This document shows, piece after piece, positions 1 to 45,949 of a stretch of DNA of 45,949 bases. Within the stretch, counting starts at the first letter, position 1. Every line of letters starts with the position of its first letter. The notes beneath the pieces were generated by a model. The model was not told the origin of the DNA. It saw nothing but the letters and a program-made list of their open reading frames with translations, and made no database searches. Origin of the DNA: Vulcanimicrobiota bacterium (GTDB taxonomy: Bacteria; Vulcanimicrobiota; Vulcanimicrobiia; Vulcanimicrobiales; Vulcanimicrobiaceae); contig JAFAJV010000050.1 in assembly GCA_019235995.1 (NCBI GenBank), positions 1 through 45,949 on the forward strand. The letters run 5' to 3'. A program made the position numbers and the translations under genes.

Positions 1-1
1 A

Positions 2-310
2 GGTTTCACGGGACTCGAGATCGCGGTGGGCGCGTACGCGGCGGCGCTTCCGGACCTGCCGATGACGCGCTTCATCGAGCTGATCGCCACCAACCCTGCG
101 CGCATCCTGGGCTTGCGCGCGGGCACGCTCTCGATCGGCGCCCCGGCCGACGTCACGATCCTCGCCGACCGGGCTTGGACCGTCGATCCCGCCACTTTCG
201 CGTCGCTGGGCAAGTGCACGCCGTTCGCCGGCTCGACGCTGCCGAGGAAGGTGCTCGCCACGATCGTCGGTGGAGAGCTGCGCTACCGCGCGGTCGACCT
301 CGCCGCGTGA
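2..310 (+). CDS. pyrC: Dihydroorotase, C-terminal part (partial)
   Basis: The open frame enters from the left edge and reads GFTGLEIAVGAY, followed by an asparagine-proline-alanine segment (TNPARILGL) and GAPADVTIL. These are typical of the end of class I dihydroorotase, which closes carbamoyl aspartate to dihydroorotate in pyrimidine synthesis. The zinc-binding and catalytic N-terminal part lies outside the window, so about 102 residues are visible. A GTG at 26 is internal and not the true start. The TGA stop overlaps the GTG start of carA by 4 bp (GTGA), the usual coupling here. Identity is supported by both the C-terminal motifs and the carA neighbour. Confidence 0.9.
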   Translation, partial: GFTGLEIAVGAYAAALPDLPMTRFIELIATNPARILGLRAGTLSIGAPADVTILADRAWTVDPATFASLGKCTPFAGSTLPRKVLATIVGGELRYRAVDLAA

Positions 311-1398
311 GCAACTCCGCGCCGCAAGCCGCGCTCTTCCTGGCCGACGGGAGCCGCTTCGATGGCCACGGCCTCGGTTTCGAGGGAACCGCGCTCGGTG
401 AGGCGGTCTTCTACACCGGGATGACGGGCTACGAAGAGGCTCTGACCGATCCGTCGTACGCCGGGCAGATCCTCACGTTCACGTATCCTATGATCGGCAA
501 CTACGGGATTTCCGGAAGCGCCGCCCAGTACGATCGTGCCTGCGCGGCGGGAGCGGTGATCAAACAGATCGCCTATCATCCGTCGCACCACCTCGCAAAA
601 CGAGATCTGCCGTCGTGGCTCGACGAGCAGCGAGTCCCCACGCTCGTGGGGGCCGACACGCGCTCGATCACGATCGCGTTACGCGAGCACGGCACGATTT
701 GGGCGGCGCTCGCAGTCGGTGAGGACGCGCTCGCCGGCGCCGAGGCGCGGCTCGCCCATTTCGTGCGCGACGCGAGCACCAAGGAGCTGGTGCCCAGCGT
801 GTCGACCCGCGAGCCCTTTGCCCGCGGTCCGCGCGACGGCCGCCGCATCGTGCTGATCGATTGCGGCGTGAAGCGCGCGATCCTGGAGCAGCTCGAAGCG
901 CTCGCCGCGCGCGTCTCGGTCGTGCCGTACAACGCTACCGAGGCGGAAGTCCTTGCGGCGGACCCGGAGGCGGTGTTCATTTCGCCCGGGCCCGGCGATC
1001 CGATGGACCTCCCCGAAACGACCGACTTGCTGCGGCGCCTCGCCGGCCGCATGCCGCTCTTCGGCGTATGTCTGGGTCATCAGTTGCTCGCGCTCGCTTG
1101 CGGCGGCCGCACGTATAAGTTGCCCTACGGACACCGCGGCGGGAATCAGCCGGTGATGGACCTTTCCGCCGGCGAGGTGCTCATAACGGCGCACAACCAC
1201 GGCTACGCGGTGGACGCCGCGTCGCTCCCCGGCGAGCTCGAGCCGACGATGACGAATCTCAACGACGGAACGAACGAAGGCTTTCGACACCGCACGCTGC
1301 CGATCGCTGGCGTTCAGTTCCACCCCGAAGCGTCCCCCGGCCCCTTCGATGCTCGCCGCCTCTTCGCGCAATGGCTGCACGAGCTGCAGCCGCGATAG
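307..1398 (+). CDS. carA: Carbamoyl-phosphate synthase small subunit
   Basis: This 363-residue protein is the glutaminase subunit of carbamoyl-phosphate synthase, hydrolysing glutamine and passing ammonia to CarB. The N-terminal domain has EGTALGEAVFYTGMTGYEE and SYAGQILTFTYPMIGNYG, hallmarks of CarA. The C-terminal class I glutamine amidotransferase domain has the nucleophile in GVCLGHQLLA (about Cys255) and the His-x-Glu pair in FHPEASPGP (about His339, Glu341). The start is GTG at 307, overlapping the pyrC stop by 4 bp. An upstream ATG at 175 in the same frame lies inside pyrC and would add unrelated sequence. Its last 28 bp overlap the next gene. Unusually, carB is not next but about 4.4 kb downstream. 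Confidence 0.96.
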   Translation: MSNSAPQAALFLADGSRFDGHGLGFEGTALGEAVFYTGMTGYEEALTDPSYAGQILTFTYPMIGNYGISGSAAQYDRACAAGAVIKQIAYHPSHHLAKRDLPSWLDEQRVPTLVGADTRSITIALREHGTIWAALAVGEDALAGAEARLAHFVRDASTKELVPSVSTREPFARGPRDGRRIVLIDCGVKRAILEQLEALAARVSVVPYNATEAEVLAADPEAVFISPGPGDPMDLPETTDLLRRLAGRMPLFGVCLGHQLLALACGGRTYKLPYGHRGGNQPVMDLSAGEVLITAHNHGYAVDAASLPGELEPTMTNLNDGTNEGFRHRTLPIAGVQFHPEASPGPFDARRLFAQWLHELQPR

Positions 1399-2254
1399 CG
1401 CTGGCCGCGGCGCTCGCCCTGGCGGCGGGCACGGCGGCGGGGCAGTCGCTGGCGCGTTTGACCGTGCGGTCGTTCGCGCTGACGAGCGACACTCTGCATC
1501 CGCGCGTCGACGAGCCATTCCATTTGATTGTCACGCTACGCGTGCGCGAGCGAGAGATGCAGATCGCGAACCTCGACCTGCCGCTGCTCGCCGACGTCGA
1601 GCTCCTCGGCGACGAGCGCCAGACCGTCAGCGGATCCGGCGGCACGCTGTATCGCGAGACGATCACCGTCGTCGCGCATCGCTCCGGGCCGCTCGCGATC
1701 GCGCCGGCAACGCTGCAAGCGACCGACGCGCGCGACGGCCGGGCGAAGGAGTGGTATACGAACGGCCTAACGATCGTCGTCGGCGGCGCCGGCACGTCGG
1801 CGCTGCGCTCGGGCGCCGCGGAGCTCCTGGCCCGGGCGCTCGGCGTTGCGCGCATGCTGGTGTGGGCGCTCGGCATCGCCGTCGTCGTAATCGCGGTCGT
1901 GATGTTGCTCCGGCGCCGCCGGCGCGCTGTCGCGGCGGCACCCGCTCCGCCCCCCGCGCCGCCTCCCATCGTCTCGCGCTCGCGCCGGCAGCGGCTCGAC
2001 GACGCGCTGTTGGTCCTGCGCGCCGAGCGGACGCGCGCGGCGGCCGTCGCGGTTCGCGGCGCCGTGTGGAAGATGATCGGCGCCAACGACGGCGCGACGT
2101 TGGGGGACGTGCTGCGCCGGCGAGACTCCTTCGTGCCCGAGACGCGCGAACTCCTGATCGCGCTCGAGCGAAGCGCGTTCACGTACGATGACGACTTGCA
2201 GCCGGCCATCCAAGACGCGTGCTTCGCGCTCGAGCGCGCGATGGAAACGGTGCC

Positions 2255-2258
<4 letters not shown>
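1371..2258 (+). CDS. BatD-like membrane-anchored protein
   Basis: The 295-residue product has an Ala-rich signal peptide (about 1-24) and a beta-rich extracytoplasmic domain (VDEPFHLIVTLRVRE, LADVELLG, YRETITVVAHRSGPLAI). One membrane helix (about 162-181) and an Arg-rich and Pro-rich cytoplasmic linker follow, then a helical tail. This layout and the following MoxR-DUF58-VWA genes match BatD/oxygen-tolerance family proteins, thought to act with MoxR AAA+ ATPases at the membrane. It is shorter than typical BatD and sequence similarity is judged by eye, so the call rests largely on context. The ATG at 1371 lies inside the end of carA, and its stop overlaps the next GTG by 4 bp. Confidence 0.68.
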
Positions 2259-3219
<961 letters not shown>

Positions 3220-3223
<4 letters not shown>

Positions 3224-4026
3224 CCGTTCGCGAGGCGCTGCTGCGCGCGCGCCGCCGCCCGCGCCATCTGGGCGCCGGCTCGCCGACCATCTACCGCGGA
3301 GACGGCTACGAATTCGTCGAGCTGCGCGCGTACGTCCCCGGCGACGACGTGCGCCGCATCGACTGGGCCGCCACCGCGCGCTCGGGCGAGCTTCAAACGC
3401 GCGTCGTGCTCGAAGACGTCGCGCTCACGCTTGCCGCAATCGTCGACGCATCGCCCTCGATGCGCATCGGGCGCCGCCGCCCCGTGCTCGACGCCGCGCG
3501 CGAGGCCGCGCAGGCCTGGTTCGGCGCCGCGCGGGGCGAGGACCGCTGCATCGGCATCACCGGTTCGGGCGTGACTCCGCCGGCGCTGCAGCGCGGCCCG
3601 CACCGGGCGTTCGCGGCGCTCGGCGAGGCGACGGCGTTCGACCCGACGCGCCTGCTCCGCACCGCGCGCGGCGCGCTGCCGAGGGGCACCGCGCTGCTCG
3701 CGATTAGCGATTGGTTCGATCTCGACGACGCCATGGATCGCGATCTGGCCGAGCTCGGCGCGCGCTTCGATTGCACCGCGCTCGTCGTGCGCGACCCGTG
3801 GTACGACGAGCTGCCACTCGCGGGAATGGTGCGCATTCGCGGGGCCGAGGGCGGCGTCGTGCGGGCGTACGTCGGCCCGCGCGAGCGCGACATGTATCGG
3901 CGCGCGGTACGTTTGCGGGAGGAAGCCCTGCTGAGCCGGTTCTCGCGTGCCAACTGGCGCACCGGAATCCTTCGCGAGGAGGATGGCGCGGAGTCGCTGG
4001 CCGCCGCCTTCGGAGCACGGGCGTGA
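3220..4026 (+). CDS. DUF58 domain protein
   Basis: A 268-residue DUF58 protein, the usual partner of MoxR ATPases. The diagnostic segment is YVPGDDVRRIDWAATARSGEL (about residues 38-58), followed by a degenerate von Willebrand-like fold beginning DASPSM (near residue 76). Unlike many DUF58 proteins it has no N-terminal membrane pair and begins almost directly with the conserved block, which suggests a cytoplasmic protein recruited by its partners. The start is GTG at 3220, with a 4-bp overlap with moxR. A far longer frame is open upstream through moxR but has no family similarity. Molecular function of the family is not settled. Confidence 0.88.
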
Positions 4027-4943
4027 GCGTCGAGCACCCCGCCCGGCTGGTGATTGGAATCCTCGCGATCGCGGCGTTCGCGCTGCTCTACGACCGCCTG
4101 CAGCGGCGCGCGACCGCGCGCGACCTGGCGTATTCGAACGTCGCGTTCTTCACGTTCGCGGCGCGGCCGCGGGTGTGGATACCGCGCCTGCTCCAGGCGC
4201 TCTGGCTGATCGCGCTCGCGGGCGTGGCGCTCGCGGTCGCGCGGCCGCATCTGACGATTCCGGTGCCGGTGCGCGACGGGGACGTCTTCATCTGCATCGA
4301 CACGTCCGGATCGATGGCGTCCACCGACGTCGTGCCGACGCGTTCGCAGGCGGCCAACGCCGCGGCGCGCGCGTTCATCGCCGAGAGTCCGCCCGGGATA
4401 CGCATCGGCGTGATCGCATTCTCCGGCGCGGCCGCGGTCGTGGCACCGCGCAGCGCCGATCACCAGCAGGTCGCGGCGGCGCTCGCGCAGGTTCCGCTCC
4501 CCAACGGCGCGACGGCGATCGGCGATGCCCTCAAGCTAGCAGCGCAGCAGCTGCCGCCGAGCGGCCATCGCGTCATCATCCTGATCACAGATGGCGTCAA
4601 CAACACCGGCACCGATCCGAACGAGATGGCGCAGTGGCTCGGCGCGCATCACATCCCCGTTTACACGGTGGGCATCGGGACGCCCAACGGCGGATTGATT
4701 CCCGGTACGAACGAGGAGGCGACGATCGACGAGGACGCGCTGCGCGGATATGCCCAGGTCAGCGGCGGCACCTACGCTCGGGTCGAAAACGCGACCGAGC
4801 TGCGCGACGCACTCGCACGGCTCGGACGGATCACGTCGCTGCAAAGCAAACCCGTCGACGCCGCACTCGGCTTCGCGGTGGCCGGTGCGCTGGGAATGCT
4901 GGTCGCCTTCGTACTCGGCTTCGGGACAGGGCGCTATCCGTGA
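4023..4943 (+). CDS. BatA-like von Willebrand factor A membrane protein
   Basis: A 306-residue protein with an N-terminal hydrophobic segment (LVIGILAIAAFALLY), a second one near residues 55-75 (LLQALWLIALAGVALAV), a VWA domain and a final hydrophobic anchor close to the C-terminus (LGFAVAGALGMLVAFVLGFG). The metal-ion-dependent adhesion motif DTSGSM is intact (Asp93, Ser95, Ser97). Downstream parts include ITDGVNNTGTDP and VYTVGIGTPNGG. This is the BatA/BatB pattern, with the VWA domain between membrane anchors. It is coupled by GTGA to DUF58 upstream and pdxH downstream. It completes the BatD-MoxR-DUF58-VWA set. Confidence 0.88.
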   Translation: MSVEHPARLVIGILAIAAFALLYDRLQRRATARDLAYSNVAFFTFAARPRVWIPRLLQALWLIALAGVALAVARPHLTIPVPVRDGDVFICIDTSGSMASTDVVPTRSQAANAAARAFIAESPPGIRIGVIAFSGAAAVVAPRSADHQQVAAALAQVPLPNGATAIGDALKLAAQQLPPSGHRVIILITDGVNNTGTDPNEMAQWLGAHHIPVYTVGIGTPNGGLIPGTNEEATIDEDALRGYAQVSGGTYARVENATELRDALARLGRITSLQSKPVDAALGFAVAGALGMLVAFVLGFGTGRYP

Positions 4944-5515
4944 AGGGCCCGTTTGCGAAGCTCGCGCGCTGGATCGACGATGCCGGCGGCCGTGATTGCG
5001 TCGAGGCGATCGCGATGTGCGTCGCCACGGCCGACGCGCGGGGTCGCCCCTCGGCGCGCATCGTCTTGCTGCGCGGGCTCGACGAGCGCGGCCTGCAATT
5101 CTATACGTCGTACGAAAGCCGCAAAGGCCGCGAGCTCCTGGAGAATCCCCGGGCGGCGGCGGTGCTCTACTGGGCGCGCCTGCAGCGCCAGGTCCGCGTC
5201 GAGGGCGCCGTGACGCGCCTCTCGGAGACGGAGTCGGATGCGTATTTTACCTCTCGACCGCGCGGTCACCGGCTCGCGGCGTGGGCTTCCGAGCAGAGCG
5301 AGCCGCTCGAATCGGCCGGCATCCTCGACGAGCGCTTCGCGCACTTCGAGCAGCGTTTCGAAGCAGAAGAGGTTCCGCGTCCGCATTCGTGGGGCGGCTA
5401 CCTGCTGGCCCCCTCGCGCTTCGAGTTCTGGAGCGGGCGCACCAACCGTATGCACGAGCGCGTGCTCTACACGCGCGAGAACAACCAATGGCGGGAATCG
5501 CTGGTCCAGCCCTGA
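4940..5515 (+). CDS. pdxH: Pyridoxamine 5'-phosphate oxidase
   Basis: A 191-residue FMN-dependent oxidase that converts pyridoxine or pyridoxamine 5'-phosphate to pyridoxal 5'-phosphate. FMN-binding parts are visible (RIVLLRGLDERGLQFYTSY, SRKGRELLENP), as is the C-terminal family signature WGGYLLAPSRFEFWSGRTNR followed by RLHE-like residues (NRMHERVLY) and the final W..SLVQP. Length fits the family. The start is GTG at 4940, overlapping the VWA stop by 4 bp. Its position in the car/Bat cluster looks like operon accretion rather than functional linkage. Confidence 0.94.
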   Translation: MKGPFAKLARWIDDAGGRDCVEAIAMCVATADARGRPSARIVLLRGLDERGLQFYTSYESRKGRELLENPRAAAVLYWARLQRQVRVEGAVTRLSETESDAYFTSRPRGHRLAAWASEQSEPLESAGILDERFAHFEQRFEAEEVPRPHSWGGYLLAPSRFEFWSGRTNRMHERVLYTRENNQWRESLVQP

Positions 5516-5806
5516 ATGGCGGGCACGATGAGCGATGACACGGTGAAGACTGTCGCCGAGCTCTTGCGCCAAGTCGGCGAGGTTCATCACATGGTGTTTG
5601 CGGATACCGAGGGGAGCGACGACGACTGGGCGACGTTCTATTCGGACTGGCTGCTGGCGCACTCCGAGCTGCCGCGCCTCCTCGGGAAGCGCCCCGTCCG
5701 CAGCCATCTCACGCGCGATCTCGTCGAGCTCGACGAACAGTACGCGGCGCAGGCGCCGCCGGAGCCGTGGCCGACCTGGTACGCGCAACGCCTCGTAAGA
5801 AAGTAG
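5516..5806 (+). CDS. Small hypothetical protein, acidic and Trp-rich
   Basis: A 96-residue soluble protein that starts immediately after the pdxH stop (TGAATG). A second in-frame ATG at 5528 is an alternative start. It is rich in acidic residues and tryptophan (DDDWATFYSDWLL, EPWPTWYAQRLV), with PVRSHLTRDLVELDEQY in the middle. No signal peptide or membrane segment is present. I do not recognise a named family with confidence. It is probably real because it is tightly placed in the operon, has a sensible coding pattern and precedes carB. Confidence 0.72.
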   Translation: MAGTMSDDTVKTVAELLRQVGEVHHMVFADTEGSDDDWATFYSDWLLAHSELPRLLGKRPVRSHLTRDLVELDEQYAAQAPPEPWPTWYAQRLVRK

Positions 5807-5844
5807 GGACTTTCTCGGCGCCTCCTTAATACTTCGGCCCGAGG

Positions 5845-9042
<3,198 letters not shown>

Positions 9043-9059
9043 AGCCGGGCGGCGCCGCC

Positions 9060-9770
9060 GTGTTGGTGCTCGGCGGCAACGCGACGACGCTGGCGGTCGT
9101 GAACGCATTCCCCCCAGCGGGCTCGAGCAAGGGCGCCGGATCGATCTCCGCGCGCCTGATCCCGCTTGCATGGACGCCTCTCGGCATCGCGCTCGGCGAC
9201 GCGCCACAAGCCGTGGGCCTTCCGCTCTCCGGACTCTTCGATTGGATGGACCGAACGTTTCCGCCCGAGGACGAGCACGCTTTCGTCGCTCCCGTGCGCG
9301 ACGTCGAGCTGCTCGCCCGCGTCGGCTGGAACGCGGCGCTGCCCGAGCGGATCGACGAGTCGAACGTCGTCAACGTCGAAGACCTGCCCGACGAGATCGT
9401 CGACGCACTCGCGCAGCCGCCCGTGGCGCTCGCGCAGTGCGCCGCGTGCCGCCGGCTCTGCGTGCGCGACGACTTCGTTTGGAAAGAGAAACAACTGTGC
9501 GCCTGGGATTACCACGCGCAGGTGTTCGGAAGGCGCGGACCTTGGCATGACGGACCATACGAAGAGCGGCATTTCGCGACGCTTCCGGCGTGCGCGTACG
9601 TCGCGGCGCCGCTGCTCGCCCAGGATGGCGCCGAAGCGGTGCTCAGCCTCAACGCGGTTTCCGAATCCGTGGCCGTACGAATCGTGAACGCGCTCCTCGA
9701 GGGCGACCTCGAGCGGCCTCACATGGCCGTACGCACGCAGGGAGGCTTCACCGTCTTGCGAGAGGCATGA
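9060..9770 (+). CDS. Hypothetical protein with Cys cluster
   Basis: About 236 residues from the GTG at 9060, 18 bp after carB. TTG at 9063 is an alternative, and a longer reading from 8928 would run through carB's end without plausible protein sequence. The middle has a CAACRRLC cluster followed about 18 residues later by another cysteine and WDYH. These could be a metal-binding knuckle, but this is inference. No signal peptide or membrane helix is seen. Its stop overlaps the start of the penicillin-binding protein gene (ATGA), so it may act with the wall-synthesis pair downstream. I do not recognise the family. Confidence 0.72.
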   Translation: MLVLGGNATTLAVVNAFPPAGSSKGAGSISARLIPLAWTPLGIALGDAPQAVGLPLSGLFDWMDRTFPPEDEHAFVAPVRDVELLARVGWNAALPERIDESNVVNVEDLPDEIVDALAQPPVALAQCAACRRLCVRDDFVWKEKQLCAWDYHAQVFGRRGPWHDGPYEERHFATLPACAYVAAPLLAQDGAEAVLSLNAVSESVAVRIVNALLEGDLERPHMAVRTQGGFTVLREA

Positions 9771-11173
9771 CCAATCGCGCCATCCGGGATCTCTCCCGGT
9801 TCTTCGTGTTGCTGTTCGCCGTGCTGGCGATTCGCCAAATCTACGTTCAGATCGTTGCCGCCCCGCGCATCGCCGCGCGGCCGAACAATCCGCGCCACAG
9901 CCTGCTCGACGCCGGCCGCGGGCGGATTTACGCTACCGACGGAACGCTCGTCGCACATACGGTGGACGGTAAGCGGCTCTACCCGCTCGGCGCCGAGCTC
10001 GCGCAGACCGTCGGCTACGTCTCGGTGCGCTATGGGACGAGCGGAATCGAGGGTGCCTTCGACGACGCGCTGGTGCCGCCCGATCTCGGCGGCGATCCGC
10101 TCGCGCAGCTCCGGCAGCTCGTCGCGGCGCTGCGCGGGAATCCGGCCGCGGCTCGCGGGGCGGACGTCGTAACGACGATCGTGCCGTCCGTTCAGGCGCA
10201 ACTGTTTTCGCTGCTCTCCCGCTATCCGCGCGCCGCCGGGGTGGTGCTCGACCCCCGCAGCGGGGCCGTGCTCGCGCTTGCCAGCGTGCCGAGCTACGAT
10301 CCGAACGACTTCGATGACGCGTTTCCTTCGCTGCGCGCCGATCCGCAGTCGCCGCTGCTCAATCGCGCGCTCGACGGCCTTTACCCGCCCGGGTCAACGT
10401 TCAAGATCTTCACGGCCGCCGCGGCCCTGGACAGCAACACGATCACGATGGATTCACACTTCGAGGATCCGGGGTATCTAGTCATCGGGAACTTCGTTCT
10501 GCACGACAACGAGAGCGAGGCGACGGGGTACGGCGACCTCACGACCGCCTTCGCGCTGTCGAGCAACGTGGACTTCGCGCAGATCGCGCTCAAGATGGGA
10601 GTGGAGGCGTTCTATCAGTACCTGCATCGCTGGGGAATCGGCAAATCGCTCGACTTCGAGCTGCCCTCGGAGACCGATCGCGTGCCGCCGCAGACCGGCA
10701 TCGTACCCGGCGAGCTGGCGCAGATGGGTTTCGGTCAGGGCGCGCTCCTCATGACGCCGCTGCAGATGGCGCTGCTCGGCGCGACCATCGCCGACGGAGG
10801 CAGCGAGCCGCGTCCGTATATCGTCCGCCAGATCGTCCGCGACGGCACGCCGGCGAGCGTGTCGAGCGCGTCGACGCTCGCAAACCCGGTATCGCCCGAG
10901 ACCGCAGCGAAGGTGACGCAGATGATGATTGCCGTCGTGCAGCGAGGAACGGGCACACCGGCGCAGCTGCCGCACGTCGCCGTCGCGGGTAAGACCGGCA
11001 CGGCGACTAATCCGCAGGGCCGCTCGCACGCGTGGTTCGTCTGCTTTGCGCCGGCGCAGAATCCGCGCGTCGCGGTCGCGATCGTCGTCGAGAACGTCGG
11101 CTACGGTGCAACCTATGCGGCGCCGATCGCCCGCGACGTTCTGAAGACCGCCCTGGAAAGCACCGGCAGTTGA
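9767..11173 (+). CDS. Class B penicillin-binding protein (PbpA/FtsI-like transpeptidase)
   Basis: A 468-residue peptidoglycan transpeptidase anchored by one N-terminal membrane helix (FFVLLFAVLAIRQIYV, about 11-26). All three penicillin-binding motifs are present: S-x-x-K in GSTFKIF (Ser210, Lys213), S-x-N in LSSNVDF (Ser265 to Asn267) and KTGTA (Lys409). The short N-terminal dimerisation region and the coupling to a PASTA-domain kinase resemble the actinobacterial PbpA/PknB arrangement, in which the kinase tunes wall growth. The ATG at 9767 overlaps the upstream stop by 4 bp, and the stop overlaps the kinase's TTG start. Confidence 0.93.
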   Translation: MTNRAIRDLSRFFVLLFAVLAIRQIYVQIVAAPRIAARPNNPRHSLLDAGRGRIYATDGTLVAHTVDGKRLYPLGAELAQTVGYVSVRYGTSGIEGAFDDALVPPDLGGDPLAQLRQLVAALRGNPAAARGADVVTTIVPSVQAQLFSLLSRYPRAAGVVLDPRSGAVLALASVPSYDPNDFDDAFPSLRADPQSPLLNRALDGLYPPGSTFKIFTAAAALDSNTITMDSHFEDPGYLVIGNFVLHDNESEATGYGDLTTAFALSSNVDFAQIALKMGVEAFYQYLHRWGIGKSLDFELPSETDRVPPQTGIVPGELAQMGFGQGALLMTPLQMALLGATIADGGSEPRPYIVRQIVRDGTPASVSSASTLANPVSPETAAKVTQMMIAVVQRGTGTPAQLPHVAVAGKTGTATNPQGRSHAWFVCFAPAQNPRVAVAIVVENVGYGATYAAPIARDVLKTALESTGS

Positions 11174-13257
11174 TCGAGGAGCGGATCTTCAACAACCGGT
11201 ACCGCCTCGACCGCAAACTCGGTGAAGGCGGCATGGCGACGGTATACTGCGGCACCGACGTGCTGCTGCGCCGGCGCGTCGCCATCAAGGTGCTGCGCGA
11301 ACAGTACGCCGCCGATGAGGAGTTCGTGCGCCGCTTCTATCAAGAGGCGGAATCGGCCGCGAAGCTCTCGCATCCCAACATCGTCAACACGTTCGATGTC
11401 GGCCGCCAGGACTCGACGTACTTCATCGTGATGGAGCTCGTCGACGGTCCGTCGCTCGCGGAGATCATCGCCGCCGACGGCCGCCTGCCCGAGCCGGTGG
11501 CGATCGACTATGCCACGCAGATCGCGAGCGGCCTGGCCTATGCGCATCGTCAGGGGCTCCTGCATCGCGACATCAAGCCGGCGAACATCCTCGTGACCAA
11601 AGACGATGTCGTGAAGCTGTCGGACTTCGGAATCGCGCGCGCCGTCTCGCAGCAGACGATGGCGCTCACGAAGCCCGGCCTCGTGATGGGCAGCGTGTAT
11701 TACATCTCGCCCGAGCAGGCGCAGGAGCACGAGATCCACGAGACCGCCGACCTGTATAGCCTGGGCGTCGTGCTCTATCAGATGCTGACCGGAACGCTCC
11801 CATACACCGGCGAGTCGCCGGTGACCGTCGCGCTCAAGCACATCGGCGATCCTGTGCCCAAGATCGACAGCGCGGCGACGGGCGTCAGTCCGGCGCTCGC
11901 GTCGATCGTCAACCGGTTGCTGCAGAAGAAGCCCCAGCATCGCTTCGCATCGGCCAGCGAGCTCGCCACCGCGCTGCGCGAGGCGCGCGAGCGCCCGACC
12001 GTCGCGGGGTATAGCATCTCGGATGACGCGCCCGCGCAGCATGCGCGCCGCGGCGCGGAGCGACTTCCCCCGCGGCGCTCGCCGATGCCCGATCGCGCCG
12101 TCGGGACCGCCGGCGACGAGTGGGAGGGCGGAGCGCGCCGCCGCGGCTGGGCGGTTCCGGCGCTGATCCTCGCGTTGATCGCGGCGACCGGCATCGGTTA
12201 TTTCGTCTTCGGCAAGCCGCAATTCGCGAACCAGGCCGTCGTGGCGGATTACACGGGCATGACGACGGCGCAGGCGCAGCAGGCGATCGTCAACGCCGGG
12301 CTGCGCACGCGCTTCACGAAGAGCGCAAGCGAAACGGTGCCGCCCGACCACGTCATCCGGCAGTCGCCCGCCGCGGGCGCGAGGGTAGACAAGAACCAAG
12401 TGATCGAGCTCGTCGTCAGCAATGGAAAGCCGCTGCGCGGGCTGGACGACGTGCGCGGCTACAGCGTCAACGACGCGCAGCGCACGCTGCAGCAGGAAGG
12501 CTTTGCGGTGAGCATCGTGCGCCGTGCCGACAACACGGTCGTTGACAACGTCATCGATCAGCGGCCGAGACCGGGCACCGGTGTGGCCGAGGGGAGCCGC
12601 GTCACCCTGATCGTCTCCAGCGGTCCGCCGCCGATCGTCGTCCCGAATTTCGTGAGCCTGACGGTGGACGCGGCGCGCGCCCTGGCCAACCGCCTGGGAA
12701 TCACGCTCGATACGACGCAGACGATCCCCGGGATGCCGCCCAATACGATCGCGTCGCAGAGCGTGCCGCAGGGCAGCAAGGTCGATCGCAACAGCGTCGT
12801 GCGCCTGGTGGTCAGCAACGGCATGCCGAACGGGCCGGTCGAGTCGCCGGCCGCCAACGGACCGGTCGCGAACTTGCCAAGCGTCGTCGGCGACGACTAC
12901 GCGACGGCGCGCCAGGCGCTCACGCAGTCGGGCTTCCAAATTGCCGTCCGCTTCGCGCAGCAGAGCACGAACAATGGGACGATAGTGGCCCAGACGCCCT
13001 CGTCGGGGCCGCAGGCGTCGGGCTCGACCGTGACGATCACGCTCTCCGTCTCCGGCGAGGTGCCCGACACCGTCGGCCTGTCGCAGTTCGACGCAATGAA
13101 ATTGCTGCAGCAGTACGGGTACTCCATCTCGCACGCCGAGTACACCACGACGGTCGGCGCGGGCGGCAAGGTCGTGGGTACGCAGCCGCCCGCTGGGACG
13201 ACCCTCGCGCCCGGATCGTCCGTCACGCTCACCGTCAACGGGACGCCGCCGCCATAG
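11170..13257 (+). CDS. PASTA-domain Ser/Thr protein kinase (PknB/Stk type)
   Basis: A 695-residue membrane kinase. The cytoplasmic Hanks-type domain has GEGGMATVY, the ATP-binding lysine in VAIKVL (Lys40), the catalytic loop HRDIKPAN (Asp134) and DFG (Asp152). A Thr- and Ser-containing activation loop and SPEQA follow. A membrane helix lies near residues 327-347. The outside part carries five PASTA repeats of roughly 67 residues each (about 354-695), which in this family sense peptidoglycan fragments or lipid II. The start is TTG at 11170, overlapping the penicillin-binding protein stop (TTGA). The sequence right after it, RIFNNRYRLDRKLGEGG, fits a normal kinase N-terminus. Confidence 0.95.
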   Translation: MIEERIFNNRYRLDRKLGEGGMATVYCGTDVLLRRRVAIKVLREQYAADEEFVRRFYQEAESAAKLSHPNIVNTFDVGRQDSTYFIVMELVDGPSLAEIIAADGRLPEPVAIDYATQIASGLAYAHRQGLLHRDIKPANILVTKDDVVKLSDFGIARAVSQQTMALTKPGLVMGSVYYISPEQAQEHEIHETADLYSLGVVLYQMLTGTLPYTGESPVTVALKHIGDPVPKIDSAATGVSPALASIVNRLLQKKPQHRFASASELATALREARERPTVAGYSISDDAPAQHARRGAERLPPRRSPMPDRAVGTAGDEWEGGARRRGWAVPALILALIAATGIGYFVFGKPQFANQAVVADYTGMTTAQAQQAIVNAGLRTRFTKSASETVPPDHVIRQSPAAGARVDKNQVIELVVSNGKPLRGLDDVRGYSVNDAQRTLQQEGFAVSIVRRADNTVVDNVIDQRPRPGTGVAEGSRVTLIVSSGPPPIVVPNFVSLTVDAARALANRLGITLDTTQTIPGMPPNTIASQSVPQGSKVDRNSVVRLVVSNGMPNGPVESPAANGPVANLPSVVGDDYATARQALTQSGFQIAVRFAQQSTNNGTIVAQTPSSGPQASGSTVTITLSVSGEVPDTVGLSQFDAMKLLQQYGYSISHAEYTTTVGAGGKVVGTQPPAGTTLAPGSSVTLTVNGTPPP

Positions 13258-13259
13258 CG

Positions 13260-13769
13260 ATGCCGCCCGCACCGGTGCGCGTCCTCGGGATCGATCCCGC
13301 GCTGCGCACGACGGGATACGGCGTGATCGAGCGCCGCGACGGCCGTGTCTCGTTGGTCGAGGCCGGCGTCGTCGTTCCACGCTCGGCCGGCACGCTGGAG
13401 CAGCGCCTATGCGAGCTGCACGCCGGCATCGCCGAGGTCATCGCGGCGACCTCGCCGTCGCTCGTCGTCATCGAAGAGCTCTATTCTACGTACAAGAATC
13501 CACGCTCGGCGCTGCTGATGGGACACGCCCGTGGCGTGCTGTGCCTGGCGAGCGCGCAGGCCGGCGTCGCGGTGCACACGCTGGGGCACGCGCGAGTCAA
13601 ACGCGCACTGGTCGGCTCCGGCAGCGCGCGCAAGGAACAAGTCAGCGCAATGGTCGCGCGGCTGCTCAGCCTGCGGCGGCCGCCCAAACCGCATGACGTG
13701 TCCGACGCGCTCGCGCTCGCGCTCGCGTTCCTCAACGTCCTCGAGCGCCCCGCGTTACATGTTCGCTAG
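13260..13769 (+). CDS. ruvC: Crossover junction endodeoxyribonuclease RuvC
   Basis: A 169-residue Holliday-junction resolvase. The RNase H-like fold is seen from VLGIDPALRTTGYG (Asp12), VVIEELYSTYKNPRSA (Glu72) and the C-terminal PHDVSDALALALAF (Asp146, Asp149), which supply the four acidic residues of the active site. It starts with ATG 2 bp after the kinase stop and overlaps ruvA by 11 bp. RuvC cuts junctions moved by RuvAB, and all three genes follow in order here. Confidence 0.96.
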   Translation: MPPAPVRVLGIDPALRTTGYGVIERRDGRVSLVEAGVVVPRSAGTLEQRLCELHAGIAEVIAATSPSLVVIEELYSTYKNPRSALLMGHARGVLCLASAQAGVAVHTLGHARVKRALVGSGSARKEQVSAMVARLLSLRRPPKPHDVSDALALALAFLNVLERPALHVR

Positions 13770-14385
13770 GATCACCGGCTCGCTGATCGAGCGCACCGTC
13801 GACGCCGCGATCGTCGAGGCGGGCAGCCTCGGATACGAGATCGTGCTGCCGCCGTGCATCGCCGAGAAAATTCCCACGACCCCGGGCGCGAACGTCTCGC
13901 TCGAAATCTACTCCGTCGTCAATCTCGACGGCAACAGCGGGCGCTTCACCTACTACGGATTCACGAACTCGATCGAGCGCGAGTTCTTCGAGGCGCTGAT
14001 CACCGTCGCGTCGATCGGCCCGCGTTCGGCGGCGCGAGCGTTCTCCGCACCGATGTCGACCATCGCCGCAGCGATCGACCGCGGCGACTACGCCTTTCTC
14101 AAGAGTCTCCCCGGCATCGGCCAGCAAAAGGCCCGCGACATCGTCGCGAAGCTCCAGGGCAAGGTCGCGAAATTTCTGCTCATCCAGGACGCCCCCGCGC
14201 CGCGCGTCGCCACGATACCCGACTTCGCCGACGAGGCATTGGCGGTGCTCCTGCAGCTGGGCTACAAGCGCGGCGAAGCGGAGGCGATGATTCGCGAGAC
14301 GCTCGATGCGAGCCCGGCCACCGACGACGCCGAAAGGCTCCTCGCAGAGATATACCGGCGCAAAGCGGCGAAGGAGCCGGCGTGA
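13759..14385 (+). CDS. ruvA: Holliday junction branch migration protein RuvA
   Basis: A 208-residue DNA-junction-binding subunit of the RuvAB branch-migration motor. The N-terminal OB-fold begins MFARITGSLIER. The helix-hairpin-helix region is seen in ITVASIGPRSA and LKSLPGIGQQKARDIV. The C-terminal domain that contacts RuvB (ADEALAVLLQLGYKRGEAE) is intact. The ATG at 13759 lies in the end of ruvC. The stop overlaps ruvB's GTG by 4 bp. Confidence 0.96.
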   Translation: MFARITGSLIERTVDAAIVEAGSLGYEIVLPPCIAEKIPTTPGANVSLEIYSVVNLDGNSGRFTYYGFTNSIEREFFEALITVASIGPRSAARAFSAPMSTIAAAIDRGDYAFLKSLPGIGQQKARDIVAKLQGKVAKFLLIQDAPAPRVATIPDFADEALAVLLQLGYKRGEAEAMIRETLDASPATDDAERLLAEIYRRKAAKEPA

Positions 14386-15467
14386 GCGAGCCCGAGGCGC
14401 GCAAACGGCTGCTGGGCCCCGCGGATGCGGACGAGAGTCCGCAGCGAAGCGACGACCGCATCGTCGATCCGCACGACGTCATGGAGGACGAGCTCTACGG
14501 CGCGAGCCTGCGTCCGCGCTCGTTCGACGAGTACGTCGGCCAGGAACGCATCGTCGAGAACCTACGAATCTCGATCGACGCCGCCAAGCGGCGCAGCGAG
14601 CCCCTGGAGCACGTGCTGTTCTACGGACCCCCAGGCCTCGGCAAGACCACGCTCGCGGGTCTCATCGCGCGCGAGCTCGGAGCAAACTTTCGGCCGACCA
14701 GCGGCCCCACGCTGGAGAAGCCGAAGGACCTCGTCGGCATCCTCACGTCGCTGGAAGAGGGCGACGTGTTCTTCGTCGACGAGATTCATCGGCTCGGGCG
14801 CGTCGTCGAGGAGTTCCTGTATCCCGCGATGGAGGAGTTTCAGATCGACTTCGTCGTGGACCGCGGCGCCTATGCCAAGACGCTGAAGCTTCCGCTGCGG
14901 CGGTTCACCCTCGTCGGCGCGACGACGCGCGCCGGCATGCTCACGGCGCCGCTGCGCGAGCGTTTCGGCATCGTCCAGCATCTCGACTATTATCCGCCGG
15001 CGGAGCTCGAGCGCATCGTGCGGCGCTCGGCAAACGTCCTCGGCGTGCCGATCGATGGCGATGCGGCGCATACGATCGCGGCGCGCAGCCGCGGGACGCC
15101 GCGCGTGGCCAATCGCCTGCTCCGGCGCGTGCGCGACTTCGCCGAGGTCCGGTCGGATGGACGCATCACCGAGCCGATTGCGTGCGAGGCGCTCGAGCGC
15201 GAGGGCGTCGACGAGGCCGGCCTGGATCGTCTCGACCGCGCGTTCCTGCGCACGATCGTCGAGCAGTACCGCGGCGGCCCCGCGGGAATCGCCGCGATCG
15301 CCGCGACGCTCACCGAAGACGCCGAGACGCTGGAAGACGTCGTGGAACCGTATCTGCTCAAGGAAGGCTTCGTGACGCGCACCGCCAGCGGACGGCGAGC
15401 GACCGCCGCGGCGTACCGCCATCTCGGCGTCGCGGCCGGCGCACACGCGCAGGAACGCCTCTTGTGA
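14382..15467 (+). CDS. ruvB: Holliday junction DNA helicase RuvB
   Basis: A 361-residue AAA+ motor that drives branch migration with RuvA. Landmarks are LRPRSFDEYVGQE, Walker A GPPGLGKTTLA, GPTLEKPKDLVGIL, Walker B VFFVDEIHRL, sensor region VGATTRAGML and the C-terminal winged helix with GGPAGIAAIAATL. An N-terminal extension of about 40 residues precedes the conserved core and is acidic. The start is GTG at 14382 (GTGA with ruvA), and the stop overlaps the next GTG. Confidence 0.97.
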   Translation: MSEPEARKRLLGPADADESPQRSDDRIVDPHDVMEDELYGASLRPRSFDEYVGQERIVENLRISIDAAKRRSEPLEHVLFYGPPGLGKTTLAGLIARELGANFRPTSGPTLEKPKDLVGILTSLEEGDVFFVDEIHRLGRVVEEFLYPAMEEFQIDFVVDRGAYAKTLKLPLRRFTLVGATTRAGMLTAPLRERFGIVQHLDYYPPAELERIVRRSANVLGVPIDGDAAHTIAARSRGTPRVANRLLRRVRDFAEVRSDGRITEPIACEALEREGVDEAGLDRLDRAFLRTIVEQYRGGPAGIAAIAATLTEDAETLEDVVEPYLLKEGFVTRTASGRRATAAAYRHLGVAAGAHAQERLL

Positions 15468-16798
15468 AGCGTTCCTCAAGCGCCCTGGTCGCGACGGCGA
15501 CGCTGATCGGGACGTCGATCGAATGGTACGACTTCTACATCTACGGCTTCGCCGCCGCGCTCATTTTCCCGACGCTATTCTTCCCCAAATCCAGTCCGTT
15601 CGTCGGTCAGCTGGCGGCCTACGCCGTCTTCGGCGTAGGATTTCTTGCGCGACCGCTGGGCGGGATCGTGTTCGGTCATTTCGGCGATCGGCTCGGCCGC
15701 AAGTCGATGCTGGTCGTCACGCTGACAATCATGGGCGCGGCGACGACTCTCGTTGGATTGCTACCGACCTACGCCCGCATCGGCATATGGGCGCCGGTGC
15801 TGCTCGTCGCGTTGCGGCTCTGTCAGGGAATCGCGGTCGGAGGCGAATGGGGCGGCGCCGTGCTGATGGCGGCGGAGCACGCGCACTCGCGGCTGAAAGG
15901 CCTCGTTGCGAGCTTCCCGCAGATGGGCGTCCCGGTGGGATTGATTCTCGCGAGCCTGATCTTCGCAGCGGTCGCAGGCCGTTCGTTCGTAAGCGGCAAT
16001 GCGAGCGCGGCATTTCTCAACTTCGGATGGCGAATCCCGTTCCTCCTCAGTGCCATCCTCGTTGTTATTGGCCTCATCGTTCGTCTCAGCGTCGCCGAAA
16101 CGCCCGCGTTCGAGCGTCTTAAAAGGCGCGAGGAGCTCGTGTCGGCGCCCGTGCATTCGGTGCTCTCCGAAAACTTGAGAGCCGTGTTGCTGGCCGGAGG
16201 CGCGTTCTTCGTCATCAATGGCGGCTTCTATCTGATTACCACGCAGCTCATCAGCTACGGTGCGGGACCCCACTCGGTTCTGAAGCTGGATCCAAGGGTC
16301 TTCTTCACCGCGAACGTCGTGGGGAGCTGCGTGGCGATGGTGAGCACGCCGCTTGCGGGATGGATATCGGATCGCATCGGCCGGCGACCTATTTACCTGG
16401 CGGCGATCGCAGCCATCATCGTCTTCGCCTTCCCGATCTACGCGCTCGTCGACACGAAGGACCCGCGCTCGATCGTCCTTGCCGTCAGCCTCTGGGAGCT
16501 CGCGGGCGGGGCTGCGTACGGACCGCTGGCCGCGATGCTCAGCGAGATGTTTCCGCCGCACGTACGCTACAGCGGCGTGTCGATCGGGTATCAAGGTGCC
16601 GCGATTTTTGCCGGCGGCCTCGCTCCGTTTGTGGCGACGCTGCTACTGCATTGGTCGGGCGGTGCGTCTTGGGTGCTTGCAGTTTACCTCACGGTGATGG
16701 CCGCCATATCATTGCTCTCGATCTACCTCATCCCCGAAACGAGCGGCGTCGACCTCAACGAGTCGCACCGCCTGCCGCCGGTCGAGTACGCTCGGTAG
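15464..16798 (+). CDS. MFS transporter, metabolite:H+ symporter (MHS) family
   Basis: A 444-residue, 12-helix major facilitator transporter. The opening TLIGTSIEWYDFYIYGFAA, then PLGGIVFGHFGDRLGRKS between helices 2 and 3, GIAVGGEWGGAVLMAAEH and VAETPAFERL are the signatures of the MHS group that includes shikimate, proline/betaine and alpha-ketoglutarate proton symporters. The substrate cannot be told from sequence. The start is GTG at 15464, overlapping the ruvB stop by 4 bp. The shared operon with ruvB is probably incidental. Confidence 0.9.
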   Translation: MKRSSSALVATATLIGTSIEWYDFYIYGFAAALIFPTLFFPKSSPFVGQLAAYAVFGVGFLARPLGGIVFGHFGDRLGRKSMLVVTLTIMGAATTLVGLLPTYARIGIWAPVLLVALRLCQGIAVGGEWGGAVLMAAEHAHSRLKGLVASFPQMGVPVGLILASLIFAAVAGRSFVSGNASAAFLNFGWRIPFLLSAILVVIGLIVRLSVAETPAFERLKRREELVSAPVHSVLSENLRAVLLAGGAFFVINGGFYLITTQLISYGAGPHSVLKLDPRVFFTANVVGSCVAMVSTPLAGWISDRIGRRPIYLAAIAAIIVFAFPIYALVDTKDPRSIVLAVSLWELAGGAAYGPLAAMLSEMFPPHVRYSGVSIGYQGAAIFAGGLAPFVATLLLHWSGGASWVLAVYLTVMAAISLLSIYLIPETSGVDLNESHRLPPVEYAR

Positions 16799-16805
16799 GA
16801 ACGTC

Positions 16806-17798
16806 ATGAGACGCCGCATGTTTCTCGTGCTCGGCGCCGCGCCGCTGTTCGTCGCGCGCGCCGCACGCGCGCAGAGCGACGCCGACCCGTCGAGCTGGTC
16901 GCGCAAGCCGGCCCTGCGCGTGCTGCTCGGCAGCGGCGCGGCGACCGCGGTGGGAGGCGACCTGTTCACGTTCGCCGGACGGCCCTATCGCGGCACGTTC
17001 ACGCGCCTCGATGACGGACGCATCGTCAATCTCGTCGATCTCGAAGAGTACCTCTACAGCGTCGTTTCCCGCGAGATGTCCGCGCGCTGGCCGATTGCGG
17101 CGCTCGAAGTCCAGTCCATCTGCGCGCGCACTTACGTGCTGCAACGCAGCGATCCGCGGCGGGAGTACGACCTCATCCCCTCCGAGCTCGATCAGCGCTA
17201 CGATGGCGTGGCGGGTGAGACGCCGGGCGGAACCGCGGCGGTGGACGCGACCACGGGGCAGGTGCTGAAATACGGCGACGCGTTTGCCACGATCGCCTAT
17301 TCCTCGTGCTGCGGCGGGCATACCGAAGCGTCGTCGGACGCCTGGGGCGCCGCGCCGATCCCATATCTCGAGGGAGTCGTCTGCACGTGGTGCTCGGCAT
17401 CGCCCAACTACCGCTGGTCGACGGCGCTGCCGCTCGAGCAGATCGCGGGACGGCTTTCGACGTACCTCGGGCCGATCGGCACGTTGCAGGACCTGCGCGT
17501 CACGCAGCGCGACCCGAGCGGCAGAGCGCGCGGCTTCGAGCTCGTCGGCGACGGCGGCAGCGCGGTCGTGTCCGGCGCAGTATTCCGCCGAGCGGTCGGC
17601 TCGCGCGTGCTGCCGAGCTTACTGATCGAGCGCCTCGAACGCGACGGCGGCGCGGGACAGGTGTCGGTCGACGGGGGCGGCTTGGGTCACGGCGTCGGTC
17701 TCTGTCAGTGGGGAGCTCGCGGCATGGCACTCGCCGGACGCCAGCCGGCCGAGATCCTGCCTTCCTACTTTCCCGGAGCGGTCCTCGCCCATCTTTAG
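16806..17798 (+). CDS. SpoIID/LytB-domain secreted protein
   Basis: A 330-residue exported protein with a signal peptide ending near ARAARAQS (about residue 23). The SpoIID domain shows VDLEEYLYSVVSREM followed by WPIAALEVQSICARTYVL; the glutamate of SREM (Glu90) matches the catalytic Glu of SpoIID lytic transglycosylases. Later motifs are SSCCGGHTE and GHGVGLCQWGARGMA. In spore formers SpoIID acts in engulfment, but many non-sporulating bacteria carry related wall-cutting enzymes. ATG at 16806 has AGGAA a few bases upstream. Confidence 0.9.
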   Translation: MRRRMFLVLGAAPLFVARAARAQSDADPSSWSRKPALRVLLGSGAATAVGGDLFTFAGRPYRGTFTRLDDGRIVNLVDLEEYLYSVVSREMSARWPIAALEVQSICARTYVLQRSDPRREYDLIPSELDQRYDGVAGETPGGTAAVDATTGQVLKYGDAFATIAYSSCCGGHTEASSDAWGAAPIPYLEGVVCTWCSASPNYRWSTALPLEQIAGRLSTYLGPIGTLQDLRVTQRDPSGRARGFELVGDGGSAVVSGAVFRRAVGSRVLPSLLIERLERDGGAGQVSVDGGGLGHGVGLCQWGARGMALAGRQPAEILPSYFPGAVLAHL

Positions 17799-17802
17799 CG
17801 TC

Positions 17803-18849
17803 CTGCGCTCTACGGCGGCATACGACTACGAGCTGCCCGAAGAGCTGATCGCGCAAAGCCCGGCGCCGCGCCGTGACGGCAGCCGGCTGATGGTGGTCGA
17901 CGCCGACACGATCGAGCACTTCCGTTTCGCGGATCTCACGCGGCTGCTGCGTCCGGACGACGTTTTGGTGCTCAACGAGACGCGAGTCATCGCCGCGCGG
18001 CTGCTCGGCCGGCGCCCCGGGGGCGGAGGCGCCGAGCTGCTGCTGCTCCACCCGGTCGGCGCGTTGCGTTACGACCCCAGCGCGCTGCGCTGGGTCGCCC
18101 TCGCTCGGCCGGCCCGGCGGTTGCGCGCGGGCGATCGCGTGAGCTTCGGCGCCCTGGGCGACGCGATCGTTTGCGCCGAGCTCGACGACGGAATGCGCGA
18201 GATCGAGCTGCGCATCACGCTGGCGCTCGAGGCGTTTCTCGCCGAGGCGGGGCGCATGCCGCTGCCGCCCTACATCCACAACCAATCGCGCGAGGCGCAG
18301 GAACGCTATCAGACCGTGTTCGCGCGGGTACCGGGAAGCGTCGCGGCGCCGACGGCTTCACTGCACTTCACGCCGGATCTGCTGCGCGAGCTGGGGCGGC
18401 GCGTCGAGATCGTGCGGCTCTCGCTCGACGTCGGTCCCGGCACGTTCCGCCCCGTCACAACGGAGGCCGTGGAAGAGCATGTGATGCACGCCGAGGCGTA
18501 CGCGATCCCGCAATCCGCCGCGGACGCGCTCGAGCGGGCCCGACGGGAGAGCCGCCGCATCGTCGCGTGCGGGACGACCGTGGTCCGCGCGCTCGAGGGC
18601 AACGTCCATGCGTACGGCCGAGTCACACCGGGCGAGCACGTCACCGATCTGTTCATCACTCCAGGATTCCGCTTCCGAGTCGTCGACGCGATGATCACCA
18701 ACTTCCATCTGCCGCGCTCGACGCTGCTCATGCTCGTGAGCGCGTTCGGCGGCTTCGAGCGCATCCGCGGCGCGTACGCGCAAGCCATCGCGCGGCGCTA
18801 TCGCTTCTACTCCTTCGGAGACGCGATGCTGATTGCGAAGCGGGCATGA
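17803..18849 (+). CDS. queA: S-adenosylmethionine:tRNA ribosyltransferase-isomerase (CTG start)
   Basis: QueA transfers and isomerises the ribosyl part of S-adenosylmethionine onto 7-aminomethyl-7-deazaguanine in tRNA, the penultimate queuosine step. Conserved segments include YELPEELIAQSP near the N-terminus, LNETRVIAARL, MPLPPYI, GSVAAPTASLHFT and FHLPRSTLLMLVSAF. The conserved N-terminus lies upstream of the first in-frame ATG (17890). No ATG, GTG or TTG occurs in frame upstream for over 100 bases. CTG at 17803 gives (M)RSTAAYDYELPE, closely matching the MR....ELPE start of E. coli QueA and a 348-residue length, so I call CTG. It lies 4 bp after the spoIID-like stop. Confidence 0.9.
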   Translation: MRSTAAYDYELPEELIAQSPAPRRDGSRLMVVDADTIEHFRFADLTRLLRPDDVLVLNETRVIAARLLGRRPGGGGAELLLLHPVGALRYDPSALRWVALARPARRLRAGDRVSFGALGDAIVCAELDDGMREIELRITLALEAFLAEAGRMPLPPYIHNQSREAQERYQTVFARVPGSVAAPTASLHFTPDLLRELGRRVEIVRLSLDVGPGTFRPVTTEAVEEHVMHAEAYAIPQSAADALERARRESRRIVACGTTVVRALEGNVHAYGRVTPGEHVTDLFITPGFRFRVVDAMITNFHLPRSTLLMLVSAFGGFERIRGAYAQAIARRYRFYSFGDAMLIAKRA

Positions 18850-19829
18850 GAATCGTCACCTTCGATGCGCCCGGCCCACCCGACGTGCTGCGAATCGCCG
18901 ACGCCGACCCTCCGGCGCTCGGGCCGGACGACGTCCTGATTGCCGTCGAGGCGGCGGGCGTCACGCACGCCGACGTCATGCAGCGGGAGGGACGCTATCC
19001 CCCGCCGCCGGGCGCGAGCGCGATCCTCGGGCTCGAAGTCGCCGGCTCGGTCGCGCGCGTCGGGGAGCGCGCGACGCAGTGGCGCGCCGGCGACATGGTC
19101 TGCGCGCTGACCAACGGCGGCGGTTACGCCGAGTGCGTGGCGGTGCCGCAGGGCCAAGTCTTGCCGGTGCCTTCGGGCTGGAGCGCGATCGAGGCCGCAA
19201 CGCTGCCGGAGAACGCCTTCACGGTCTACGACAATCTGATCACGCGAGCGCGCCTGACCCGCGGAGAGATGGCGCTCGTCCACGGCGGCACGAGCGGCAT
19301 CGGCAGCACGGCCATCATGTTCGCGCGGGCGCTCGAAGCGACGGTCATCGCGACCGCCGGGAGCCCCGAGAAGTGCGCGGCCTGCGTGAGACTCGGTGCG
19401 GCGCACGCAATCGACTATCGCACGCACGACTTCGTGATGGAGACGCTGCGCCTGACGGACGGCCGCGGCGTGGACGTCGTCCTCGACATCGTCGGCGGCG
19501 ACTACGTCGCGCGCGACCTCGAATGCCTGGCGACCGACGGCCGCATCGCGTGCGTGGCGACGCAGCGCGGCCGAACGGTCCAGCTCGATCTCGGCCGGCT
19601 CCTCGCCAAGCGCGCGACGATTCTCGGCTCGAGCCTCCGGCCGCGCAGTGCCGAGGAGAAGGCCGCCATCGCGCGCGCGCTGCGCGCGGCGATCTGGCCG
19701 CTGCTGCCCAGGCGCGACCCGATCGTGCCGGTTGTGGACTTGGTCTATTCTTTCGAACGGGCCGCCGAGGCGCACGCGCGCCTCGAAGCGAGCGCGCATA
19801 TCGGCAAGATCGTGCTGACCCCGCGCTAG
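18846..19829 (+). CDS. Quinone oxidoreductase-like zinc-independent dehydrogenase
   Basis: A 327-residue medium-chain dehydrogenase/reductase of the NADPH:quinone oxidoreductase type. The catalytic N-terminal domain includes AAGVTHADVMQREGRYP, and the Rossmann domain has GGTSGIGSTAI (nucleotide loop) and GRGVDVVLDIVGG. Zinc-site cysteines of alcohol dehydrogenases are absent, as expected for this group. The substrate is unknown. ATG at 18846 overlaps the queA stop (ATGA). Its TAG stop overlaps the stop of the convergent minus-strand gene. Confidence 0.9.
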   Translation: MRIVTFDAPGPPDVLRIADADPPALGPDDVLIAVEAAGVTHADVMQREGRYPPPPGASAILGLEVAGSVARVGERATQWRAGDMVCALTNGGGYAECVAVPQGQVLPVPSGWSAIEAATLPENAFTVYDNLITRARLTRGEMALVHGGTSGIGSTAIMFARALEATVIATAGSPEKCAACVRLGAAHAIDYRTHDFVMETLRLTDGRGVDVVLDIVGGDYVARDLECLATDGRIACVATQRGRTVQLDLGRLLAKRATILGSSLRPRSAEEKAAIARALRAAIWPLLPRRDPIVPVVDLVYSFERAAEAHARLEASAHIGKIVLTPR

Positions 19830-20344
19830 TGGTAGATACCCTGACTGACTGACGTGAAGCCCGTGGCCATGAAGAACAGCATCGGGATCGATAGCATCGT
19901 GTTGACGCGCGACGCCAAGAACGCCGGCCGGCGCGCCTTCGCCTTCTCCTCGTCGGTCGCGGGCACGATGCCCAGCAGCTTCTTTTGATTCGGCCAGATG
20001 ACGAGCCAAACGTTGAGGAGCATGATCGTTCCGAGCCACGCGCCGATCCCGATCGGAGCCATCGCGCCGTGCAGCAGGAACGCGGCGACGAACCCGTTCT
20101 CGCCGGCTCCGCGGTAGTTCCCTAGCAGCGCGGCACCGAAGATCCACGTGACGATCGCGCCCCAGCGGAAGTACGCCAGCGCGCGGGGCATGATGTACTT
20201 GGAGATCGGCCCTGCCTCGCCGGCCGCCGTCGCCTCTTTGACGGCCGCGGCGTTCACGAAGTTGAAGAAGTAGAGCAGGCCGATCCACATGATGCCGGCG
20301 AGGATGTGGAACCAGCGGAAGATGAAGTCGAGATTGATCGACAT
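19826..20344 (-). CDS. PuuD-like (urate oxidase N-terminal type) membrane protein
   Basis: A 172-residue integral membrane protein with about four helices. It opens FIFRWFHILAGIMWIGLLYF and carries LNVWLVIWPNQKK near residues 110-125. Both are typical of the membrane domain of PuuD urate hydroxylases and related DUF989-like proteins. The C-terminal cytochrome c domain of full PuuD is absent, so a urate role is not assured; a haem-binding membrane subunit is also possible. It starts 1 bp after the stop of a 38-residue membrane peptide gene, with which it probably forms an operon. It is divergent from superoxide dismutase. Confidence 0.78.
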   Translation of the reverse strand: MSINLDFIFRWFHILAGIMWIGLLYFFNFVNAAAVKEATAAGEAGPISKYIMPRALAYFRWGAIVTWIFGAALLGNYRGAGENGFVAAFLLHGAMAPIGIGAWLGTIMLLNVWLVIWPNQKKLLGIVPATDEEKAKARRPAFLASRVNTMLSIPMLFFMATGFTSVSQGIYH

Positions 20345-20345
20345 C

Positions 20346-20462
20346 TTACGCTCCCGCCCCGAGCGCGCTCGACACGATCCAGCGCGCGACGACCCACAGG
20401 ATCGCCGTCAGAACGAAGCCGCAGATGACGGTCCCCCAAAGTGAATCCAGTGGATTCTTCAC
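20346..20462 (-). CDS. 38-residue single-pass membrane peptide
   Basis: On the minus strand a GTG start at 20462 is preceded by a strong ribosome-binding site (GGGAGG, 8 bp upstream). The frame encodes 38 residues beginning VKNPLDSLWG, with one hydrophobic helix (TVICGFVLTAILWVVARWIV) and ending in TAA at 20346. The PuuD-like gene begins 1 bp later, so co-translation is likely. The size, helix and tight pairing suggest a small accessory subunit of that membrane protein. I do not recognise the family. Confidence 0.72.
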   Translation of the reverse strand: MKNPLDSLWGTVICGFVLTAILWVVARWIVSSALGAGA

Positions 20463-20596
20463 GTAAAGACCTCCCTCGCGATCGCGGTGGTTGGCGATAC
20501 ATGTTGCTCGCTTCGGCAGTGTGTCCTTCCGGTCGGCAGCGCCGGCGCTTGGGAACCCGGTTTGGCGCGCGGGGCGCCCGGGTATTCAGAAGAGTT
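20463..20596. promoter_or_regulatory. Divergent control region between membrane operon and sod gene
   Basis: These 134 bp separate the GTG of the minus-strand membrane peptide from the ATG of superoxide dismutase and must hold both promoters. On the minus side the ribosome-binding site GGGAGG is clear. On the plus side AGAAGAG lies 3 bp before the ATG. A GC-rich self-complementary core (GGGCGCCC) sits about 20-30 bp before the sod start. I could not pick convincing -35/-10 hexamers. Confidence 0.45.
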
Positions 20597-21202
20597 ATGA
20601 AAATCTACACGCCGATCAAGACCTACGCTGCGAAGAAGTGGAACCTATCCGGCTTGCAGGGCATCTCCGACGCGACGCTCGAGATGCACTTCGGGCTCTA
20701 CGAAGGCTACGTCAAGAACGTGAACCTGTTGAACGAGCGGCTGAGCGAGCTGCGCTCCGCGGGCAAGGCCGCCGGCAGCGACCCCGCCTATGCCGAGCTC
20801 GTCCGTCGTCTCGGATTCGAGTACAACGGGATGCGGCTTCACGAATACTATTTCGACAACATGGTTCGCGAGCCGCACGAGACCGGCAACGGCCGCCTCT
20901 ACAACGTGCTCGGAGAAAGCTACGGCGGCTTCGACGAGTGGAAGAAGGACTTCATGGCCGTCGGGGGGATGCGCGGCATCGGTTGGGTGATCGCGTACTG
21001 TGACACCACCAACGGGCAGATTACGAATCACTGGATCAGCGATCACGAAAACGGGAACCTCGCCGGCTTCGTGCCGATCGTCGTCATGGACGTTTGGGAA
21101 CACGCCTTCATTAAGGACTACAAGCCCGCAGAAAAAGCTAAATACATCGAGGCCTTCTTTGCCAACCTCGATTGGAAGGCGTGCGAGTCGCGACTGTCCT
21201 AG
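20597..21202 (+). CDS. Superoxide dismutase, Fe/Mn family
   Basis: A 201-residue iron/manganese superoxide dismutase that disproportionates superoxide to oxygen and hydrogen peroxide. All four metal ligands are in place: His31 (EMHFGLYEGYV), His82 (RLHEYYF), Asp165 and His169 (DVWEHAF). No signal peptide is present, so it is cytoplasmic. The SYGGFDEWKKDF segment and GWVIAY support the family. Metal preference is not decided here. ATG at 20597 has AGAAGAG just upstream, and a longer frame from 20441 is only the open 5' region. Confidence 0.95.
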   Translation: MKIYTPIKTYAAKKWNLSGLQGISDATLEMHFGLYEGYVKNVNLLNERLSELRSAGKAAGSDPAYAELVRRLGFEYNGMRLHEYYFDNMVREPHETGNGRLYNVLGESYGGFDEWKKDFMAVGGMRGIGWVIAYCDTTNGQITNHWISDHENGNLAGFVPIVVMDVWEHAFIKDYKPAEKAKYIEAFFANLDWKACESRLS

Positions 21203-21211
21203 ATCGGCTCG

Positions 21212-21382
21212 CTGAACGATAGGAAGCCGAGCGCGCCGACGTATCGCGCAAGCGGCGTGTGAATCCGCCGCGGAGCCACGGATGGCGAGAGCGGCGGAGA
21301 GGCCGAGCGAAGTCGAGCGCCGGATGCGCGAGGCGAGCGGCCGCGGTGCGATATGTCGGCGTCGAGGATTCCTATCGTTCAG
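21212..21382. repeat. Imperfect inverted repeat between convergent genes
   Basis: Two 35-36 bp arms at 21212-21247 and 21348-21382 are inverted copies. They share CTGAACGATAGGAA exactly, then differ over 8-9 bp, then share GCCGAC and TATCGC with one mismatch between them. About 100 bp of GC-rich DNA separates them. It fills the space between convergent sod and rqcH, so it could act as a bidirectional terminator. The long arms and spacing also fit a small palindromic mobile element. No gene is convincingly encoded inside. Confidence 0.6.
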
Positions 21383-21383
21383 A

Positions 21384-22886
21384 CTACGAAACAGAGGGCT
21401 TCGGCTCGGCGACGATCGTCTTGGCCTGGGTGTACCACACGAGTCCCGGCGGCGCATCGCGTTGTTTGCGCACGTGCTTACGCGGCGTGTAGTCGACCGG
21501 CACCGTCGCGGAGCCTTTCGCCTTTGAATGAAAGCCTGCAAGCGCCGCAGCGGCACGGATGCTTTCCTCTGAAACCGCCGCGCGGTCGTCGCGCGACAGG
21601 ATAACGTGCGCCCCGGGGATTCCGCGCGCGTGAAACCACAGATCGTGGGGACGAGCCACGCGAAACGTGATCTCGGCATTCTCCGCCGGCGACCGGCCGA
21701 CGACGATTCGGGCGCCATCCTTCGTGCGGAACTCGAGTAGTGCGCGCTTGCGCCGCCGAGCAACAGCGCGTGGGCGTGTCTTGGCGCGGCGGGTCAGCTC
21801 GTCGACGGCCGACGCGACGTCGCCGAGGTCTTCGTCCGCGGCGCGCTCGGCCTCCCAGCGAAGCGCCTCGATGGCGTCCAGGGCGCGCGCGACCGCGCGC
21901 TCGCGCTGCGCGACGTGCGGCACACTCTTTCCGAGCTTCTTGTACTCCACGAACAGCTCGGCCGCGCGCTCTTTGGCGACCTCGCGAGCGGCGGGCTCGA
22001 GCTCGTGCAGCGTGCCGAAGATGCGCTCGCCTTCGGCTCGCAGCCCCTCGCGCTGTGCCGCGCGCTCGCTCTTCGCGGCCAGCTCGGCGAGCTCGGCACG
22101 CAGCCTGCGCTCGCGCCCGTCGAGCCGCTTGAGCACGGCGCGCCGTTGCTGTTCCCGGCGCCGGCTCCCCGCGGCGGCGCGCCGCTGCTCCCACAGCTCA
22201 GCGAAGAGCGCGAGCAGCGACGGCTCGCGCGAGTGCCGCGCCGCTTCGAGACCCTCGAGCGGCGCGACGTAGGCCTGCAGCAGCCGGCCTTCTCGGCGAT
22301 ACACGTGCAAGGGCTCGGAGGCCGCGCCGTTGCCGGCGGTCGAGCCGATGGTCCGGATGCTCGCCGGCAACGGCGGCAATTCGTACGGATCGCCGGCGCG
22401 GACGGCCCGCTTCGCGTTGTCGGAGGGCGCGAACTCCTTGTGCGCGGCCACGACGCGCTCGCCCTTGACCAACACCAGGTTGCCGAAGCGCGGCACCAGC
22501 TCCGCGTAGAGATCGAGCTCGTCGCCGACGCCGAAGCGCGAGCGCGCCGAGAAGCGCAATCGCAGGAGCCGGTCGTTGCGCCGCGCGTTGACCGCCGTGA
22601 GCGTCATGCCCCGCAGCGAACGTGCCAGCGCCCGGACGAATCCCGGCTCGTCCAGGATGCGCAGCGGCGAGTCCGATCGCGCGCCCACCTCCTCGAGCGT
22701 CAGCAGCGGCGGCGACTCAAATGGATCGATCGCCAGCAGCGCGCGTCCGCCGCGACGGCGAAGCAGCAGACCGACGCGCCCGTCGTCGAGCAGGCCCGCG
22801 TCATCGAGGCGGGCGCCGCGAAGGCGTTCGTCGATCTCGTGAGCGAGCCGCGCGATGAGGACCCAATCCGTCAGCATCAAAACCAT
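21384..22886 (-). CDS. rqcH: Ribosome quality control protein RqcH (NFACT family)
   Basis: A 500-residue NFACT protein, the bacterial relative of Rqc2/NEMF, which binds stalled large ribosomal subunits and adds C-terminal alanine tails. The NFACT-N domain has the Asp-Arg pair in RRNDRLL (Asp105, Arg106) needed for tailing in studied RqcH proteins. A long charged coiled-coil region lies about residues 220-360. The NFACT-R domain ends the protein with GRSPAENAEITFRVA, DLWFHARGIPGAHVIL and VPVDYTPRKHVRK. Older annotation often calls it fibronectin-binding protein. An internal ATG three codons in is an equally possible start. The start lies only 6 bp from the divergent lipoprotein gene. Confidence 0.92.
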   Translation of the reverse strand: MVLMLTDWVLIARLAHEIDERLRGARLDDAGLLDDGRVGLLLRRRGGRALLAIDPFESPPLLTLEEVGARSDSPLRILDEPGFVRALARSLRGMTLTAVNARRNDRLLRLRFSARSRFGVGDELDLYAELVPRFGNLVLVKGERVVAAHKEFAPSDNAKRAVRAGDPYELPPLPASIRTIGSTAGNGAASEPLHVYRREGRLLQAYVAPLEGLEAARHSREPSLLALFAELWEQRRAAAGSRRREQQRRAVLKRLDGRERRLRAELAELAAKSERAAQREGLRAEGERIFGTLHELEPAAREVAKERAAELFVEYKKLGKSVPHVAQRERAVARALDAIEALRWEAERAADEDLGDVASAVDELTRRAKTRPRAVARRRKRALLEFRTKDGARIVVGRSPAENAEITFRVARPHDLWFHARGIPGAHVILSRDDRAAVSEESIRAAAALAGFHSKAKGSATVPVDYTPRKHVRKQRDAPPGLVWYTQAKTIVAEPKPSVS

Positions 22887-22892
22887 CTTATC

Positions 22893-23330
22893 GTGACGAT
22901 TCGAATAGCCTGGGCCGCCCTCGCGATGGCGTCGCTGAGCGCCTGCACCGGCGGCGCTTCGGCGGCGCCGAAGAACTGGCAGACGATTCCGGGAGCGCGA
23001 AACGCGTGGACGAATGGCAGGGGCTCCCAGTATCGATACGATTCGGCGCCCTTCGGCGGCGCGCTATCGGACCTCGCGTCCGAAGTGGCGATCGACGCGC
23101 TCACCAGGAACCGCGGCGCAAAGCTGCAGAGCAGCAACCCGTTCCCGGCATGCCCCGGCGCGGCCGGGCTCGCGACGTTCCGGCTCAGCAGCCGCGCCCT
23201 CCTGGCCGAGGGCTTCGCGGTCCGCGATGGCCAAGCGGTGCGCGCACACTACCTGCGCCCGGCCGGTGCGCCCGCCGACCCGGCGGTCTTGCAGGCCATG
23301 CAGAGCGTGCTCTGCAAGCCCCCGGCGTGA
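22893..23330 (+). CDS. Small hypothetical lipoprotein
   Basis: A 145-residue protein from GTG at 22893, with a short signal sequence and lipobox LSAC (Cys at about residue 18). The mature part is small and soluble-looking (YRYDSAPFGGALSDLASE, SNPFPACPG) with two further cysteines (ACPG and VLCKPP near the C-terminus) that could form a disulfide. An ATG at 22926 would leave too little signal peptide before the Cys. I do not recognise the family. It is divergent from rqcH with only 6 bp between starts. Confidence 0.68.
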   Translation: MTIRIAWAALAMASLSACTGGASAAPKNWQTIPGARNAWTNGRGSQYRYDSAPFGGALSDLASEVAIDALTRNRGAKLQSSNPFPACPGAAGLATFRLSSRALLAEGFAVRDGQAVRAHYLRPAGAPADPAVLQAMQSVLCKPPA

Positions 23331-23341
23331 CGTAGGGCATG

Positions 23342-23385
23342 CGGCCCGGTGGCGTGAAGCTCCCTCAGAGTTGAGCACCGGGCCG
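23342..23385 (+). promoter_or_regulatory. 10-bp hairpin around the gmk start codon
   Basis: CGGCCCGGTG (23342-23351) and CACCGGGCCG (23376-23385) are perfect inverted copies separated by 24 nt. The TTG start of gmk (23371-23373) lies in the loop, 2 nt before the 3' arm. There is no T-run after it, so an intrinsic terminator is unlikely. A structure exposing or shielding the start codon is the simplest reading. A tiny 11-codon frame (ATG 23339, stop overlapping the TTG as TTGA) runs through the 5' arm and loop. Confidence 0.55.
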
Positions 23386-23991
23386 GGTCTGCTGTTCGTC
23401 GTATCGGGCCCCTCGGGGGCGGGCAAGGACACGCTCGTCGAGGCGCTGCGAGAGCGGCGGGCTACGCTACGGTATTCGGTCTCGGCCACCACTCGAGCGC
23501 CGCGCGGCGACGAGCGCAACGGGGAGCACTACTTCTTCGTTTCGCCCGAGGAGTTCGAGCTGCTGCGGGACGGCGGCCGCCTGCTGGAATGGCGGCAGTA
23601 TAACGGCAACCTTTACGGGACGCCGTGCGATTACGTCGAGGAGAGCTTGACCGAGGGCTATGACGTCGTCATGAAGCCCGAGGTCAACGGGGCGCTCGCT
23701 GTCAAGGCGGCCTACCCCGACGCGGTGCTCATATTCCTGGTTCCGGACCGCTTCTCGCACCTGCGCGAGCGGCTGCTCGCTCGCCGCACCGAGACGAACG
23801 AGGAGATCGCGCGTAGGCTCGAGATCGCGCAACAGGAGATGAAGTTCATCCGGAGCTTCGACTACATCGTGGTCAACGAGCAAGACCATCCGGAGGGCGC
23901 GGTGCGTGACCTGGAGGCCATCCTGCAGGCGGAGCGCTTTCGCATCCACAGGTACCCCGACGACTCGATTCGGCGCGTCGAGTCGTCATGA
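23371..23991 (+). CDS. gmk: Guanylate kinase
   Basis: A 206-residue kinase that phosphorylates GMP to GDP. The P-loop is SGPSGAGKDTL (Lys19), followed by YSVSATTRAPRGDERNGEHYFF for GMP binding and LLEWRQYNGNLYGTP. Residues later in the lid and core (ARRTETNEEIARRLE) fit the family. The start is TTG at 23371, giving a normal length. No ATG or GTG is in frame nearby. The start lies in a hairpin loop. The stop overlaps the start of rpoZ by 4 bp, the common gmk-rpoZ order. Confidence 0.95.
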   Translation: MSTGPGLLFVVSGPSGAGKDTLVEALRERRATLRYSVSATTRAPRGDERNGEHYFFVSPEEFELLRDGGRLLEWRQYNGNLYGTPCDYVEESLTEGYDVVMKPEVNGALAVKAAYPDAVLIFLVPDRFSHLRERLLARRTETNEEIARRLEIAQQEMKFIRSFDYIVVNEQDHPEGAVRDLEAILQAERFRIHRYPDDSIRRVESS

Positions 23992-24293
23992 CGATTGAAA
24001 AGGAACGAAATCGAAATCACATGAGCAAATCCGTATTCGGCGACCTCGACGTTTTGCTAGAGCACGCCGATTCTAAGTTCAGCCTCGTCAACATCGTGAC
24101 GAAGCGGGCGCGTCAGTTAAATAACTGGATCCGCGTGCAACAGCTCCCGGCGACCGATCGGCGCGAGTACTTCGCAAGCGAGCCGCTCGTCGACCCGGAG
24201 ACGATCAACCCGAACAAGCCGGTTTCGATCGCGCTCGACGAGATCGCCGACGGGAAGATTGAATATCGCCGCACGCGCGAAGGAATCAAGTAA
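23988..24293 (+). CDS. rpoZ: RNA polymerase omega subunit
   Basis: A protein of up to 101 residues. The core SKFSLVNIVTKRARQLNNW matches the RpoZ segment that contacts the beta-prime C-terminus and helps RNA polymerase assemble. KPVSIALDEIADGKIEYRR is the usual C-terminal part. The ATG at 23988 overlaps the gmk stop (ATGA). A second ATG at 24021 begins MSKSVFGDLDVLLEH and has AAGGAA some distance upstream, so the true protein may be 90 residues. Position after gmk supports identity. Confidence 0.9.
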   Translation: MTIEKERNRNHMSKSVFGDLDVLLEHADSKFSLVNIVTKRARQLNNWIRVQQLPATDRREYFASEPLVDPETINPNKPVSIALDEIADGKIEYRRTREGIK

Positions 24294-24305
24294 GAGGGCG
24301 GGGCG

Positions 24306-26147
24306 ATGTGTGGGATAGTCGGGTACGTCGGCGGCCGCGATAGCGTTCCGATCATTCTGGACGCGCTGAGCCGCCTGGAGTACCGCGGATACGATAGCGC
24401 CGGCATCGCCGTCATTGACGCCACCGGAAAGCTGACCGGTTCCAAGGCTGAGGGGAAGCTCTCGCGGCTGGCCGAGCGCCTCGCCAACGGGAGCCCGCTC
24501 TCCGGTGCCGTCGGCGTCGGCCACACGCGCTGGGCGACGCACGGTGCGCCCTCCGACCTCAACGCGCATCCGCATCTCGACTGCGGCGGTAAGATCGCCG
24601 TCGTACACAACGGCATCATCGAGAACTATGCGGCCCTGCGGGCCCGCCTCGTCGAGCACGGCCATACCTTCACGAGCCAGACGGACACCGAGGTGCTTGC
24701 GCACCTTATCGAGCAGCACTACGACGGCAACCTGGAGGAGGCGCTGCGCCGGACCGTGCGCGAGGTGCGCGGCGCCTACGCGCTGGGCGTCATCTCCTCC
24801 GACGACCCCGAGCATTTGATCTTTGCGCGCAACGGCGCCAGCCCGCTCGTGCTGGGCATCGGCGACGGAGAGATGTACGTCGCCTCGGACACTCCCGCCA
24901 TCTTGCCCTACACGCGCCGCGAGATCATCTTGCACGAGGGTGAGATCGCGATCGTGGGTCGCGACGGTTTCCGCCTCACCGACTACGCGGGGGCGCGGAT
25001 CGAGCGCGATCCGATCGCGATAACGTGGGACGCCGGCTCGGCCGAGAAGACCGGCTTCAAGCACTTCATGCTCAAGGAGATCTTCGAGCAGCCCAACGCG
25101 ATCAAGCAAACGCTGAGCGGCCGCGTCGACGACGACGGCAGCGTCAACTTCGGCACCGAGCTCGGCGCAATCACCCCCGAGCGTCTTCGCAACCTCAGCA
25201 AGATCGCGATCACGGGCTGCGGCAGCGCGTACTACGCCGGAATGGTCGGCATGTATTTGCTCCGCTCGCTCGTGCATCTGCCCGTCGAGATGGAGCTCGC
25301 CAGCGAGTTTCGCTACGGCGATCCGGTGATCGACTCCACGACGCTGGTGATCGCGATGTCGCAGTCGGGCGAGACGGCCGACACGATCGAGGCGGTCCGC
25401 ATCGCAAAGGAGTCGGGCTGCAGCGTGCTCGGCATCTGCAACGTGCTCGGTTCGCATCTCACGCGGCTGGCCGACGGCATGCTCTACACGCGCGGCGGGC
25501 CCGAGATCGGCGTCGCGGCCAGCAAGACCTACGTCTCGCAAGCGACGGCGATGACGCTGTTCGCGCTCTACCTGGCGCGTCTGCGCGGCACGACCGACGC
25601 CCGGCGGCTTTCGGAGATCGCGGACGGAACGAAGTTGCTCCCCGCCGCCGTCGACGTCGTGCTCAACACCTCGGATGAGATCCGCAAGGTCGCACGCGAG
25701 CTGCGGCGCGCCACGAGCGTCTTATTCCTCGGGCGCTACGTTAACTTCCCGACCGCGCTCGAAGGTGCGCTGAAGCTGAAGGAGATCTCGTACATTCACG
25801 CCGAGGGCTATCCTGCCGGCGAGATGAAGCACGGTCCCATCGCGCTGCTCGATTCGACGGTGCCGGTGGTAGGCATCGTCACGAAGGATCGCGTGCGGGA
25901 GAAGATGCTGTCGAATCTGATGGAGTCGCGGGCGCGCGAGGCACCGGTCATCGTCGTGGCAAATCGCGACGACGATGAGGCGGAGAGCGTCGCCGATCAC
26001 GTATTCCACGTCCCGAGGGTCGACGAGCTGCTCTCGCCGATCGTCAACGTCATTCCCTTGCAGCTGCTCGCCTACCACATCGCCGACATCGAAGGGAAGG
26101 ACGTGGACCAGCCGCGCAACCTCGCGAAGACCGTTACCGTAGAGTGA
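24306..26147 (+). CDS. glmS: Glutamine-fructose-6-phosphate aminotransferase
   Basis: A 613-residue enzyme making glucosamine 6-phosphate from fructose 6-phosphate and glutamine, the first step to UDP-GlcNAc for the wall. The N-terminal Ntn glutaminase begins MCGIVGYVG, with Cys2 as nucleophile after methionine removal; [11 protein letters not shown] and [10 protein letters not shown] follow. Two SIS sugar domains lie in the second half ([38 protein letters not shown]), and it ends [13 protein letters not shown]. The gap to rpoZ is 12 bp with GAGGGCGGGG before the ATG, too short for a glmS ribozyme. Confidence 0.97.
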
Positions 26148-26154
26148 AGCGCGC

Positions 26155-26895
26155 ATGATCCGCAGCGATGGCCGGCGCGCGGACGAGCTGCGCCCCGTAA
26201 CGATCGAGCCGGGGTTCCTCAAATACGCGGAGGGCAGCGCGCTGATCAGCGTGGGTAACACGCGCGTGCTCTGCGCGGCGTCGCTCGAGGATCGCGTCCC
26301 CGCATGGATGAAGGGCCGCGGCGTAGGCTGGGTCACGGCCGAGTATGCCATGCTTCCGCGGGCGACGCAGGAGCGCACGCAGCGCGAGGCTTCCAAGGGC
26401 CGCCTCGGCGGAAGGACGCACGAAATCCAGCGCATCATCGGGCGCGCGCTGCGCGCCGTCACCGACATGGCGCGCTTGGGCGAGCGAACGGTCTGGCTCG
26501 ACTGCGACGTGATTCAGGCGGATGGGGGGACGCGTACGGCGGCGGTGACCGGCGCCTGCGTGGCGCTTGCGCTCGCGCTTCGGACGCGTTTTGACCCGGC
26601 CGATCGGGCGCACTGGCCCCTCGGCGCGATGGTCGCCGCAACCAGCGTCGGCATCGTCGCGGGACAGCCGCTGCTCGACCTCGCCTACGAGGAGGACAGC
26701 AAGGCTCTCGTCGACATGAACGTCTTCATGACCGACGCCGGCCGATTCGTCGAGCTGCAGGGAACGGCCGAGGCCGCACCCTTCGATCGGCGCGAGCTCG
26801 AGACGCTGCTCGGGCTCGCCGAGCTCGGGATACGCCGGCTTTTCGCGTTCCAGGACGCCGCGCTCGGAACAACCTTGCCGGTTCATGCCGGTTGA
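26155..26895 (+). CDS. rph: Ribonuclease PH
   Basis: A 246-residue phosphate-dependent 3'-5' exonuclease that trims tRNA 3' ends. The start [50 protein letters not shown] and [16 protein letters not shown] are the classical RNase PH segments. [19 protein letters not shown] and [16 protein letters not shown] form the second half of the active site. Length is normal. ATG at 26155 lies 7 bp after glmS. Its end overlaps the next gene by 11 bp. Confidence 0.96.
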
Positions 26896-27217
26896 CGCCG
26901 CGCTGGCCGACCTCGTAGCGCGCATCGGCACCTTCCACGTAACGGACCGTGCGATGAAGCGCGCCCAGCAAACCATGGAAGAGGCCCTCGCGCGCGATGT
27001 CGTCGACGATCGACTCCGCGCCGCGTATTTCGAGGCGGCGCGGCGCTACTTCGAGGGCTTCAACGGCGAGGCGCGGGGGCATCTTCGCGACGTCGACCGT
27101 CGGCTGGAGCACGTCAATCAGGTCCACTTCAACCTCACCGCCGAACGCGGCGTCGCCGTCAAGCGCATCGAGGCCACGCAGGCAGTGCTCGACGCGCTTC
27201 GCGAGGCGGACCGGTGA
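26885..27217 (+). CDS. Hypothetical helical protein
   Basis: A 110-residue soluble, charged, almost wholly helical protein ([52 protein letters not shown]) that probably forms a coiled coil. It starts with ATG inside the end of rph, and its TGA overlaps the GTG of mlaE. I do not recognise a family. In other genomes rph is often followed by rdgB, which this is not. Co-translation with mlaE suggests it could act with the lipid transporter, but this is inference. Confidence 0.68.
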
Positions 27218-27984
27218 GGTTCCTCGACCGCTTCGGGCGGGCGACGATCGACTTCTTCGAGTACGCCGGCGGGCTGACGATGCTATCGGCGGAGTCGCTC
27301 GGGTTCATGGTGCGGCTGCGCGTCCGCATCGCGGAGACGATCTCTCAGGCCGCGCTCCTGGGCGTCCAGTCGCTCGTCATCGTGTTGCTGACGTCTCTCT
27401 TCACGGGCGCGGTCATCTCGCTCGAGTCGGCGCAGCAAGCGGTCGCGTACGGCTTCAGCGCCTTCGTCGGCGGCGCCGTGGCCTACGCCTCGGTACGCGA
27501 GCTCGGTCCCATGCTGACGGCCGTGGTCGTGGCCGGGCGCGTCGGCGCCGCGATCGCGGCCGAACTCGGTTCGATGGTCGTCACGGAGCAGATCGAGGCG
27601 CTGCGCTCGATGGGGCTCGAGCCCGCGCGGTTCCTCGTCGTCCCACGGCTCGTCGCGCTCTTGCTGATGCTCCCGCTGCTCACGATCTTCGCCGACGTCG
27701 TCTCGATCGGCGGCGGCATGTGGATCGCCCAAGTCTACGCGCACATCTCGTACGAGTCGTTCATCTCGTCCGTCCGCCAATCCATCGATATGCCCGACGT
27801 GCTCAAAGGGATCCTCAAGGCGTTCGTCTTCGCGACGATCATCGCGATGGTGGGCGCCTACCAGGGCCTCTCGACGCGCGGCGGCGCCGCGGGCGTCGGC
27901 CGCTCGACGACGTTCGCCGTCGTGCTGGCCATCATCTTGATCTTCATTTCCAACTTCGTGCTGTCGTTCTTCCTCTTTGGTTAG
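27214..27984 (+). CDS. mlaE: MlaE-family lipid ABC transporter permease
   Basis: A 256-residue permease with five to six membrane helices. The family-specific stretch VRELGPMLTAVVVAGRVGAAIAAELG and the signature EQIEALRSMGLEP followed by VPRLVALLLMLPLLT are intact. MlaE pairs with the MlaF ATPase and an MCE substrate-binding protein to move phospholipids between inner and outer membranes. The start is GTG at 27214, overlapping the upstream stop by 4 bp. mlaF follows 4 bp later. The likely MCE partner is about 6 kb downstream after an inserted signalling cluster. Confidence 0.93.
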   Translation: MRFLDRFGRATIDFFEYAGGLTMLSAESLGFMVRLRVRIAETISQAALLGVQSLVIVLLTSLFTGAVISLESAQQAVAYGFSAFVGGAVAYASVRELGPMLTAVVVAGRVGAAIAAELGSMVVTEQIEALRSMGLEPARFLVVPRLVALLLMLPLLTIFADVVSIGGGMWIAQVYAHISYESFISSVRQSIDMPDVLKGILKAFVFATIIAMVGAYQGLSTRGGAAGVGRSTTFAVVLAIILIFISNFVLSFFLFG

Positions 27985-27988
27985 CGGC

Positions 27989-28756
27989 ATGAGCAATGGC
28001 GATAGGAAAATCATCGCGCGGATCGAGGACGCGACGCTGGCGTTCGGCGAGCGCGTCATCCTCAAGAACTGCAACCTCGACATCGTCGACGGCGCGATCA
28101 CGTGCATCATCGGACTCTCGGGCGCCGGAAAATCCACGATCTTGCGGCTCCTCGACGGCCTGCTGCTGCCCAGTGCCGGCCACGTGTACGTGCGCGGGCG
28201 CGACGTCTGCCACATCACCGAAGAGCAGCGCAACAGAGTGCGGCAGAAGATCAGCCTCTCGTTTCAGTTCTCGGCGCTGCTCGACAGCCTGACGGTGGGC
28301 GAGAACGTGGCGCTGCCGCTGCGCGAGCACACGCGGCTCTCCGAGGCAGAGATCCGGCGGACGGTGATGGACGCGCTCGACAGCGTCGGCTTGACCCGCG
28401 CGTTCGACAACCTCCCGGCGGAGCTATCCGGAGGGATGCTCAAACGCGCCGGCTTCGCGCGTGCGATCGTGACGCGTCCGGACCTCGTGCTCTACGACGA
28501 GCCGACGACGGGCCTGGACCCGATCGTCACGAACCTCATCACCGACACGATCGTGCGGCTGCGCGAGAAGCTCAACGGCACGGCGGTCGTGATCTCGCAC
28601 GATCTGTCGTCGATCTTCGGGATGGCCGACTATGTCGCGATGCTATTCGAGGGTGCGATCATCGCCTACGACACGGCACAGGGCATCCGAAACTCGCCCA
28701 ATCCGATCGTACAGCAGTTCCTGAGCGGCTCCGAGATCGGCCCGATCCCGATCTAG
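27989..28756 (+). CDS. mlaF: MlaF-family ABC transporter ATPase
   Basis: A 255-residue ATPase. Walker A is GLSGAGKST, the signature is LSGGMLKRAGFARAI and Walker B is LVLYDEPTTGLDP; VVISHDLSSI supplies the switch histidine. The signature with GGM and the TGLDPI stretch are typical of MlaF-type ATPases. ATG at 27989 is preferred to an in-frame TTG at 27977 that lies inside mlaE. It drives lipid transport with MlaE. Confidence 0.94.
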   Translation: MSNGDRKIIARIEDATLAFGERVILKNCNLDIVDGAITCIIGLSGAGKSTILRLLDGLLLPSAGHVYVRGRDVCHITEEQRNRVRQKISLSFQFSALLDSLTVGENVALPLREHTRLSEAEIRRTVMDALDSVGLTRAFDNLPAELSGGMLKRAGFARAIVTRPDLVLYDEPTTGLDPIVTNLITDTIVRLREKLNGTAVVISHDLSSIFGMADYVAMLFEGAIIAYDTAQGIRNSPNPIVQQFLSGSEIGPIPI

Positions 28757-28761
28757 GGAGC

Positions 28762-31311
28762 CTAGGGCTTCGGCTCCAGCAGCAGCAAGACGTCGCCGTC
28801 GTCTTCCGGCAGGGCGACCGATCGAACCGAGTACGACAGCCGATTGCCGTTCTCGTCGGCGACCTCCACGCGCTTCGGCCGGTTCCTCCACGTGTCGCCC
28901 ACTTGCGGGAGATCTCCGTTGCTCTCCGCGAGCTTCGCGTAGCGCTGCGAAGCCAGCGCGACCTTTGACCGCTCGTCGATAAGGCAGACGGCGAGCGGCG
29001 TGTGCGTTATGACCGCGCGTAGCGTCGCGAGCGTGTTTTGCGCGCTCTCGAGCTGATCTTGCCGCTCCTTCGCGAGCCGCTCGAGGTCGTTGCTTCGCGC
29101 CGCGAGCTCCTCGTTAGTGGTATTGAGCTCCTCGACGGTCGCCTGGAGCTCTTCGTTGAGCGTCTCCAGCTCCTCGCTCGTCGCCTGCATCTCTTCGTTC
29201 AGCGTCTCCACCTCTTCGGCGGAAGCTTCGGCCTCCTCGGCGGCGATGAGCAGGTGCTCGTTGGCGCTGCGGAGCTCCGCGTTTGCCGCGGTGAGCTCGC
29301 TGTTCGCATCGATCAGAACACGCTGGCGCTCGAGCAGCTCGGAATTTTGTGCGTTGACGCGGTCGAGGCTGGCGCGGCTCTCTTGATTCTCGGCCTCGAT
29401 CCGCCGTCGCCACTTGGCCCCCTCCGTGACGTCCACCGCCAGCACGAATACTCCCTCGACGCGTCCGTCTTTACCGGCCGTTTGATCCGGATAGCACGTG
29501 ACTTGAACGAAGCGCGTCTCATTGGTCGCCGCGTCGCGAACCTCGATCTCGCCGTCGCGCGACGGCATCTCGTTGCGGAACGCGGAGTCGAGCGCCGCTT
29601 TGAGCTCCGGTGACGGCAGCGACGCCAGATGAATCAGGTCCTCCCCGATGCCCTGTCCGTGAACGCCCAGCAGCGCTCGGGCCGCCTGATTGATCGTGAT
29701 AATGTCGTAATTGCGATCCACGACGACGATGCCGATCGGCGACTCGAAGAGAAAGGCGCCCAGGCGGTCGACCAGCGACCAGCGCGGCGCGGGCGCGTTT
29801 CCCGGAAGCCGCCGCGGCGCTACGCTCCCGCGCGCCGAGATTCGTCGCGGCGCCGGACGATCGGACAGCGAGCCCTCGATCATCGCCGGCGCCGGTATCA
29901 GCAGACGCTCTCCCTGACGGCGAAAGATCTTGAGCGTCGGGTTCACGGTAGTGAAGAATTGCGGCAAGGGGCTCGTCGTTTCGGCCTTGCCGAGCACCAG
30001 ATAGCCGCCGACGCGCAGGGAGAATGCAAAGAGCTGCAGCGTGCGCTGCTGCAGCTCCTTCGTGAAGTAGATCAACACGTTCCGGCAGAGCACCAGATCG
30101 ATGCGCGGAAACGGCGCCCTCTGACCGAGATCGTATTCGCCGAAGACCGTCAGGTTGCGGATGCGTTTTTTGACCTGAAACGCGTCGTCGACCCGAGTGA
30201 AGTACTTGGCGAGCAGCTCGGGCGGCATCTCCTTGAACGCGCTCGCGGGATAGATGCCGCGACGCGCGGAGGCGATCGCGTCTGCGTCGAGGTCTGTGGC
30301 GAAGATCCGGATCGGAAGCGTATCGACCTCGTCGCCCAGAAAGTCGGCCAAGGCGATGGCCAAGGAATAGGCCTCCTCGCCGGTCGCACACCCCGCCGAC
30401 CAGAGCCGCAGCTCGGAGCGATTCTTTCGCGCGTGCTCGACGATGTCGGGAAGAATGCCGTTGCGCAGCTGTGCGAACAGCTGCGGATCTCGGAAGAACT
30501 CCGTGACCTTGATCAGGAACGTGCTGATCAGGCGTTGGTAGGCCTCGGGATTCGAGCCGAGGTGCCGCATGTAGTCGGCCAGCGTCGTGTGGCCCGACGC
30601 CGCCATCAAACGCGCGAGGCGGCGAACCAGCGTGGGAGTCTTGTACTGCCGAAAGTCGATGCCGCTGCGCGTCCGCAGCTGGTTGAGAAACGCGCGCAGT
30701 ACCTCGGGGTTGGCGATCTCGTTGCTCAGCCCGTCGCTCGCCGCGAGTGTCGTCAAAAGCGAGGGCAATGAATCGAGATTGGCCGAGAAATCGATGTGAT
30801 TGAGCGGTATGGCGGCGGGGAGCGCCGGGAACGCGGCGGACTCCGGTTCTTGCACCAAGACGGTGCCTCCGCGCTCTTTGACCGCTCGAACGCCAGCGAC
30901 GCCGTCCGTCCCCATGCCGGTAAGGATCACGGCGATCACGCGGTCGCCGAAGCTTTCGGCCGCGCTGATGAAGAGGGCATCGATGGAAGGGATCGGATGG
31001 CCGCGTTTGCGCGGCCCGCTTCCGACCGTCGTCCCTTCGATCACCATGTTCTTGCCGGCGACCGCGAGATAAATGGTCCCACTGACCAGCTCTTCGTCGA
31101 TCTGATCGATCGTGACGATCTTCAGCGGCGTGTGCCGCCCGAGGATCTGTGCGAGATGGCTCGGGATTTTCGGATCGGCGTGCTGCGCGATCACGACCGG
31201 TGCCGGGAAAGATTCCGGCAGCGCGGTGACCAGGCGCTCGAGCGCCTCGATGCCGCCGGCCGAGGCACCGATCACTACCAACGACGAAGCGTCGGCCTTA
31301 CCGTTGCCCAT
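28762..31311 (-). CDS. CheB-CheR-PAS fusion protein
   Basis: An 849-residue multidomain chemosensory protein. Residues about 8-190 are a CheB methylesterase domain with Ser17 in IGASAGG, His in AQHADPK and Asp in LTGMGTDG. About 215-470 is a CheR methyltransferase (TEFFRDPQLF; AdoMet loop WSAGCATGEEAY; LVLCRNVLIYF). Two PAS-type regions flank a long coiled coil of repeated LNEEMQATSEELETL-like heptads. There is no histidine kinase or receiver domain, so it may signal through protein contact or modify receptors directly. ATG at 31311 (MGNGKADASS) is chosen over an upstream frame start at 31410 that would overlap the divergent gene. Confidence 0.9.
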   Translation of the reverse strand: MGNGKADASSLVVIGASAGGIEALERLVTALPESFPAPVVIAQHADPKIPSHLAQILGRHTPLKIVTIDQIDEELVSGTIYLAVAGKNMVIEGTTVGSGPRKRGHPIPSIDALFISAAESFGDRVIAVILTGMGTDGVAGVRAVKERGGTVLVQEPESAAFPALPAAIPLNHIDFSANLDSLPSLLTTLAASDGLSNEIANPEVLRAFLNQLRTRSGIDFRQYKTPTLVRRLARLMAASGHTTLADYMRHLGSNPEAYQRLISTFLIKVTEFFRDPQLFAQLRNGILPDIVEHARKNRSELRLWSAGCATGEEAYSLAIALADFLGDEVDTLPIRIFATDLDADAIASARRGIYPASAFKEMPPELLAKYFTRVDDAFQVKKRIRNLTVFGEYDLGQRAPFPRIDLVLCRNVLIYFTKELQQRTLQLFAFSLRVGGYLVLGKAETTSPLPQFFTTVNPTLKIFRRQGERLLIPAPAMIEGSLSDRPAPRRISARGSVAPRRLPGNAPAPRWSLVDRLGAFLFESPIGIVVVDRNYDIITINQAARALLGVHGQGIGEDLIHLASLPSPELKAALDSAFRNEMPSRDGEIEVRDAATNETRFVQVTCYPDQTAGKDGRVEGVFVLAVDVTEGAKWRRRIEAENQESRASLDRVNAQNSELLERQRVLIDANSELTAANAELRSANEHLLIAAEEAEASAEEVETLNEEMQATSEELETLNEELQATVEELNTTNEELAARSNDLERLAKERQDQLESAQNTLATLRAVITHTPLAVCLIDERSKVALASQRYAKLAESNGDLPQVGDTWRNRPKRVEVADENGNRLSYSVRSVALPEDDGDVLLLLEPKP

Positions 31312-31352
31312 AGCGGGTCGTTCTTTGGCAATTCGGGAACAAAGCCTGCGAC
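31312..31352. promoter_or_regulatory. 41-bp divergent gap between two cheB-type genes
   Basis: This short gap separates the starts of the CheB-CheR-PAS gene (minus) and the stand-alone CheB gene (plus). Any promoters must lie here or run into the coding ends. I see no clear -10 or -35 hexamers and no strong ribosome-binding site for the GTG at 31353. Confidence 0.35.
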
Positions 31353-32324
31353 GTGGAAAACCCCAGCCACCGGTTTCCTGCCGTGGTCCTTGGGGGCTCG
31401 GCCGGCGCAATCGAACCCCTGCAACGCATCGCGGCGGCGTTGCCTTCCGACTTTCCGGCTGCGGTATTCGTCGCGACCCACATACCGGCTGCGAGCGTTT
31501 CCGCGCTGCCGCACCTGCTGGCGCGCAGCGGCGTGCTCTTCGCGACGCACGCCATCGACGGCGCGCCGATCGCGCCCGGGCGCATCATCGTGGCTCCTCC
31601 CGACCATCACCTCACGGTCGAAGACGGAGTGATGCGTGTGTTCAAGGGACCCACGGAAAACAATCACCGTCCATCCATCGACGTGCTCTTTCGCAGCGCA
31701 GCAATGAGCTTCAACACCGGGGCCTGTGGCGTATTGCTCTCGGGTACGCTCGACGACGGCGTGGCCGGACTTGTCGCCATCCACGAAGCGGGTGGGAACG
31801 CCATAGCGCAGGATCCGGAAGATGCACAGTTCCCCGATATGCCCCGAAACGCGATCCGAACGGGCGCCGTCGACGGCATCTATCCCGCCGAAGACATGGT
31901 CGCCGCAATCAGCGAGTGGCTCTCGCGTCCGCGGTCACGCGCGAAGGGTACGCCCTCGATCGCAGTTGACGAACGCGAGGCCGGTACGCCTTCGGTCTTC
32001 ACGTGTCCCGACTGCGGCGGAACGCTCTGGGAGCTCGACGGCGAGGCGGTGCTGCGCTTTCGCTGCCGCACCGGGCACGCGTACAGCGAGAATACGATGC
32101 TGTCCTCGCAGGGAAAAAACCTGGAGAAGGCGCTCTGGGCGGCGATGCGCTCGCTGGAGGAGCGCCACGACCTGATCCGGCGCATTTCGGCCCGCGCCAA
32201 AAAGTCCGGCGACTCCCACACCACGCGCCGGCTCGACGCTCAGGGCGACGACGTCCGGCGAGACATCGACCGCATCAACGAAGCCATCGCGGGGCTCCTC
32301 TCCGAAACTACGAACCTAGCGTAA
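31353..32324 (+). CDS. CheB-type methylesterase with C-terminal Cys motif, no receiver domain
   Basis: A 323-residue protein with a CheB esterase domain (VVLGGSAGAIE for the Ser, THIPA for the His, GVLLSGTLDDG for the Asp). A C-terminal region follows that many such CheBs share: TCPDCGGTLWELDG and FRCRTGHAYS, whose Cys/His residues look able to bind zinc. The phosphoacceptor receiver domain of classical CheB is missing, so control must differ. The start is GTG at 31353. The gene is divergent from the CheB-CheR-PAS fusion, and its 3' end overlaps the convergent regulator gene by 17 bp. Confidence 0.88.
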   Translation: MENPSHRFPAVVLGGSAGAIEPLQRIAAALPSDFPAAVFVATHIPAASVSALPHLLARSGVLFATHAIDGAPIAPGRIIVAPPDHHLTVEDGVMRVFKGPTENNHRPSIDVLFRSAAMSFNTGACGVLLSGTLDDGVAGLVAIHEAGGNAIAQDPEDAQFPDMPRNAIRTGAVDGIYPAEDMVAAISEWLSRPRSRAKGTPSIAVDEREAGTPSVFTCPDCGGTLWELDGEAVLRFRCRTGHAYSENTMLSSQGKNLEKALWAAMRSLEERHDLIRRISARAKKSGDSHTTRRLDAQGDDVRRDIDRINEAIAGLLSETTNLA

Positions 32325-34134
32325 TCAAGAGCGCCATACCCGGCGGCGTGCGCTCGTCCAACAGCGACGGCAGCCGACGCAACGTCGTGCCGCTCTCGCC
32401 GAACCATTGCCACAGCCGGCGGTCGCAGACGACCGCCTCGGCCGTGGGACCGAGCGCTGCGACACCGGTCGTCACGCGCGCACCGGCGTCGATGACGCCG
32501 CTTGGGCCGCGCGCTCCCAGCACCAGCGGCGGCGAGAAATCGTGCGCGGCATAGACGATCGACTTGGCCTCCGAGTCGAGCACTGCCGCAAATTGCTGCG
32601 GGCCCGCGACGCACCGGGCGAGCGTCGGCGTGACGTCCGCGGACTCGGGTTCAAATGCATCTGCGAGACTACGGCACACGCGCGCGCCGTCGATGTCGCC
32701 GAGCGTCAAAAGGCCCCGCGCGGCGCTTAGCGCATGATAGCGCCACGGTATCGCGCAGTCGTGAGAACGATAGACGGCCACGTCCAGCGCCTTAGCCGAC
32801 CAGCGCTCCCACCGACCCGCGCGCGCGAACTCCGGAATCAGCGAACGCCGATCGGCGATCTGCTGATAGCGCTTCCCGAGCCCGCGCCCGAGCTGGACGA
32901 GCTCTTCGAACACCTCCGAGTCCGCCGCGCGCACCATCGACACCGCGGTGATGACGCCGATGCGGCGGCGCCCCTCGATTGGGATGACGGCCCCCGAAAC
33001 CGGCTGCAGCGACATCAGATCGGCACGCGCGCCGTTCTCGTCCGCGACTTCGTCGATCAGCCGGCCGTCCACGTGAAGTTGGAATAGCGGGCGGTCGAGC
33101 AGAAAGCCGGGCGGTATACGCGAAAGAATCGGAAACTTGCGCCGAGGGTATTCTGCGAGATGCACGGTGCCCGACTCGCTGACGAGAGCGACTCCGGCCC
33201 AACCGCCCACGGTCTCGGCCGCTCGAACGGCCGCAAAGCGCGCCAGATCCTCCGGTGCGTCCAGGCCGTGCAAGTCCTGGTTGTCCGATGCGGCGACTCT
33301 CCTCGAATCCGCCGCGCGCGTCGGCCCGATCTTCCTAACGAGCTTTTTGAGCGCGGCGAAAATTTGCAGGTCCTCAGCGTCGTGCGGTAGCGTGCAGTCC
33401 GATAAAGCGTCTACCTTGTATGCCGCCGGCGCGGACCTGAACGTCAGGATTTGCAGCGTCGCTTGTGTCGCTCGATTCACTAAGCGCAGCGTATTAGCGG
33501 GATTGGCGAGTTCGTCGCCGTCCACGACCACGAGATCCGGGGCAATCTCCGCGACGCGACCGTAGAATGAGCGCGCGGACGAGAACGCCTCCGTCAGCGC
33601 CCAGCCGCGCGCTAAGAGTAGCGCCCGCACGCGGCTCTCGAGGCTCGGGCAAAGCGACAGCCCCACGATGCTGGGCTCTAGCGGGCCGATCGGTATCTCG
33701 TCCAGGATCGGGGTAGGATTCTCGACGCGCGGAATCGTGATGCTCTCGAGCGCCTCGAAGAATCGCTCGTTTTGCGGTGTGAGCATGTTCCCGCGCACCG
33801 GCGCCACCACGACATAGCTCCGAGCTCCGTGGACGAACGGCACCGCCAGTGCGAACGTGTTCGAGCCCGCGGGATCCGCAATGCGAGCGGGCTTCATCCG
33901 CGCGAACAACCGCCGCAGCGGCCAGCGTTTCCACGAGCGCAGCGCTCGGGGGTCGGCTCCATGGCTCGCCAAGAGGAGGAACGCCAGTCCGTCAGGCGAC
34001 GCGGCAAACAACCCTGCGCCTTCGAACGGCTCCCAGGCCATGACGGCGAGCAGCGCCTCCATCCGCGTACGGTCCGTGGCGCCGTCTTCTAATGCGCGAA
34101 GTATCGTCGAAAGCCGCTCGAGCGGCGGGTGCAT
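32308..34134 (-). CDS. GAF / receiver-like / degenerate PP2C (SpoIIE-type) regulator
   Basis: A 608-residue soluble protein. An N-terminal GAF-like sensor region is followed at about 145-255 by a receiver-like stretch (LVVVDGDE, ILTF) that lacks the usual lysine. A second GAF-like region (AETVGGWAGVALVSE, GAVIPIEGRRRIGVIT) comes next, then a C-terminal segment shaped like SpoIIE PP2C phosphatases (LDVAVYRSHD, LLTLGDIDGARV, FSPPLVLG). The GGDxxD metal motif and the late DD are absent, so catalysis is doubtful. It is coupled to a ribbon-helix-helix and a STAS gene upstream, suggesting a partner-switch role. Domain calls are by eye. Confidence 0.65.
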   Translation of the reverse strand: MHPPLERLSTILRALEDGATDRTRMEALLAVMAWEPFEGAGLFAASPDGLAFLLLASHGADPRALRSWKRWPLRRLFARMKPARIADPAGSNTFALAVPFVHGARSYVVVAPVRGNMLTPQNERFFEALESITIPRVENPTPILDEIPIGPLEPSIVGLSLCPSLESRVRALLLARGWALTEAFSSARSFYGRVAEIAPDLVVVDGDELANPANTLRLVNRATQATLQILTFRSAPAAYKVDALSDCTLPHDAEDLQIFAALKKLVRKIGPTRAADSRRVAASDNQDLHGLDAPEDLARFAAVRAAETVGGWAGVALVSESGTVHLAEYPRRKFPILSRIPPGFLLDRPLFQLHVDGRLIDEVADENGARADLMSLQPVSGAVIPIEGRRRIGVITAVSMVRAADSEVFEELVQLGRGLGKRYQQIADRRSLIPEFARAGRWERWSAKALDVAVYRSHDCAIPWRYHALSAARGLLTLGDIDGARVCRSLADAFEPESADVTPTLARCVAGPQQFAAVLDSEAKSIVYAAHDFSPPLVLGARGPSGVIDAGARVTTGVAALGPTAEAVVCDRRLWQWFGESGTTLRRLPSLLDERTPPGMALLITLGS

Positions 34135-34391
34135 CAGGATCGCCGGCGGAGACAGGCTCCCCGATCGCGGAGAAAAACTCCCAGCGCCGGCCCGCTGACT
34201 CGCCGAAACAACTGGCGCAGCGCGATCTCGACGATCGAGCTTTCGCTCACGCGGTGTCGCTCGGCGATATCACGCAGCTCCGCGGCGACCTCCGACGAAA
34301 GATTCGCGGTGAAGCGCTGAGCATTCTCCGGTTGTCCGATCCGCGATGAGAGCGCCGCTTCGGCCTCTCCGGCGCGCTTGAGTCGTGTCAT
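34134..34391 (-). CDS. Small ribbon-helix-helix-like protein
   Basis: An 85-residue protein. RFTANLSSEVAAELRDIAE and SESSIVEIALRQLFRR resemble a ribbon-helix-helix (CopG/Arc-like) DNA-binding unit, with a basic C-terminal tail (RDRGACLRRRS). Its stop overlaps the start of the GAF/PP2C gene (TGATG), and its start overlaps the STAS stop (ATGA), so all three are co-translated. It could be the operon's own repressor. No toxin-like gene is adjacent, which argues against an antitoxin. Confidence 0.65.
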   Translation of the reverse strand: MTRLKRAGEAEAALSSRIGQPENAQRFTANLSSEVAAELRDIAERHRVSESSIVEIALRQLFRRVSGPALGVFLRDRGACLRRRS

Positions 34392-34825
34392 TTCAGATCA
34401 CTCCCATCCATTTCTACCGCTTCCGTCGGCTCCGCAATCAGCGTCAGTCTCCGCACCCGGGTCGCGTCCGCGTCCAACTCGCTCATTACCTCACCCACCG
34501 TGCTGCGAATGGAGAAGAACCGGTCGAGACCGCACACGTCGAAGATTCGACGAATCCCCGATGGAATCTCTACAAGTAGGAGGCTGCCCCCGCGCTTTTC
34601 TAGCGCGCGCTGGAGGGCGACGAGACATTCGAGCACGCTGGAATCGACATAGCGCGCCCGCTTGAAGTCGATAACGACGGCTGCCGAGGTCGCCGCCACC
34701 GCGAAGGCATCGACCAATCGAGCCCTCTCCGAGACGTCGAACTCCCCCTCGAGTCGCACGATGAAGGCGTCGAGCTCAAAAGGCGAGGGCGCTTGAGCAG
34801 CGGCGACGGGTCGGGGATCGATCAT
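34388..34825 (-). CDS. STAS-domain anti-sigma factor antagonist-like protein
   Basis: A 145-residue protein with a STAS domain: FIVRLEGEFDVSERARLVDAF, then VVIDFKRARYVDSSVLECLVAL. The DSS (Ser62-Ser63) is where SpoIIAA/RsbV proteins are phosphorylated by anti-sigma kinases. LLLVEIPSGIRRIFDVCGLDRFF completes the fold. An N-terminal extension of about 18 residues and a C-terminal tail of about 30 residues are unusual. A good ribosome-binding site (AGGAGAGG) precedes the ATG. It heads an operon with the RHH and GAF/PP2C genes. No anti-sigma kinase is seen in the window. Confidence 0.87.
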   Translation of the reverse strand: MIDPRPVAAAQAPSPFELDAFIVRLEGEFDVSERARLVDAFAVAATSAAVVIDFKRARYVDSSVLECLVALQRALEKRGGSLLLVEIPSGIRRIFDVCGLDRFFSIRSTVGEVMSELDADATRVRRLTLIAEPTEAVEMDGSDLK

Positions 34826-34962
34826 GTCCAGCCTCTCCTGGGCGACCGCTTTGACGGCGCCCGCGGAGGACCCTTTTGTTCATAACAATGGGCAATTCCG
34901 GCCCGATCGGCTTGGTATCTGCGTGCGAGGCCCTTTGCCCCGGAGCGCCAATACGCAAGGCC

Positions 34963-36471
34963 ATGACGAGGCAGGCCCAGGTAGGTGCGTTCGCGATCGT
35001 CGCGTTGCTCCTGCTCTTCGGCATCTTCTACGTGATCACGGACTTCGGGACGCGCCACACCGGCTATCGGGTGGGGATTCACTTTCAGTCGGCCGCGGGC
35101 GTGACGCCTGGCGCGCTCGTCTACTTCAGCGGCGTGAACATCGGCTCGGTTGATTCGATCGAGCTGCTGCCGGACAACACCGTCGACGTTATCTTAGCGA
35201 TCAACCGCGACATCGACATCCCCGCCGAGTCGCGCTTCCTCATCTCCGCGCCGTTGACGGGTAGTCCGTCCGTCGTGATCGTGCCGCCACGGCAAAAGCC
35301 GCCGATCGCGCTGTTGCCGCGGCAGGTCTTGCCGATCGCCCAACAGCCGCACGGCACCAACACCGCGACGATCGCCGACGTGCTTCAGCAGGGCCAAAGC
35401 GAGATCAAGCGCTTCGACCGCGTCATGGCGCTGCTCGAGGCGCGCACGCCCAGGCTGCTCGACACCCTGCAGGCGACGCTCAACAACGCCAACGACCTCA
35501 CGGCGAGCACGAAGGCCGACATGCAGCGGCTCACCGGTCAGTTCTTAGTAGCAAGCGCGAACGTCGTGCAGCTCTCCGCCACGCTCAATAGCGCCGCCGC
35601 CACCGACTCCCAGAAGGTCGGCGTGCTACTCGACCGGTTCAACTCCACGGCGGTCGCGCTCGACCGCTCCATGGGCTCGCTGCAGAGCCTGGCGACGGAC
35701 CCGCGGCTCAAAGCCAACATCCTCGCCACGACCCAGCACATCGCCGAGACCACCGCAACCATCGCCGCCATGACGAAAGACCTGCGCAGCGTCACCGGCG
35801 ATCCGCAGACTCAGGCCCAAATTCGCAACACGATCGCGAACCTCGACGCCGTGATGCAGAAGGCCAACTCGCTGCTCGCCGAGCTCGGCGGCACGAGCAA
35901 CGTCTACGGCGTGGACCAGGGCGCGACGCCGGCGCCGAGCGGCAGCGCCGCCCCCGGCTCGAGCCCTCCTCCGGGCGGCACCGGCATCTCGCCCGCGGCG
36001 CGCGCCAACCTGCACGCCAAGCTCGCGAACCTCGCGCACGACCTCGTCGCGATTCAAGTGCGGCTGAGCGGCCTCTCGCCGCAGCACAACCCGGGGCTCA
36101 ATCCGGTCTTGACCTCGAGCCAAGGTCCGCTCGGCGACATCAACCTCGTCGTGCTCCCGCATGCCCATACGAACCTGATGGTCGGCGCGAACGCCATCGG
36201 CAACAACACGACCTGGAACGCCGTGCTCCAGCAGCAGAGCGGGAACTTCCGGTACGGCGCCGGCGTCCTCTACTCGCAGATCGGCGTGCTCGGACAGTAT
36301 GCGCCGCTGCGGGGCCTCGGCTTCGAGACGCGGATCTACGATCTCACGTACCCCATGATCGACCTCTATGGGAACCTGCATTTCGGGCCGAAGATGGAGC
36401 TGTTCTTCGGGCAGCGCGACATCACGCACGCCTCGCGCCGCAACACCTTCGGCTTGCAGTACCAGTTCTAG
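34963..36471 (+). CDS. mlaD: MCE/MlaD-family protein with beta-rich C-terminal domain
   Basis: A 502-residue protein. One N-terminal membrane helix (VGAFAIVALLLLFGIFYVI) is followed by an MCE domain (VGIHFQSAAGVTPGALVYF, VNIGSVDSIELL, LTGSPSVVIV), a long helical region, a Pro/Gly/Ser linker near residues 323-345 and a tail of alternating hydrophobic strands. The tail ends NTFGLQYQF with a terminal aromatic, like outer-membrane barrel strands. MCE proteins carry lipids for MlaEF. The start is ATG at 34963 (MTRQAQVG) rather than 34876, because the extra residues are not signal-like and AAGG precedes the ATG. Confidence 0.86.
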   Translation: MTRQAQVGAFAIVALLLLFGIFYVITDFGTRHTGYRVGIHFQSAAGVTPGALVYFSGVNIGSVDSIELLPDNTVDVILAINRDIDIPAESRFLISAPLTGSPSVVIVPPRQKPPIALLPRQVLPIAQQPHGTNTATIADVLQQGQSEIKRFDRVMALLEARTPRLLDTLQATLNNANDLTASTKADMQRLTGQFLVASANVVQLSATLNSAAATDSQKVGVLLDRFNSTAVALDRSMGSLQSLATDPRLKANILATTQHIAETTATIAAMTKDLRSVTGDPQTQAQIRNTIANLDAVMQKANSLLAELGGTSNVYGVDQGATPAPSGSAAPGSSPPPGGTGISPAARANLHAKLANLAHDLVAIQVRLSGLSPQHNPGLNPVLTSSQGPLGDINLVVLPHAHTNLMVGANAIGNNTTWNAVLQQQSGNFRYGAGVLYSQIGVLGQYAPLRGLGFETRIYDLTYPMIDLYGNLHFGPKMELFFGQRDITHASRRNTFGLQYQF

Positions 36472-36485
36472 GGCGGGGAACCTAG

Positions 36486-37421
36486 ATGGCGGATCGGCCA
36501 CGCGTCGGGATCATCGGAGCGGGCGCGATGGGCACGCTCTTCGGATACCATCTCGCCGCGTGCTGCGACGTGACGATGCTCGACGACAACGCCTTCGTCG
36601 CCGACGCCGTCGAGCGGGACGGGCTGCGCGTCAACGACGAGCCGGCGCGTAAGGTCGCGGTCGCGCGGCGGGCGCGCGATCTCTACGGGTCGCGGGTGCT
36701 GTTTCTTTTCGTCAAGGCGGTCGACACGCTGCGGGCGCTGCGCGCCTTCGCGGGCGAGCTCGATCCCTCCGCGCCGGTCGTCTCGCTGCAGAACGGCGTC
36801 GGCAACGAGGACGCCATCAAGACGGCGCTGGGCGGCGCCGTGCCGGTGATCCTCGGCATCACGACCGAATCCTCACAGACGATCGCGCCGGGGCGCATCC
36901 GCAGCTCGGAGCAGGGCAACACGATCATCGGCTCGACGAGCGCATCGACGACGACGTCGCGCACCGTCACCGACCTGCTGACGCGCAGCGGATTGCGCGC
37001 CTCCGTCGTCTACGACATTCGCCCGCATCTCTGGGGGAAGCTCGTCGCCAACGCGTCGGTCAACGCGCTCTCCGCGCTGCTGGACTGCGACGCGGGCGAG
37101 ATCCCGCGCGACCCCAACGCGGCGCGGTTGGCCGAGGCATTGGCGGAAGAGACGGCGAGCGTCGCGGCCGCGCTCAAGATCAATCTTCCATTCGTCAATC
37201 CGTGGCAATACGTCACCGAGGTGATCGCGCTAGGCGCCGACGCCAAGAGCTCGATGGCCTACGACCTCGAGTCCGGACATCCGAGCGAGATCGACCACAT
37301 CAACGGCGCCGTCGTCGCGTTTGGACGCCGCACGGCGACGCCGACGCCCTACAACGACGCGATGGTGCGCCTGATCAAGGCGCGCGAAGCGCTGCTCGCG
37401 CGCTCACGGCTGCGGTTGTAG
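36486..37421 (+). CDS. panE: 2-dehydropantoate 2-reductase
   Basis: A 311-residue NADPH-dependent ketopantoate reductase in pantothenate (coenzyme A) synthesis. The nucleotide loop is GIIGAGAMGTLFGYHL (residues about 8-23). LQNGVGNED, the catalytic lysine in LWGKLVANASVNALSALL (Lys185) and SSMAYDLESGHPSEIDHINGAVV are typical. Members of this family also reduce other 2-keto acids, so the exact substrate is likely but not certain. ATG at 36486 is 14 bp after the MCE gene. Its 3' end overlaps the convergent lipoprotein gene by 18 bp. Confidence 0.9.
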   Translation: MADRPRVGIIGAGAMGTLFGYHLAACCDVTMLDDNAFVADAVERDGLRVNDEPARKVAVARRARDLYGSRVLFLFVKAVDTLRALRAFAGELDPSAPVVSLQNGVGNEDAIKTALGGAVPVILGITTESSQTIAPGRIRSSEQGNTIIGSTSASTTTSRTVTDLLTRSGLRASVVYDIRPHLWGKLVANASVNALSALLDCDAGEIPRDPNAARLAEALAEETASVAAALKINLPFVNPWQYVTEVIALGADAKSSMAYDLESGHPSEIDHINGAVVAFGRRTATPTPYNDAMVRLIKAREALLARSRLRL

Positions 37422-38117
37422 CCGCAGTAGCCGCACCGAGCCGGCCGCCGCCTCGACGTCGATACGGCACCGGCCGCCGCCGTTGACCGCGCCATCGATG
37501 GTCTCGGACTGGCCCTGCGACGTGCCGCGCAGCGGGAAGTCGGTGAACAGCGAGCCGGCGGCGGTGTGGAGGTGCACGAGGAACGCGGCGTCGGCGCGCA
37601 CGCGCAAGACGACGTCGCCGCGCCGCGTCGAGAAGTGCAGCGTTCCGGGCCACTGCGCGGAGCCGATCGTGGCGGTGATGTTTCCCTCGCCGACGGCCGC
37701 CTCACCGTATCGCGGCAACATCATCGTCACGTTCCCGCGCTGCGCGATGACGACGGCGCTCCCGCTGATGTCGGTGACGTTCACGTCGCCGCGGGCCGAC
37801 TGCACGGCGAGATTCGCGCCGTCGGGCACGCGCACGAGCAGCGACTGCAGCGGGTTCTGCGCGTCCACGAGCACGCCGCGCGGCATTACGCGCAGGCGGG
37901 GCGCCGGCGGCGGCGTGCCCTTCGCCAACGCCGTCGCGGCGACCGTGAAGAGGTCGCGCCGCTGTCCGTTTTGGGGTTGATAGACGTCGACGGTGGCCTG
38001 CGCGACGCGCACGTCGAGCGCCGCGCCCGGCTTCAGGATGCCGACCGTCGTCGAGTAGGGCGGAGTGGCGCTGCACGCCGCCAGAACGGCGGAAAGAAGA
38101 AGCAGAAGAGGCCTCAC
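37404..38117 (-). CDS. Lipoprotein with DUF4097-like beta-repeat domain
   Basis: A 237-residue lipoprotein. GTG at 38117 begins a leucine-rich signal sequence with lipobox VLAAC (Cys about residue 15). The mature protein has short beta repeats such as NLAVQSARGDVNVTDISG, AQRGNVTMML, TRRGDVVLRV and EAAAGSVRLL, which resemble DUF4097 (adhesin-like beta-solenoid). Function is unknown. A longer open frame upstream crosses the divergent gene and is not real. The start is 15 bp from that of the GH114-type gene on the other strand. Confidence 0.72.
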   Translation of the reverse strand: MRPLLLLLSAVLAACSATPPYSTTVGILKPGAALDVRVAQATVDVYQPQNGQRRDLFTVAATALAKGTPPPAPRLRVMPRGVLVDAQNPLQSLLVRVPDGANLAVQSARGDVNVTDISGSAVVIAQRGNVTMMLPRYGEAAVGEGNITATIGSAQWPGTLHFSTRRGDVVLRVRADAAFLVHLHTAAGSLFTDFPLRGTSQGQSETIDGAVNGGGRCRIDVEAAAGSVRLLRLQPQP

Positions 38118-38132
38118 GAATCCAGCTCTTCG

Positions 38133-39005
38133 ATGGGTATCGGGGCCATCTTTGCGCGAGTCGCGCCGGCGGCGCTGGCGGCGCTGCTTTGCGCGTGCGG
38201 CGTCCTTCCCCTGAGCCTGTCGAAGGGTCAGGATGTGACGGTGCCGCTCGTCCCGGTCGCTCCGGACGCGGCTTCGCCGTTGGGCTCGCGCTGGATCCCG
38301 ACCGCGGGTGAGTCGTACCAGATTCAGTACAGCGGCAAGCTCGATCTGAGCGTCGCGGCGCAGATCTACGACCTCGACATGTTCGACACGCCCGCGTCCG
38401 TCGTGAAGAAGCTGCACGGCATGGGCCGTCGCGTGATGTGTTACGTCGACGTCGGCACTTGGGAGCGATGGCGCCCAGACGCTCACGACTTTCCGAAGAG
38501 CGTGCTCGGCAAGCCTGACGGCCACTGGCCCGGCGAACGCTGGCTCGACATTCGCGCGACGAAAATCCTCGAGCCGATCATGGGCAAGCGACTCGATCTC
38601 TGCAAGAGCAAGGGATTCGACGGCGTAGATCCCGACAATCTGGACGGATATCAAAATCGCACCGGATTCCCGCTCACGTATGTCGAGCAGCTCGCTTACG
38701 ACACGTGGGTCGCAGACGCCGCGCACAAGCGCGGCCTGACCGCCGATCAGAAGGGTGACAACGGCCAAGTCAAAGATCTCGTGAAGGCATTCGACTTCGC
38801 CGTCGTCGAGCAATGCTACGTGCAGGGCTGGTGCAAGCAGTTCGACGTCTACAGCAACGCAAACCGCCTCGTGGTGGACGTCGAGTACTACAGTAACCAG
38901 CGGCGCTTTCTCCGCGATAACTGTCCGGAAGCGGCCAAGAACCACGACACGGCAATACTGAAGAAACTGCAACTGACGGCGTGGATCCTGACCTGCCCCC
39001 ACTAG
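38133..39005 (+). CDS. GH114-type endo-alpha-1,4-polygalactosaminidase-like protein
   Basis: A 290-residue exported protein. The N-terminus is an Ala-rich signal with a possible lipobox (LLCAC). The mature part is a TIM-barrel of the GH114/DUF297 group: CYVDVGTWERWRPDA, PGERWLDIR, SKGFDGVDPDNLDGY (Asp166 and Asp168 candidates for catalysis) and LAYDTWVADAAHKRGL. Characterised relatives cut galactosamine-rich polysaccharides, so biofilm or capsule turnover is possible; substrate is inferred. No clear ribosome-binding site precedes the ATG. A dispersed-repeat-like sequence lies within the region just after the signal. Confidence 0.85.
   Translation: MGIGAIFARVAPAALAALLCACGVLPLSLSKGQDVTVPLVPVAPDAASPLGSRWIPTAGESYQIQYSGKLDLSVAAQIYDLDMFDTPASVVKKLHGMGRRVMCYVDVGTWERWRPDAHDFPKSVLGKPDGHWPGERWLDIRATKILEPIMGKRLDLCKSKGFDGVDPDNLDGYQNRTGFPLTYVEQLAYDTWVADAAHKRGLTADQKGDNGQVKDLVKAFDFAVVEQCYVQGWCKQFDVYSNANRLVVDVEYYSNQRRFLRDNCPEAAKNHDTAILKKLQLTAWILTCPH
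38208..38226. repeat. REP-like 19-mer inside the GH114-type gene
   Basis: CCCTGAGCCTGTCGAAGGG lies in frame after the signal peptide and encodes part of LSLSKG. Its reverse complement, CCCTTCGACAGGCTCAGGG, resembles a short palindromic repeat scattered between genes in many GC-rich bacteria. This likeness is from memory, not from a search. Presence inside a coding region is unusual. Confidence 0.45.
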
Positions 39006-39038
39006 CGCCGAGCGTTAGGTTCGGGCGCGCCGCGCTAA

Positions 39039-39053
39039 CTTGGGTAACCCAAG
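39039..39053. promoter_or_regulatory. Palindromic operator-like site before a small ORF
   Basis: CTTGGGTAACCCAAG is a perfect 7+1+7 inverted repeat. It ends 3 bp before the ATG of the 58-codon ORF and contains that ORF's AAGG Shine-Dalgarno-like bases. A bound repressor or an RNA hairpin here would block the ORF. Confidence 0.55.
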
Positions 39054-39056
39054 GTC

Positions 39057-39233
39057 ATGACGCCCCACCGAAAGCTGCTCGGCCATGACGACCTCCGCGA
39101 GGCCTCCCGCGACGTCATCCTGATCCTGCGCGAACACGCGCGCCTGGCGTCTGAAGTTCGACGAGGCGCGAGCATCGGGTCCGGAGGGCTCGACCCGACC
39201 GACGCCAAGCGCCCCAGAAGAAAGGCCTCCTAG
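39057..39233 (+). CDS. 58-residue hypothetical protein
   Basis: An ATG at 39057, 3 bp after a palindrome, opens 58 codons to TAG at 39231. The product begins MTPHRKLLGHDDLREAS and contains an amphipathic helix (DVILILREHARLASEVRRG) with a basic tail (KRPRRKAS). No family is recognised. It sits between the GH114-type gene and the recombinase repeat array. In GC-rich DNA such a frame can be chance, but the position just after an operator-like site favours a real gene. Confidence 0.45.
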   Translation: MTPHRKLLGHDDLREASRDVILILREHARLASEVRRGASIGSGGLDPTDAKRPRRKAS

Positions 39234-39258
39234 AACCGCCGGCCCCGTTCGCCCCACG

Positions 39259-39366
39259 TTTTTGTCGCATTCGCCCGACAGCTTTATCGCATTCGCGGCA
39301 GTTTTGTCGTATTCGCGGGAAGGTCTCTTCTCGCGAATACGATAAAACTGTTATTATGTCGTATTC
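39259..39366. repeat. Array of a 20-22 bp motif upstream of a tyrosine recombinase
   Basis: The motif TTTTRTCGYATTCGC occurs directly at 39259-39274, 39283-39296 and 39302-39316, inverted at 39333-39347, and partly at 39354-39366 across the recombinase start. The conserved TCG of the three direct copies is spaced 22 and 20 bp, about two DNA turns, so a protein could bind them on one face. Copies end in CCGACAG, GGCAG and GGGAAGG, which shows relatedness beyond the core. Confidence 0.75.
39299..39350 (+). promoter_or_regulatory. 52-nt near-perfect hairpin before recombinase start
   Basis: Bases 39299-39322 pair with 39327-39350: 22 Watson-Crick pairs plus G-T pairs at 39306/39343 and 39318/39331. 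The loop is four bases (GTCT). The outer 19 bp of each arm are one direct and one inverted copy of the array motif. The stem ends 5 nt before the ATG at 39356. No T-run suited to a terminator follows, only TTATTATG. It may be an mRNA leader structure or a cruciform recombination site. Confidence 0.7.
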
Positions 39367-40318
39367 AAGAAGCTTGAAGAAGGCCCGGCCGCCGGCAGAG
39401 GCGTCCCTGCCCGAAGGGATCGACCCGCTGGTCCGGGACCTGGCGGGGTACCTGCTCACCGAGCGCAAGCGTAGCCCACTGACCGTGGCGGCTTATGCGC
39501 GCGACCTCAAGGAGTTCTCCGATTTTCTCGGCCAGGGGGGCGGCGACGCGTCGCTGGTCGCGGTGACGGCGTCGCGGATCCGGCGCTACATCGCGCATCT
39601 GTTCGACTCGCGCGGGTACGACGCGCGGACGGTCTGCCGCAAGCTCTCATCGATCCGCGCGCTCTACCGATTCCTCAAGATCACGGGGGTGCTCGAGAGC
39701 GATCCGGCCTTCGCGATCCCGGGCCCCACCATCGCCAAACGCAAGCCGGCGCCGCTCAAGGTTGACGAGGTCATGAAGCTGCTGCGGACGTCGCTCGCCG
39801 GCCGCAGCGACTCGGCCCGGCTGCGCGACCGCGCGATCCTCGAGCTGCTCTACGCGAGCGGCATCCGCCGCGCGGAGCTCGCCGGGATCCGGCTCGCCGA
39901 CGTGGACCTGGCCGAGCGCACGATCCGCGTCACCGGCAAGGGCAACAAGGAGCGCGTCGTCGTGATCAACCGCGCTGCGGCGGCGGCGATCGAGGCCTAT
40001 CTGCGGATCCGCCCGCGCAGCGCCGATCCCGCGCTCTTCCTCGGCCGCACCGGCGCGGCCCTGACGCCCAAGCACGTGTGGCGCATCTTTCGCGACATCT
40101 ATCGAGTCAGCGGCGTGCAAAAGCACGCCAGCCCGCACACCCTGCGCCACTCGTTCGCGACGCACCTCGTCGAAAACGGCGTGGATCTCGAGACGGTGCG
40201 CGAGCTGCTCGGCCACGAGAGCCTCGCGACCACCGGCATCTACCTGCAGCTCGCTATGGGGCACAAGCGCCGCGCCTACGACGAGGCCCACCCCCGCGAT
40301 CGCGCCGGCGACGCCTAG
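39356..40318 (+). CDS. Tyrosine recombinase (XerC/XerD-like)
   Basis: A 320-residue tyrosine recombinase. An N-terminal SAM-like core-binding domain (LVRDLAGYLLTERKRSPLT, YARDLKEFSDFL) precedes the catalytic domain with all six residues: Arg171 (ASGIRRAEL), Lys195 (TGKGNKER), His261 and Arg264 (HTLRHSFATHL), His287 (GHES) and Tyr296 (TGIYLQ). Size and motifs fit XerC/XerD, which resolve chromosome dimers, but small integrases look alike. ATG at 39356 has no ribosome-binding site and lies 5 nt after a hairpin, within a repeat copy. This setting is unlike an ordinary xer gene. Confidence 0.92.
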   Translation: MSYSRSLKKARPPAEASLPEGIDPLVRDLAGYLLTERKRSPLTVAAYARDLKEFSDFLGQGGGDASLVAVTASRIRRYIAHLFDSRGYDARTVCRKLSSIRALYRFLKITGVLESDPAFAIPGPTIAKRKPAPLKVDEVMKLLRTSLAGRSDSARLRDRAILELLYASGIRRAELAGIRLADVDLAERTIRVTGKGNKERVVVINRAAAAAIEAYLRIRPRSADPALFLGRTGAALTPKHVWRIFRDIYRVSGVQKHASPHTLRHSFATHLVENGVDLETVRELLGHESLATTGIYLQLAMGHKRRAYDEAHPRDRAGDA

Positions 40319-40382
40319 GCGCGCGGCTCTTCTTCTGCGGCTCTTCACCTTCGCGTCGCGCGAACATTTACTTCGCATGTGG

Positions 40383-40413
40383 GGTCGGGGGTTCGAGTCC
40401 CCCATCTCCACCA
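40383..40413 (+). other. 3'-end remnant of a tRNA or tmRNA gene (possible attachment site)
   Basis: The sequence GGGGG-TTCGAGT-CCCCC is a perfect T-arm with a canonical 7-base loop, followed by ATCTCCACCA with an encoded CCA. The acceptor 3' strand CTCC-A-CCA suits alanine tRNA or tmRNA, but one acceptor base appears to be missing. No matching 5' acceptor (GGAGAT-like), D-arm or anticodon arm is found upstream. It is therefore a fragment, the type left when an element integrates at a tRNA 3' end. Confidence 0.6.
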
Positions 40414-40451
40414 ACGCAAATGCCCGATTTTACAGGGGTCTTGCGTTTTCA
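40413..40451 (+). terminator. Hairpin terminator after the tRNA remnant
   Basis: AACGCAA (40413-40419) pairs with TTGCGTT (40441-40447), with an inner CCC/GGG pairing in the 21-nt loop, and is followed by TTTC. It starts on the last base of the CCA end. This is where a terminator of the original tRNA-type gene would be. Confidence 0.5.
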
Positions 40452-40476
40452 CCACGGCGCCGTAGGCCTAAAATCT

Positions 40477-40505
40477 TGACCACTTGCAGTTCTGATAAGT
40501 GGTCA
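40477..40505. repeat. Perfect 9-bp inverted repeat
   Basis: TGACCACTT and AAGTGGTCA are perfect inverted arms separated by 11 bp. This could be an operator or a short hairpin in the AT-richer stretch. Confidence 0.5.
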
Positions 40506-40536
40506 GCCGTCCGCGCGCAGGCTCTAAAAACACCGA

Positions 40537-40558
40537 TAAGCCCTGATACCGGGGCTTA
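40537..40558. repeat. 7-bp inverted repeat
   Basis: TAAGCCC and GGGCTTA flank an 8-bp loop. There is no T-run, so it is weak as a terminator. Confidence 0.4.
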
Positions 40559-40687
40559 GCAAACTGCAATTTCTCGAGCAAATCGGTTCGGTGTACGACG
40601 ATCTTACGACAATTGCGTACGGTCGACAGGCTATCTGGGATGCTTTAAGCGCGTTTTCTGCGGCAATGTCTCCTATAGCCGAGGAAC

Positions 40688-40716
40688 TTTCTAGACTACG
40701 GTGGGGCTGTTATAAT
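40688..40716 (+). promoter_or_regulatory. Promoter with extended -10 for the YVAN lipoprotein
   Basis: TGTTATAAT (40708-40716) is a perfect extended -10 element (TGnTATAAT). TTTCTA at 40688-40693 is a weak -35 at 17-bp spacing. Transcription would start near 40723, giving a leader of about 90 nt with a GGAGAA ribosome-binding site before ATG 40813. A consensus -10 is rare in GC-rich DNA. Confidence 0.6.
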
Positions 40717-40812
40717 GGCCCTGACGGGGTAACGCTTAGCGGCCCGGCTGTTGTCGCCAGAAAAGCATTACGACTACAACTACCCCCGGCAGTCGAGAGA
40801 GGAGAACGGCAA

Positions 40813-41877
40813 ATGAGAATTCCGGATTTGGCGTGCCGTGTGTTAGGCACCTGCGCGGCCATCGCTACGGCTGCGGGGTGTGAACCGCAGACGCCGATCG
40901 GAACACCCTGGGCTGCGCCGCAGATGCAAGCGAATCGGCCGGTTCTCGGCGAGGCGAACCAGTCGCGATCAAATTCGTCGCTGGACCTCACGGCGAACAC
41001 GAACCTCTACGTCGCGAACGCCGGATCCAGCACCATTACGGTGTACTCTCGAGGCAGTACGAAACTATTGCGAACGATCTCGCACGGAGTGAACAACCCG
41101 TGGGCGTTAGCGTTTGACACCTCGAGCAATCTCTATGATGCGAACAACGATGGTAATACGGTTACGGTGTACGCTCCCGGAAAAACGTCGTTACTGCGAA
41201 CGATCTCGCAGGGAGTGTCCGGCCCGCAGGCGCTAGTCTTTGACGGCTCCGCCAACCTTTACGTCGCAAACCTTAACAACACCGTCACGGTATACGCCAA
41301 GGGCGCATTGAAGCCGCTGAGGAAAATCTCTAAAGGTATTCTTGGTCCGGAGGCGTTGGCGATTGGCAGATCGGGCTATCTCTATGTCGCAAACGACTTC
41401 GGGAGTACGGTAACGGAGTATCCTCCCGGCGGGACGTCTCCAGCGCTGACGATCTCCAAGGGTATCAATGGTCCGTACGCGTTGGCGTTTGACGGCTCAA
41501 GCAATCTCTATGTCGCAAATGCTGGCGGTTCCACCGTCACAGTCTATGCTCGGGGCAAAACGGCGCCGCTGCGGACGATTTCGCAGGGCGTGAGCAGACC
41601 AGATGCGTTGTGCCTTGACGGCTCTGGCTACTTGTATGTCGCAAACGTTGCCAACAACACTGTCACGGTCTACCCGCCGGGCCAGTCGACGCTGCTGAGA
41701 ACGGTCGCCAAGGGGATATCGCAGCCGGATGCGCTTGCGATTGGAAGCCTCGGCTATCTCTATGTCGCGAACGGCGCCAACAACACCGTGACGGAGTACG
41801 GTCCGGGTGGAACCTACGTGGTGCGGACGTTTTCCAAGGGAGTGAATTTCCCGCACGCGCTTGCCTTCGGGCCTTGA
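40813..41877 (+). CDS. YVAN-repeat (NHL/YVTN-type) beta-propeller lipoprotein
   Basis: A 354-residue exported protein. The signal peptide ends in a lipobox (TAAGC, Cys about residue 22), followed by a polar linker to about residue 55. The rest is seven tandem repeats of about 42 residues with the pattern LYVAN...TVTVY..G....LRTISKGV..P.ALAFDGS. One copy reads LYDAN. Seven repeats fit a seven-bladed beta-propeller. Such proteins are usually surface or periplasmic binding modules, and no enzymatic motif is seen. AGAGGAGAA precedes ATG 40813, so upstream in-frame starts are not used. Codon use is less GC-biased than its neighbours. Confidence 0.85.
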   Translation: MRIPDLACRVLGTCAAIATAAGCEPQTPIGTPWAAPQMQANRPVLGEANQSRSNSSLDLTANTNLYVANAGSSTITVYSRGSTKLLRTISHGVNNPWALAFDTSSNLYDANNDGNTVTVYAPGKTSLLRTISQGVSGPQALVFDGSANLYVANLNNTVTVYAKGALKPLRKISKGILGPEALAIGRSGYLYVANDFGSTVTEYPPGGTSPALTISKGINGPYALAFDGSSNLYVANAGGSTVTVYARGKTAPLRTISQGVSRPDALCLDGSGYLYVANVANNTVTVYPPGQSTLLRTVAKGISQPDALAIGSLGYLYVANGANNTVTEYGPGGTYVVRTFSKGVNFPHALAFGP

Positions 41878-41906
41878 GTCTCTTCGCGTTTGCGATCGCT
41901 GAGAAG

Positions 41907-42047
41907 CTATAACGCAACTTCTACGCCGATTTCGAATTCGCGGTTCGGCATGATTTCGAGTGCGGTGGCAAGCTCGCGCGGCCAAAGTCCTCGGTCAGCG
42001 GTCGGGCAGACTGGATATTCGCTGTTCGTGAGACCAACCGACCACAT
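41907..42047 (-). CDS. Possible 46-residue protein or gene remnant
   Basis: A minus-strand frame from ATG at 42047 to TAG at 41907 gives 46 residues beginning MWSVGLTNSEYPVCPTADRG and ending in EIGVEVAL. The composition looks protein-like, and the frame stays open for about 24 codons upstream of the ATG, so it may be the tail of a decayed gene. There is no ribosome-binding site. The surrounding 290 bp (41878-42167) show nothing else that I trust; a 79-codon plus-strand frame here is unconvincing. Confidence 0.22.
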   Translation of the reverse strand: MWSVGLTNSEYPVCPTADRGLWPRELATALEIMPNREFEIGVEVAL

Positions 42048-42167
42048 GCACGAACGTTCAGAAGTTGTCGATCTAACGGTCGGACGATGGCGAAACCGGA
42101 AACTCGTCGTCGTAGGATGCGGTCATTAAAAGCGTGGAGCTTACGTCACTAAGAAAGGACCGTCCGA

Positions 42168-42416
42168 ATGCTTGTCGCTTATTTCGACGGCGAGCCCGAT
42201 GCGTGGGCGGCGGCTCAGGTACTCGAGGACCTTGGCTTTAATGCCGAAGTGTAGCGTTGCACCGATGAACCGTACACCAAAACGGTAAAGAAGTTTTTTT
42301 TGGGAGAAACGGACAATTTCGAGAAAAACGCTGCACTTCTAAGCGATGACGCCGATCCCAAATCGTTCGAAACCGTAGTGATCCGCCATCACGGGCGTCC
42401 GGCACAAGGCGTATAG
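42168..42416 (+). pseudogene. Small gene interrupted by an in-frame amber codon
   Basis: After AAAGGA, ATG at 42168 opens MLVAYFDGEPDAWAAAQVL and meets TAG at 42252 after 28 codons. The same frame then continues, protein-like, for 53 more codons (TDEPYTKTVKKFFLGET, SFETVVIRHHGRP) to TAG at 42414. The whole would be about 82 residues. The N-terminal part is reminiscent of small stress proteins with a VAYFD..ADA pattern, without firm assignment. A CAG-to-TAG change would explain it. It ends directly against the stop of the TonB receptor gene. Confidence 0.55.
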
Positions 42417-45400
42417 CTACAGTTTAACCGTCAGCGACCCCGTGATCTGCACCGGCGCCGTCACGCCCAAGAAGCCCGTGTTCACGCCGTTGAACAGAAA
42501 CGCGTACGGATACTGCAACTGCGGCGGCGGATGCACCGAGTTCGAGTTCGGATAGAAGTTCCCGCCCGGATACAGGAAGTTCGTCGGGAGCGAGCCGTAC
42601 TCGCAGACCGACGGGTTGTCCCATGGATATCCCCGTTGACCGCAGACGTCGAGCAGATTCGTGAAGTTCAGACGCGCCGTCACGCGCGGCGTCACGTCGT
42701 AGCTGAACGCGAGCCCCATCTGCAGCTGCCAGGGCTCCTTGAAGGCGCCGAGATTATCGAAGCCCTGGGTGAACTTGTCCGGAATGAACACCGGCAGCGT
42801 GCCGAAGTCGTCGCACGCGGCCGGGTCGGCAGCGTTGCCGTGCACCGCGATCCACGCGCCGCTCGGCTTGTAGCACGACGTCGGATTGTAGCCCGGCCAG
42901 GACGTCGGAGCTCCGTACTCCGCACCCGACGAGAAATTCCACGAGTTCGTCACGTTGAACCGCTTGTGGCGGTAGTTGAGGATCAGCGCCGCGATGTACG
43001 GCACCGCGTAGCCGTTGGCCGCGGCGACCGGTCCCGGAATGATATCGTACGTCGGGTACCACGCCGTGTCGGTGAAGATATTCTGATATGGCTGGTTGTA
43101 ATAAGGGTTCGCGACGACGCCGGGCTGTTTGCAGTTGTTCGTCCCGGCCCCCGGCGAGCCGTTGCTCTCGTAGAAATAGCACGGGAAGCCCCCGTGCCCA
43201 CGCAGGAACGAGTCGTAGTTCTTGATGTAGCCGTTGAGCTGGTCGATCACGTTCTGCGACGTTCCGCTGAAGTTCTGATATCGGATCTGACTGTGCGTGT
43301 ACGTGAATGCGAGCTGCCCACTCAGGCCCTCGCGCGAGAAGTCCCCCTTCGCGATCGCGAGCTCGACGCCGCTGCTCTGCTGGCTGCCGACGTTGAGGCC
43401 GGACTCGAGGCCGCCCTGGGGATCGATGAAGAAGTTCTGCAGCTGATCGCGCGTCGCGCGGAAGAACGGCGTCACCTTGAAGCTCCAGTCGGTGCCCCTG
43501 AGATGCCGCTCCCAGGAGAGGTCGTAGTTATACGACGTGTCCGGCCGGATCAGGTGATCCGGCGTGTTGAAGCCGAAGCCGTAGAAATGGGAGCCGAGGA
43601 ACGCCGGCAGGTTCTGCTGCAGGGTGTTGTATTGCACCCACGACGAGTTCGGCGGGCGCGCGTAGACGCCGAACGACGCGCGCAGCACGCTGTCGGGATC
43701 GAGCGTGTACGTGACGCCCAGGCGCGGCTGGAAGCGCGCCGTCGTGTACGAGCCGCCGCTCGTGTTGATCAGCGCGCCGTAGGACGACTGCGCCAGCGGC
43801 ACGGTCTGCACGCCGTTGACGACCGGGCAAGGCCCGACGCCGCTGCTCGTGCGGTCGATCGGCTTGTTGTTGTTGACGCCGGGCGCGAAGCAAAACTCCG
43901 CGTTGTACGCGTTGAACCAGAAGGCGCGTGCCGGATCGCCAGGGCTCGTGTCGCCGAACAGATACTGGAAGTCTTCGACGCGCAGGCCGAGGTTGACGTT
44001 CAAGCGGTCGTCGGGCCGCCACTGATCCGCGATCGAGTAGCCGGTGAGCGCGGAGTTGACCTGGTTGAGGTTGCCGTTGAAGGTCGTATTGGTGACGAGC
44101 CAGCGCGGATCCACGCCCGGCGCGCAGGCCGGCGGCCTCGGGCGGGAGCTGCACGAGTAGGTCGGCGGCGGCGACGGATTGGTCAGCGTGCCCGGCGACT
44201 GGTCGTAGCACCCGATCGGCGCGCCGCTGGACGGATCGTAGCACTTGCCGTTCGTCCCGACGAAGTTCGTGATGTTCCAGTCAGAGGGGAAGAACGTGAC
44301 GTCGTAGCGCTGCAGCTTTGAGTAGGTGTAGTTGCCCGTCACGCTCAGCAGATGCTGCGCGCTCAGCTGGTTCGTGTAATCGAGGTGGAAGCCGTAGGTG
44401 TGGTCGGGCAGAAAGTATGGCAACTCCCATCCGTAAAACGGCTGCGCCGTGGAATTGTAACCGTTGATGAACCAGTTCGAGTACATGGCGAAGCCGTAGA
44501 GCCGAACGTAGGACTGCGCGCTGAGCTCGTGCGTGTACTGCAGCTTCTCGATCGCCACGCCGTTATCGTTCGGATCGCGGATGTTGTCCGGCAGCGGTCC
44601 CTGGAACGCGTGCGGCGGGCTCGACGGGAAGAAATACTTCGTAAGCTGCGATTGGTTGAACGGCTGCATCGGGGCGCCGTGATAAAGGTAGCTGTCGTCC
44701 CAGGCGAGCGGGCCGAACACCGCCTCCAGGACGTTCGCCCCGAAGTCGTTGATCGAGCTGTAATACTGGTTGAGGTTCTCGCTCGTCATCCAGAGCGCCT
44801 GAACGTCGTCGCGCAGGCCGTTGCTCTTGTGCGGGATCCCGAAGTGCAGGTCGATGATGCTGTCGCGCAGCGACTGGGTCGCGAGCGCGAAGCCGAGCCC
44901 GCTCGTGAAGAGCACCGGCGACGGGGCGCCCGTGTACACGTAGCCGTTGGAATGCGCGAGCGCCGTGCACGTCTTCTGCCCGCACGTGTAGCCCGGAAGG
45001 GCGCTGACGGGGTAAAAGAATGAGTACGGGATGCCCGCACCATTGGAGTTGTCGACGAAACGGAAGTCTTGATTGCTCCCGCCGAATCCGGCGTAGTAGC
45101 TGAAGAGGCGATCGGGCGTCGAGCCACCGGCCTCGATGGACGCCTGGTGATAAAAGGCAGGGAAGCCGACGGAGAGCGTGCCGTCGCCGTAACCCGGATA
45201 CGTGCCGGTCTTGATGACCTGATTGACGTAGCCGGAGATGCCCTGGGCGTCGGAGCTCGCGGGCACGCCGCCCGTGTAGACCTGCACCTCCTGGCTGCCG
45301 AGACTCGAGAGCATCGTCTGCGGCGCGTTGTCATAGGCACGGTTCACCGGAATGCCGTCGAGCTCGTAGCCCACCTGGTCGATGTCGCCGCCGCGCACCT

Positions 45401-45944
45401 TGAGCGTCTGCCACCAGCCCTGCTCGTTCTGATCGAGCGAGACGCCCGGAACCGACGCGATCGCGCCGTACGCGTTGTTGAGGCTGCCCGGGCCGCTCAG
45501 ACCCACCGCCGCCTGCTGGCCGGCGGCGTTGACGGAGTAGACGTCGCTCGTCGTTCCCGGCTTGACGAGATCCGTTGCGGCACGTGCCCGCACGAGACCG
45601 ATGGTCCGCAACTGCTTGACGAGGGCGACGTTCATGTTGCGCGTCTGGTCTGCGAGGATCGTGATGCCCGACTCAGAGTGCGATTCGTAGCCCTGCAGCG
45701 CCACGCTGAGGACGTACGAATCGGGCGAGAGCGAGAGAAAGCGGTACGAGCCGTCCGCGTCCGTCGTCGCCGAGGCGGACTCGGACGGGGACACGACGGC
45801 GACGCGCGCGCCCGCGATCGGCGCGCCCGAGGACGAGTCGACGACACGCCCGACGAGCACGCCCGTCGTTCCGGCAACCACAGGAAGGGTCGCCGCCGCG
45901 ATGACGGCCAGCGCCGCGACCAGACCGATCAGCGTCTTGCGCAC
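42417..45944 (-). CDS. TonB-dependent receptor with carboxypeptidase-regulatory-like domain
   Basis: A 1175-residue outer-membrane protein. After a signal peptide (about 1-24), a carboxypeptidase D regulatory-like beta-sandwich (GRVVDSSSGAPIAGARVAV, DADGSYRFLSLSPDSYVLS) covers about 28-110. The plug follows (IASVPGVSLDQNEQGWWQTL, VRGGDIDQVGYELDGIPVN, QEVQVYTGGVP), then a long beta-barrel ending in ITGSLTVKL. This layout is typical of large TonB-linked receptors for polymers or metal chelates; the substrate is unknown. GTG at 45944 gives a good signal peptide (VRKTLIGLVAALAV), but only 5 bp lie beyond it, so a start outside the window cannot be excluded. Confidence 0.9.
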   Translation of the reverse strand: MRKTLIGLVAALAVIAAATLPVVAGTTGVLVGRVVDSSSGAPIAGARVAVVSPSESASATTDADGSYRFLSLSPDSYVLSVALQGYESHSESGITILADQTRNMNVALVKQLRTIGLVRARAATDLVKPGTTSDVYSVNAAGQQAAVGLSGPGSLNNAYGAIASVPGVSLDQNEQGWWQTLKVRGGDIDQVGYELDGIPVNRAYDNAPQTMLSSLGSQEVQVYTGGVPASSDAQGISGYVNQVIKTGTYPGYGDGTLSVGFPAFYHQASIEAGGSTPDRLFSYYAGFGGSNQDFRFVDNSNGAGIPYSFFYPVSALPGYTCGQKTCTALAHSNGYVYTGAPSPVLFTSGLGFALATQSLRDSIIDLHFGIPHKSNGLRDDVQALWMTSENLNQYYSSINDFGANVLEAVFGPLAWDDSYLYHGAPMQPFNQSQLTKYFFPSSPPHAFQGPLPDNIRDPNDNGVAIEKLQYTHELSAQSYVRLYGFAMYSNWFINGYNSTAQPFYGWELPYFLPDHTYGFHLDYTNQLSAQHLLSVTGNYTYSKLQRYDVTFFPSDWNITNFVGTNGKCYDPSSGAPIGCYDQSPGTLTNPSPPPTYSCSSRPRPPACAPGVDPRWLVTNTTFNGNLNQVNSALTGYSIADQWRPDDRLNVNLGLRVEDFQYLFGDTSPGDPARAFWFNAYNAEFCFAPGVNNNKPIDRTSSGVGPCPVVNGVQTVPLAQSSYGALINTSGGSYTTARFQPRLGVTYTLDPDSVLRASFGVYARPPNSSWVQYNTLQQNLPAFLGSHFYGFGFNTPDHLIRPDTSYNYDLSWERHLRGTDWSFKVTPFFRATRDQLQNFFIDPQGGLESGLNVGSQQSSGVELAIAKGDFSREGLSGQLAFTYTHSQIRYQNFSGTSQNVIDQLNGYIKNYDSFLRGHGGFPCYFYESNGSPGAGTNNCKQPGVVANPYYNQPYQNIFTDTAWYPTYDIIPGPVAAANGYAVPYIAALILNYRHKRFNVTNSWNFSSGAEYGAPTSWPGYNPTSCYKPSGAWIAVHGNAADPAACDDFGTLPVFIPDKFTQGFDNLGAFKEPWQLQMGLAFSYDVTPRVTARLNFTNLLDVCGQRGYPWDNPSVCEYGSLPTNFLYPGGNFYPNSNSVHPPPQLQYPYAFLFNGVNTGFLGVTAPVQITGSLTVKL

Positions 45945-45949
45945 GGTGA

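What the first reader, a model, noticed from the sequence alone, without database searches (positions are those of the whole stretch)
19826..20462. Unannotated 38-residue membrane peptide coupled to a PuuD-like protein, divergent from SOD
A peptide with a strong ribosome-binding site and one membrane helix lies 1 bp before a four-helix PuuD-type protein that lacks the cytochrome c part. Small single-helix subunits are often missed. The shared control region with superoxide dismutase hints at a redox link.
Basis: partly seen in the sequence, partly recalled or inferred. Interest (0 to 1): 0.5.

Follow-up and report, generated by a model that had tools for sequence, protein, structure and literature searches.

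The report
Overlooked helix subunit of PuuD-like proteins
A 38-amino-acid membrane peptide with no known protein family appears to be a conserved missing piece of a small urate-oxidase-like membrane protein: in other bacteria a matching helix is fused to that protein at one end or the other.

Summary
The 38-codon ORF (20346-20462, minus; GTG, GGGAGG) ends 1 bp before a 172-residue short DUF989/Urate_ox_N protein. A peptide like M(K)NPLDSxxGTxxxGxxLT precedes the short DUF989 gene in all 110 loci examined (about 102 distinct; closest relatives only) and in the 30 best of 61 places of an order sample. It has no Pfam or NCBIfam family. In relatives it is fused to the DUF989 N-terminus (19 same-frame cases in 143 genomes); in a sister clade a matching helix is the C-terminal one, after an extra helix. 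No peptide was found at 6 full-length PuuD genes. So it is very probably a split or relocated fifth helix, not a leader. AlphaFold2 folds the natural fusion confidently (pLDDT 90.5). The activity is unknown; a quinone-linked membrane oxidoreductase is my inference. Short DUF989 was known (Doniselli 2015); I found no mention of the peptide in what I read.

The parts
20346..20462 (-). small subunit gene: 38-aa single-helix peptide (GTG start, TAA stop)
   Evidence: present in 110 of 110 loci; codon-position signature and ribosome-binding site
20470..20475 (-). ribosome-binding site GGGAGG, 7 nt before the GTG
   Evidence: sequence read; printed beside the ORF
19826..20344 (-). short DUF989 / Urate_ox_N (PuuD-like) membrane protein, 172 aa, no cytochrome c
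   Evidence: PF06181, 71.3 bits; no cysteine in the translation
20351..20355 (-). GGGAG inside the end of the peptide gene, 6 nt before the ATG of the DUF989 gene; suits translational coupling (inference)
   Evidence: sequence read
20463..20596 (.). 134-bp divergent intergenic region between the peptide gene and the SOD gene
   Evidence: divergent SOD in 11 of the 30 loci L001-L030, the window's own included
20597..21202 (+). Fe/Mn superoxide dismutase, divergent neighbour
   Evidence: PF02777, 72.3 bits; start found

Best explanation
The peptide is a real, co-translated subunit of the short DUF989 protein, probably an obligate one: a relocated transmembrane helix that completes its four-helix core into a five-helix unit. 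In relatives the same helix is the first helix of the polypeptide (N-terminal fusion), and in a sister clade a matching helix is the last one (reached by one extra helix). As a separate gene just upstream it would insert on its own and pack against the core. The complex most likely works as a small quinone-linked membrane oxidoreductase on the cytosolic side, as argued for PuuD. Shown here: conservation, coding nature, adjacency, natural N-terminal fusions, sequence match of the C-terminal helix, confident fold of the fused form, recurrent SOD neighbours. Inferred: co-translation, physical contact in the split form, orientation (N-terminus inside), cofactor, substrate, quinone as electron partner.
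For: Adjacency: 110 of 110 loci. Phylum sample: 51 of 53 short DUF989 places have an adjacent peptide-profile hit; one exception is cut by a contig end, the other has a divergent candidate peptide. Order sample: 30 of 30 loci, the best 30 of 61 places. Exclusivity: in 143 class genomes all 38 peptide-profile places fall at short DUF989 genes and none at the 6 full-length PuuD genes. Fusions: 19 of those 38 lie in the same open frame as the DUF989 protein. C-terminal form: in 11 of 12 C-type proteins the peptide profile's best match lies in the last helix, though two of these are weak (1.2 and 3.0 bits); 6 of 12 isolated tails score at least 12.3 bits, against 3 of 6000 shuffled tails at 12.0 or more, the highest shuffle 15.9. 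Structure: the N-fused form folds at pLDDT 90.5, with the peptide part as a short turn, a break and a helix; the last helix of the C-type shows a similar turn, break and helix. SOD within about 420 nt: 11 of 30, 6 of 69 and 6 of 30 loci.
Against: No experiment, and no model of the split pair: only single chains could be folded, and no coordinates were available to measure contacts. Full-length PuuD shows no sequence match to the peptide (best 1.2 bits, not in helix VIII), so equivalence with PuuD helix VIII rests on position only. One short DUF989 gene of the class sample (G218) and one pqq-linked one (L112) have no recognisable peptide, and the N-terminal extensions of G182 and G263 lack the motif. 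The samples favour close relatives: the named set is the best 80 of at least 593 relatives, the order loci the best 30 of 61 places. Only one histidine is invariant in the short-family alignment A3, a second one in the C-type only, so a bis-histidine heme is unlikely in the split form. Fold matches to heme b cytochromes (Z about 9-12) are within what helical bundles give. The commonest neighbour found in the proteobacterial loci is argD, not a redox gene.
Confidence: 0.8

Rival explanations
1. The peptide is a translated leader: its translation opens the ribosome-binding site of the DUF989 gene, and its product does nothing.
For: In many loci it ends within a few bases of, or overlaps, the next gene, as expected for coupling.
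Against: The amino-acid sequence, not just an open frame, is conserved (in the 40 rows chosen for A2: N3 P4 L5 S7 G10 G15 invariant; L094, left out of A2, reads MKYFLDS). It is fused in frame to the partner in 19 class-sample genes. Eight split loci have gaps of 52-79 nt, too far for tight coupling.
Confidence: 0.05
2. The peptide is an independent small membrane protein (toxin-like or stress peptide) that merely lies upstream.
For: Size and a single helix resemble many small hydrophobic proteins (recalled).
Against: In 149 plus 143 genomes the profile is found only at short DUF989 genes, apart from one peptide at a contig end and one weak hit in an unrelated protein.
Confidence: 0.03
3. The complex is a membrane superoxide-handling enzyme, working like superoxide oxidase (CybB/SOO): it takes electrons from superoxide and passes them to quinone, or it makes superoxide that the neighbouring SOD removes.
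For: SOD genes of two quite different sequence types lie within about 420 nt of it, upstream or downstream, same or opposite strand. The four-helix core resembles heme b bundles, cytochrome b561 included (4o7g: Z 11.1, rmsd 2.9, 142 aligned). SOO is a minimal four-helix protein that reduces quinone (abstract of PMC11869295).
Against: SOO uses two b hemes; only one histidine is invariant in A3. Most loci have no SOD beside them. The fold match is within helical-bundle noise.
Confidence: 0.2
4. It is an oxidase of nitrogen heterocycles: the pqq-linked branch acts on a PQQ precursor without oxygen, as proposed in print, and other branches on other substrates.
For: The cluster pqqAED-puuD-serC-pyrD is proposed for anaerobic PQQ synthesis (PMC12423496, passages). 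pqqD and pqqE lie before a short DUF989 gene in L111, L112, L210 and L211, and a peptide lies between pqqE and DUF989 in L111, L210 and L211.
Against: The pqq-linked branch is distant (38.6% and 36.6% identical to the window protein; long branch). The window neighbours scanned with Pfam hold no PQQ gene.
Confidence: 0.15
5. The short DUF989 protein replaces HemJ (protoporphyrinogen oxidase), which has no match in the window's genome.
For: No HemJ match in the own genome; 7 of 149 phylum genomes have one, none of them in the window's family f1. Weak similarity to the HemJ profile (E 0.019).
Against: In 143 class genomes HemJ is present in 122, and in at least 48 of the 51 genomes that have short DUF989 (one HemJ-less genome is not listed): they go together, they do not replace each other.
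Confidence: 0.02

Closest known systems
Short DUF989 proteins (COG3748 / PF06181, four helices I, II, V, VI of PuuD; Doniselli et al. 2015, PMC4562309)
   Same: The 172-aa partner is a member: PF06181 match in two stretches, no cytochrome c, context unlike puuD
   Different: The passages and the Discussion that I read mention neither the upstream peptide nor the fusions
PuuD cytochrome c urate oxidase
   Same: Same core helices and core sequence motifs
   Different: Eight helices plus cytochrome c, purine genes around it (as its authors report), no peptide found beside the 6 examined genes
CydX-type small subunits of respiratory enzymes (seen here in the search listing only, PMC4325964 and PMC6005532)
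   Same: A 30-40 residue single-helix protein beside its large membrane partner, easily missed
   Different: No sequence relation known to me (recalled, not tested); here the small subunit also has fused counterparts
Superoxide oxidase CybB/SOO (abstract of PMC11869295)
   Same: Small four-helix membrane bundle; superoxide context through SOD neighbours
   Different: SOO holds two b hemes; short DUF989 has one invariant histidine in A3; no PDB chain matched by sequence at E up to 1
pqqAED-puuD-serC-pyrD cluster proposed for anaerobic PQQ synthesis (PMC12423496, passages)
   Same: Contains a distant short DUF989 protein, and three of the four examples here also carry a peptide
   Different: Different clade and neighbours; the peptide is not mentioned in the passages seen

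Membership tests
DUF989 / Urate_ox_N (PF06181) | profile match over the curated cut-off | tested here: met
   71.3 bits against 26.9
PuuD urate oxidase | C-terminal cytochrome c with CxxCH | tested here: not met
   172-aa protein without a cysteine
PuuD urate oxidase | eight transmembrane helices | tested here: not met
   172 aa and a two-stretch PF06181 match; the N-fused relative L136 folds with four long helices plus the peptide helix; the window protein itself was not folded
PuuD urate oxidase | purine degradation genes in the neighbourhood | tested here: not met
   the four neighbours scanned are SOD, a QueA-type protein, an NFACT protein and a 326-aa protein without a Pfam match; the rest of the window was not scanned
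PuuD urate oxidase | urate oxidation | not testable with these tools
   needs an assay
Small accessory subunit of a membrane enzyme (CydX-like in kind) | short single-helix ORF conserved beside one partner gene | tested here: met
Small accessory subunit of a membrane enzyme (CydX-like in kind) | natural fusion with the partner (supporting feature) | tested here: met
   N-terminal fusions; C-terminal match
Small accessory subunit of a membrane enzyme (CydX-like in kind) | physical association and need for activity | not testable with these tools
   needs co-purification and mutants
Superoxide oxidase (cytochrome b561 type) | four-helix membrane bundle | tested here: inconclusive
   Z 11.1, rmsd 2.9, 142 aligned with cytochrome b561 4o7g, within helical-bundle noise
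Superoxide oxidase (cytochrome b561 type) | conserved histidine pairs for two b hemes (ligation recalled) | tested here: not met
   H13 is the only invariant histidine in A3; the C-type has one more (H161 of L184)
HemJ replacement | complementary distribution with HemJ | tested here: not met

The most novel reading that the evidence does not exclude
The peptide plus short DUF989 is a widespread, uncharacterised two-gene membrane enzyme whose fifth helix has moved between three gene positions (own gene, N-terminus, C-terminus): a natural split and circular-permutation-like series. It works at the meeting point of superoxide, quinone and heterocycle redox chemistry beside SOD.
Probability: 0.3. 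Interest if true: 0.78.

Novelty: new variant of a known kind. Interest (0 to 1): 0.6.

Why it matters
A conserved subunit without a Pfam or NCBIfam family means that work on short DUF989 proteins may use an incomplete enzyme. (In the one annotated record seen that carries it, L111, no gene is listed there, but that gene table is incomplete.) The natural fusions give ready-made single-chain versions for expression and structure. A helix that changes gene position is a clear test case for how membrane proteins split and rejoin. The recurrent SOD neighbour, and the published pqq clusters, give concrete hypotheses for a family whose activity is unknown outside PuuD.

Tried and rejected
HemJ replacement: rejected in the class sample.

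Peptide as PuuD helix VIII by sequence: peptide profile against 6 full-length PuuD gave at most 1.2 bits, not in helix VIII; a profile-profile alignment of C-type and full-length PuuD stopped before helix VII. Only the position after helix VII in the C-type suggests equivalence.

Known fold: Foldseek against the PDB gave no match at E 0.001 or better for the N-fused model. VIA-align gave Z up to 12.5 and 11.3, led by designed bundles; cytochrome b chains follow; not used as proof. No PDB sequence relative of either protein at E up to 1.

SOD divergence as a general rule: rejected. The divergent order was seen in Eremiobacterota and L056; the other proteobacterial cases are co-directional. Whether another gene lies between SOD and DUF989 was not checked in each locus.

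Function from argD: argD follows on the same strand in 38 of 67 loci with room (of 69 loci L039-L110 not titled Eremiobacterota), 13 of 24 (L132-L155), 2 of 16 C-type and 0 of 11 Eremiobacterota; it lies in the locus in 14 of 14 (L195-L208) and 12 of 30 (L212-L241), place and strand not checked. Some genomes recur between these sets. No mechanism found; left open.

L110 as a fusion: its sequence holds Ns; the profile hit of its genome G153 does lie in a 213-aa open frame. Not counted among the 19.

Rows dropped: A2 holds 40 of the 105 motif peptides; L029 and L030 left out of A2 and A3 after a strand error; A6 holds 13 of 16 C-type loci, L192-L194 lost when a script stopped; 12 of these 13 were scored (L188 left out, near copy of L187).

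Literature: searches. 'DUF989', 'COG3748', 'Urate_ox_N' or 'urate hydroxylase PuuD' occur in 2 papers held; one of them, PMC3597751, was seen in one passage. The Pro-SMP finder paper has no hit for six terms. My statement that I found the peptide nowhere in print rests on these searches, on passages and the Discussion of PMC4562309 and on passages of PMC12423496; supplements were not read.

Full report
WHAT IS THERE. The window belongs to a 2.6-Mb genome, G000; its nearest named relatives are titled Eremiobacterota. On the minus strand a 38-codon ORF, 20346-20462, starts with GTG 7 nt after GGGAGG, and its TAA lies one base before the ATG of a 172-aa protein, 19826-20344. That protein matches PF06181 Urate_ox_N with 71.3 bits and has no cysteine, so no cytochrome c part. 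Divergently, 134 bp away, starts a Fe/Mn superoxide dismutase. The peptide has no Pfam or NCBIfam family. In the own genome the DUF989 query has one match, the gene itself.

IS THE PEPTIDE REAL. I took the 30 best loci from genomes of the phylum and the best 80 of at least 593 relatives in the named genome collection. Eight (L031-L038) repeat contigs of the first 30, leaving at most 102 distinct. A motif search found the peptide just upstream in 105 of 110. The other five carry it with small changes (L011, L021, L097), cut by a contig end (L075), or in frame with the DUF989 gene (L110). Titles cover Eremiobacterota, Proteobacteria and one Nitrospira. In the 40 rows chosen for alignment A2, N3, P4, L5, S7, G10 and G15 are invariant; some peptides outside A2 differ (L094 reads MKYFLDS, L097 MKTPLDS). 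In 27 Eremiobacterota genes of equal length the variable sites by codon position are 26, 19 and 36; a ribosome-binding core precedes 95 of 105 starts, against 8.3% of all possible start codons in the loci. Length is 25-38 residues in these 105.

IS IT TIED TO THE SHORT DUF989 GENE. Phylum sample, 149 genomes: 53 places match the short protein at E 8e-27 or better, and 51 have an adjacent peptide-profile hit (tally). Of the two exceptions, G075 is cut by a contig end and G079 has a divergent candidate, MRNALHSPWIAFAIGLAVTAALYALAWRLVPHVTGS. Two profile hits lie elsewhere: G110:C109, where the contig ends just after the peptide, and G139, a weak hit in an unrelated protein. None of the profile hits lies at the longer-frame, weaker PuuD-like matches.

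The peptide profile gave 38 places, all at short DUF989 genes and none at full-length ones. Of the 14 short places without a hit, seven are the C-type described below (G157, G185, G191, G200, G220, G265, G290). Five have an N-terminal extension with a hydrophobic stretch, in which MNPL is plain in G171, G193 and G295 and absent in G182 and G263. One is an 81-aa open frame, not resolved (G211). G218 has no recognisable peptide. Order sample (order of Thiobacillus), 250 genomes: 60 had a match at E 1e-20 or better, 61 places; loci were given for the best 30, and 30 of 30 carry the peptide. At least two of these 30 genomes (G149, G154) were already in the earlier set. The other 31 places were not examined.

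THREE POSITIONS OF ONE HELIX. In 19 of the 38 class-sample places the peptide lies in the same open frame as the DUF989 protein, as its first helix; alignment A4 holds 23 proteins with such an extension, one of them (L149) without the motif. In the C-type (13 proteins, alignment A6) the protein has an extra helix after the core and then a last helix whose consensus GPxxSVxGVIHSSxxLT is close to NPLDSLWGTVISGLVLT. The peptide profile's best match lies in that last helix in 11 of 12 C-type proteins. Scored alone, 6 of 12 tails reach at least 12.3 bits, against 3 of 6000 shuffled tails at 12.0 or more; the best shuffle reached 15.9. In the tree the C-type is one clade (100/99), and N-fusion needs at least two changes by well-supported branches and five by parsimony. 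The tree's bootstrap had not settled, and the long C-type and pqq branches meet, which may be false. The Eremiobacterota proteins lie beside a Thiobacillus one among Betaproteobacteria (97/77, not a starred branch); gene transfer is a possible reading.

STRUCTURE. The N-fused protein L136 folds with mean pLDDT 90.5 and pTM 0.82: a short turn (3-5), a helix (7-25), then four long helices. The C-type L184 folds with pLDDT 88.9 and pTM 0.82, and its last helix shows a similar turn, break and helix (196-199, 201-222). Against the PDB, Foldseek gave nothing at E 0.001 or better for L136. VIA-align gave, after designed bundles, cytochrome b6f 7r0w (Z 11.9, rmsd 3.6, 139 aligned), b561 4o7g (Z 11.1, 2.9, 142) and STEAP1 6y9b (Z 10.9, 3.9, 171, spanning residues 7-199), within the stated noise for helical bundles. 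Among histidines only H13 is invariant in A3; the C-type has one more.

TOPOLOGY (inference). Doniselli et al. argue for an outside-outside topology of PuuD (Discussion read). If helix I starts outside, an N-fused helix must start inside. In the C-type, helix VI ends outside, helix VII returns inside, and the last helix again runs from inside to outside. So the helix has the same direction in the fused forms, and helix VII is needed only when the helix sits at the C-terminus.

NEIGHBOURS. SOD: divergent in 11 of the 30 loci L001-L030, the window's own included, and also in L035 (a repeat of L022), L040 and L044. Among the 69 loci L039-L110 not titled Eremiobacterota it lies near DUF989 in 6: L056 on the opposite strand; L068, L084, L086 upstream on the same strand; L087, L109 downstream on the same strand; gaps 85-387 nt. 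It also lies upstream of the peptide-less G218 (L162). In the order sample it is near 6 of 30, gaps 167-422 nt; some of these may be near copies of the earlier loci. The C-type loci L179-L194 gave no SOD hit. The proteobacterial SODs match the G218 query at 54-74%, while the window SOD matched L109 at 30%. By my own estimate, assuming about one SOD gene per genome, chance gives about 0.1-0.2% per locus; I did not count SOD genes. argD follows on the same strand in 38 of 67 and 13 of 24 loci. A distant clade of short DUF989 sits in pqqD-pqqE clusters, a cluster published as a candidate for anaerobic PQQ synthesis (PMC12423496). There too a peptide lies between pqqE and DUF989 in L111, L210 and L211; it is not seen in L112. 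L209, of the same clade, has one upstream of DUF989, its neighbours not identified.

WHAT IT MOST LIKELY DOES. The peptide is a structural subunit of the short DUF989 protein. The enzyme activity is not known. PuuD oxidises urate, on the cytosolic side as its authors argue; the pqq branch is proposed to act on a PQQ precursor; SOD neighbours point to oxygen chemistry. I think a quinone-linked oxidoreductase is most likely, and a superoxide-handling enzyme possible (0.2).

NOVELTY. Short DUF989 proteins were described in 2015 as a four-helix core in a different genetic context. In what I searched and read I found no mention of the peptide or of the fusions. I rate it a new variant of a known kind: an overlooked small membrane subunit, unusual in having both N-terminal and C-terminal fused counterparts.

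Noticed in passing
L056, L068, L084, L086, L087, L109, L162, L224, L226, L227, L230, L234, L235: Superoxide dismutase genes within about 420 nt of short DUF989 in Proteobacteria, upstream or downstream, all but L056 on the same strand.
   Followed up: partly
L039-L110, L132-L155, L195-L208, L212-L241: argD (class-III aminotransferase), often with argF and argG, lies by the short DUF989 gene in many proteobacterial loci; the reason is unknown.
   Followed up: partly
L111, L112, L210, L211: A distant short DUF989 clade lies in pqqD-pqqE clusters (serC follows in L111 and L112, a class-V aminotransferase in L211); a peptide is present in three of these four and not listed in the incomplete gene table of L111.
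   Followed up: partly
L135 / L193 (G157:C40): The C-type DUF989 frame of this 1.5-Mb genome is interrupted by one in-frame TGA; pseudogene, error or another genetic code was not tested.
   Followed up: no
G000 and the phylum sample: HemJ (PF03653) has no match in the window's genome, and the 7 of 149 genomes with a match all lie outside the window's family f1; which protoporphyrinogen oxidase they use was not examined.
   Followed up: no
window 19826-20344 and relatives: In the tree the Eremiobacterota short DUF989 proteins lie next to a Thiobacillus sequence among Betaproteobacteria (97/77), which may mean gene transfer.
   Followed up: no
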